A DNA stretch of 30,485 nucleotides from IMG/VR virus record IMGVR_UViG_3300032116_000928, positions 1 to 30,485 of that record; one strand, given 5' to 3'. The notes under the pieces are model-generated. The model saw nothing but the letters and a program-made list of their open reading frames with translations. It was not told the DNA's origin and did no database searches. A program made the position numbers and the translations under genes. Each line of letters starts with the position of its first letter. Position 1 is the stretch's first letter. This document shows positions 1-30,485 of this stretch, in pieces. The stretch comes from a virus.

Positions 1-437
1 CATTGAGTATCTTTCACGGCCACGAATTTGGTAAGCAATTTATGCCATCAGTAAATGTTGCACGTGGACTTTTCTTAAAGACAAAAGCGAATGCGATGTG
101 TGGTCACCATCACCAAACTGCTGAACACACGGAGCGTGATGTAAATGGAAAGGTGATAACGTGTTGGGGTGTCGCTTGCCTTTCCGAGTTGAGTCCAGAT
201 TACAACCCCTATTCAAAATACAACCACGGATTTGCCATAATAACAAGAGGGAATGGAAAAGATTTTCACGTTAAGAACTATCGTATTCATCAAGGTCGCA
301 TCTATTAGTATCGGTATTGCTATTGGTATTTTATTATGCAGACCTGCACCCAGTCGGTTACAAATTGTAACCACTTCAGATACCATCACCGCATATTTGC
401 GGACAATAGACACGCTAACCATTGAACGCATTAAATT
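1..437. repeat. left copy of the 437-base terminal near-repeat
   Basis: Bases 1-437 match 30049-30485 without gaps. I count 21 mismatches by eye (about 95% identity). Within the phosphoesterase frame almost all differences are silent; the only residue change is Tyr to Phe. This pattern is natural strain divergence under selection rather than sequencing error. It suggests a circular or permuted genome of about 30,048 bases whose two ends came from different strain variants. Confidence 0.95.
3..308 (+). CDS. metallophosphoesterase, C-terminal fragment cut by the window edge
   Basis: This is the last third of the metallophosphoesterase that is complete at 29358-30356, here in the left copy of the terminal repeat. 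The reading frame is open through the window edge, so the apparent TTG start is not a real start. It retains the late metal-binding motifs of the calcineurin-like fold: FHGHEF near the beginning, then CGHHHQ. It differs from the complete copy by a single residue (YSKYNHG here, YSKFNHG there). It ends in the residues GRIY, and the next gene begins inside it at 253. Confidence 0.85.
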   Translation: MSIFHGHEFGKQFMPSVNVARGLFLKTKANAMCGHHHQTAEHTERDVNGKVITCWGVACLSELSPDYNPYSKYNHGFAIITRGNGKDFHVKNYRIHQGRIY

Positions 438-564
438 ACAAAAGATATATGAAAAGGATATTGATACTATTTATATGCTTGATAGCGTTGCCATTGATAG
501 CGCATACACAGAAGCTATACAAAGACTCATTGAGATGGAAGGAGCTGGATTCTTTAACCATTGA
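253..564 (+). CDS. putative inner-membrane spanin-like lysis protein
   Basis: This encodes 103 residues. An N-terminal transmembrane segment lies at about residues 9-29 (rich in Ile, Val and Gly). Behind it is a polar, probably helical tail with regularly spaced Thr, Ile, Asp and Leu. A short N-in anchor followed by a periplasmic helix is the plan of an i-spanin (Rz type). The ATG lies inside the end of the phosphoesterase gene (56-base overlap), and the 3' part overlaps the next gene by 116 bases in another frame, as in Rz/Rz1 nested pairs. It follows holin, endolysin and phosphoesterase on the circular map, which supports a lysis role. There is no clear sequence-family match, so the function is inferred from architecture and position. 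Confidence 0.55.
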   Translation: MEKIFTLRTIVFIKVASISIGIAIGILLCRPAPSRLQIVTTSDTITAYLRTIDTLTIERIKLQKIYEKDIDTIYMLDSVAIDSAYTEAIQRLIEMEGAGFFNH

Positions 565-820
565 ACGCAGGTTAGTTGTGTTGGGTGTGAGGTCATTGGA
601 TTACTACATTGATCTGAATAAAAATCAACGTGCAGAAATCAAGACATTAACTCAACTAAATGCGTTTAATGTCCGATATATTGAGCAATTAGAGCAGCAA
701 AATGAGGAATTAAGTGAGCAATTAAATGAGGAATTAAAAGCAAAAAAAAAGTGGCGCAATGCCACTCTTTTAATTGGGGGTGCTAATGTGATTTCATTGG
801 TCTACTTCATCCTTAATTGA
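449..820 (+). CDS. putative periplasmic/outer spanin-like protein with signal peptide, coiled coil and C-terminal membrane segment
   Basis: From the ATG at 449 this encodes 123 residues; an upstream ATG at 422 would add nine residues before the signal. The N-terminus MKRILILFICLIALPLIAHT is a good secretion signal, but the only Cys lies too early for a classical lipobox. Residues about 45-100 form a Gln/Glu/Leu-rich coiled coil, and the last 20 residues are a hydrophobic membrane segment. Signal plus coiled coil plus C-terminal membrane anchor resembles a unimolecular spanin, minus a clear lipidation site. It overlaps the preceding gene by 116 bases in a different frame. Its 3' end overlaps the convergent gene at 794-1351 by 27 bases and contains the terminator of the leftward operon. 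The lysis assignment is inference. Confidence 0.5.
   Translation: MKRILILFICLIALPLIAHTQKLYKDSLRWKELDSLTIERRLVVLGVRSLDYYIDLNKNQRAEIKTLTQLNAFNVRYIEQLEQQNEELSEQLNEELKAKKKWRNATLLIGGANVISLVYFILN
742..771 (-). terminator. intrinsic terminator of the leftward operon
   Basis: Read on the minus strand, a perfect 6-bp stem (AGTGGC / GCCACT, 5-base loop) is followed by nine T residues. It lies 23 bases past the stop of the last leftward gene. It sits inside the coding end of the rightward spanin-like gene. On the plus strand the stem is preceded by nine A and followed by CTTTT, so it may work both ways. Confidence 0.75.
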
Positions 821-1351
821 TTGAATAAGATTCGAATATTCTTGCTCATTCATCAGCATTGTTCCAGGTGCTAATGCGCCTAACATTCTTGGCTCATCTT
901 CATTTTTTAATCGTTCACCAAGATAAAGACATCCATCAATACCGTCAACATATAAATTACGAGTGTCTATTTTCGGAAATTTTTTGATGATGTAATCATA
1001 TGCTTTATCACTTCTTTTATCAAATATTTCCAATTCATCAATCATATCAATGTAATCTTGTTGAACGCTATACAATTCAAATTTGAATCTCATATATTCT
1101 TCCCTCTCCTGCCTATCAATCTCTTTTCCAATATACCTCAAATTTTTATGATTGATATGTTGTTGGATAAATTCATCTTGAGTTAATTGTAAACATTCAG
1201 CATCCAATTCCAAATCTTTTTTAAGATACTCCATATGATAAATTAAATCAGTTTTTTCAACTGGTATTCGTGTATCAACTTTATCATTAATTTCTTTTTC
1301 TAAAAATTGATATCGTTGAATTTCATCTTGAAATAAAAATAGCATACTCAT
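794..1351 (-). CDS. conserved-looking hypothetical protein, last gene of the leftward operon
   Basis: This encodes 185 residues, acidic and mostly helical, with many charged residues and no membrane segment or recognisable motif. The ATG at 1351 overlaps the stop of the upstream gene by four bases (ATGA type), which implies translational coupling. It is the last gene before the terminator at 742-771 and overlaps the convergent spanin-like gene by 27 bases. I do not recognise the family. Its place among small early genes suggests a host-takeover or accessory role, which is only a guess. Confidence 0.7.
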   Translation of the reverse strand: MSMLFLFQDEIQRYQFLEKEINDKVDTRIPVEKTDLIYHMEYLKKDLELDAECLQLTQDEFIQQHINHKNLRYIGKEIDRQEREEYMRFKFELYSVQQDYIDMIDELEIFDKRSDKAYDYIIKKFPKIDTRNLYVDGIDGCLYLGERLKNEDEPRMLGALAPGTMLMNEQEYSNLIQSIKDEVDQ

Positions 1352-1557
1352 TTTTTTGACATCATTCTTTTTAAGTAGATAGCAAAATCAAGAGCCTCCT
1401 CATATGCGTGTTGCATCCATTCGCGCTCTGATAAATTCGCCTTATCCACAGTTGTGCCATACTTTGCCCTGCCCATCTTTTCACGTGAGATGAGGTCTGT
1501 GATTACTTCTTTGTAGACATCACTTTGGCAGTTGTCGAAATCGTGTGTTATATTCAT
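1348..1557 (-). CDS. small phage protein related to MazG-like / dGTP-diphosphohydrolase N-terminal helices
   Basis: This encodes 69 residues. The segment from about residue 22 (SREKMGRAKYGTTVDKANLS) followed by REWMQHAYEEALDFAIYLKR resembles a widespread small phage family. That family shares the helical core of all-alpha NTP pyrophosphohydrolases, with an acidic pair of the form EE..D on the last helix. By itself it lacks a full EExxE/ExxD metal site, so enzymatic activity is uncertain. It could affect nucleotide pools or be a structural remnant. ATGA-type overlaps on both sides place it firmly in the operon. Confidence 0.65.
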   Translation of the reverse strand: MNITHDFDNCQSDVYKEVITDLISREKMGRAKYGTTVDKANLSEREWMQHAYEEALDFAIYLKRMMSKK

Positions 1558-1787
1558 CTTATTACTCTTTTTAATACGTCAAATTTTGAATTAAATATTT
1601 CTTTGGTAAACTTGCCTTTTGAATAATCAAAGAACCAACCTTCGCCATCTTTACTCCATTTTAAGTAGTTGCAAATTCTGCAACACTTGACACGTTTGTG
1701 GTCACTTGGCCTTTGGTATTTCATCTTGTCTTTGGAGAAAAAGAACAAGGGAAACTTTCGATTACAACTAAAGCACTTCTTTCTCAT
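1554..1787 (-). CDS. small zinc-finger-like protein
   Basis: This encodes 77 residues, basic. An N-terminal CFSC and a later CCRIC, about 30 residues apart, give a CxxC...CxxC arrangement typical of a zinc ribbon. A single His (SDHKR) lies before the second pair. HNH-type endonucleases can look like this at their N-terminus, but no convincing HNH active-site block is visible. It overlaps the upstream gene by 20 bases and the downstream start by four. Nucleic-acid binding is a reasonable inference; the exact role is unknown. Confidence 0.65.
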   Translation of the reverse strand: MRKKCFSCNRKFPLFFFSKDKMKYQRPSDHKRVKCCRICNYLKWSKDGEGWFFDYSKGKFTKEIFNSKFDVLKRVIR

Positions 1788-2133
1788 TCACCACCTCCAC
1801 TTTTTCAGATTCTTCTTTAGCGTTCTGAATTAATTTGGTCAATTCGGGAAGCATCCAATAACCATAGGTTGCCATTTCATAAGTAAAGTCATCCAACTGC
1901 CGAGTAATATCCGGTAGTATTGCGCCATCTACATTCCAAAGTTCAGTTATTGTCTTACCGTGTTCACGTTGAATAGACTCATTGAGTCGCTTCATCAGCA
2001 TTTTGGTTTGATGGTTGTAAAACCATTTGACAGTTTCACATTCATCAGCTGCATATAGCGAAGCTTGTAACCACATCAATAGGTTTAACACCTTAAGTTT
2101 TTCGTGGTCATCGTATGTAATTTTATTTTTCAT
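1768..2133 (-). CDS. hypothetical protein
   Basis: This encodes 121 residues, helical, with a Trp/Leu-rich N-terminal half and an acidic, Lys/Glu-rich C-terminus. No membrane segment, signal or catalytic motif is visible. It starts two bases after the Mom-like gene stop and overlaps the zinc-finger gene, so it is co-transcribed with the DNA-modification gene. I do not recognise the family. Confidence 0.65.
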   Translation of the reverse strand: MKNKITYDDHEKLKVLNLLMWLQASLYAADECETVKWFYNHQTKMLMKRLNESIQREHGKTITELWNVDGAILPDITRQLDDFTYEMATYGYWMLPELTKLIQNAKEESEKVEVVNEKEVL

Positions 2134-2135
2134 AA

Positions 2136-2825
2136 TTAAAATAATTTTGTTTGAATACTTGTAATATAACTCGCATCATATCTTTTATTTTCTCCTTTTG
2201 GATATGGTTTAATATCAAATAATTTTGCTTTCATAATTTCCTTTTTTAATCGCTTATCTGATAATATCATAACGTATCTGTATTTAGGTTCTCTACGCAC
2301 TTGGTACAATAAATCACCATATTTCTCTTTTAGCTTTTCAATCCTATTTTCTTCAAAAGCAAATTCATCCATTAAGGTTCTTGAATGAATATGTTCTTTA
2401 CCTTTCAATTTCCAATCCAATTGTATGTGACTTTCACCAGTAAACATAAAGTTTGTTGCTTGGTAAATGTAACCATTATGACCTACTGATTTATCTGCAT
2501 AACTTACAATAATAATTGGTTTCGGTAACATTTTAAAGGATTGGGATATAAAAAATGAATTAGCGTTCTTATCTATGTTATCATTTGTACAAAGTCGATT
2601 TAACTCATAAACCAAATCCATATACTTTTCACCAAACAAAGATTTTTTCATTGTCAATGGTATTGCGTTTCCAAAAGTTATTACACCTACTAATAAACTA
2701 TCGCAGTACAAACCAAAAGAATAAGTGAATGATGTTTTACGCTTCAAATAATGCTTCTTTAAAAGCCACTCGGCACATTCATAAGATTGAATTGGTTTCA
2801 CGCTATACTTTTCAGTAATGCTCAT
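2136..2825 (-). CDS. mom: Mom-like adenine hypermodification protein
   Basis: This encodes 229 residues, close to the length of phage Mu Mom. Family-type blocks are ELNRLC (residues 74-79) with ANSFFISQSFKML shortly after, then YADKSVGHNGYIYQATNF (109-126). These match the GNAT-like Mom family, which attaches a small group to N6 of adenine in phage DNA and so blocks many restriction enzymes. The start overlaps the stop of a 50-residue upstream gene (ATGA). It shares the operon with a cytosine methyltransferase, which fits a DNA-protection role. Mu Mom needs host Dam and Com for expression; no Com homologue is evident here. The modification chemistry is inferred from the family. Confidence 0.8.
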   Translation of the reverse strand: MSITEKYSVKPIQSYECAEWLLKKHYLKRKTSFTYSFGLYCDSLLVGVITFGNAIPLTMKKSLFGEKYMDLVYELNRLCTNDNIDKNANSFFISQSFKMLPKPIIIVSYADKSVGHNGYIYQATNFMFTGESHIQLDWKLKGKEHIHSRTLMDEFAFEENRIEKLKEKYGDLLYQVRREPKYRYVMILSDKRLKKEIMKAKLFDIKPYPKGENKRYDASYITSIQTKLF

Positions 2826-2974
2826 AACTCATCCTGTATTTGTTTACTGATTAATTCAAGTGCGTATTTAGCACCTGCGACAAATGCGAAATAAGCCTCT
2901 CCGCTCATCTGCTCATCGTTTCCAAATGAGGCATAACTTTCAGCCTTCATTTCAATTAGTTTGTTTAGTTCCAT
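2822..2974 (-). CDS. tiny hypothetical protein upstream of the Mom-like gene
   Basis: This encodes 50 residues beginning MELNKLIEMKAESYASFG and ending in KQIQDEL. It is a plain, probably helical protein (EAYFAFVAGAKYALELI). The stop overlaps the Mom-like ATG in an ATGA junction, and a Bacteroidota -7 motif lies about 22 bases upstream of its ATG. Small size plus perfect coupling suggests a real gene that may set translation of the Mom-like protein. Function is unknown. Confidence 0.65.
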   Translation of the reverse strand: MELNKLIEMKAESYASFGNDEQMSGEAYFAFVAGAKYALELISKQIQDEL

Positions 2975-2996
2975 ATTGTGTTTTTTTAGTTGGTTA

Positions 2997-3004
2997 CAAA
3001 TATA
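2997..3004 (-). promoter_or_regulatory. candidate internal promoter (-7 TATATTTG)
   Basis: On the minus strand TATATTTG fits the Bacteroidota -7 consensus TAnnTTTG. It is followed by GTAAC and an A-rich leader ending in CACAAT directly before the ATG at 2974. No good TTG is found at the -33 position. It would drive the Mom-like gene and the small genes separately from the terminase. Confidence 0.4.
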
Positions 3005-3013
3005 AATAAATTT

Positions 3014-4306
3014 CTATGCGAATGCATATTTCCCGAAATTCTTTTTTAATTCGTAGAATGCCCTCATCATTATTGCGTCTGCAAAGTCAGGAGAAAGGCC
3101 GTGCCTCTTTTTCAAATCTTCTTTATTTGTCACTCTCAATTTCCCATCACTATCCATCTTTTCACGTCTTATCATCTCCAGTTCTTTGACAATGGTGTCT
3201 TTATGCGTTGATTCAAATGTTATGAGGTTGTTGGTAATCAATTCGCCAAGCTTGAAATAGCAATCACTTTTGAGATTCATATAATTATCTCGCACTGCTT
3301 TTGATCCATTAAGAAATCCTTTGCATTTAAGATAATCAACTGCACCACCACCAATGCCATCCTCATCGCATAGTACATTGGATAACTTTATTCCGTGACT
3401 TTTCACCAACTGGTTAATGGTATCAACTACCTCGTTAATTGGTTTGTGTTTCAATACCACAAATGTTTCAGCGTGTAGACCATTCCACACAACTATCACA
3501 GTTCTATCATCTCCCATACGTGCAATATCCGCAGTTATGAATTTATCACTTGATGAATTTGCAGGTGTGCGGAAACATCTTAACAAGTCATCGTATTCAT
3601 AAAGTCTATCTTTCGTTTCATCATAATCCCAATCACCTTCCAAAAGTCTTTTGCGGTCTACTTCAGGCAGTAATAAAAGAGATTCAAGATACACTGGAGA
3701 TACGTGGGGATTGTCAGTTGGTAAAGCTTGGATAAATTCCCTATCTGAACGAATTAACCCACTACGTTTAGCATCAAAGAATTCACGATATAACCATCCT
3801 TTGTGAGGATTGCAAGTGAGCAGTCCTTTGGGTTTGTCATTTATTAGCTTGTATCTCACACGTGAGGCCAAGATATTAACGCATTTTTCAGAAACTTCAC
3901 CTGCCTCGTCTACAAAGTAATCAGTTAACTCAATTGACCCGAACCTTTGAAACTCGGGATCCGATGGAGTATCAGCCAAGTCCATTAGTATCGTTTGACT
4001 TCCATTGAACCAAGTTATTACGTGGTCTTGTCCGTTGTAATTGTAGTGTTTACCTGCGATAAGATTGTGATGAGCGCACAATTCAAAGAATGTTTGCATC
4101 GTTGATAGGCGCAACTTCTTTAATTCAGCACGGCCAATGAGGCCTCGGGTACCTGGGTATTTTAACCTCCTTTTTATTTGCCAATCGCATCCGAGGAATG
4201 ACTTACCGCCTGATGCAGCTCCTCCATATAAGACTTGACGAATATCGCAATTTTTGGAGAGCGCATCAAGTGCCTGCAATTGCTTTGCGTTGTATTCAAT
4301 TTTCAT
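3014..4306 (-). CDS. terL: terminase large subunit (packaging ATPase and nuclease)
   Basis: This encodes 430 residues, normal for TerL. The ATPase domain has a Walker A-type loop GGAASGGKS (28-36), Walker B FVDEAGE (131-137) and a coupling motif LLTCNP (162-167). The RNase-H-like nuclease domain has FITADIARMGDD (Asp260), LCDEDG (Asp314/316) and SPDFADA (Asp410). It packages phage DNA into the prohead at the portal and cuts it. It overlaps the methyltransferase stop by 11 bases. Unusually, it lies in the leftward replication/modification operon, while the probable small subunit (11241-11531) and the portal are on the other strand, several kilobases away. Confidence 0.95.
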   Translation of the reverse strand: MKIEYNAKQLQALDALSKNCDIRQVLYGGAASGGKSFLGCDWQIKRRLKYPGTRGLIGRAELKKLRLSTMQTFFELCAHHNLIAGKHYNYNGQDHVITWFNGSQTILMDLADTPSDPEFQRFGSIELTDYFVDEAGEVSEKCVNILASRVRYKLINDKPKGLLTCNPHKGWLYREFFDAKRSGLIRSDREFIQALPTDNPHVSPVYLESLLLLPEVDRKRLLEGDWDYDETKDRLYEYDDLLRCFRTPANSSSDKFITADIARMGDDRTVIVVWNGLHAETFVVLKHKPINEVVDTINQLVKSHGIKLSNVLCDEDGIGGGAVDYLKCKGFLNGSKAVRDNYMNLKSDCYFKLGELITNNLITFESTHKDTIVKELEMIRREKMDSDGKLRVTNKEDLKKRHGLSPDFADAIMMRAFYELKKNFGKYAFA

Positions 4307-5324
4307 CCATCATTTGTATTACGTTAAAAATCTGATATGCAACTTGTGGAACTATCGCATTTCCATATCCTTTGATTGATTCTTGCCTCCACTTTGAAAA
4401 GGTAATTCCGTCCAGTTTGGTGGGAAGCCCATCATCTCCGCTACAAATCGGGGATTGAGTTGGGAAGTTGTCCCAGTTGGGTTTAAATGCACCGCCATTT
4501 GTCTTAATTGATAATGAAGATTCACACCTTTTTTCATTTGAATTTCCTTTCGTTGTTGATACTTGCTTGGTTCTTGCTCGGTATTCCAATCGAATGAATT
4601 TGGTGTTGGTAGCATTCCAAATTTCATCATCGTTGTTAAATCGTCTATCTTTCCATCGCGAATTCGTTGATGGCTGTTTCCGTGTCCTTTCACTCTCGGA
4701 GTTGGAAGTAATCTCGCAACATCGTTTAATTTTGCACCAAACTGAATATTTGTTGTGTCCGATGTTCTTATAAATCTCCCATTTTGCAAACTGATTTGAT
4801 CTATTCTTTTTGGACTTCCTTCGATATCTGCTACGCAAGGAGTGGGCAACAAACCAAACTCTGTCTCTTCGGTGTGGCGCACCAACGGCACAAGCTGGAA
4901 GTATAAACGGAATGACTTCATACCCTTCATTTTCCAATTCAGCGCACACTTCTTCGAAGACCAATCCCCCATTCCAATTAGTAATTCCACGAACATTCTC
5001 CCCCACAACGTATGTCGGTTGAATCTCTTGAATTGCTCGGAGCATATGCGGCCAGAGGTGTCGCTCGTCCTCTTTCCCAAGTCGCTTTCCTGCTGATGAA
5101 TATGGTTGGCAGGGGAATCCACCTGTGAGTATGTCAATTGCTCCTCTGTGAATAGTGAAATCTGTTTTTGTGATATCTTCATAACTAATTGAATTTGGAA
5201 AATGATAATGTAAAACTTGTCTTGGAAATGGCATCCATTCGCAATGAAATATATTTTCCCATCCCATCCATTCAGCAGCTAAATCAAAGCCACCAATTCC
5301 GCTGAACAAACTACCGTGCCTCAT
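4296..5324 (-). CDS. dcm: DNA (cytosine-5) methyltransferase
   Basis: This encodes 342 residues. C5-methyltransferase motifs in order are: I, LFSGIGGFDLA (6-16); IV, GGFPCQPYSSAG (68-79, catalytic Cys72); VI, ENVRG (109-113); VIII, GAPHRRDRVWFVA (148-160); X, GYGNAIVPQVAYQIF (319-333). The stretch from about 165 to 280 is where target recognition is expected. Here it is rich in Ser, Asn, Arg and Lys and looks unlike a normal compact domain, because another gene is overprinted on it. It would methylate cytosine in phage DNA to evade restriction. It starts in an ATGA overlap with the upstream gene and ends 11 bases inside terL. The target sequence cannot be read from the protein. Confidence 0.92.
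   Translation of the reverse strand: MRHGSLFSGIGGFDLAAEWMGWENIFHCEWMPFPRQVLHYHFPNSISYEDITKTDFTIHRGAIDILTGGFPCQPYSSAGKRLGKEDERHLWPHMLRAIQEIQPTYVVGENVRGITNWNGGLVFEEVCAELENEGYEVIPFILPACAVGAPHRRDRVWFVAHSLRSRYRRKSKKNRSNQFAKWEIYKNIGHNKYSVWCKIKRCCEITSNSESERTRKQPSTNSRWKDRRFNNDDEIWNATNTKFIRLEYRARTKQVSTTKGNSNEKRCESSLSIKTNGGAFKPNWDNFPTQSPICSGDDGLPTKLDGITFSKWRQESIKGYGNAIVPQVAYQIFNVIQMMDEN
4352..5182 (-). CDS. LPTP-repeat protein overprinted on the cytosine methyltransferase gene
   Basis: An uninterrupted 276-codon frame lies wholly inside the methyltransferase gene on the same strand, in the +1 frame. Its product is not random. It has a fairly even composition, three LPTP motifs (112-115, 159-162, 191-194), and a C-terminal block LNPRFVAEMMGFPPNWT (242-258). 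I recognise these blocks from phage proteins often found next to or overlapping Dcm genes, sometimes annotated as methyltransferase C-terminal or hypothetical. The Asn-Ala-Thr-Asn-Thr type segments of Dcm are the same bases as the LPTP motifs. The role is unknown; a target-recognition or partner subunit of the methyltransferase is a plausible guess. Expression is not shown. Confidence 0.6.
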   Translation of the reverse strand: MKISQKQISLFTEEQLTYSQVDSPANHIHQQESDLGKRTSDTSGRICSEQFKRFNRHTLWGRMFVELLIGMGDWSSKKCALNWKMKGMKSFRLYFQLVPLVRHTEETEFGLLPTPCVADIEGSPKRIDQISLQNGRFIRTSDTTNIQFGAKLNDVARLLPTPRVKGHGNSHQRIRDGKIDDLTTMMKFGMLPTPNSFDWNTEQEPSKYQQRKEIQMKKGVNLHYQLRQMAVHLNPTGTTSQLNPRFVAEMMGFPPNWTELPFQSGGKNQSKDMEMR

Positions 5325-6094
5325 AGTTTTTCTTTAGCCTTTTGTTGCAAAATATGACTGTCCATTATATCTGCATACACAAGCCTTGATAATTCCGCTT
5401 GATAATCTTCTTTGATACGATCCTTTGAAAGCTTATCAAGTCGCTTGAATTTGTAGTCACTCATTTGATTTGCGTCAAGTGTCTTTTTGTATGCCATAAA
5501 TTGCCATCTTTTCCATTCGTCATCACTCCAGGTCGCATCCGTGTAAGCACCTAATTCATACAACTTGCGAAGTTTCATTGGTGCTAACATCAGAACGTAA
5601 TCCCTTTTATTCTCTTTCCAATATTGAATATCATCAGTAAACATCTTGAGCCAATTAACTGGAGTAGATTCATCAACTGATGGGGCAGGAATGGATAGCT
5701 TTTGTTTCTTTTTGTCAATAGCTAAATTCATCTTCATTTTGTACTCGCTATATTGCTTCAATACATCAGATAAAAACCCAACTGACATCAACCCAAAGCA
5801 TTCCACACGTGGCCATTCTTGACCTACTGCGTTGAGTTGGAAGGCAAGTGCTAACTCGCCAATTGTAACGTATCTGTAATGGCCTTGAATTACACCATAA
5901 AGAAGATTTGTTTCCTCATCAGATGGAAGTGTTTTGATTCCATATAGCACGATGCCATAGGACAAAGTCTGCTTAAATATTGAGAGTGTGCAGTCACCAA
6001 GATTGATTTGTTCCTGCGCTTGCAAATAAGCCTTCTCATTATGCGTCAAGCCATTGTTGTAAGCTTGACCGTTGTATTCTACCAATTGTGTCAT
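5321..6094 (-). CDS. conserved phage protein of unknown function in the replication block
   Basis: This encodes 257 residues, soluble, mixed helical. A central segment (GHYRYVTIGELALAF, then CFGLMSVGFLSDVL) looks structured and may be DNA-associated; the C-terminal half is Lys/Asp/Tyr-rich. It lies between the replication-domain gene and the methyltransferase, overlapping the former by 56 bases and the latter by four. The position suggests involvement in replication initiation or helicase loading, but no motif proves it. Confidence 0.7.
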   Translation of the reverse strand: MTQLVEYNGQAYNNGLTHNEKAYLQAQEQINLGDCTLSIFKQTLSYGIVLYGIKTLPSDEETNLLYGVIQGHYRYVTIGELALAFQLNAVGQEWPRVECFGLMSVGFLSDVLKQYSEYKMKMNLAIDKKKQKLSIPAPSVDESTPVNWLKMFTDDIQYWKENKRDYVLMLAPMKLRKLYELGAYTDATWSDDEWKRWQFMAYKKTLDANQMSDYKFKRLDKLSKDRIKEDYQAELSRLVYADIMDSHILQQKAKEKL

Positions 6095-6401
6095 TGTGTT
6101 GATTTTTAGTTACAAATTTAGTTAGATCCCAAGCTGACCTCATCGCTGCTTTCCAATCTTTCATTTTGTTTTTGCCGTACTTCCATCCGGTATTGGTGTA
6201 GTGGCTAATAAATACATCAGCGAAATTTAGCGCATCTTCAGATGTAGCGTGTGGCATCTTTTCGAGGAAGTGGTCTGCGACCTCCTCAAGTGATGGCACA
6301 ATGAAATGAGACACGGCTAATTTTTTCGGGAGTAATTCCTCGAGTCTTTTTATCCTCTCTTCCAAGGATTGAACCTTTGAGAGCAAAATAAGGTTGTCCA
6401 T
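6039..6401 (-). CDS. replisome-organizer-like C-terminal domain protein
   Basis: This encodes 120 residues. An N-terminal leucine-zipper-like segment (VQSLEERIKRLEELL) is followed by FIVPSLEEVADHF and then GWKYGKNKMKDWKAAMRSAW. That last pattern is typical of the C-terminal domain of many phage and plasmid replication initiators, where it follows a winged helix. Here it is a stand-alone protein with a coiled coil, perhaps paired with the DnaA-like protein encoded just upstream. It overlaps that gene by 116 bases in another frame, and the next gene by 56. The role in origin recognition is inferred. Confidence 0.7.
   Translation of the reverse strand: MDNLILLSKVQSLEERIKRLEELLPKKLAVSHFIVPSLEEVADHFLEKMPHATSEDALNFADVFISHYTNTGWKYGKNKMKDWKAAMRSAWDLTKFVTKNQHNDTIGRIQRSSLQQWLDA
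6113..6120 (-). promoter_or_regulatory. candidate internal promoter (-7 TAAATTTG)
   Basis: On the minus strand TAAATTTG fits TAnnTTTG and is followed by GTAAC, an A-rich stretch and CACA just before the ATG at 6094. This is the same layout as at 2997-3004. No TTG lies at -33, so this is a candidate only. Confidence 0.3.
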
Positions 6402-6870
6402 ATTCTAATAGTTTTTTAGTTTGTTTGCAATTATAACCATATTTCTCCAATGTCTCAAAAAATTGATTGGCATTGAACTGGTATTCTCCATCCGTGCCGT
6501 ACAATTCGCAAAATTTTCGAGTGCAATGGATAGCGGTGGCGTGATCCTGGTCGAATTGTTCTGCGATTCTTTGCCAAGTTAGATTTCCATCTGCCAAGAA
6601 TAGGAAGGTAATAAACATCCCACGTGCATCAACTATGTTTCTTTTGCGAGATTTTTCGTGGATATCTTCAGGTGATACTCCAAAGACTTCCTCACAACAT
6701 TGGTAAAGAATATCATTGAGAGTCTTTTGATTATCGAATTTGTCCATTACTTCATCAAGTTCCGCAATAATCTCGGGAGTTATTTGCTCCATCAATTCAC
6801 GCAAGTTCCCAAATTGACTTTTGCTTTGGACTCGCATATTGTCAATTATCTTCAGTAATAAATCATTCAT
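6286..6870 (-). CDS. DnaA domain IV-like DNA-binding protein
   Basis: From the ATG at 6870 this encodes 194 residues; a start at 6903 is possible but would overlap the previous gene by 41 bases instead of eight. The middle part (VFGVSPEDIHEKSRKRNIVDAR, then LTWQRIAEQFDQDHATAIHCTRK) matches the DnaA C-terminal domain: an SRKR basic loop, a helix-turn-helix, and a DHATAIH block equivalent to the DHSTV signature. There is no AAA+ domain. It probably binds DnaA-box-like sites at the phage origin. The last 38 codons are also read in another frame by the next gene, and this tail looks unconserved. Confidence 0.8.
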   Translation of the reverse strand: MNDLLLKIIDNMRVQSKSQFGNLRELMEQITPEIIAELDEVMDKFDNQKTLNDILYQCCEEVFGVSPEDIHEKSRKRNIVDARGMFITFLFLADGNLTWQRIAEQFDQDHATAIHCTRKFCELYGTDGEYQFNANQFFETLEKYGYNCKQTKKLLEYGQPYFALKGSILGREDKKTRGITPEKISRVSFHCAIT

Positions 6871-7096
6871 TGCAGTAAATTGAAGGTTCGTGTTCATTTT
6901 CATTTTCAGCTACTGCAAGTTCGATTAGTTCGCATTTATCAACGTTGATTAACTTTGAAAGCTTATCAATGTGATGAATTGACATCGTGAGTGGATAGCT
7001 TTCGTATTTACGGCCAGTAGGCCAAGTCACTTCCATTGCTCTTGCGAATTCTTGCGTATTGGCGAAATGGGTTTTGATTAGTGTTCTGAATTTCAT
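6863..7096 (-). CDS. small HTH (Cro/XRE-like) DNA-binding protein
   Basis: This encodes 77 residues. The N-terminal part, LIKTHFANTQEFARAMEVTWPTGRKYES, followed by HHIDKLSKLINVDKCELIEL, has the helix spacing and composition of small phage HTH regulators, where the second helix pair starts at NTQEFARAM. The C-terminus is acidic. It overlaps the DnaA-like start by eight bases. It may regulate early transcription, or serve as part of the initiator with the neighbouring DnaA-like protein. Confidence 0.65.
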   Translation of the reverse strand: MKFRTLIKTHFANTQEFARAMEVTWPTGRKYESYPLTMSIHHIDKLSKLINVDKCELIELAVAENENEHEPSIYCNE

Positions 7097-7099
7097 AAA

Positions 7100-7498
7100 T
7101 TAAATTTTTCCAGTGAATAATACTTTGAAGCGTTGGATAATTCCAAGCGTTGGTTTTCTGCGAGATACTACCTTTTTTGGTTCAATAGCAACTACTTTCT
7201 TTGGCTCAACCTTGACTTTTGTTTTGCTGAATAAAGTTGGTTGTTTTTTATTTGTAACGCCTTTATGATATTCTGATTGTAATTTTTTAAATCTAAAAAA
7301 TCTATCATCGTGAATGCGTTCCATTCCTCTCCAATAGTCATCTTCTTTCCAAATAATACCAGATTGTTTTAAAGCTATATAATATGTTTTAGACATCTTC
7401 TGTACATTTAAAAAATCCACAATGTTTGTACAATTTTGAGCATTTAAATTTTTGCATAAAATGCTAATTCTTTCTTTTGTCATTCTTTTACGTTGCAT
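7100..7498 (-). CDS. basic hypothetical protein with an EPKKVV repeat
   Basis: This encodes 132 residues, very Lys-rich. The N-terminal 75 residues may form a small helical or winged fold; then come two near-copies of VEPKKVVAIEPKKVV, and a C-terminal amphipathic stretch ending in LFTGKI. The high charge suggests DNA or RNA binding. It sits between the SSB-like and HTH genes. I do not recognise a family. Confidence 0.65.
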   Translation of the reverse strand: MQRKRMTKERISILCKNLNAQNCTNIVDFLNVQKMSKTYYIALKQSGIIWKEDDYWRGMERIHDDRFFRFKKLQSEYHKGVTNKKQPTLFSKTKVKVEPKKVVAIEPKKVVSRRKPTLGIIQRFKVLFTGKI

Positions 7499-7556
7499 AT
7501 TTCTTTTCTTAAATAGTTAAATAATTCTTTCGGGTCATCAAAGGTGACAACCCCCC

Positions 7557-8261
7557 TTAAAAAGGGAGGTCATCAGCGTTTGACAATTGTGCATCCATAA
7601 TGGCATCCTTGTACGGATTGTCGCCAGTTGTAAGATACACTTCGAATGCTTGAGCAGTTGCGCAAATGATTCCGATTTGCTTTTCCATTGGTTCGCCTTC
7701 ACCTTTGTGTAGATCAACTGCTGCTTTCAATGCTACTGCCCTTGCGATGTCTGCTTTATCTTCAGGACTTTTACCATAAGATTTTGGAGCAGCACCTCCA
7801 CCATTCCACGCAGGTTTAGCATCGGCTAAAAATTTGATGTTCCAAAACTTCCCCTTTTGTTCGTACTCATAGGATTTCTCATCACCTACCTTCCAGGTTG
7901 GTACTTGTGTCTTGGCAAATGCGCCACCGACATCACCATTTTCCATTTGTACCTCAAATTTGTAGAGGTCTTTCCACGTGCCATCGTTTTGGATGGACTT
8001 GATTTTTGATGTTTTCATCTTGTTTTGTTTATTAATTATTGATTGATATTCTTTTTCTAAATCTGTTTCAAAGTCAATGTGCATCATTACTCCTTTGTAA
8101 GCAACTGTGATGAGCCTACCTTGACTCAATTCATATTCCTCTCTTTTGCGTTCACGATAGGATAGAGGCTTACCAGTTTCAAACTCCTTCCAATATTTAT
8201 ACAAACATTGTTTTTGTTCACGTTCTGCATCATTCGCAAACTCATCGTAAAACTGACTCAT
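7557..8261 (-). CDS. ssb: single-stranded DNA-binding-like protein with extra N-terminal module
   Basis: This encodes 234 residues. From Met82 (MKTSKIKSIQNDGTWKDLYK) the protein looks like a phage OB-fold SSB: beta-rich, with Trp-containing strands and a Gly-rich linker (GGGAAPKSYG). It ends in ADDLPF, an acidic tip like the DDIPF of bacterial SSB that recruits partner proteins. Residues 1-81 are a separate charged module; the bases just before codon 82 look like an A-rich leader, so a second start at 8018 is plausible. It would coat single strands during replication and recombination. The start overlaps the previous stop (ATGA). Confidence 0.75.
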   Translation of the reverse strand: MSQFYDEFANDAEREQKQCLYKYWKEFETGKPLSYRERKREEYELSQGRLITVAYKGVMMHIDFETDLEKEYQSIINKQNKMKTSKIKSIQNDGTWKDLYKFEVQMENGDVGGAFAKTQVPTWKVGDEKSYEYEQKGKFWNIKFLADAKPAWNGGGAAPKSYGKSPEDKADIARAVALKAAVDLHKGEGEPMEKQIGIICATAQAFEVYLTTGDNPYKDAIMDAQLSNADDLPF

Positions 8262-8431
8262 CGTTTGTAGGTCTTTTCAGTTAAGAGAGCCTCCATCCTT
8301 TCAAATGGTTTGCGAGGACAACTATCTGCAATGTGTTGAGCGATTGCGTTGAAATCAAGTTGCTCCTTTGGATAACTGGATGACTGCACGCAGATGAACT
8401 TGCGTGGGTAGGTTAGGTTTATAGTTCCCAT
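8258..8431 (-). CDS. tiny hypothetical protein
   Basis: This encodes 57 residues beginning MGTINLTYPRKFICVQSSSY and ending in EKTYKR. It overlaps the SSB-like start in an ATGA junction and the upstream gene by 13 bases, so it is probably translated as part of the operon. No motif is recognised; the single CVQSS and CPRKP cysteines do not form a clear metal site. Confidence 0.6.
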   Translation of the reverse strand: MGTINLTYPRKFICVQSSSYPKEQLDFNAIAQHIADSCPRKPFERMEALLTEKTYKR

Positions 8432-8589
8432 TTGTATTGTGCTTTATTGATTGTATCTTCTACTTCTTTGCGTTGCTCAATGCTGAATGATGAATTTTGT
8501 TGACGTTCGTTCCAATACTTAACTGCGCAAGTTATCATTGTCAACTCATCAGGTGAGCAGGTTATGATCCATTTCTTTTCCATCTTCAT
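8419..8589 (-). CDS. tiny hypothetical protein
   Basis: This encodes 56 residues beginning MKMEKKWIITCSPDELTMIT and ending in YKWEL. It looks like a short beta strand followed by helices. The ATG overlaps the stop of the first operon gene (ATGA), and the 3' end overlaps the next small gene by 13 bases. The packing supports a real gene; function is unknown. Confidence 0.6.
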   Translation of the reverse strand: MKMEKKWIITCSPDELTMITCAVKYWNERQQNSSFSIEQRKEVEDTINKAQYKWEL

Positions 8590-8786
8590 ATTACTTGAAA
8601 GATAAAGATTTCAGTTGATGGTCTTTCTTCGCCATCGTGAGCGAATGCCCAACCATCAGCGTCATAACCAGTGACGCATAAATTCAACTCACAAGATTTT
8701 TCCATAACGTAGCGGTTAGCTTGTGAAAGTGATTCGTAGTTACGAACTTCGGCATTAATGCCTTCTTTGATGTGTACTTGATACAT
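8586..8786 (-). CDS. small hypothetical protein, first gene of the leftward operon
   Basis: This encodes 66 residues, mixed alpha/beta, with a plausible small fold (YQVHIKEG at the start, VTGYDADGWAFAHDGEE in the middle). It is the first gene after the strong promoter at 8815-8844, with an A-rich 5' leader, and is therefore expected to be expressed immediately and strongly. First-gene small proteins of phages often target host functions; nothing in the sequence says which one. Confidence 0.65.
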   Translation of the reverse strand: MYQVHIKEGINAEVRNYESLSQANRYVMEKSCELNLCVTGYDADGWAFAHDGEERPSTEIFIFQVI

Positions 8787-8814
8787 AATTGTTTTTTTTG
8801 TTTGTTTGATGAAG

Positions 8815-8844
8815 CAAAGATATAAATAAATTTTGATTTGTCAA
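8815..8844 (-). promoter_or_regulatory. strong Bacteroidota-type promoter of the leftward operon
   Basis: On the minus strand TTG (8844-8842) is followed after exactly 19 bases by TATCTTTG (8822-8815). This is the full Bacteroidota consensus (TTG at -33, TAnnTTTG at -7). Transcription would start about four bases downstream of TATCTTTG, leaving a leader of roughly 25 A-rich bases before the ATG at 8786. Confidence 0.85.
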
Positions 8845-8967
8845 GAAAAAAATTAAAATATTTTTAGTTTTCCAATGTTTTCAAGGGTTTCAGATAGCAA
8901 TTTTTTTTATACGAATGTCAAAAATGCGTCTTAAATTAGATGCGTGAAAGGTAAAATACTACATTCG

Positions 8968-9339
8968 ATGAAGCCACGTGCGAAAAAACCATTCGCTGGA
9001 GAGGCAGGAGTTCAATTCTTAATCGTTCAGCACATCAAAATAATGTATCCAAACGCACTTTATTGCGCTTCAGCAGGGGGAATGTTCACGAGTATGAAAC
9101 AAGCGATTAAGATGAAGGCAACTGGATACGTGAAAGGATTTCCCGACCTTCAAATATGCGAACCCAATGGCAAATATTTTGGCCTCTTTATTGAAGTCAA
9201 GACGGAGAAAGGAGTTGTTAGTAAGGAACAGAAGGAATGGATCAAAGAACTGAACAAAAGGGGTTATTATGCTACTTATGTAAAAGGTTTTGATGAGGCC
9301 ATTAAAGTAATTGATGAATATTTCCAAGGCACAATATGA
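8968..9339 (+). CDS. VRR-NUC domain nuclease
   Basis: From the ATG at 8968 this encodes 123 residues; a GTG at 8944 would add eight. The core, ASAGGM ... MKATGYVKGFPDLQI ... FIEVKTEKGVVSKEQKEWI, is the VRR-NUC (PD-(D/E)xK-like) pattern: the Asp of GFPDL and the EVK of FIEVK are the expected catalytic residues. Such stand-alone domains occur in many phages and are thought to act as structure-specific endonucleases. It is the first rightward gene, divergent from the leftward operon; the sigma factor gene starts inside its 3' end. Confidence 0.85.
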   Translation: MKPRAKKPFAGEAGVQFLIVQHIKIMYPNALYCASAGGMFTSMKQAIKMKATGYVKGFPDLQICEPNGKYFGLFIEVKTEKGVVSKEQKEWIKELNKRGYYATYVKGFDEAIKVIDEYFQGTI

Positions 9340-9796
9340 GCAGCATAGAAGGTTAGCAATCAACCTTTGTGGTGGCAATGTCTATGAGGCAGATGACTTG
9401 CTTCACGATACGTTACTGTGCATCTTTGAGAACAAATCAACCATCAAGAATTCAGAACACTACATAAACCACGCGCTCAAGATAGCACATTGGTCTAATC
9501 GCAGTCATTATCACAACACAATCAGAAAGTTCAACCAAATGTCGGATGAACCAACTGAATCACAACTCCGAGATTTTGAAAGTGTGGAGGTGTGGTTAGG
9601 TGACCGTATCACCAATGAGCAGTTAGACATATTGATTTCACGTTTGCCGATGTTGGAACGTGAGGTATTTTATCTATATGCCTTAAACGATTTCAGTTAT
9701 CAGACATTGAGTGATGAAACTGGAATCCCAAAGAAGGCACTCTATAACTTTGTTAAGTACGCTAAAAACGAAATTCGAAAAGCAATAGTCATATGA
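9314..9796 (+). CDS. small sigma-70-family (ECF-like) RNA polymerase sigma factor
   Basis: From the ATG at 9314 this encodes 160 residues. Region 2-like sequence near the N-terminus (EADDLLHDTLLCIFE) and region 4-like sequence at the C-terminus (LPMLEREVFYLYALNDFSYQ, then TLSDETGIPKKALYNFVKYA) match short sigma factors. Region 4 contains a helix-turn-helix that would recognise -35-type elements. It probably directs host RNA polymerase to phage late promoters, which may explain promoter-like motifs lacking the host -33 element (10514, 25131). It overlaps the nuclease gene by 26 bases and the next gene by four. Confidence 0.8.
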   Translation: MNISKAQYEQHRRLAINLCGGNVYEADDLLHDTLLCIFENKSTIKNSEHYINHALKIAHWSNRSHYHNTIRKFNQMSDEPTESQLRDFESVEVWLGDRITNEQLDILISRLPMLEREVFYLYALNDFSYQTLSDETGIPKKALYNFVKYAKNEIRKAIVI

Positions 9797-10290
9797 TCAA
9801 TAAGATTATCCAAATGGCCAATGAACGGATGCACATATGCATTGAGTGTCCGGTATACAATTCCACAACTCGCACGTGTGGGATGCCATTGAACAAGTTA
9901 AACCCATTCGCACAACCAGTCACCTTGGATGGAGTGACCTTCAAACCTTGTGGGTGTTTTTTAGACCTTAAAACAAAGATGAGTTTTGCCGATTGTCCTG
10001 CCGGTAAGTGGCCCAAGGTAGTTGATGCTGAACTTGTAGAACAAGCGAAGGCACTTGTTGAGGAGGTAAAGCGCACCAATCAATTAAGTGATGGCAATCG
10101 AAAGCTATTAGCGCAATTGGACAGTATTATGAAAGGTACTAACACAAAGGTGAGCAGTTGTGTGCCTTGCGTCAATAAAATCATTAGCGACCTTAATAAC
10201 CAACTAAAAAGGGAAGAGGTGCTACTTACTGAAGAACAACCCCCACAAAAGAAAAAACGTGGAAGAAAATCAAGAAAATCAGAGTTATGA
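9793..10290 (+). CDS. cysteine-rich (zinc-binding) phage protein
   Basis: This encodes 165 residues. The N-terminal half has CIECP, TCG, PCGCF and ADCPAGKWP, a cluster of six or seven Cys that would bind zinc. A similar pattern, ending in CP..KW, is common in Bacteroidota phage proteins near packaging genes. A second CVPC lies around residue 125, and the C-terminus is strongly basic (KKKRGRKSRKS). Nucleic-acid binding is likely. It begins in a four-base overlap with the sigma factor and ends in one with the membrane protein. Confidence 0.7.
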   Translation: MINKIIQMANERMHICIECPVYNSTTRTCGMPLNKLNPFAQPVTLDGVTFKPCGCFLDLKTKMSFADCPAGKWPKVVDAELVEQAKALVEEVKRTNQLSDGNRKLLAQLDSIMKGTNTKVSSCVPCVNKIISDLNNQLKREEVLLTEEQPPQKKKRGRKSRKSEL

Positions 10291-10484
10291 TGAGCCTGCT
10301 TCATTTTTGTTTTACGTGTTATTTACTGACCGCATTATTACTTATTGGACTGATGGCCGTGATGATCCTACGGCGAACCCTACGTTTTTCAGTTGAAAAC
10401 ATTTTGGGTATGCTATTCACCGCTTTTTGTTGGCCAGTTGTACTTGCAATGACAATAGTGGAATTGTTCAAAACTAAAGATTAA
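10287..10484 (+). CDS. small membrane protein
   Basis: This encodes 65 residues with two hydrophobic segments: about residues 8-29 (LLTALLLIGLMAVMIL) and 39-57 (ILGMLFTAFCWPVVLAMTIV), separated by RRTLRFS and ending in FKTKD. The layout fits a small two-span inner-membrane protein; superinfection exclusion or a holin-type role are both possible, but a better holin candidate exists at 28499-28906. The ATG overlaps the previous stop. Confidence 0.6.
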   Translation: MMSLLHFCFTCYLLTALLLIGLMAVMILRRTLRFSVENILGMLFTAFCWPVVLAMTIVELFKTKD

Positions 10485-10513
10485 CTTTATAGGCAACCAT
10501 TTAACTGAATTAC

Positions 10514-10521
10514 TATCTTTG
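10514..10521 (+). promoter_or_regulatory. candidate promoter (-7 TATCTTTG) for the structured RNA
   Basis: TATCTTTG is a perfect TAnnTTTG box. No TTG lies at the host -33 spacing, so it may need the phage sigma factor or an activator. The expected start, about four bases downstream, falls almost exactly on the first arm of the RNA structure at 10524. Confidence 0.5.
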
Positions 10522-10523
10522 TA

Positions 10524-10600
10524 GTGTTCAGTCTGCATTGTGATTTTCCCCTTTGATTTAATGCGCTGAACACGTTTAAATCATTGGGGAAGTTTTTTTT
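10524..10600 (+). ncRNA. candidate structured leader or small RNA with terminator/antiterminator folds
   Basis: Fold A pairs GTGTTCAG (10524-10531) with CTGAACAC (10566-10573) and GCATT (10535-10539) with AATGC (10560-10564). Fold B pairs TTCCCC (10546-10551) and TGATTTAA (10554-10561) with TTAAATCA (10576-10583) and GGGGAA (10586-10591), followed by eight T. The arms interleave, so the two folds compete. This is the topology of a transcription attenuator, or a free RNA of about 76 bases. Confidence 0.5.
10546..10600 (+). terminator. intrinsic terminator in front of the late gene cluster
   Basis: A stem of eight plus six base pairs is split by a 2x2 internal mismatch, has a 14-base loop, and is followed by G and eight T residues. 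It stands upstream of the structural genes, so it must be read through, bypassed, or used to end a short RNA. Confidence 0.75.
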
Positions 10601-10848
10601 ATGAATAAATACAAATTACTCTCCATTGCCAAAGGGAGATGCAAAAGGCAAACTTGCGATACATCAACGCTTGGTTCAGGTAAATTCGCTATTCGCGAAA
10701 TTGTTTGTTTTTATTGGGGGGGCTTTTTCTTTTCTTTCTTTTTCTTTTTTACCTTTTTTTCTTTTTCTTTCTTTTCTTTTGAGTTATAATTATTACTTTA
10801 TTTATATATATAACTATTAATAATTAAGTCTTATCTTAAATAATTTAG

Positions 10849-10856
10849 TAAATTTG
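10849..10856 (+). promoter_or_regulatory. candidate promoter (-7 TAAATTTG) directly before the late cluster
   Basis: TAAATTTG fits TAnnTTTG and lies four bases before the ATG at 10861, implying a nearly leaderless transcript. The upstream sequence is AT-rich without a TTG at -33. A similar layout occurs at 25131-25138. Confidence 0.35.
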
Positions 10857-10860
10857 AAAT

Positions 10861-11217
10861 ATGATAATTCTACCTGCTCAAATCGAATCAATCAAAAGTC
10901 GCAAGGACAAAACTACAGCTATTGTGATTGGCACTAATGAATTAACTCCAGCTACTGCAGGTCAACTATTCAGCCTTCAAAATTCATTCGTCTATTGTGC
11001 GATAAAAGAGGAGGAATTCGCTACTAATGAAAGGGACATCTTAAATGACTTAAAAGCGGACTTTGAGATAGAGAGAAAGAGTAATGGTCAAAGGTTGAGA
11101 AATATTCTCTATAAGCTTTGGGAAGCGGATAAGGAAGGCTTCCTTACCTTTACCAGATACTATGACCACAAGATGGAGCAGTTAATAAATCACTTCAAAA
11201 GTAAATTAGAATTGTAA
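10861..11217 (+). CDS. conserved Bacteroidota-phage hypothetical protein
   Basis: This encodes 118 residues: a beta-rich N-terminus (MIILPAQIESIKSRKDKTTA), then LTPATAGQLFSLQNSFVYCA and a helical, charged C-terminus (QRLRNILYKLWEADKEG, HKMEQLINHFKSK). I recognise this arrangement from Bacteroidota phage genomes, where it commonly lies close to packaging genes, but its function is unknown. It is the first gene of the late rightward cluster. Confidence 0.75.
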   Translation: MIILPAQIESIKSRKDKTTAIVIGTNELTPATAGQLFSLQNSFVYCAIKEEEFATNERDILNDLKADFEIERKSNGQRLRNILYKLWEADKEGFLTFTRYYDHKMEQLINHFKSKLEL

Positions 11218-11240
11218 GTATCAACAAAATTCAATCGCAT

Positions 11241-11531
11241 ATGCCATTTGAAAAAGGAAAATCGGGCAACCCAAACGGTAAACCTCAAGGTGCTAAAGGT
11301 CAAAAGACTTTGCAATGGGAGGCATTGGGCGAATCAATAACTGGTCATCAAGCTGAACAGTTTAATAACTTTATGGACAAGTTGTGGAACTCTCGAAATG
11401 ATGAGGACAAGATGATAGCTTCAGAACTTTACCTCAAGACTTTGGAATACTTCAAACCTAAACAAGCACGCAATACGATTGTAGGTGACGCTGATGCTCC
11501 AGTACAAATAATAATTAGTGATAAGCTATGA
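11241..11531 (+). CDS. probable small terminase subunit (DUF5681-like)
   Basis: This encodes 96 residues. The N-terminus FEKGKSGNPNGKPQGAKG is the Gly/Pro/Asn-rich motif (KGxSGNPxGRPxG) typical of DUF5681-type proteins that usually precede the large terminase in phages. The rest is helical and ends in a short beta-like tail (APVQIIISDKL). TerS recognises phage DNA and stimulates TerL. Here it is about 7 kb from terL and on the opposite strand, so the assignment rests on the motif alone. It overlaps the next gene by four bases. Confidence 0.6.
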   Translation: MPFEKGKSGNPNGKPQGAKGQKTLQWEALGESITGHQAEQFNNFMDKLWNSRNDEDKMIASELYLKTLEYFKPKQARNTIVGDADAPVQIIISDKL

Positions 11532-11749
11532 AGGTCATATACGAATTCACAGAGGAAGACAATGAGGAACTTCAAATGTTCCAACAATCAAGAAAACTAT
11601 GGGTTACGTTTTGGGAGTTGGAGCAGGAGCTGCGCAGTTGGGTAAAGTACAACTCTCAAAATCTTTCATCTGAAGAACTTGAAGGTGTGGCAAAATTCCG
11701 TACACGCTTTTACGAAATCATAAATGAGAATCAAATTAAATTAGATTAA
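11528..11749 (+). CDS. small hypothetical protein
   Basis: This encodes 73 residues, acidic and helical, with Trp-rich centre (LWVTFWELEQELRSWVKY). The pattern Y-F-T-EEDNEELQMF at the start is common to small proteins found after TerS-like genes in Bacteroidota phages. Start and stop overlap both neighbours (ATGA and TAATG), supporting coupled translation. Function is unknown. Confidence 0.65.
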   Translation: MKVIYEFTEEDNEELQMFQQSRKLWVTFWELEQELRSWVKYNSQNLSSEELEGVAKFRTRFYEIINENQIKLD

Positions 11750-11922
11750 TGGAACAAAAAGAAGTCAACCCTGCAACCCAATCAACGTTCACAATCGCAG
11801 TATTATTTGGTATGTGGTTACAACAAAAGGAACAGCGCAAGAGATTAGCAAAGGCAAAGATTACCGAACTATTCACCGAATGGATTACCGAACTCGAAAA
11901 GAAAATTCCCGACAATGAATAA
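11749..11922 (+). CDS. tiny hypothetical protein before the tail chaperone
   Basis: This encodes 57 residues, MEQKEVNPATQSTFTIAVLF to KKIPDNE. It has a short hydrophobic patch (FTIAVLFGMWL) followed by a basic then acidic helix; too short for a sure membrane span. It is coupled to both neighbours (1-base and 8-base overlaps). Function is unknown. Confidence 0.6.
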   Translation: MEQKEVNPATQSTFTIAVLFGMWLQQKEQRKRLAKAKITELFTEWITELEKKIPDNE

Positions 11923-12532
11923 GATAAAAGTATCACTTGACTATTCAACCATTACTGTAAAGCAATACGTTGATTTCGTTTTAAATGAGGGGAATGAGGT
12001 AGGTCAAGTGTCCGCAATTCTCGGACAGTCAAAAGACTTCGTTCGTCAACTTGCACCTGATCAATTGCAAAATGCAATTAATGCATTTAAGTCAGTTATT
12101 GATGATCCACAAGCGAATAAACAAAATCGTTGGAAGGATTATGGATTTGTACCCGACATCAACGCTATCTCATTTGGTGAGTGGCTTGACCTGGATTCCA
12201 ACTGCAAAGATTTTCCAAAGAATCTTAATAAGATACTTGCGATTCTTTATAGGCCTATCTCAAATCAATTGGGAAATAAATATACCATTGAGCCATACAA
12301 CGCATCGCATCTGAAGAACGCTGATGAGTTCAATGAGATGCCTTTGGCAATTGCAAATGGTGCATTGGTTTTTTTTTCGACTATCGAAAAAGAATTGGTG
12401 AACACTTCGCTTCAGTTTTTGGATTCACAAGTGATGACGAACTTGAAGGAGGCGATGACGATGATGGAGCAGGAGTTGCAACAAATGAACTCTCATCAAA
12501 ATACGGATGGTTTCACGTTATCGAAGAGTTAG
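11915..12532 (+). CDS. tail assembly chaperone, short form (gpG-like)
   Basis: This encodes 205 residues in the unshifted frame. It has a helical N-terminus starting VSLDYSTITVKQYVDF, a patch resembling Bacteroidota phage tail chaperones in the middle (FGEWLDLD, then ILAILYRPI), and the motif NGALVFF directly at a run of nine T. In lambda-type tails the chaperone coats the tape measure during assembly and is made in two forms by ribosomal frameshifting. The tail after residue 154 is Met/Gln-rich and looks less conserved. The chaperone role is inferred from this organisation. Confidence 0.7.
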   Translation: MNKIKVSLDYSTITVKQYVDFVLNEGNEVGQVSAILGQSKDFVRQLAPDQLQNAINAFKSVIDDPQANKQNRWKDYGFVPDINAISFGEWLDLDSNCKDFPKNLNKILAILYRPISNQLGNKYTIEPYNASHLKNADEFNEMPLAIANGALVFFSTIEKELVNTSLQFLDSQVMTNLKEAMTMMEQELQQMNSHQNTDGFTLSKS

Positions 12533-12660
12533 CTGATAGGGATGTAACGAAATTTGAAGCCATCACCAATACACAAGCTTCAACCATCTTCGCGCATCTA
12601 TCTTACCGGATAGATTATTTTAACTTTCAAAAGCAATTACTATCTAAAACCAAGCATTAA
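11915..12660 (+). CDS. tail assembly chaperone, -1 frameshift fusion (gpGT-like)
   Basis: The frame one base back is open from 12337 to the stop at 12658-12660, and lacks its own good start. After slippage on T TTT TTT (12370-12376) the product would have 248 residues. The added part has an acidic linker (DDELEGGDDDDG) and then KYGWFHVIEELADRDVTKFE followed by AITNTQASTIFAHLSYRID, matching the second chaperone domain (KxGWY...LA..D.TKF..VT...) of Bacteroidota phages. This mirrors lambda G/GT. Frameshifting itself is inferred from sequence, not shown. Confidence 0.7.
12370..12391 (+). promoter_or_regulatory. -1 ribosomal frameshift signal (slippery run and hairpin)
   Basis: The heptamer T TTT TTT lies in the right phase (gtT TTT TTT in the unshifted frame). 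TTTTTCGA (12373-12380) and TCGAAAAA (12384-12391) form a perfect 8-bp inverted repeat with a 3-base loop overlapping the slip site. A run of nine T is also prone to slippage by RNA polymerase. Confidence 0.65.
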
Positions 12661-12674
12661 AGCTACTTAACTAT

Positions 12675-13145
12675 ATGAGCGATTCATCTCTTTACACATA
12701 CAACGTAGTTATTGGCAAGTTTCAAGACTTCGCCAATACTCACGCATTGATACGTAGGTTCACACACGGCCAAATATCTCAAGCAGATTTGGAAAAGGAA
12801 GGTGAATGGCCTTGGATGCACGTTACCCCTACTTCATTTTCATTTGATGCAGGATCATTGACCTATTCGTGGGATGTCTATTTTTCCGACATACCACGTG
12901 ATAAGGAACAAAAGACTGAATACCAACGTCAATCAATGAGCGAATGCATCCAGTTGGCAGGAGATTTCGTTGCTATGTTGGAGAATGGAACAATCTTCGA
13001 TGAGTCAGTTGTATTGGGTAAGCCAATAAGCGCACAACCATTCATTGAGGAGTTCTCGCACGTCTTAACTGGAGTTCAATTGTCAATTGATATAACTGTT
13101 GATTATGAGTGGAACGCTTGTGAGATTCCTTATATCGGAGAGTAA
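12675..13145 (+). CDS. structural-region protein, possible tail completion/minor tail protein
   Basis: This encodes 156 residues, beta-rich with FTHGQISQADLEKEGEWPWM, then HVTPTSFSFDAGSLTYSWDVYFSD and DESVVLG. I know similar proteins from Bacteroidota phages (Y.VIG.F...HP.I..F..G ... YP...V.P......TYSFDV), encoded in the tail region. The family function is not established; a tail terminator or completion role is a guess. One-base overlap with the next gene. Confidence 0.6.
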   Translation: MSDSSLYTYNVVIGKFQDFANTHALIRRFTHGQISQADLEKEGEWPWMHVTPTSFSFDAGSLTYSWDVYFSDIPRDKEQKTEYQRQSMSECIQLAGDFVAMLENGTIFDESVVLGKPISAQPFIEEFSHVLTGVQLSIDITVDYEWNACEIPYIGE

Positions 13146-14587
13146 TGAAGAAGTTACAATGGACAACCAATAACCCATCAGCGACAACCGATTATTTGGC
13201 AGCTGATAACACTTGGAAGCCAGTACCTGGAGGTGGTACTGGTATTCCAAAGGGGACAACTTCAGGCACTGATACTTACACGACAACAATAGGCGGTGTG
13301 ACTGCCTATAACGATGGTGATGCCTATTTGATTCGATTCTCCATTGGCAATACAACGGGTGCGACTTTGAACATCAATTCACTTGGTGCAAAAGATTTGT
13401 ATAGAAACAATAACGGCTTATTGATAGGTGGTGACATCATTGATGGTGCGGAAATGTTTTGCATCTATAATAGCACAATGAATGGGTTTCAAGTAATTGG
13501 AACTGCACCCAACACATTGCTTGCATACGTGACCAATGCTGATTCCGTTACAATTACAAGAGGACAACCAGTCTACGCATTTGGTGGACAAGGTGACCGA
13601 TTGACTGTGAAGCTTGCATCTAACTCAACAGATGCGACATCTGCTCAAACCGTTGGATTGGTAGTGTCAGCTTCAATAGCTGCTAACCAAAAGGGGTTAA
13701 TAATCGTCAATGGGTTACTTGATGGATTAAGCACATTACCTACTTCAACTTTTGCAGATGGAGATGCTATCTATTTAGGAGCAACGGCAGGAACAATTAC
13801 AAATGTCAAACCAACTGCTCCTAATCATTTGGTGTATCTTGGATTTTGCACAACGGCAAGCGCAGGAGCAGCTGGTCGTATGTATGTGAGAGTTCAAAAT
13901 GGTTATGAATTGCAAGAGTTGCACAATGTCAAAATCACATCAGTTGCAAATGATGACATCTTAAAATACAACTCATCAAATTCTCTTTGGGAAAATAGCA
14001 ATGTGCTATCAACTAAACAAGATACAATAACTGGAGCTGCAACAACAATCACATCAAGTAACTTAACTGCATCAAGAGCCTTAATTTCAAATGCAAGTGG
14101 AAAGATAGCTATATCTTCAGTAACTGATACTGAACTTGGTTATGTAAGTGGTGTGACTTCAGCTATTCAAACGCAATTGAATTCTAAATTATCAGTAGCG
14201 CAATCCATCTTGAGTGGTAATTTATTGGGTACGACAGTAGCAGCAGGAGCGACAACTTATGGTTGTTTTTTTATCGGCGCTCCAGTAGCATTTGTATCTG
14301 AATTCCAAAGAAGAAATTTGATGCCTATTGCAGGGACTTTGAAGAACTTTTACGTTAATAATGGTAACCAACCCGCAACTGGCAGTTTGGTGTACACTAT
14401 CAGAAAAAGTGGGGTTGATTCAGCATTTGTAATAACAGTTGCAGCAGGATCATTGAGTGGTGTATTTTCAAATACGACATCAACTCTTTCCGTTGTGGCG
14501 GGTGATTTTATTGGAATTAAAATAACAAACAACGCGAGTACTGGAAGCGGTGCTATCATTGGCGTTTCAATAGTTTTGGAAATATGA
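13145..14587 (+). CDS. putative tail fiber / receptor-binding protein
   Basis: This encodes 480 residues, rich in Thr, Ser, Gly, Asn and Ala. A short N-terminal attachment-like part includes NPSATTDYLAADNTWKPVPG. The middle has repeated beta-type segments (GQPVYAFGGQGDRLTVKLAS, FADGDAIYLGATAGTI), followed by LQELHNVKITSVANDDILKY, a linker motif seen in many marine and freshwater phage fibers. The C-terminal region is again beta-rich (GTLKNFYVNNGNQPATGSLV). This composition suggests a trimeric fiber binding the host surface. The sequence ends four bases into the next gene. Confidence 0.65.
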   Translation: MKKLQWTTNNPSATTDYLAADNTWKPVPGGGTGIPKGTTSGTDTYTTTIGGVTAYNDGDAYLIRFSIGNTTGATLNINSLGAKDLYRNNNGLLIGGDIIDGAEMFCIYNSTMNGFQVIGTAPNTLLAYVTNADSVTITRGQPVYAFGGQGDRLTVKLASNSTDATSAQTVGLVVSASIAANQKGLIIVNGLLDGLSTLPTSTFADGDAIYLGATAGTITNVKPTAPNHLVYLGFCTTASAGAAGRMYVRVQNGYELQELHNVKITSVANDDILKYNSSNSLWENSNVLSTKQDTITGAATTITSSNLTASRALISNASGKIAISSVTDTELGYVSGVTSAIQTQLNSKLSVAQSILSGNLLGTTVAAGATTYGCFFIGAPVAFVSEFQRRNLMPIAGTLKNFYVNNGNQPATGSLVYTIRKSGVDSAFVITVAAGSLSGVFSNTTSTLSVVAGDFIGIKITNNASTGSGAIIGVSIVLEI

Positions 14588-14781
14588 GATACACAATAAC
14601 AACTCAAGGTGACGTTCAAATATTGGAGGTATTAAATCACAATATCTTTTTTGGATGGGATATGTCAGATGACTACATTGATTTCAGAAATGCATTGGAG
14701 GTTAAAGGAGTTGAAGTCTTTGTTGACCTACTTATAGCAGATAGTAATACGGCATTTTTAAAATTCATCAATGGCATCTAA
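14584..14781 (+). CDS. small hypothetical protein
   Basis: This encodes 65 residues, mixed alpha/beta (YTITTQGDVQILEVL, then NIFFGWDMSDDYIDF). It is coupled to both neighbours (4-base and 11-base overlaps) between the fiber-like and gp10-like genes. No family recognised; a small virion or fiber-accessory protein is possible. Confidence 0.6.
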   Translation: MRYTITTQGDVQILEVLNHNIFFGWDMSDDYIDFRNALEVKGVEVFVDLLIADSNTAFLKFINGI

Positions 14782-15310
14782 TCCACTCACACAATTAATG
14801 AATGAGTTTGGTCAAGAGGTTGTCGAAAAGGCAATGCTAAATCTTGGCGTATATCGCACGGTGAATGGAAAGAAAAGGAGAGCAGTTGCATCCGACACGT
14901 TACGCAAGTCGTTAGCATTTCGATACGACAATAGATATAAGAGGATTGATTTTTTTGCGAAGGGCAAAGCAGCGGATTATGCCTACTATGTAGAGGAAGG
15001 AAGGAAGCCAGGTCGCAGACCTCCAACGGATGCAATCTTGCAATGGATGAAAATTAAAAAGATTTCACCACGCAATGAGAATGGCTCATTTAAAAAGTTC
15101 AAAACACCAAAGGCGAGAGAAAACGCAATGGAGGCAATTGCATACAATATCAGTATGTCAATTGGTAGAAGGGGAATCAAACCCCTATTTTACTATCGGG
15201 ATGCAGTCAATGAAACGTTGGTTGATTTTAATGACAAATTCATTGAGGTTTTGAAAAGCGAAATCACAATAGCAATCGAAGAAAATTTAGCAGGAACAAT
15301 AAAGGTATAA
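14771..15310 (+). CDS. HK97 gp10-like head-tail / tail completion protein
   Basis: This encodes 179 residues. The segment AADYAYYVEEGRKPGRRPPT followed by DAILQWMKIKKI is the typical HK97-gp10-like signature (Y..YVE.GT..., then a short helix). The basic C-terminal half (GIKPLFYYRDAVNETLVDF) matches the family's FF..A...... helix. These proteins help join tail and head. It starts inside the preceding small gene and ends three bases before the next. Confidence 0.7.
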   Translation: MASNPLTQLMNEFGQEVVEKAMLNLGVYRTVNGKKRRAVASDTLRKSLAFRYDNRYKRIDFFAKGKAADYAYYVEEGRKPGRRPPTDAILQWMKIKKISPRNENGSFKKFKTPKARENAMEAIAYNISMSIGRRGIKPLFYYRDAVNETLVDFNDKFIEVLKSEITIAIEENLAGTIKV

Positions 15311-15313
15311 GAT

Positions 15314-17179
15314 ATGGCATTTAATACAGCGGTTAAAGGACTTTCAGCGCAAGGAATTGACGCATTTACTGGAATGTGTTTTAGCAACAATGATGTTTCA
15401 TTTACAATGACATCAGATCAATTTGCTAATCCAGGTTTCAAATACATAGTTGAGATAACTGATATGACTACAAATGAGTCATATAAATTTTATATAGCAC
15501 CTAATGCGGTGGGTAGTGGTGTATTCAATGCAAAGACAATCTTCAACCAACTTGTCAGAACTGATGTGACATTGCCCGATAGTGACGATGTGATAATTCA
15601 GATTACTGATGCATTTGTAATCAATGATAATTTAGTAAACAACTTCACCATTGAATTGTACGAAGGCTATGATGTGGCGGGTGTGTTTACTGAAGACCCA
15701 TCTGTTTTAGTTGCATATAATTTAATGTGCGTGTACGGAAAGGGCAAGAGCAATTACTTGGTAATGGGTACAAATGATACCAAACCCATTGCACTTTCTC
15801 AATGCTACGATAACACTATTGGATTCAATGCTGAAACGGTTGCCACTCGAATCAATATTCCTGCATCCCTTCAAAATGAGGTAATCAATTGGCAACGCAT
15901 CTCAAGGTCAAATGTATTGGGTACGCAAGATAGCGCATATAAAATTCTTTCTTGGATTGCTGATGATGGCACGTACATAAATCAAAATTATCCGTATGCC
16001 ACAATTACTAATTTTAGATATACATTATATGATAATACCTATGATGATTTTTTGACATTTGATATTGAAATGGAATTTTTGGAAGGTGGGTTAATTCATA
16101 TTCCAGTAGGTTTAAAAAACTTAATAGGTGGTGAATTCATCACACAAGCACAAGCTGATGATACTGTATTTTGGACTGTTGTTGGAATTGACGATGAAGG
16201 AACTGAAATAACTGCCAAATATGGATTTTATGTTGATGAAGATTGTAAGTACAATCCAGTTCACGTTTATTGGCTTAATCAGATGGGTGGTTGGGATAGT
16301 TACTCTTTTATCAAAAAGAATGAGCGTTCAATTGACGTTGAAAAGAAAAGGTACAAGACTTATTTAGGCAACTATAACACGGCCAATGTTGAAACACCAT
16401 TTGATACCAAAAACTATTCAAGGTCAATCAATGAGCGTGAGCCAATAGTTAAGACATTTATTAACTTAACAAGTGATTGGATAACGGAATCTGAATTCAA
16501 ATGGATGAAGGATTTATTCTATTCAAAATCAGTGTGGATGGTGGATGACAACGTAGATGGATACAACATCTTGCCAGTTGTGGTAGAGGACACTAACTAT
16601 TTGATGAAGCGTGAGCGCAATTTTAAAAAGTACAATCAGACATTGCGTCTACAATTGGCAAATGAATACGACACTATAAACGTTCCTTTATCTGAATTCC
16701 CATTACCTAACCCTGATCCTTGCACGTTAGTACCAACAGTTGATGCAGTTGCGGTAAGTAAGTTAACCGATATTTCACCCACTCCAGGTGCGTTTCCAGT
16801 TGTGTTTCAAGGAACCAATTGGGGTATAAATGCAGGTGCTAAATACTATGCTAAATTCTACAATCTTAACCATTTGGTTGATGACCCTGATGGTTTGATA
16901 ACGGGACAAACGTATAGAGTTGAGGTAACATTTAGCGCACCAATGACAGGGTTGATAAGCTTCTCCTTTGGTAGGTATGCAACTGCACCTGGATTCAATG
17001 GATGGGATTGGTTGATAGATGGCAGCGTGACTACAATGCAATTCGCTAATCTTGTTTGGAATCCTTACAACTTGACAACTGGTGTAGGTGTTTATGCTAT
17101 AATGGCAAAACAAGGATTAACATTCCCAGGATATAACGGCACAATAACTATAAATGTCTACTCGGGTAGCGGTTGCTAA
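15314..17179 (+). CDS. baseplate/distal-tail-like structural protein
   Basis: This encodes 621 residues, beta-rich. The central block NPVHVYWLNQMGGWDSYSFI followed by KKNERSIDVEKKRY is a pattern I know from large tail proteins of Bacteroidota phages, generally encoded next to the following gene. Before it are several 100-residue beta domains; after residue about 475 a separate domain (PGAFPVVFQGTNWGINAGAK, ending in INVYSGSGC) looks like a carbohydrate-binding or Ig-like beta sandwich. Probably part of the tail tip, possibly adsorption-related. Confidence 0.65.
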   Translation: MAFNTAVKGLSAQGIDAFTGMCFSNNDVSFTMTSDQFANPGFKYIVEITDMTTNESYKFYIAPNAVGSGVFNAKTIFNQLVRTDVTLPDSDDVIIQITDAFVINDNLVNNFTIELYEGYDVAGVFTEDPSVLVAYNLMCVYGKGKSNYLVMGTNDTKPIALSQCYDNTIGFNAETVATRINIPASLQNEVINWQRISRSNVLGTQDSAYKILSWIADDGTYINQNYPYATITNFRYTLYDNTYDDFLTFDIEMEFLEGGLIHIPVGLKNLIGGEFITQAQADDTVFWTVVGIDDEGTEITAKYGFYVDEDCKYNPVHVYWLNQMGGWDSYSFIKKNERSIDVEKKRYKTYLGNYNTANVETPFDTKNYSRSINEREPIVKTFINLTSDWITESEFKWMKDLFYSKSVWMVDDNVDGYNILPVVVEDTNYLMKRERNFKKYNQTLRLQLANEYDTINVPLSEFPLPNPDPCTLVPTVDAVAVSKLTDISPTPGAFPVVFQGTNWGINAGAKYYAKFYNLNHLVDDPDGLITGQTYRVEVTFSAPMTGLISFSFGRYATAPGFNGWDWLIDGSVTTMQFANLVWNPYNLTTGVGVYAIMAKQGLTFPGYNGTITINVYSGSGC

Positions 17180-17182
17180 AAT

Positions 17183-20100
17183 ATGGAAACAGCATTAATA
17201 TTATACACGCAGGATAATCAAGTACCCGTACTTGTTGACCTTTACGAGAATGAAAATATCTCTTTGAATTGGTCATTCAATGACATTAAAGACCTTGCGC
17301 CACGTGGCAATTATTCGAGGACATTTCGAATTCCATTTACCCAAACGAATGCAAGTATATTTGGGTTTATTCAAGAGAACACATTTCAGTTTAGTGGCTT
17401 CAATCCCAAGCGTAAAATCAACGCATCCATTACGGTTGACACTATACCAATTATAGAAGGCTATGTGCAATTTAAAGCAGCATACACAAGCAATGGTGAG
17501 GTGTCTGATTTGGAGATAGTGTTCTTTGGTAACACGGTGAATTTCTTCAAAACCATTGGAGATGCTGACTTCAAAAATTACATAGCATCTGAACTTCAAA
17601 ATGACTATCCACTTGACGTTACATTTAGCACAATAGATGCTATTGAATTTGATGACGTAGTTAAATTTGGGTTAACTGATAGGGGCAATACTTGGGTTGG
17701 TAACACATATTCAAATAATGGAAGGTCTATTTATTTAAACCCATTCGATAGTGCTGAAGCGTTGTATCAAAAAGCAATTAAAGTACACGAGTTAACTCCA
17801 TTCGTTTGGGCAAGATACATCTTTGATAAAATCTTTGCATTGAGCGGATTTGAATTAAATGAAAATGAAAGTCAAACTTTAACACTGCAACTCGATAAGA
17901 TGTACATACCATTTACATCTGAAAATAACTTTATGACGATGGTTGGCGGCAATAATGATACTGCTGTTTTTAAAGTTGATAGTGGTATAGATAACATTGG
18001 TTTTGATGATTCAACTTTTGCACCAATAACATTGGCTAATGGAACAACCATATACGCATCGTCAATACCATCAATGAATATCATCAATGATCCAGGTGGT
18101 AATATTAGCGCAGGAAATATTTATACTGTTCCTTTTGATGGCAATTACATAATAAATGCAATTATTCAAATTGAACAATATGCAACAGCAATTACATCTA
18201 ACTACACAATTGTAGGTCTTTTAAGAACGAATCCCAATGGTGACAAATTTATCACACCTTTTTCATTAACTAATGTGTGTTATTTTGGTGCTATTGGCCA
18301 AAATAGTCCTTATTGCACATTGGGAGAAACTTTAACATCTGAAGTTTTATTGGAAGCAGGAACAACTATTGAAGTGGTTCTATGGAATGATTTTATGCCA
18401 ACTTTACCATCTGGAGTTTTCAGATTTAAAGATGTATCAGATACAGATCTTGAGCCATATAATCAAAATTCAAATATGGAATGTGTATCGGCATCAAAGG
18501 TATATGGCAACCCAATTGATTGGTCAGTAAATGCGCCAACAATGAAATGTAGTGAGTTTATGAGTTCACTATTTAAGATGTTCAATTTGGTGGTTATTCC
18601 CGATGACGTTAACCCAAAATTGTTGACCTTAAAACCAATAATGGAATATCTATCGCAAGGGGTTACAAAAGATTGGAGCAATAAGATAGACATCTCAAAA
18701 GACATCACACTCACATCAACTGCCGATTATCAAGCAGCTAAAAATATTTGGACATATAAACAATCAAATGACTATCTGAACAACATTTACAACTCACAAG
18801 GTAATCGTGTTTATGGTAGGCTTGAATTGGTTGATGCTGAAAATGACTTTGCTACTAATGATTACAAGGTTGAATCGTTTTTCTTTCCCACTCCGTGTGC
18901 ATTAATTAATAGCACAACATCAGCTATACCAAAATTCATCAATGATGCAGGTGGCTACGTTAATCCAGGCCCACGTATTTTGTACAAAACTGCAGATCAA
19001 ATTAAAATTGATATGTATGACAATGATACCGAAACGTATGTATCAAGATTTTTTTATCTATTTGGACATTACACAAGCAATACAGTAACTATTGCTGATG
19101 AAGATTTGAACTTTGGGCAGGAAGTCCCTTTGCAATATCTAACAAGCACACCATATAAGACGTTGTATCAGCGTTATTGGAATGATTACATAGCTGATAT
19201 TTACGCACCTGATGCAAGAATCATTGAAGCTTTCTTTGCGTTGGATTTTGCAGACATTTACCAATTCAAATTCAATGATAAAATATTTATCAAAGATGCA
19301 TATTATCGCATTTTAGAAATCAACGATTACGTGGTAGGGATGCAAGATAGCGTGAAGATAAAACTCATTAAGATGGTTAGCGCAACTCCTGATTGTTTAG
19401 GTGTTCCCGATTCTGTTATTGATACATCAGGTTACATAAATTTTCTTGATTCAGAAGGAAACAAAATAACATCAACCCAAGCTTGTTGTGATAGGTTTGG
19501 TTATATTTGGATTGATCCACAATGCTACGCAAAGATTCCAGATGGTAAAACAAAATCATTGCAGGAATCAAATAAGTCTGAAATATTAACTCGTGAACCA
19601 ATTGTAAAGTCGGAGAATACAACTTTGATTTCAACACCCAACAATACTATTGATCGTAATGTTTTAGATACAATGGTTTATGGTCAAAACAATGTTGTGA
19701 CATTTGGAGTTAAAGATAGTTTGGTTGGTGGCTCTTATGCAAAAGTATTGAATGATGGTGCGACCTTTGGTGGCGCAGGTGCATATGCAGGGCAATATCA
19801 AAGTGGAATCATTCAAGTGCGTGGTAGTGGTGATTGGACAAATGCAACAACACCAATTACACTCACAAATGATAGAAATCTTTATATAACAGTACCCGAA
19901 GAGTCACTATGGTACATCAAAATTATGATTGTAGCTGCTCACGCTGATGCCATTACTGGAATTGATGTTAATATCACATCTGAATTCAATGTGCATTTAG
20001 CGGAAAGCGGTGGGTTGACTATTAAAAATATAACGCAAGTTGATTCCAACGTACATAGCACAACTGGTGATGTTGAATTAGACTTGGATTTGGTAGGTTC

Positions 20101-20200
20101 AACATTTGCACCATTGGTGTATTTAAAGAATTCATCTTATCCATTGACTGATATCAATATTGCTGCCCAAATAATTTACACACAATACCATTATGAATAA
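17183..20200 (+). CDS. large tail-tip / baseplate hub-like protein
   Basis: This encodes 1005 residues, the largest protein in the window. The N-terminus, VDLYENENISLNWSFNDIKD followed by YSRTFRIPFTQTNASIFG, is typical of large Bacteroidota phage tail proteins, and the first 100 residues resemble a hub (GIEG-like beta) fold. A later part has CCDRFGYIWIDPQCYAKIPDG, and the C-terminal 200 residues form a Gly/Thr-rich beta domain. It lies between the other baseplate gene and the tape measure, which fits a tail hub/tip assembly role. Confidence 0.65.
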   Translation: METALILYTQDNQVPVLVDLYENENISLNWSFNDIKDLAPRGNYSRTFRIPFTQTNASIFGFIQENTFQFSGFNPKRKINASITVDTIPIIEGYVQFKAAYTSNGEVSDLEIVFFGNTVNFFKTIGDADFKNYIASELQNDYPLDVTFSTIDAIEFDDVVKFGLTDRGNTWVGNTYSNNGRSIYLNPFDSAEALYQKAIKVHELTPFVWARYIFDKIFALSGFELNENESQTLTLQLDKMYIPFTSENNFMTMVGGNNDTAVFKVDSGIDNIGFDDSTFAPITLANGTTIYASSIPSMNIINDPGGNISAGNIYTVPFDGNYIINAIIQIEQYATAITSNYTIVGLLRTNPNGDKFITPFSLTNVCYFGAIGQNSPYCTLGETLTSEVLLEAGTTIEVVLWNDFMPTLPSGVFRFKDVSDTDLEPYNQNSNMECVSASKVYGNPIDWSVNAPTMKCSEFMSSLFKMFNLVVIPDDVNPKLLTLKPIMEYLSQGVTKDWSNKIDISKDITLTSTADYQAAKNIWTYKQSNDYLNNIYNSQGNRVYGRLELVDAENDFATNDYKVESFFFPTPCALINSTTSAIPKFINDAGGYVNPGPRILYKTADQIKIDMYDNDTETYVSRFFYLFGHYTSNTVTIADEDLNFGQEVPLQYLTSTPYKTLYQRYWNDYIADIYAPDARIIEAFFALDFADIYQFKFNDKIFIKDAYYRILEINDYVVGMQDSVKIKLIKMVSATPDCLGVPDSVIDTSGYINFLDSEGNKITSTQACCDRFGYIWIDPQCYAKIPDGKTKSLQESNKSEILTREPIVKSENTTLISTPNNTIDRNVLDTMVYGQNNVVTFGVKDSLVGGSYAKVLNDGATFGGAGAYAGQYQSGIIQVRGSGDWTNATTPITLTNDRNLYITVPEESLWYIKIMIVAAHADAITGIDVNITSEFNVHLAESGGLTIKNITQVDSNVHSTTGDVELDLDLVGSTFAPLVYLKNSSYPLTDINIAAQIIYTQYHYE

Positions 20201-20375
20201 TCCACAACAGACGTTCAAGAACATTTGCGATATGCAAAAGATGGGCATTAAGTCAGATGCTAAAAACTACCAAAATAATTTACCAAAAGTGGTAACTGGT
20301 TGTATCAATTTGGCAATAGTTGCTACTTTAATTTGGGGAACTTATGAATTAATTAAAATGATTTTCAATGGCTAA
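20193..20375 (+). CDS. small membrane-anchored protein before the tape measure
   Basis: This encodes 60 residues: a polar N-terminal 30 (MNNPQQTFKNICDMQKMGIK), then one hydrophobic segment (CINLAIVATLIWGTYELIKM). It overlaps both flanking genes by eight bases. It could be a small tail-associated membrane protein. No family recognised. Confidence 0.6.
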   Translation: MNNPQQTFKNICDMQKMGIKSDAKNYQNNLPKVVTGCINLAIVATLIWGTYELIKMIFNG

Positions 20376-22191
20376 TAATAAGGTAGTAGTAGAATTTGAA
20401 ATTGATGATAAGAATTCATCAAAAGCAATAGACAATCTTGCAAAGAAAACTACTGATGTAGGAAAGAAAGCAAAAGAAAGTGGGGAGAAAGCATCTAAAT
20501 CTTTCAAAGATATGGCTACCAATATTGGTAAGTCATTGGGTATTATTGGACTGGTTGCAGGTGCAATAAATGTAGTAAAAGATGCATTAGCAGGAAATCA
20601 AAAAATAGTTGATTTCTTTGCGGTGTCAATGGGTGTGTTATCTGATGTGGTCAGAGATGCATTCAATTTTATTATTGATAATGCAGGAGTAGTAGTTGAT
20701 TATTTCAAAGCAATTTTTGAAGATCCCATAGGTTCGTTAAAAGAAATGGGGGATGCTATTCAAGCAAACATCATTGAACGTTTTGAATCGTGGTTAGAAA
20801 TGTTCGGCCATGTTGGAAAAGCAATTAAACATTTATTTGCAGGAGAATGGTCAGAGGCTTGGAATGCAGCACAAGAAGCAGGAAAAGAAGCGGTTGATGT
20901 ATTGACTGGAGTTGATGATACAGTTGATAAAGTAACTGAAGCAGTTGTAGATGCTGCAGATGCAATTGGCAGTTATGTAAAGAAAACTGTTGAGGCTAAT
21001 GTTGAATTAGTCAACCTTCAAAATAATGCAAAATTAGCAGCAGCAGAACAAGCGAGATTGGCAGAGCAATATGATAGGTCTGCTGAATTATTACGACAAG
21101 CAAGAGATGATGAGCGTAAATCAATTGATGATAGGATTAAAGCTAATAATGAATTAGCTGATGTTTTAGATAAGCAGGAAAAAGCAGAGTTGGGTGCGGC
21201 TAATGCACAAGTTGCAGCAGCACAAGCAATGCTTCAGCATAATAACACTATTGATAATCAGGTAGCATTAACACAAGCACTTGCAAATGCTGATGGTGTA
21301 CGTGCTAAAATCGCAGGGTTAAGGTCAGAACAACAAATGAATGACCTTGCATTGAGCAAAGAAAAAAATGATTTGCTTAAAACTGAAGCAGAAGCTACAA
21401 ATCAACTATCAATTGATTCACAAAGATTTTATGCAGAAAGAATAAAGAGCGATTATCTTCGATTAAATGCATTAAAATATGTATTGGGTGAAGAACGCAA
21501 ACTTGAATTGGCACGATTACAAGAGCAAATTAACACCCACGCTGAAGGTACACAAGCAAGATTAGAAGCACAAATTGCATATAATCAAAAACAACAAGAA
21601 TTCGCACTACAAGAAATTGCACTTGATGACCAAATAAAAGAAGCAAAGAAAAAGAATGCTAAAGAGACTGAAGATGCTGAAAGACAACTTCAAGAAAAAA
21701 GATTGCAAATGGCATCTGATGCAGTTGGTGCATTAATGTCTATAGCAGATGCAATTGGTAAGAATGATAAGGAAGGTGCAAAAAGAAGGTTTAAAATAAA
21801 TAAGGCATTAGGTATAGCACAAGCATCAGTTAATACTTATATGGCCGTGAACGCTGCATTAACTGCAGGAGGTAATCCAATTAAATTAGCGACTGGAGCG
21901 CAATTTGTTGAAGCAGGAATTGCACTTACAATGGGATTAGCAAATGTTGCTAAAATTGCTAAAACAAAATTTGATGATGGTGGTGGTTCTACATCTCCAT
22001 CAGGTGGAGGTGGTGGTAGTATGTCAGCAGGTGGTGGAGGTTCAACGTCTGCTCCTGCAATTGACCTTTCCTTTTTAAACAACCAACAAACGAAAGCACA
22101 ACCGATACAATCTTACGTTTTAGCTACTAACGTAACGAGCGCACAAGATGCACAACAAAAGATATTAGACCAATCAAAATTAATTAAGTAA
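20368..22191 (+). CDS. tape measure protein
   Basis: This encodes 607 residues. A charged N-terminus starting VVVEFEIDDKNSSKAIDNLAKKT is followed by hydrophobic segments at about 45-70 and 80-120, long coiled coils (about 215-450), hydrophobic patches near 485-535, and a Gly/Ser-rich stretch before the C-terminus. This is typical of tape measure proteins, which fix tail length and are injected with DNA. Using about 0.15 nm per residue gives roughly 90 nm, fitting a siphovirus-type tail, but the estimate is rough. It lies after the tail-tip genes, the reverse of most siphoviruses. Confidence 0.85.
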   Translation: MANNKVVVEFEIDDKNSSKAIDNLAKKTTDVGKKAKESGEKASKSFKDMATNIGKSLGIIGLVAGAINVVKDALAGNQKIVDFFAVSMGVLSDVVRDAFNFIIDNAGVVVDYFKAIFEDPIGSLKEMGDAIQANIIERFESWLEMFGHVGKAIKHLFAGEWSEAWNAAQEAGKEAVDVLTGVDDTVDKVTEAVVDAADAIGSYVKKTVEANVELVNLQNNAKLAAAEQARLAEQYDRSAELLRQARDDERKSIDDRIKANNELADVLDKQEKAELGAANAQVAAAQAMLQHNNTIDNQVALTQALANADGVRAKIAGLRSEQQMNDLALSKEKNDLLKTEAEATNQLSIDSQRFYAERIKSDYLRLNALKYVLGEERKLELARLQEQINTHAEGTQARLEAQIAYNQKQQEFALQEIALDDQIKEAKKKNAKETEDAERQLQEKRLQMASDAVGALMSIADAIGKNDKEGAKRRFKINKALGIAQASVNTYMAVNAALTAGGNPIKLATGAQFVEAGIALTMGLANVAKIAKTKFDDGGGSTSPSGGGGGSMSAGGGGSTSAPAIDLSFLNNQQTKAQPIQSYVLATNVTSAQDAQQKILDQSKLIK

Positions 22192-22193
22192 AT

Positions 22194-22790
22194 ATGAAAG
22201 AAGAAGAAATCAAAGTCATCGAATATACGATTGACGATAGCGGTTATTTAGGTGTTCACGCAATGAGCCTTGTCGAAAATCCTGCAATTGAAGTGGACTT
22301 TGTGGCACTATCAAAAACACGCAAGGTGCAACAAGCAGCCATCGAAGAAGGTGAGCGCAAGATGGTCTATGGTGCGGTAATGATACCGGAGCAATTGATC
22401 TATCGTGTGGATACAATGAATAGAGAATATTATTGCAAGTATTCCAAAGAGACAATCAATAAAATAGCGCAAGAATATCTCAAAAGGAATATGCATCACA
22501 ACTCCAATTTAGAGCATCAGATTCCAGTTGTTGGTTGTACGGTTGTGGAGTCTTGGATAGTGGAAGGTCAGCACGACAAGAGTCAAAACTTTGGGTTTTC
22601 TTTCCCTGAAGGTACGTGGTGCATTGGGATGAAGATTGATAACGATGACGTGTGGCAATCAATCAAACAAGGTGATGTAAAAGGGTTTTCATTAGAGGGA
22701 TTCTTTACTGAAATCAGCGATGAGTATATGACACAACAAGAGATTGAGAAAATAATGAAGGAACTCGAAAATGAATTGAGTGGGTTGTAA
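22194..22790 (+). CDS. XkdF-like prohead protease
   Basis: This encodes 198 residues. Conserved blocks LEHQIPVVGCTVVESWIVEG, then FGFSFPEGTWCIGMKI and GDVKGFSLEGFF, match the XkdF family of phage proteins, considered serine proteases of head maturation. A His in the NSNLEHQ segment and the Ser of FSLEG are the likely catalytic pair. Genes for scaffold and major capsid follow directly after the terminators, the usual protease-scaffold-capsid order. The assignment as protease is from family knowledge. Confidence 0.8.
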   Translation: MKEEEIKVIEYTIDDSGYLGVHAMSLVENPAIEVDFVALSKTRKVQQAAIEEGERKMVYGAVMIPEQLIYRVDTMNREYYCKYSKETINKIAQEYLKRNMHHNSNLEHQIPVVGCTVVESWIVEGQHDKSQNFGFSFPEGTWCIGMKIDNDDVWQSIKQGDVKGFSLEGFFTEISDEYMTQQEIEKIMKELENELSGL

Positions 22791-22795
22791 CGATT

Positions 22796-22819
22796 ACACC
22801 TTGTGCAGGTGTTTTATTT
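22796..22819 (+). terminator. first of two tandem intrinsic terminators
   Basis: ACACCT (22796-22801) pairs with AGGTGT (22807-22812) around the 5-base loop TGTGC, and is followed by a T-rich TTTATTTA. It starts six bases after the protease stop. Confidence 0.6.
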
Positions 22820-22832
22820 ACCCGACAAAAAA

Positions 22833-22859
22833 GCCCTCCACGTTTGGAGGGCCTTTCTT
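22833..22859 (+). terminator. second, stronger tandem intrinsic terminator
   Basis: GCCCTCCA (22833-22840) pairs perfectly with TGGAGGGC (22845-22852) over the loop CGTT, preceded by six A and followed by CTTTCTT. It separates the tail/protease cluster from the head cluster. Confidence 0.85.
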
Positions 22860-22956
22860 GTGAAACCGAAACAACTAAACAAACTAAAAAAACACATTAC
22901 AACGGAACAAAAATAGGTGTTTTGCTACTTATGGTTAGAAAAAGTAAAACATAGAT

Positions 22957-23544
22957 ATGAACAAAGTAAGCGAAATCGTTTCCAAATACGCAGATAGATT
23001 GAAGGCCTTTGGTATTCAACTTTCCGCAGAAGGGGAAATCACAAAAGAGGCTCAAATGGCAATGGCCGTTTTGGCTGATGGCACGGAGGTATACTCTCCC
23101 GATGCTGAATTCAAAGTAGGTAGTGAGTTATTCATCAAAGATGGTGACGGCAATCCAGTTCCTGCACCCGATGGAGAACACACAACTGCTGAAGGTAAAA
23201 TCATCGTAGTTGCAGGTGGTGTTATCACCGAGATCAAAGAACCACAAGAAGAAGAACCAAAGGTTGAAATCGAAATCGAGGAGGAAAAACAAGCTGCCTT
23301 CGAAGGTGTGAGCAAAGAAGAATTCGAGTCTACAATCAATTCATTGGTTGAAGCTTTTGAAGCGAAGATTGCTGCCTTGAATGCAGAGAAAGAAACTCTT
23401 TCATCTACAATCGAAAAGATGTCAAAGCAACCTGCAGTTGAGAGCGTTAAGAAATCTACTCCAGTTGCAAAATCAGAGCCAATCAATTTGGCTAAAATGG
23501 ATTCTAAAAACAGAATCTTTTCAATCATAAACAAATACAAATAA
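22957..23544 (+). CDS. probable capsid scaffold protein
   Basis: This encodes 195 residues, strongly acidic in the middle (KEPQEEEPKVEIEIEEEKQA). A predicted helix at the N-terminus is followed by a beta-hairpin module (LADGTEVYSPDAEFKVGSEL, then GEHTTAEGKIIVVAGGVITE), a coiled coil (about 130-155) and a short C-terminal helix (NRIFSIINKYK) that could bind capsid protein. The position immediately before the major capsid gene is classic for scaffolds. The ATG follows about 100 bases of A-rich leader after the terminators. Confidence 0.75.
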   Translation: MNKVSEIVSKYADRLKAFGIQLSAEGEITKEAQMAMAVLADGTEVYSPDAEFKVGSELFIKDGDGNPVPAPDGEHTTAEGKIIVVAGGVITEIKEPQEEEPKVEIEIEEEKQAAFEGVSKEEFESTINSLVEAFEAKIAALNAEKETLSSTIEKMSKQPAVESVKKSTPVAKSEPINLAKMDSKNRIFSIINKYK

Positions 23545-23564
23545 TAAAATAAAAAAAAGAAAAA

Positions 23565-24506
23565 ATGGCTGATAGCTTAACCATTAACAGTTCAACCTAC
23601 GCAGGTGAATTGGCGTTGCCTTACATCAACGCAGCAATGTTGTCTGGAGACACTCTTGCTAAAAACTATGTAACCCTAAAAGAAGGAGTTAAATACAAGG
23701 CAGTTTTAAAAAGATTGTCTAATGCTGCTTCATTGGTTCAAGATGGTACTGCTTGTGATTTTACACAAGCAGGTTCTTTGAATTTAGATGAGTCAGTTTT
23801 GACTGTATCTGACTTGAAAGTTAACTTGGAGTTGTGCAAGTCTGAATTTGCTCGTGACTGGGAAGCTGCTCAAACAGGTCGTGGATTCATCAATGATGTT
23901 GTTCCAACTAACTTCGCTGATTTCTTAATAGGATATGCTGCGGGTAAAGTTGCTGAAACAATTGAGTACACTATTTGGCAAGGTAACACTGCGGTTGGTA
24001 ACACTTACCGTTCTTTTGATGGATTTGAAAAATTGATCAATGCAAACGCGGGAACTTATGCTAACTTTACTTGGACTTCTCCAGGTGGTACAATGTCAGT
24101 AAGCACTGTAATTGCTAACTTGAATGCAGTTATTGCCGCACTTCCTCCAGCTTTGATTGGTTCACCCGATACAAAGTTGTATATGAATCGTGCTACTGCA
24201 CAATTCTATCGTCAAGCGGTTGCTGCTCAAGGTTACTTGCAAATGTTCTCTGCTGCTTCTGATTTCAACTTGCAATTCAACGGATACGATATATACGTTT
24301 GCCCAGGTATCAGCGCAGGTACTGTAATTGCTGCTCAACCTTCTAACTTATTTGTAGGTGTTGACGCTAACTCTGATTACGCTGAAGTTAAAGTTGTTGA
24401 TATGTCGATGACTGATGCTTCTGATAACGTACGTATGGCTATGAGATTCCGCACTGGAGTTCAAGTTGGTGTGTATCAAGACGTAGTTTTCGGTTCTAAC
24501 ACCTAA
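23565..24506 (+). CDS. major capsid protein (HK97-like)
   Basis: This encodes 313 residues. Features typical of HK97-fold capsids are a long central helix region (FADFLIGYAAGKVAETIEYT), WTSPGGTMSVSTVIANLNAV, the block GSPDTKLYMNRATAQFYRQA, and the terminal RMAMRFRTGVQVGVYQDVVF. There is no clear N-terminal delta domain, which fits a separate scaffold gene. It is A/G/T-rich and codes at high expression (strong A-rich leader, own terminator). Confidence 0.85.
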   Translation: MADSLTINSSTYAGELALPYINAAMLSGDTLAKNYVTLKEGVKYKAVLKRLSNAASLVQDGTACDFTQAGSLNLDESVLTVSDLKVNLELCKSEFARDWEAAQTGRGFINDVVPTNFADFLIGYAAGKVAETIEYTIWQGNTAVGNTYRSFDGFEKLINANAGTYANFTWTSPGGTMSVSTVIANLNAVIAALPPALIGSPDTKLYMNRATAQFYRQAVAAQGYLQMFSAASDFNLQFNGYDIYVCPGISAGTVIAAQPSNLFVGVDANSDYAEVKVVDMSMTDASDNVRMAMRFRTGVQVGVYQDVVFGSNT

Positions 24507-24525
24507 TCAATAAACACAAGTAATT

Positions 24526-24559
24526 GGGAAGGTGGTTAAGTCTGCCTTCCCTTTATTTT
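24526..24559 (+). terminator. intrinsic terminator behind the major capsid gene
   Basis: GGGAAGG (24526-24532) pairs with CCTTCCC (24545-24551), extended by wobble pairs, and is followed by TTTATTTT. It lies 20 bases after the capsid stop and could reduce expression of the downstream genes relative to capsid. Confidence 0.75.
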
Positions 24560-24583
24560 AACTAATAATAAAAATATAATAAT

Positions 24584-25129
24584 ATGGCTTGTGAATTAAC
24601 AGCAGGATTCAACCTTGATTGTAAAGATACAATCGGTGGAATCAAAGCAATCTACTTGCAGCAACACGAAGATTTTTTGACTGGTGTAACTGCTGATGCG
24701 AGCACCGAGGAAATCGATGCTTTGCCTACAAAAACAATCTATAAATACATTTGCCCAAAACACACTGGTAGCTTCACAGAAGAAGTAGCATCAAGTGTTG
24801 AGAACGGAACAATTTTTTACACTCAAACGGTAACTGCAACATTCTTCAAATTGTCTGCTCCACGCAGAAAGCAATTAGAGTTGCTTGGAAAAAATCGTTT
24901 GGTTGTTTTTGTACAAGACAACAACGACAACATTTGGATGGTAGGTCGTATGGATGGTGCTGAAGTAACTGCTGCATCAACCGCTACTGGCGTTGCTAAA
25001 GGTGATTTGAATGGCTACACAATTACATTGACTGCTGAAGAAAAAAATAAGGCTTATAGATTGGAGTCATTCACTTCAATTCCTTTCGATAACTTCGCAG
25101 GAATTACTGTCTCAACTACGTACGTTTAA
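24584..25129 (+). CDS. probable major tail tube protein
   Basis: This encodes 181 residues. The start MACELTAGFNLDCKDTIGGI followed by KAIYLQQHEDF, and later GTIFYTQTVTATFFKLSAPR, then LVVFVQDNNDNIWMVGRMDG and GYTITLTAEEKNKAYRL, are family features known from Bacteroidota phage tail-tube type proteins. The final strand pattern with AEE is typical. It lies between the capsid and portal genes, unlike most siphoviruses. A head decoration protein is the alternative. Confidence 0.6.
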   Translation: MACELTAGFNLDCKDTIGGIKAIYLQQHEDFLTGVTADASTEEIDALPTKTIYKYICPKHTGSFTEEVASSVENGTIFYTQTVTATFFKLSAPRRKQLELLGKNRLVVFVQDNNDNIWMVGRMDGAEVTAASTATGVAKGDLNGYTITLTAEEKNKAYRLESFTSIPFDNFAGITVSTTYV

Positions 25130-25130
25130 T

Positions 25131-25138
25131 TATCTTTG
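25131..25138 (+). promoter_or_regulatory. candidate promoter (-7 TATCTTTG)
   Basis: A perfect TAnnTTTG box eight bases before the ATG at 25146, starting one base after the tail-tube stop. No TTG at -33. The same box occurs at 10514-10521. Confidence 0.45.
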
Positions 25139-25145
25139 TAAGTAA

Positions 25146-25547
25146 ATGAATTACTTGCAAACCAATACCGCCTCGCAAACCCTCCTTCTCTCTTTAGAGG
25201 AGGGGGTTTTGCTTTTATCTTCGTTCACGGATTACTTGTTAGTGATTCAGAACGAAACAACATTAGAAATATTTGCGGTTATTCCAACGCTAATAAGCAC
25301 CAATGAGAGAATCACAACGTTGTCAATTAGTACAAATGCAGATGATGCGGTTGGCAGTATTCTCATCGTTGATGGAGGCCGTTACAACTACATTATTTAT
25401 GGTCAAAATTCAGATAGCAACTTGGATCCTGCTTCTGCTGATGTGGTTGGAGAGATTAAGCGTGGGTATATTGAATTCACTACGCTAACGCAGTACTTTG
25501 ACCAACCTTCACTAACCATCCCAAACGATATAGAATACAATGGCTAA
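25146..25547 (+). CDS. conserved structural-region protein
   Basis: This encodes 133 residues, beta-rich, with YLLVIQNETTLEIFAVIPTL and later GGRYNYIIYGQNSDSNLDPA. The Y.Y.IY.Q.S..NLDP pattern is typical of a small protein family in Bacteroidota phages, located near tail tube and portal. It is probably a head-tail connector or tail component; no functional motif is visible. Codons about 11-21 contain a terminator-like hairpin. It overlaps the portal gene by eight bases. Confidence 0.65.
   Translation: MNYLQTNTASQTLLLSLEEGVLLLSSFTDYLLVIQNETTLEIFAVIPTLISTNERITTLSISTNADDAVGSILIVDGGRYNYIIYGQNSDSNLDPASADVVGEIKRGYIEFTTLTQYFDQPSLTIPNDIEYNG
25177..25216 (+). terminator. terminator-like hairpin inside the coding start
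   Basis: AAACCC and TCCTT (25177-25187) pair with AAGGA/GAGGA and GGGTTT (25197-25209) with a small G bulge, followed by TTTTGCTTTT. It begins 39 bases after the -7-like TATCTTTG at 25131-25138 and so could act as an attenuator. It overlaps coding sequence, so it may be fortuitous. Confidence 0.4.
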
Positions 25548-27852
25548 TATCATAGACGAAATAAAACAACGCGTAGGTGCTACGCAGATAGAGATGGCGA
25601 AATACGTCAAGATTGCGCCTACTGAAACTGAAGATAGAAAGGGATGGGTTAGTTATGGGGAATTGAACTCATTTCCACAATACACGATTGAACTATATAA
25701 CGAATCACCAATACACGGTGCATTAGTTAACTCAATATCTTATATGATTGCAGGACGTGAAATGACTGCATCAACAACACAAGCAGTAAGCGAAATCAAA
25801 AGGTTGTCACTTGACAAGATTGTCAATGCTACTGCATTAGATTTGAAGCTTCACGGAGGATTTTATTGGGAGGTTATTTGGTCAATGGATAGATCAACCA
25901 TTGCACAAGTGAATCATTTGCCATTTGAAAACTGCCGTTTGGCTTGTAGTGATGAAGATGATTCCATCACCGGTATTTGGTATTCAAGAGATTGGTCAAA
26001 TATTAGAAAGAAAAAGAATGAGCCAAGGTATATTGCAATGTTCAACGAAGAACATAAAGACGCATTACCTAAACAAGTTCTTTTCGTTCACCATATGATG
26101 GTTGGAAGTGAATACTATCCAAAGCCTGACTATGTTGGTGCGATAAATGAGATTGAAAAGATGAGGCAGTTGAGCGAATATCAAGTTAACTTGATTCTTA
26201 ACGGATTCTTTCCTTCATTAATTGCATCATTTAACAACGGAATACCTTCTTTAGAGGAACAACATATGATAAAGAATCAGTTGACTGCATCTATTCAAGG
26301 TGCAGAGAACGCTGGTAAAGTGTTGACCTTCTTTAACGAGGAAAGAGATAGAGGTGTTGAATTCACTCCGTTTCCAGTTGCGGATATGGATAAGCAATTT
26401 ACCACGTTAGTTGACCAATCAATTGAAAGCATTTTAGTCAGCCATCGTGTAACATCACCTTTGCTATTTGGTGTACGTGATGGAGGTGGATTGGGTTCGA
26501 ATACAGATGAAATGAAAACTGCATTACGCATCTTTTCACGTCAAGTAATTGAGCCATTCCAAAGATTAATAACTGATGCAACTGAAACACTATTAGCATC
26601 ATTTGGAGTTGTTGCTAATTGTACAATTGTACAAAATGATTTATTGAATGATCAGGTAGTAACTGATGCAGGAACAACAACTGCAAGTGTTGACGTTGCA
26701 AGTCAAGCAATGAATGGAGCGCAGATATCTTCACTACTTGAAATCATTACTCAAGCGACTGCAGGAGTATTAACAATTGCATCAGCCAAAGCGGTTTGTA
26801 GAACTGCATTTCCAACAATGACTGATATGCAAGTCAATAACATTTTTGACAACCTATCAGATGTTGCAATTGATCCTACACAAGTAGTTCAAAAAAAAAA
26901 AGTTGATTTAGAAGAAAGCTTTGAGCCAACCAACGAAATGGCAGCAGAAGCTGAATTAGGTTTAAAGTGGCGTGAGGAATATGGAAGGGGAGGAACTGAA
27001 GTAGGGGTTGCACGTGCAAGAGATATCAGCAACAAAAGGAATTTATCTTTTGATACTGTCAAAAGAATGAATAGCTACTTTTCAAGACACGAAGTTGATA
27101 AGGAAGCAATCGGATGGGAAGATGGAGAGGAAGGATTTCCAACGGCAGGTAGAATAGCTTGGCAACTATGGGGAGGTGATGCAGGAAGAGATTGGGCAGC
27201 GAGAATAGTTGAGCGTGTGAACAACCAACAAACTGCACACGTTTGCCAAAGTTCAAACGATTTCACAGATGAGGAAGGAAGGGAATGGATTGCAGACCTT
27301 AAAATCAAAGCTGAATACATAGATGACCAGGAATGGGAATTGATAAGCGAAGAAGAAGTTACTGATCCCGAAAATGAATTGAATTTCACCTCTGAAATGT
27401 TCAATAAGATGCCATCAATGTCTGATGCAAATGGAGGTGATAAGTCGCAATGGGGTGATGCAGGATTGTATAAATTACGTTATGCATATTCTCAAAATCT
27501 ATCTGCTAACTCACGTGAGTTTTGCGTTGAGATGGTAGCAATGTCAAAGGCAGGTGCTGTGTTTAGATACGAAGATATTGAGAGTATGAGTGATAGGGGT
27601 GTAAATGGTGATTTTGCTCCTGCAGGGAAATCAACTTATTCCATTTTTCGCTACCTCGGGGGGGCCTATTGCCATCATTATTTCAAGCGTCAAATTTACG
27701 TAAGAAAAAGAGATAGCAAAGGAAGGATTTTACCTAATGAAGGTCTTGAAAACGATAAGCGTGTAGGTAATAACCCATATGTTCCAAAGAAAGGAATCGA
27801 AGGTACTGCGCCAATCAATAGACCAGGAAGAGGTTCACTAAAATACGGATAA
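25540..27852 (+). CDS. portal protein fused to a minor-head-type C-terminal region
   Basis: This encodes 770 residues, much longer than a normal portal. Residues 1 to about 390 look like a portal (PQYTIELYNESPIHGALVNS; NGFFPSLIASFNNG; SILVSHRVTSPLLFGVRDGG). About 467-565 hold GLKWREEYGRGGTEVGVARA ... RHEVDKEAIGWEDGEEGFPT ... WQLWGGDAGRDWA, a module attached to diverse phage head proteins. About 640-745 contain YSQNLSANSREFCVEMVAMS ... GGAYCHHYFKRQIY, a Mu gpF-like/minor-head-type pattern. The portal is the dodecameric channel for DNA entry; the added parts may be internal head proteins. Confidence 0.8.
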   Translation: MANIIDEIKQRVGATQIEMAKYVKIAPTETEDRKGWVSYGELNSFPQYTIELYNESPIHGALVNSISYMIAGREMTASTTQAVSEIKRLSLDKIVNATALDLKLHGGFYWEVIWSMDRSTIAQVNHLPFENCRLACSDEDDSITGIWYSRDWSNIRKKKNEPRYIAMFNEEHKDALPKQVLFVHHMMVGSEYYPKPDYVGAINEIEKMRQLSEYQVNLILNGFFPSLIASFNNGIPSLEEQHMIKNQLTASIQGAENAGKVLTFFNEERDRGVEFTPFPVADMDKQFTTLVDQSIESILVSHRVTSPLLFGVRDGGGLGSNTDEMKTALRIFSRQVIEPFQRLITDATETLLASFGVVANCTIVQNDLLNDQVVTDAGTTTASVDVASQAMNGAQISSLLEIITQATAGVLTIASAKAVCRTAFPTMTDMQVNNIFDNLSDVAIDPTQVVQKKKVDLEESFEPTNEMAAEAELGLKWREEYGRGGTEVGVARARDISNKRNLSFDTVKRMNSYFSRHEVDKEAIGWEDGEEGFPTAGRIAWQLWGGDAGRDWAARIVERVNNQQTAHVCQSSNDFTDEEGREWIADLKIKAEYIDDQEWELISEEEVTDPENELNFTSEMFNKMPSMSDANGGDKSQWGDAGLYKLRYAYSQNLSANSREFCVEMVAMSKAGAVFRYEDIESMSDRGVNGDFAPAGKSTYSIFRYLGGAYCHHYFKRQIYVRKRDSKGRILPNEGLENDKRVGNNPYVPKKGIEGTAPINRPGRGSLKYG

Positions 27853-27867
27853 TTAAAACGAATTAAA

Positions 27868-28443
27868 ATGCCAATACCACAAGAAATATTACTCATAAAT
27901 GAGGACTACATAAAGAAGTTCACTCCGTTAACGGATGCAGTTGATCCCAATCTCATTAGACCTGCCATTTATCTTGCACAAGATAAGTATTTGACCAACT
28001 TTTTGGGTACAAATTTGACTGTGAAATTGAAAGCTGATGTGAGTGGTGGCACGTTGACTGGAGATTACGAAACATTGCTCAATGAATACGTGTTAAAGGT
28101 GGTGTTGTGGTGGACAATGGTGGAACTTTATCCATCACTTTTGTACAAGCACGACAATGGTAACTTGGTAAGCAGACAAAGTGAGGACACAACTCCAGTT
28201 ACTAAACCCGAAATGGAATCATTGAAGGAAGCTGCACGTCAGAACGCACGTTGGTACACCAAACGAATGGTTGATTATTTGTGCTATAATTCAACGTTGT
28301 TTCCTGAATACACCAATAATACAGACAACAACATTTTCCCTGACAGAAATCCATACGGAAAGAGTAACTTTTTAATTACAAATTCATATAAAGAATGGCG
28401 CAACAAGTGGTCAATAAAAGACTTTCTCCCTCCATCGTATTAA
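27868..28443 (+). CDS. head-tail adaptor (gp6-like, DUF6712-type)
   Basis: This encodes 191 residues. It has the helical layout of head-tail connectors: ITPLTDAVDPN-like start (FTPLTDAVDPNLIRPAIYLA), QDKYLTNFLGTNL, and long helices (YVLKVVLWWTMVELYPSLLY). I recognise this from DUF6712-type proteins that follow portals in Bacteroidota phages. It would sit under the portal as first ring of the neck. It is followed by a tiny overlapping gene. Confidence 0.7.
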   Translation: MPIPQEILLINEDYIKKFTPLTDAVDPNLIRPAIYLAQDKYLTNFLGTNLTVKLKADVSGGTLTGDYETLLNEYVLKVVLWWTMVELYPSLLYKHDNGNLVSRQSEDTTPVTKPEMESLKEAARQNARWYTKRMVDYLCYNSTLFPEYTNNTDNNIFPDRNPYGKSNFLITNSYKEWRNKWSIKDFLPPSY

Positions 28444-28502
28444 AGCGAAAAGAGTACGAAAAGTTATTGAAACAATATCTCAAAAAGCAGGAGAAAAGAT
28501 GA
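28395..28502 (+). CDS. tiny basic protein bridging adaptor and holin genes
   Basis: This encodes 35 residues, MAQQVVNKRLSPSIVLKRKE to KQEKR, mostly Lys/Gln/Leu in a probable helix. It starts 49 bases inside the adaptor gene and ends in an ATGA overlap with the holin start. It might couple holin translation to upstream genes, or be a chance frame; function unknown. Confidence 0.45.
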   Translation: MAQQVVNKRLSPSIVLKRKEYEKLLKQYLKKQEKR

Positions 28503-28906
28503 AAGTGAAGTTGTGGTTATTGGGTATTGCAACGGTCTTTTTGCCCATCAAAGAACTGATGATTACCATCGGATTTTTGGTGGCAATGGATATGATTGTA
28601 GGGGTGTGGAAGGCAATCAAATTAGGTCAGCGAATTAGGTCACGCAGGATGAGTGATACCATCACTAAATTGATGTTGTATCAAATAGCAATCGTAAGCG
28701 GATTCTTAATTGAAACCTACATAATAGATCAACTTATCCCCATCACAAAGTTGATAGCAACCGTGGTAGCCATCATTGAATTCAAATCAATCATTGAATC
28801 AATTGAATCCGTAACTGGAAAAGATTTGTGGTCAAAGATTAAGACCATTATAGGTAGAAAGAGTGAAGATATAACCGATGCAATGACTGATGGACAAGGT
28901 AAGTAA
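28499..28906 (+). CDS. holin (phage_holin_4 / Cp-1-type)
   Basis: This encodes 135 residues with hydrophobic segments at about 4-17, 20-35, 59-77 and 78-95. The pattern FLVAMDMIVGVWKAIKLGQR followed by RRMSDTITKLMLYQIAIVSG is typical of the holin_4 family (D...G...A.K..... S..... K). The protein would permeabilise the inner membrane at lysis to release or activate the endolysin. The C-terminus is charged. The endolysin gene starts 17 bases before its end. Confidence 0.8.
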   Translation: MKVKLWLLGIATVFLPIKELMITIGFLVAMDMIVGVWKAIKLGQRIRSRRMSDTITKLMLYQIAIVSGFLIETYIIDQLIPITKLIATVVAIIEFKSIIESIESVTGKDLWSKIKTIIGRKSEDITDAMTDGQGK

Positions 28907-29351
28907 GTACGTATCATACAAAGAGGTAACGCATAGCAATCAAGCTACTGCATTGAAGATTGGAAACACTCCAAACGCTGAACAATTGCATAACTTAAAG
29001 CTTGTATGTACCAACATTTTTGATAAAGTCCGTGAGCATTTCGGAAAGCCTATTGGTATCTCATCAGGCTTTAGAAGTATTGAACTTAATACACGCATAG
29101 GCGGTTCAAAAAGTTCACAACATATGCAAGGTAAAGCGTTGGATATTGATGCAGATATTCACGGTGGTTTAAATAACAAAGAGTTATTTGATTGGATAAA
29201 AAATAATTGTACATTTGACCAACTTATATGGGAGTTCGGAAGTGAGAATTCACCATCTTGGGTACACGTAAGTTACAATAAAGAAGGGAATAGAGGTCAG
29301 ATATTACGTGCGGTCAAGAGTGGTGGTAGAACAGTATACCAACCATTCTAA
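28890..29351 (+). CDS. endolysin, M15-family peptidase
   Basis: This encodes 153 residues. The sequence ISSGFRSIELNTRIGG followed by SSQHMQGKALDID contains the M15 motif SxHxxGxAxD (zinc ligands His78, Asp85); SPSWVHVSY provides the third ligand His126. M15 enzymes of this type (D-Ala-D-Ala or L-Ala-D-Glu peptidases) cut peptidoglycan cross-links. There is no signal peptide, so it depends on the holin. It follows the holin with overlap. Confidence 0.88.
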   Translation: MDKVSKYVSYKEVTHSNQATALKIGNTPNAEQLHNLKLVCTNIFDKVREHFGKPIGISSGFRSIELNTRIGGSKSSQHMQGKALDIDADIHGGLNNKELFDWIKNNCTFDQLIWEFGSENSPSWVHVSYNKEGNRGQILRAVKSGGRTVYQPF

Positions 29352-29357
29352 AAATAT

Positions 29358-30356
29358 ATGGCAGCTGAAAGTCAAAAGACAAAAATCGCAAGAGAATTGC
29401 GTGAGCGTTTTCCTGATACACCAACTTTAACATTGGCGAAGAAACTATCTAAAGAACATTTCGAAACATTCTTGGGAGTAGAAGATGCACGTGGTGTACT
29501 GCGTAGAATTGAAGGAAAAAATGGAGCAAGGAATAGAAAAAATTTGACTGATAAATCATTGGTTAAAAGTGAAGATAGACCTAAAAATCCTTTCAAGTTA
29601 CCGAAGTCGTATGCCAAAGGTAGGAGGCACATTGACATCAAAGGAAAAAAGATTTTAATCTTATCCGATATTCACATTCCATACCACGATGTTCAGGCTT
29701 TGAATGTTGCAATCCAAAGTGGAATAGATGAGAATGTTGATACGGTTATATTAAATGGTGATGCACTTGACTGCCATCAATTATCTGATTTCGTTAAGGA
29801 TCCAAAGAAGCGCAAATTCAAAGAAGAATTGTATGCGATGCGCACTTTCATTTCTGAATTAAGGCAAACATTCCCGAAAGCGGAAATCATTTATAAGGAA
29901 GGAAACCACGAAGAACGCTATTGGAGATTTATGAGGGTCAAAGCTCCAGAGTTGGTTGATATTGATGCCTTTGATTTTTCCTCTCTTTGCCATCTTGATA
30001 AACATAACGTGAAATGGATTGAAGGAAAGAACAAGTTAAATGTAGGTGCATTGAGTATCTTTCACGGCCACGAATTTGGTAAGCAATTTATGCCATCAGT
30101 AAATGTTGCACGTGGACTTTTCTTAAAGACAAAAGCGAATGCGATGTGTGGTCACCATCACCAAACTGCTGAACATACTGAAAGAGATGTTAACGGCAAA
30201 GTGATAACGTGTTGGGGTGTCGCTTGCCTTTCCGAGTTAAGTCCAGATTATAACCCCTATTCAAAATTCAATCACGGATTTGCCATAATAACAAGAGGTA
30301 ATGGAAAAGATTTTCACGTTAAGAACTATCGTATTCATCAAGGTCGCATCTATTAG
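29358..30356 (+). CDS. calcineurin-like metallophosphoesterase
   Basis: This encodes 332 residues. Motifs in order are ILSDIHIPYH (Asp104, His106), NGDALDCHQ (Asp135), EGNHEERYWR (Asn183, His184), FHGHEF (His236/238) and CGHHHQ (His266/268), a complete two-metal site. The N-terminal 60 residues look like a helix-turn-helix (TPTLTLAKKLSKEHFETFLG). Such phage enzymes are annotated phosphoesterase or DNA-repair exonuclease; substrate is unknown. It follows the endolysin by six bases, and the spanin-like gene starts inside its end. Confidence 0.9.
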   Translation: MAAESQKTKIARELRERFPDTPTLTLAKKLSKEHFETFLGVEDARGVLRRIEGKNGARNRKNLTDKSLVKSEDRPKNPFKLPKSYAKGRRHIDIKGKKILILSDIHIPYHDVQALNVAIQSGIDENVDTVILNGDALDCHQLSDFVKDPKKRKFKEELYAMRTFISELRQTFPKAEIIYKEGNHEERYWRFMRVKAPELVDIDAFDFSSLCHLDKHNVKWIEGKNKLNVGALSIFHGHEFGKQFMPSVNVARGLFLKTKANAMCGHHHQTAEHTERDVNGKVITCWGVACLSELSPDYNPYSKFNHGFAIITRGNGKDFHVKNYRIHQGRIY

Positions 30357-30485
30357 TATTGGCATTGCCATTGGTATTTTATTATGCAGACCTAAACCCA
30401 GTCGGTTACAAATTGTAACCACTTCAGATACCATCACCGCATATTTGCGGACAATAGACACGCTAACCATTGAACGCACTAAACT
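30049..30485. repeat. right copy of the 437-base terminal near-repeat
   Basis: This copy matches bases 1-437 with 21 mismatches. It runs to the last base of the window, so the repeat is limited by the window ends, as expected for an overlap of contig ends. Confidence 0.95.
30301..30485 (+). CDS. spanin-like membrane protein, N-terminal fragment cut by the window edge
   Basis: These are the first 61 codons of the gene that is complete at 253-564, again starting inside the phosphoesterase gene. It has the same membrane segment (SISIGIAIGILLC). It differs at two residues in the visible part: Lys instead of Ala after CRP, and Thr instead of Ile in TIERTK. The gene runs off the window. Confidence 0.75.
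   Translation, partial: MEKIFTLRTIVFIKVASISIGIAIGILLCRPKPSRLQIVTTSDTITAYLRTIDTLTIERTK

Follow-up and report, generated by a model that had tools for sequence, protein, structure and literature searches.

The window, by which we mean the whole stretch of 30,485 nucleotides of viral DNA analysed here (IMG/VR record IMGVR_UViG_3300032116_000928), very probably encodes a two-polypeptide C5-cytosine DNA methyltransferase in which the small domain, comprising target recognition and motif IX, is encoded inside the catalytic gene, in its +1 frame. Both open reading frames (ORFs) are conserved and under selection, and the frame in which selection acts switches between motifs VIII and IX and returns at motif X. 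What is new is the breadth of the arrangement, its dual-frame selection profile and the shuffling of cassettes within the nested ORF.

Two ORFs on one strand

The Dcm ORF in frame 0 (4296..5324, 342 aa) lies on the minus strand, as do all features given below, and would supply the catalytic chain (alpha) of a C5-cytosine methyltransferase. Nested within it, in the +1 frame of the Dcm strand, is a 276-aa ORF (4352..5182) that belongs to PHROG_1008 and is proposed to be the target-recognition and motif IX (beta) polypeptide. A preliminary description of this DNA had reported a 342-codon Dcm gene with a 276-codon frame shifted by one base on the same strand; its coordinates and lengths were correct, and the motifs are located where it had claimed, with motifs I, IV (GGFPCQP), VI (ENV), VIII (GAPHRRDRVWF) and X (GNAIVP) in frame 0, and three LPTP motifs (LLPTP at 4852 and 4711, MLPTP at 4615) plus LNPRFVAEMMGFPPNWT in the second frame.

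Dcm matches Pfam PF00145 (DNA_methylase, 3.5e-46), PHROG_363 (1.1e-74) and, among PDB sequences, M.HhaI (3e-18), which also provides the best Foldseek matches to its AlphaFold model (1e-14). Residues 1-162 (4839..5324), carrying motifs I-VIII and most of the large domain, are strongly constrained in frame 0 and were modelled with pLDDT > 80 in the majority of ten-residue blocks; within them, motif IV with the catalytic Cys72 (5103..5123) has G69, P71, C72 and Q73 invariant in 79 aligned relatives. Residues 163-306 (4407..4838) form a linker or passenger from VIII to X that holds neither a target-recognition region (TRD) nor motif IX in frame 0, and residues 186-306 are predicted to be disordered, with nearly all pLDDT values below 50 and secondary structure almost absent. 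Frame 0 takes over again in the motif X region (residues 311-341, 4302..4394, ESIKGYGNAIVPQVAYQIF), modelled as two helices at pLDDT 81-96. The AlphaFold model recovers an M.HhaI-like large domain (I-VIII plus X) with confidence and shows frame 0 to be without a predicted small domain of its own. All five motifs, including the PCQ of motif IV, reside on the frame-0 chain, and the M.AquI-type placement of X is absent.

For the +1 ORF, the candidate start is an ATG (5180..5182, Dcm codon 48) common to 94 of 145 relatives, and an alternative TTG start (5135-5137), with AGAGGAG upstream, lies at codon 63, where TTG is found in 96 of the 145. The start codon varies: a +1 stop falls between Dcm codons 49 and 78 in 13 loci, which must therefore start further downstream. 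In Bacillota relatives, some of the internal starts follow Shine-Dalgarno-like sequences (e.g. aggagagagtttttATG in locus L203). The nested ORF then runs through a segment over motifs VI-VIII (LWGRMFVELLIGMGDWSSKKCALNWKMKGMKSFRLYFQLVPLVRHTEETEFG, 4850..5008) and three LPTP cassettes, delimited by cassette parsing and position (LLPTPCVADIEG..., 4712..4852; LLPTPRVKGHGN..., 4616..4711; MLPTPNSFDWNTEQEP..., 4463..4615). The third belongs to a cassette family that ranks second in size, with 45 units in 44 loci. After the cassettes comes the motif IX box (4409..4459). Motif IX is thus present between the LPTP array and X, but in the +1 frame, with 83 nt from the start of its FVAEMMGFP to the start of GNAIVP in frame 0. 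The array occupies the position of a TRD, between VIII and IX, and is a candidate for one.

The +1 ORF was matched to PHROG_1008 at 1.1e-27, so that the two window proteins match both members of the PHROG_1008/PHROG_363 pair, each of which PHROGs labels only ‘DNA methyltransferase’. Neither the +1 protein nor its profile had a significant match in Pfam, NCBIfam or PDB sequences. Its AlphaFold model is poor (pLDDT 60, pTM 0.25), and a PDB fold search with this poor model as query gave no meaningful match. L81 and W83, in the segment over VI-VIII, are invariant among relatives, and the profile of the +1 motif IX aligns exactly on motif IX (KLTPRECWRLQGFP) of an ordinary single-chain Dcm, at a non-significant E of 0.42. 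The +1 protein is not a hidden copy of Dcm sequence, because a direct family-versus-family profile comparison gave just a spurious 8-residue match.

Selection in the two frames

Selection was estimated from 53 disjoint locus pairs, with bootstrapping over pairs. Where the ORFs do not overlap (Dcm residues 4-44), Dcm dN/dS is 0.03 and the +1 frame is under no clear constraint (NN/NS 0.56 [0.32-1.01]). Over residues 50-158 both frames are constrained, with 0.04 for Dcm, and NN/NS of 0.19 [0.13-0.27] and SN/SS of 0.33 [0.26-0.43] for the +1 frame; across residues 106-165 the +1 NN/NS is 0.05-0.20. Between VIII and IX (residues 160-283), frame 0 is near neutral (NN/SN 0.66 [0.47-0.95], NS/SS 1.37) and the +1 frame is constrained (NN/NS 0.14 [0.11-0.19]). 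The motif IX box is the most constrained +1 segment (NN/NS 0.06, with 0.29 for Dcm), and residues 284-306 keep a moderate frame-0 constraint (0.25-0.29), after which Dcm dN/dS is 0.04 at motif X. Taken across the three overlap regions, +1 dN/dS by NN/NS is 0.06-0.19. A +2-frame control revealed no NN/NS constraint, and the picture was unchanged with transitions alone. The check by dN/dS in both frames that the preliminary description had proposed therefore finds purifying selection on both over VI-VIII and on the +1 frame only from VIII to IX, and its overprinting alternative is borne out by these two-frame substitution patterns, which identify the +1 ORF as a selected nested protein gene.

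A long open frame could also be a by-product that follows passively from the codon usage and amino-acid composition of Dcm, and the order of Dcm residues does favour long +1 stretches over random sequence, as synonymous shuffles of Dcm leave a mean of 95 open +1 codons. In the window alone, however, a +1 stretch as long as the observed one arose in 0.08% of 20,000 synonymous-codon shuffles, and for 39 Dcm-selected loci (one filtered set) a single shuffle of 7,800 reached the observed open length. Against this explanation, changes that are synonymous in Dcm and alter the +1 protein are depleted in all three overlap regions (SN/SS 0.33, 0.30 and 0.05), and it is Dcm, not the +1 frame, that is near neutral between VIII and IX. 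Scattered stops in the second frame, the contrary finding that the preliminary description had named, were not seen: in none of the 80 Dcm-selected relatives, which were fetched by Dcm only and without a filter on +1 length, does a stop interrupt the +1 frame between the PCQ motif and the end of motif IX, and all 80 carry the LNPxFVxxMMGFP box in that frame and motif X in frame 0. In the set of 145 loci, which was filtered for a +1 ORF of >150 codons, stops in the +1 frame are confined to Dcm codons 1-55, a single one at 78, and codons from 307 on. Conversely, 77/80 LPTP-selected genome loci have a frame-0 ORF that continues without a break from IV across the IX codons. The second ORF is nested in +1 at the Dcm-selected loci and at the majority of those selected from genomes by LPTP. 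Judged by sequence evolution, the by-product explanation is already refuted, and we give it a negligible probability.

LPTP cassettes and relatives

Parsing of the 145 loci yielded 393 cassettes in 125 arrangements, each about 39 residues long and beginning with LPTP; loci carry one to five of them, in shuffled order. Cassettes are replaced between loci with nearly identical flanks, as in the pair L076/L101, where the flanks are 98.9% and 99% identical and the cassettes 44%. The TL consensus of C5-MTase TRDs, P(STCA)PT(ILV) (PMC2413257), is matched strictly by 38/393 cassettes and loosely by 85, and a P-T-P core is found in 316/393, a loose agreement overall. In the model proposed below, the cassettes would set specificity, each acting as a TRD.

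Mycobacteriophages display the same parts in other configurations. In Babsiella gp54, motifs I-VIII, LPTP units, IX and X are all in one 615-aa chain, which places LPTP-IX in cis with I-VIII. In Skipitt, gp78 comprises I-VIII, and LPTP-IX-X is gp77, a separate downstream gene in +1 with a short overlap. PHROG_1008 matches Babsiella gp54 (1.9e-81) and Skipitt gp77 (6e-80), and Skipitt gp77 is also matched by the profile of the window's family (E 4e-11) and by the single-chain family PHROG_116 (6e-9).

As judged from sequence, phages and prophages of several bacterial phyla share the nested arrangement, which annotation usually overlooks, and the earlier expectation that it recurs in phages is thereby confirmed. 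The loci include those of prophage-bearing Flavobacterium, Pedobacter and Paenibacillus strains (L126, L129 and L199), and the family has culturable members in a Fernvirus of P. larvae and in mycobacteriophages such as Zerg and Skipitt. A phylum survey with PHROG_1008 found 17/299 in Pseudomonadota, 4/249 in Bacillota and 2/247 in Bacteroidota, rates that are likely lower bounds because many members diverge from the profile; in a regex audit of the survey loci, of which only some could be parsed, every motif IX found was in +1. Both ORFs are annotated in Paenibacillus larvae phages (BLOOM_56 and the nested BLOOM_57), and the paper on these phages lists two cytosine methyltransferases, with no remark on nesting in the passages found. 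Neither the overlap nor the division of labour nor the cassettes turned up in literature searches. The preliminary description, which had called such pairs poorly described, appears right for the window's family, but it did not name M.EcoHK31I, which is a precedent.

A proposed two-chain enzyme and its nearest known systems

Under the arrangement we favour, frame 0 would yield the large catalytic domain, consisting of I-VIII, an unconstrained linker of ~120 residues and then X, and a second protein would be initiated internally in +1, at about Dcm codon 48-63. This beta chain, made up of the N-terminal segment over VI-VIII, one to five LPTP target-recognition cassettes and motif IX, would be the equivalent of the M.HhaI small domain. 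Alpha and beta would associate, with alpha providing AdoMet binding and chemistry and beta reading the DNA sequence. Replacement of cassettes would change the methylated sites, and we therefore propose that it lets the phage keep pace with host restriction enzymes. Translation of beta, binding of the two chains, enzyme activity and an anti-restriction role are all suggested by this model. In its favour, a Mom-family DNA-modification protein is encoded elsewhere in the window; weighing against it are the poor model of the +1 protein, the non-significant alignment of its motif IX, the variable start codon, the moderate frame-0 constraint in the IX box and the loose fit of the cassettes to the TL consensus. 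The preliminary description had offered, as an alternative to overprinting, that the real target-recognition part lives in the second frame, and this is supported: the motif-IX box and LPTP region are in +1, where frame 0 is near-neutral and predicted to be disordered.

Two further explanations, both improbable, bear on how the +1 frame is used. A programmed +1 ribosomal frameshift after VIII might fuse I-VIII to LPTP-IX, with the frame-0 product as the unshifted form; the viable Babsiella single chain (I-VIII-LPTP-IX-X) and the non-uniform +1 start codon are in keeping with this. The +1 frame is, however, already constrained over Dcm residues 106-158, upstream of any shift that would retain VI-VIII, frame 0 stays open across the near-neutral region with strong constraint back at X, and the fusion would be without motif X barring a second shift. 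The frameshifted enzyme that the preliminary description had listed as a sub-option is accordingly disfavoured, because the +1 frame is constrained over VI-VIII and frame 0 is open to X. By a marginally smaller chance, the +1 ORF encodes a real, separate protein with a role other than recognition, perhaps in regulation or anti-restriction, and overlaps Dcm fortuitously. Consistent with such a protein, it has no recognisable fold and its N-terminal part over VI-VIII has, to our knowledge, no counterpart in ordinary C5-MTases. It nevertheless carries the motif-IX box that is missing from a frame 0 without a small domain, LPTP-IX shares a chain with the catalytic domain in Babsiella and is encoded right beside it in Skipitt, and replacement of cassettes between conserved flanks is the behaviour of a recognition region.

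In M.EcoHK31I, a two-polypeptide C5-methyltransferase recognising YGGCCR, the gene for the small polypeptide is embedded, in a different reading frame, in that for the large one, and nesting of this type is present in the window, with the small ORF within the large in +1. Compared by description, the two also share I-VIII and X on the large chain with IX on a second, and M.EcoHK31I is the nearest known enzyme. It is described as a naturally split methyltransferase (PMC3439449), in which the large polypeptide bears I-VIII and X and the smaller one motif IX, the TRD being assigned to the large subunit and only IX to the small (PMC3404938). In the window, by contrast, the +1 protein has IX plus the LPTP cassette array, frame 0 is near-neutral from VIII to X, and the gene is a phage gene, whereas M.EcoHK31I belongs to a restriction-modification system. 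M.AquI (alpha, I-VIII; beta, IX-X) is likewise split after VIII into two polypeptides, as is Skipitt gp78/gp77 of the window's own family, whereas the window keeps a strongly constrained motif X on the catalytic chain and has its second ORF nested, not downstream.

The multispecific C5-methyltransferases of the B. subtilis phages SPR and phi3T resemble the window in having recognition modules in series in a variable region, and their modules are similar in size to the cassettes described here. Those enzymes are single-chain and use one frame, whereas the window cassettes are open in two frames and belong to another polypeptide. The serial, exchangeable nature of the SPR and phi3T domains comes from Trautner and colleagues (cited in PMC2413257). 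A second out-of-frame ORF is also hidden within a phage methylase gene in the ShiLan element (PMC11855218); that HNH ORF is a mobile homing-endonuclease insertion, whereas the window +1 ORF appears to be an old, constant part of the enzyme.

We lean, on balance, towards a broader reading in which these loci represent a widespread and old class of phage and prophage C5-methyltransferases, with the specificity subunit overprinted in the catalytic gene and diversified by swapping ~40-residue cassettes readable in both frames; module exchange in +1 would drive specificity, the frame-0 stretch would persist only as a near-neutral linker that stays open, and each cassette would add or change one methylated site. 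If so, many phage ‘Dcm’ annotations describe half an enzyme, most gene lists omit the apparent target-choosing half or leave it as an unnamed PHROG, and predicting phage-protected sites or building methylation tools requires the +1 frame. The locus offers an unusually clear natural instance of simultaneous selection in two frames, with the functional frame passing from 0 to +1 to 0 along one gene, and of rapid module exchange within the overlap of two selected frames. The cassette arrays would allow a direct comparison of cassette number and identity with how many m5C motifs there are and what their sequences are.

A methyltransferase gene with a second open frame

The preliminary description had proposed two overlapping ORFs in the window, and both are present with the motifs it assigned to them. 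The Dcm ORF (342 codons, positions 4296-5324, minus strand) carries C5-cytosine methyltransferase motifs; nested within it, on the same strand and in its +1 frame, is a 276-codon ORF (4352-5182) encoding three LPTP motifs and LNPRFVAEMMGFPPNWT. A +1 stretch of this length arises in 0.08% of shuffles preserving the Dcm protein and codon usage. The +1 protein matches PHROG_1008, which is annotated only as 'DNA methyltransferase', and Pfam and NCBIfam searches with it returned no significant match.

Two sets of loci, both unfiltered for open frames, were used to follow the pair among relatives. Searching with the Dcm protein alone yielded 80 viral loci, and in every one of them the +1 frame has no stop between the catalytic PCQ motif and the end of the motif-IX box, with motif X encoded in frame 0. 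Bacterial and archaeal genomes searched with the +1 family likewise yielded 80 loci, the majority from Bacteroidota, a few from Bacillota and one record each from Burkholderiaceae and Dehalococcoidales, and the frame-0 ORF is unbroken from the motif IV through the motif IX codons in 77 of them. GenBank phages of Paenibacillus, Lacticaseibacillus, Klebsiella, Escherichia, Xanthomonas, Rhodobacter, Stenotrophomonas and Mycobacterium (Zerg), as well as one Klebsiella plasmid record, encode a motif-IX box or LPTP/WPTP region in the +1 frame and motifs I-VIII, and X where recognisable, in frame 0. The expectation that the pair recurs in phages is thus borne out by the Dcm-selected viral loci and by GenBank phages of several genera. 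In contrast, the ordinary single-chain Dcm of Lactococcus phage D7138 carries a RKLTPRECWRLQGFP of its own in frame 0, and many stops interrupt its +1 frame.

Selection and predicted structure along the two frames

To compare constraint in both frames, as the preliminary description had suggested, 145 loci filtered for open frames were aligned by Dcm codons, and isolated differences in 53 disjoint pairs were classed by their effect in each frame. At codons 4-44, which do not overlap the +1 ORF, Dcm alone is clearly constrained, while codons 50-158 (motifs IV-VIII) are constrained in both frames, the +1 signal being strongest from codon 106 onward. Across codons 160-283, frame 0 is near neutral (NN/SN 0.66, NS/SS 1.37) and strong purifying selection acts on the +1 frame (0.14); constraint on the +1 frame peaks in the motif-IX box (0.06), and Dcm constraint resumes from codon 307 onward (0.04). 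Transitions alone gave the same picture, and the +2 frame, used as a control, showed no NN/NS constraint. Judged from these substitutions, both frames are under selection, and the frame selected changes along the gene. With the +1 protein held fixed, frame 0 stays open through 160-283 in an average of only ~2.5% of shuffles at each locus, a rarity which argues that it is maintained as an open frame, presumably so that motif X can be read.

In the AlphaFold model of the Dcm product, whose best PDB match is M.HhaI, a large domain (residues 1-162) and the motif-X helices (311-341) are predicted with confidence; the stretch at 186-306 between them is disordered, with nearly all pLDDT values below 50 and almost no secondary structure. 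The product as modelled thus lacks a small domain. According to PMC3404938, the variable recognition region of M.HhaI and M.HaeIII lies in the small domain together with motif IX, and by motif the +1 protein carries the equivalent parts, although it is itself poorly predicted.

Cassette replacement and varying arrangements

Between motifs VIII and IX, the +1 protein consists of one to five serial units of ~39 residues, each with LPTP at its start and each having to remain open in both frames. The 145 loci contain 393 such units, which fall into 108 families and 125 distinct arrangements. Among 25 disjoint pairs picked for near-identical Dcm 1-158 (93-99% DNA identity there, 82-100% in the IX-X box), cassette-region identity is 0.53 or less in 12, hardly above random pairs (0.47), with normalisation to the longer sequence exaggerating differences where cassette numbers differ. 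The clearest replacement is seen between loci L076 and L101. Exchange of target-recognition modules would give this pattern of replaced middles and conserved flanks.

Related parts are arranged otherwise in several phages. In mycobacteriophage Babsiella, gp54 unites motifs I-VIII, several LPTP units, IX and X in a single 615-residue chain, with more LPTP units in +1 annotated as gp55. Skipitt divides them between gp78 (I-VIII) and gp77 (LPTP units, IX and X), which is in +1 and overlaps it by 26 bases, and phiBT1 (1786-2900) between gp9.1 (I-VIII) and a downstream unannotated +1 ORF with LPTP, IX and X. PHROG_1008 matches Babsiella gp54 (1.9e-81) and Skipitt gp77 (6e-80), the latter also being matched by the single-chain family PHROG_116 (6e-9); together with the anatomy of the three phages, these matches indicate that the LPTP part belongs to the C-terminal half of the enzyme. 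The phiBT1 gp9.1 annotation reads 'DNA methylase may be inactive'; on this arrangement, it may nonetheless belong to a complete enzyme. A third arrangement, with LPTP units in +1 and both IX and X in frame 0, is found in Mycobacterium phage A1SD1 and Arthrobacter phage 1191A, showing that the frame boundary varies between lineages. At another locus (L117, 1649-2450), a G run brings the N-part of Dcm into frame with LPTP, producing one chain with early motifs, LPTP and IX that is either an assembly error or a real fusion.

Expression, role and irregular loci

We favour two assembling polypeptides, in which the +1 chain, carrying the proposed recognition region, would be made by internal initiation within the Dcm gene and would assemble with the frame-0 catalytic chain. 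A frameshift after motif VIII, fusing I-VIII to the +1 part, is disfavoured: the +1 frame is constrained over motifs VI-VIII but would then not be translated in that part, and the fusion would be without motif X. Of the split or frameshifted enzyme envisaged in the preliminary description, the split is therefore the likelier and the frameshift unlikely. The nearest precedent for two polypeptides is M.EcoHK31I, whose small ORF is nested in another frame. This enzyme has I-VIII and X on one chain and IX on the other, and M.AquI has I-VIII on one and IX-X on the other (PMC3404938). Two-polypeptide C5-methyltransferases are thus already known; what appears new is the breadth, the frame-switching selection, the assignment of the recognition region to the +1 chain and the cassette shuffling, none of which was described for this architecture in the literature searched. 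The whole analysis is computational, and from it we infer that the +1 ORF is translated, that the two chains bind each other, that the cassettes recognise DNA and that methylation takes place.

Internal initiation is plausible from the sequences. An ATG at Dcm codon 48 is common to 94 of the 145 loci, and Shine-Dalgarno-like sequences precede the internal ATG in some Bacillota relatives (aggagagagtttttATG in L203, gggaggtgttagaacaagATG in L119). The start is non-uniform, as 13 loci require one after codon 49-78. One phage locus (L207, MT835926, 1500-4000) has an intein-like insertion at the GGFP^CQP site of its overlapping Dcm; in this phage the +1 ORF stays closed until close to the end of the insertion, placing its start there or later.

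The role of the Dcm gene is probably to protect phage DNA from restriction, given that it adjoins the gene for the large terminase (3014-4306) and that the phage has a Mom-family protein as well. The gene for the latter (2136-2825, minus strand; PF25680, 1.4e-38) lies near the Dcm locus and likewise belongs to DNA modification.

In 20 IMG/VR contigs (L249-L268), and also in L086, L108 and L109, the hexamer TAACTA (an in-frame TAA followed by CTA) lies between the Pro and Cys codons of the catalytic GGFPCQP, the site that is also interrupted in L207. These contigs use TAA as an ordinary stop; in most of them Dcm is intact before the insertion and open beyond it as far as motif X, with the +1 ORF still open. 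N-part DNA identity among them falls as low as 0.65, indicating that the insertion is old. Another locus (L111, 2749-4060) has TAG within motif I and TAA at FPT(Q)SP, the rest of the Dcm frame being intact and the +1 ORF open. At the ends of the window, an ORF at 3-308 (plus strand) is a near-exact translated repeat of the end of a metallophosphoesterase ORF (29358-30356, plus strand), pointing to either an imperfect repeat at the termini or circular permutation of the assembly.

Follow-up and report, generated by a model that had tools for sequence, protein, structure and literature searches.

The RNA biology of Bacteroidota phages is, to our knowledge, little described. Among known systems, transcription attenuators and the leaders of terminator–antiterminator riboswitches resemble the element considered here in that their terminator shares a strand with a competing helix formed earlier, and the phage lambda pR′–tR′ region, known for lambda 6S RNA and Q antitermination, resembles it in having a promoter, a short terminated RNA and read-through into later functions. 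H-type pseudoknot RNAs, such as the preQ1 riboswitch and the ToxI antitoxin RNAs, have their arms in the same order (5′A–5′B–3′A–3′B). GOLLD and ROOL, which are large ornate phage RNAs of unknown function found beside or containing tRNAs, are comparable as structured phage RNAs associated with tRNAs (PMC12286853).

Here we describe a promoter-driven leader of about 74 nt which, from its sequence and that of its relatives, we judge with a probability of roughly 55% to be a bistable transcription attenuator, or a leaky terminator, of a modular noncoding-RNA cassette. It lies in a linear viral record of 30,485 bases and 37% GC (IMGVR_UViG_3300032116_000928), the whole of which is referred to as the window, at a position after the first rightward genes and before the structural genes. 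The terminase encoded in the window has 44% identity to that of Flavobacterium phage 11b and the portal is similar to Nonlabens phage portals; together with the TAnnTTTG boxes described below, these likenesses indicate a Bacteroidota host, and phages of this group probably infect Flavobacterium-like bacteria. Elsewhere in the window, a Mom-like DNA modification protein and a C5 cytosine methylase adjoin the terminase gene (2136–2825 and 4296–5324, minus strand), and a strong-looking promoter, TTGACA-16-TATCTTTG, stands ahead of the leftward genes at 8844–8815 on the minus strand.

The element is built from two interleaved helices, S1 and S2, and a shared middle strand (M) that has a possible partner on either side (P5 and P3). 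Its features and those of its surroundings are as follows.

10514–10521, + strand: sigma-A type −7 box TATCTTTG, matching the Bacteroidota consensus TAnnTTTG; predicted +1 at G10526
10526–10531, + strand: 5′ arm of S1 (GTTCAG), the predicted first transcribed bases; pairs with 10566–10571
10535–10539, + strand: P5 (GCATT), 5′ partner of the shared middle strand; S1 extension
10546–10561, + strand: 5′ arm of S2, the terminator (TTCCCCTTTGATTTAA); 98.7% of cells paired, double changes in 4 of 11 pairs
10560–10565, + strand: M (AATGCG), the shared middle strand, with P5 (S1 extension) or P3 (S2 extension) as partner
10566–10571, + strand: 3′ arm of S1 (CTGAAC), which is the loop of the extended S2 hairpin
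10574–10577, + strand: P3 (GTTT), 3′ partner of the shared middle strand; S2 extension
10576–10591, + strand: 3′ arm of S2 (TTAAATCATTGGGGAA)
10593–10600, + strand: U tract of eight T; homology to the nearest relatives ends there or within a few bases
10601–10728, + strand: module C, the cargo of this phage, with a pseudoknot RNA at 10620–10651 and hairpins at 10656–10670 and 10684–10699
10849–10856, + strand: box TAAATTTG of the next gene (10861–11217), with its predicted +1 at the A of that gene's ATG at 10861

Two folds can be drawn. Fold A pairs 10524–10531 with 10566–10573 (8 bp) and 10535–10539 with 10560–10564 (5 bp), and fold B pairs 10546–10551 with 10586–10591 and 10554–10561 with 10576–10583, giving 14 bp interrupted by a conserved UU/UU internal loop. 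Taken alone, they have predicted energies of −18.3 kcal/mol (z −6.1) and −20.0 kcal/mol (z −5.1) respectively, and none of 200 shuffles was as stable in either case. Terminator hairpins of −12 kcal/mol or lower that combine a U tract with a loop complementary over at least 7 nt to upstream RNA number about 0.3 per dinucleotide-shuffled window, both strands counted; the window itself has one, at −19.1 kcal/mol with 8 nt of complementarity.

Homologs were found in about 70 uncultured phage contigs (cited below by L number) through tblastn-anchored and pattern searches of viral contigs, a single pattern yielding 67 contigs and a covariance model or a looser pattern a few more. One match to a pattern for S2 only, L229, was rejected as chance, since this contig is GC-rich, unrelated and lacks a U tract. 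In the closest relatives homology covers the upstream genes to about 10598–10608 and often resumes just before the next gene. Among 35 distinct aligned copies, 98.3% of the cells in S1 and S2 are paired, and 6 of 18 pairs, drawn from both helices, show double compensatory changes; shuffle controls equalled neither the pairing nor the covariation (0/500 each), and slid registers were only 34–54% paired. S1, a helix of seven pairs, is paired in 97.6% of cells and carries a C–G to G–C double change in 13 of the 35 copies (GTTCAG/CTGAAC against GTTGAG/CTCAAC), a second pair also covaries, and the pair at 10525 is the one most often broken (6/35). The inner S2 pair likewise occurs as C–G or G–C, and all four combinations with the S1 variants are found. 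G–U pairs in the 35 copies fall in the + sense, as expected for an RNA of the + strand. Consensus folding returns S2 alone because nested models cannot accommodate both helices, and the covariance model hence describes S2 only.

The middle strand distinguishes this element from a simple hairpin. Its sequence varies (19 sequence types), and it is nevertheless complementary to both its 5′ and its 3′ neighbour: the duplex with P5 has a mean energy of −3.6 against −1.9 when permuted (0 of 20,000 permutations) and that with P3 a mean of −1.9 against −0.8 (1 of 20,000), figures which overstate independence as the aligned copies, and the 19 types with them, are related and recombining. Since this two-sided complementarity is maintained, the two alternative helix extensions are conserved, and a plain terminator has no need of it. 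Two conserved folds thus share a strand, one of them a terminator, as in an attenuator, with exclusivity confined to the extensions 10535–10539/10560–10564 and 10560–10565/10574–10577. The arm order, 5′A–5′B–3′A–3′B, is that of an H-type pseudoknot, and both interleaved helices covary, with double changes in each; the 6-bp core of S1 and the outer stem of S2 can in principle coexist. A rough estimate of the pseudoknot energy (S1 core plus S2 plus a penalty of 9.6) gives a mean of −22.1 kcal/mol, comparable to the −20.5 kcal/mol of the best nested fold. Predicted folds of the nascent RNA contain S1 in 35 of 35 copies until the last 2–4 nt of S2 emerge and S2 in 35 of 35 thereafter, which in the model is the geometry of a terminator that displaces an earlier helix at the last moment. 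S2 is predicted to be the stabler in every copy (means −20.1 and −14.3 kcal/mol), so that at equilibrium, unless a ligand or protein intervenes, the terminator should prevail.

The box at 10514–10521 is conserved with the helices. Among the 35 aligned copies its sole variable base is the fourth (C, A or G), position 3 being T in all, and a few additional copies have CATCTTTG or CATATTTG instead. In Flavobacterium psychrophilum the −7 box spans −12 to −5 (PMC9723704), and the same spacing here predicts a start at G10526. This start fits the pair at 10525 being the weak point of S1, and across the 35 copies the pairing is conserved from the predicted +1 onwards; positions 10524 and 10525, which form the outermost pairs of fold A, thus probably lie outside the transcript. 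Applied to the box at 10849–10856, the same spacing puts the next gene's +1 at the A of the start codon. TAnnTTTG boxes also stand 12–15 nt 5′ of start codons (window 10849–10861 and 25131–25146), an arrangement that predicts phage mRNAs that are leaderless or almost so. Upstream of the box at 10514–10521 no clear −33 element can be seen, and a scan with the sigma-70 consensus was uninformative here (14 found, 18.5 expected).

The initial annotation had described, at coordinates that we find to be correct throughout (box, fold A, fold B and eight T), a promoter box at the first arm, a terminator and two competing folds. All of these stand: the box is conserved in relatives, the S2 hairpin is followed by its eight T, and both helices covary while the middle strand is complementary both ways. 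The compensatory changes in relatives that it had proposed to look for are present, at the 98.3% pairing and 6 of 18 doubly changed pairs given above. Its statement that the folds exclude each other applies to the helix extensions and not to the helix cores, given their pseudoknot arm order.

The U tract is separated from the next protein gene by a variable slot, whose cargo begins 0–6 nt after the U tract and which in relatives holds modules A, B or C, tRNA or tRNA-like sequences, the structured-looking modules E and F, or small ORFs. In 61 distinct arrangements no TAnnTTTG box, the box type by which these were judged, stands between the U tract and the cargo, and the box of the next gene lies 11–28 nt upstream in most of those arrangements in which that gene can be seen. 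Since no such box precedes the cargo, and since tRNAs must be transcribed, the cargo RNAs should be products of read-through, in which case the leader cannot be an absolute terminator; by the same measure in the same arrangements, the downstream sequence depends on read-through as that of an attenuator does. The element had been supposed to front the whole late cluster, which is not supported, as the next gene has its own TAAATTTG box and the slot follows the U tract. The idea of an attenuator stands if its target is taken to be the RNA slot and not the late cluster.

Leader and cargo occur in different combinations, one leader being found with several cargoes and one cargo with several leaders. 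The GTTGAGATGATAAAG-type leader precedes module C in L008, L063, L068 and L102 and module A in L118, and the GTTCAGGAGTTACAAG-type leader occurs with module A, module B and tRNA-A. Module A is an unclassified structured phage RNA of about 270 nt (L003:2837–3105, L100:3293–3566 and others) that shows covariation, with double changes in 13 pairs; it stands directly 3′ of the leader or follows tRNA-like sequences or another module, and has a weak sub-threshold match to Betaproteobacteria-1 RNA. Module B, of about 330 nt (L037:3049–3374, L012:692–1029), is conserved and unclassified and, judging by its alignment alone, is probably structured. Module C is paired in 99.2% of cells, with double changes in 6 pairs (0/500 shuffles). 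Over window positions 10601–10789 its covarying pseudoknot is accompanied by an always open frame (MNKYKLLSIAKGRCKRQTCDTSTLGSGKF...), the ATG of which, at 10601, comes right after the U tract and which is open in the homologs compared. Predicted tRNAs in the slot include a tRNA-Leu called by ARAGORN in L042 and an Rfam tRNA (36.9 bits) in L100, and tRNA-like sequences (GTCAGGTGGCGGAATGG...GGTTCGAATCCTGTCCTGACT) with odd anticodon regions and without an ARAGORN call follow the U tract directly in L094, L120, L132 and L196. A pairing, seen by eye, of GGTTCAGG in cargo modules with the CUGAAC loop was dropped, as it does not track the C/G change in S1. Further downstream, window positions 10724–10783 form a pyrimidine-rich, near-perfect mirror repeat of 60 bases, of the H-DNA or triplex type; in L008 its arms agree at 27 of 28 positions, and even the shortened form in L121 keeps the mirror symmetry (20/22).

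Three relatives, L121, L123 and L133, have no such leader; at the corresponding site a CATCTTTG box is followed by an unrelated sequence. In these a GTGGAC close to the 5′ end complements a GTCCAC in the loop of a terminator hairpin, after which come TTTGTTTTT and then the cargo. That the same topology occurs in an unrelated element argues that what counts is the pairing between 5′ end and terminator loop.

In the reading that we prefer, that of an attenuator or leaky terminator, transcription would start at about G10526 and S1 with its extension would fold first. As the last bases of the 3′ arm of S2 emerge, S2 would invade via the shared middle strand and could then terminate transcription at the U tract, the S1 core possibly being retained in a pseudoknot in which the 5′ end of the transcript is paired with the terminator loop. 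Polymerases that escape would continue into the downstream structured RNA (here module C, elsewhere A, B or tRNAs), giving two products, a terminated, compact RNA of 74 nt and a longer RNA with cargo, and read-through would be regulated and not merely partial. A discrete RNA of about 76 bases, which the initial annotation had offered as its other possibility, is supported as one likely product, with a predicted length of about 74–76 nt. Against an attenuator, simple partial termination would also explain the read-through, and neither a ligand-binding domain nor a leader peptide nor a regulator gene was identified.

The main rival, which we consider rather unlikely, is a stand-alone phage small RNA with leaky termination, in which a pseudoknot caps the terminator, S1 protects both ends by joining the 5′ end to the terminator loop and read-through into the cargo is incidental leakage, the RNA acting in trans on host or phage targets or on proteins. 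Such an RNA would account for an element that has its own promoter box and terminator and is exchanged as a unit, independently of cargo and flanks, as well as for the pseudoknot energy estimate and the recurrence of the topology in L121, L123 and L133. It leaves unexplained, however, both the kept complementarity of the middle strand's 5′ partner and the frequent RNA cargo devoid of a promoter box, and there is no obvious conserved unpaired seed region. Less likely again, and in our view improbable, is a lambda-type arrangement, in which a strong late promoter would give a short terminated RNA until a phage antiterminator acts, be it a Q-like protein or an RNA element like put of HK022. The location past the first rightward genes and ahead of the structural genes and the closeness of promoter box and terminator are as this would have them, but the conserved double-sided complementarity is intrinsic to the RNA and in most arrangements a separate box precedes the next protein gene. 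Strongly disfavoured is a mere intrinsic terminator of the upstream genes (9311–10484) with a chance box and chance loop complementarity: S2 does lie about 60 nt past the stop codon of the ORF at 10287–10484, but S1 and the alternative extensions covary, the box is conserved and an alternative element of the same topology exists. Least probable of all is a DNA-level site, a folded single-strand recombination, packaging or replication site marking the cassette boundary, for although homology ends at or near the end of the element, where cargo is swapped, the + sense G–U pairs, U tract, promoter register and RNA-gene cargo all indicate RNA, and no recombinase gene was noticed at the site.

A broader extension of the preferred reading, which we put forward tentatively and as short of an even chance, is that these phages possess a noncoding-RNA cassette system, with a promoter-plus-switch leader that sets the dose of swapped modules (A, B, C, E, F and tRNAs) during infection and with cargo that acts on the host. 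Its parallel would be the anti-defence hotspot at which other phages swap protein genes, the cargo being, for instance, decoys or inhibitors of RNA-targeting defences. If the preferred reading is right, the leader represents a compact RNA switch class in Bacteroidota phages, one that heads a slot where phages exchange whole structured RNAs instead of genes, and a 74-nt leader with 100–340 nt of cargo would offer a tractable handle on the role of large phage RNAs. Because one strand is complementary on both sides, point mutants would allow a direct test of the switch.

Searches with Rfam at the gathering score, covering the window and ten loci, found no family for the leader or for modules A, B and C, in agreement with the earlier remark that no known riboswitch class was recognisable; with E-values there were sub-threshold hits only (sau-5949, bantam and Betaproteobacteria-1 RNA), taken as chance or unresolved. 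Cultured-phage DNA (about 50,000 records) contained no match to the region, to module A or to module B. Among 84,980 genomes of bacteria and archaea, a pattern search gave no convincing cellular match for the leader, its sole yield being two Photobacterium matches provisionally judged to be chance. The covariance models of GOLLD and ROOL had no match in the ten loci, cargo included.

Set against the systems with which we began, the leader is only 74 nt long and modules A and B about 270–340 nt, unlike the large GOLLD and ROOL RNAs. Compared with the preQ1 riboswitch and ToxI, its helices are longer, its second stem is a terminator, it has no Rfam match and no ligand or toxin partner is seen; type III antitoxin RNAs are recognised by tandem pseudoknot repeats beside a ToxN-like gene, and the leader is single-copy in the window. 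Unlike lambda pR′–tR′, the present system has an RNA that is conserved and bistable or pseudoknotted, and the protein gene that follows usually has a box to itself. In contrast to attenuators and riboswitch leaders, there is no leader peptide, known ligand domain or constant protein-coding operon as target, and the downstream genes are interchangeable RNAs. The mechanism is a variant of attenuation or of bistable leaders, and the unusual part is the interchangeable structured-RNA cargo.
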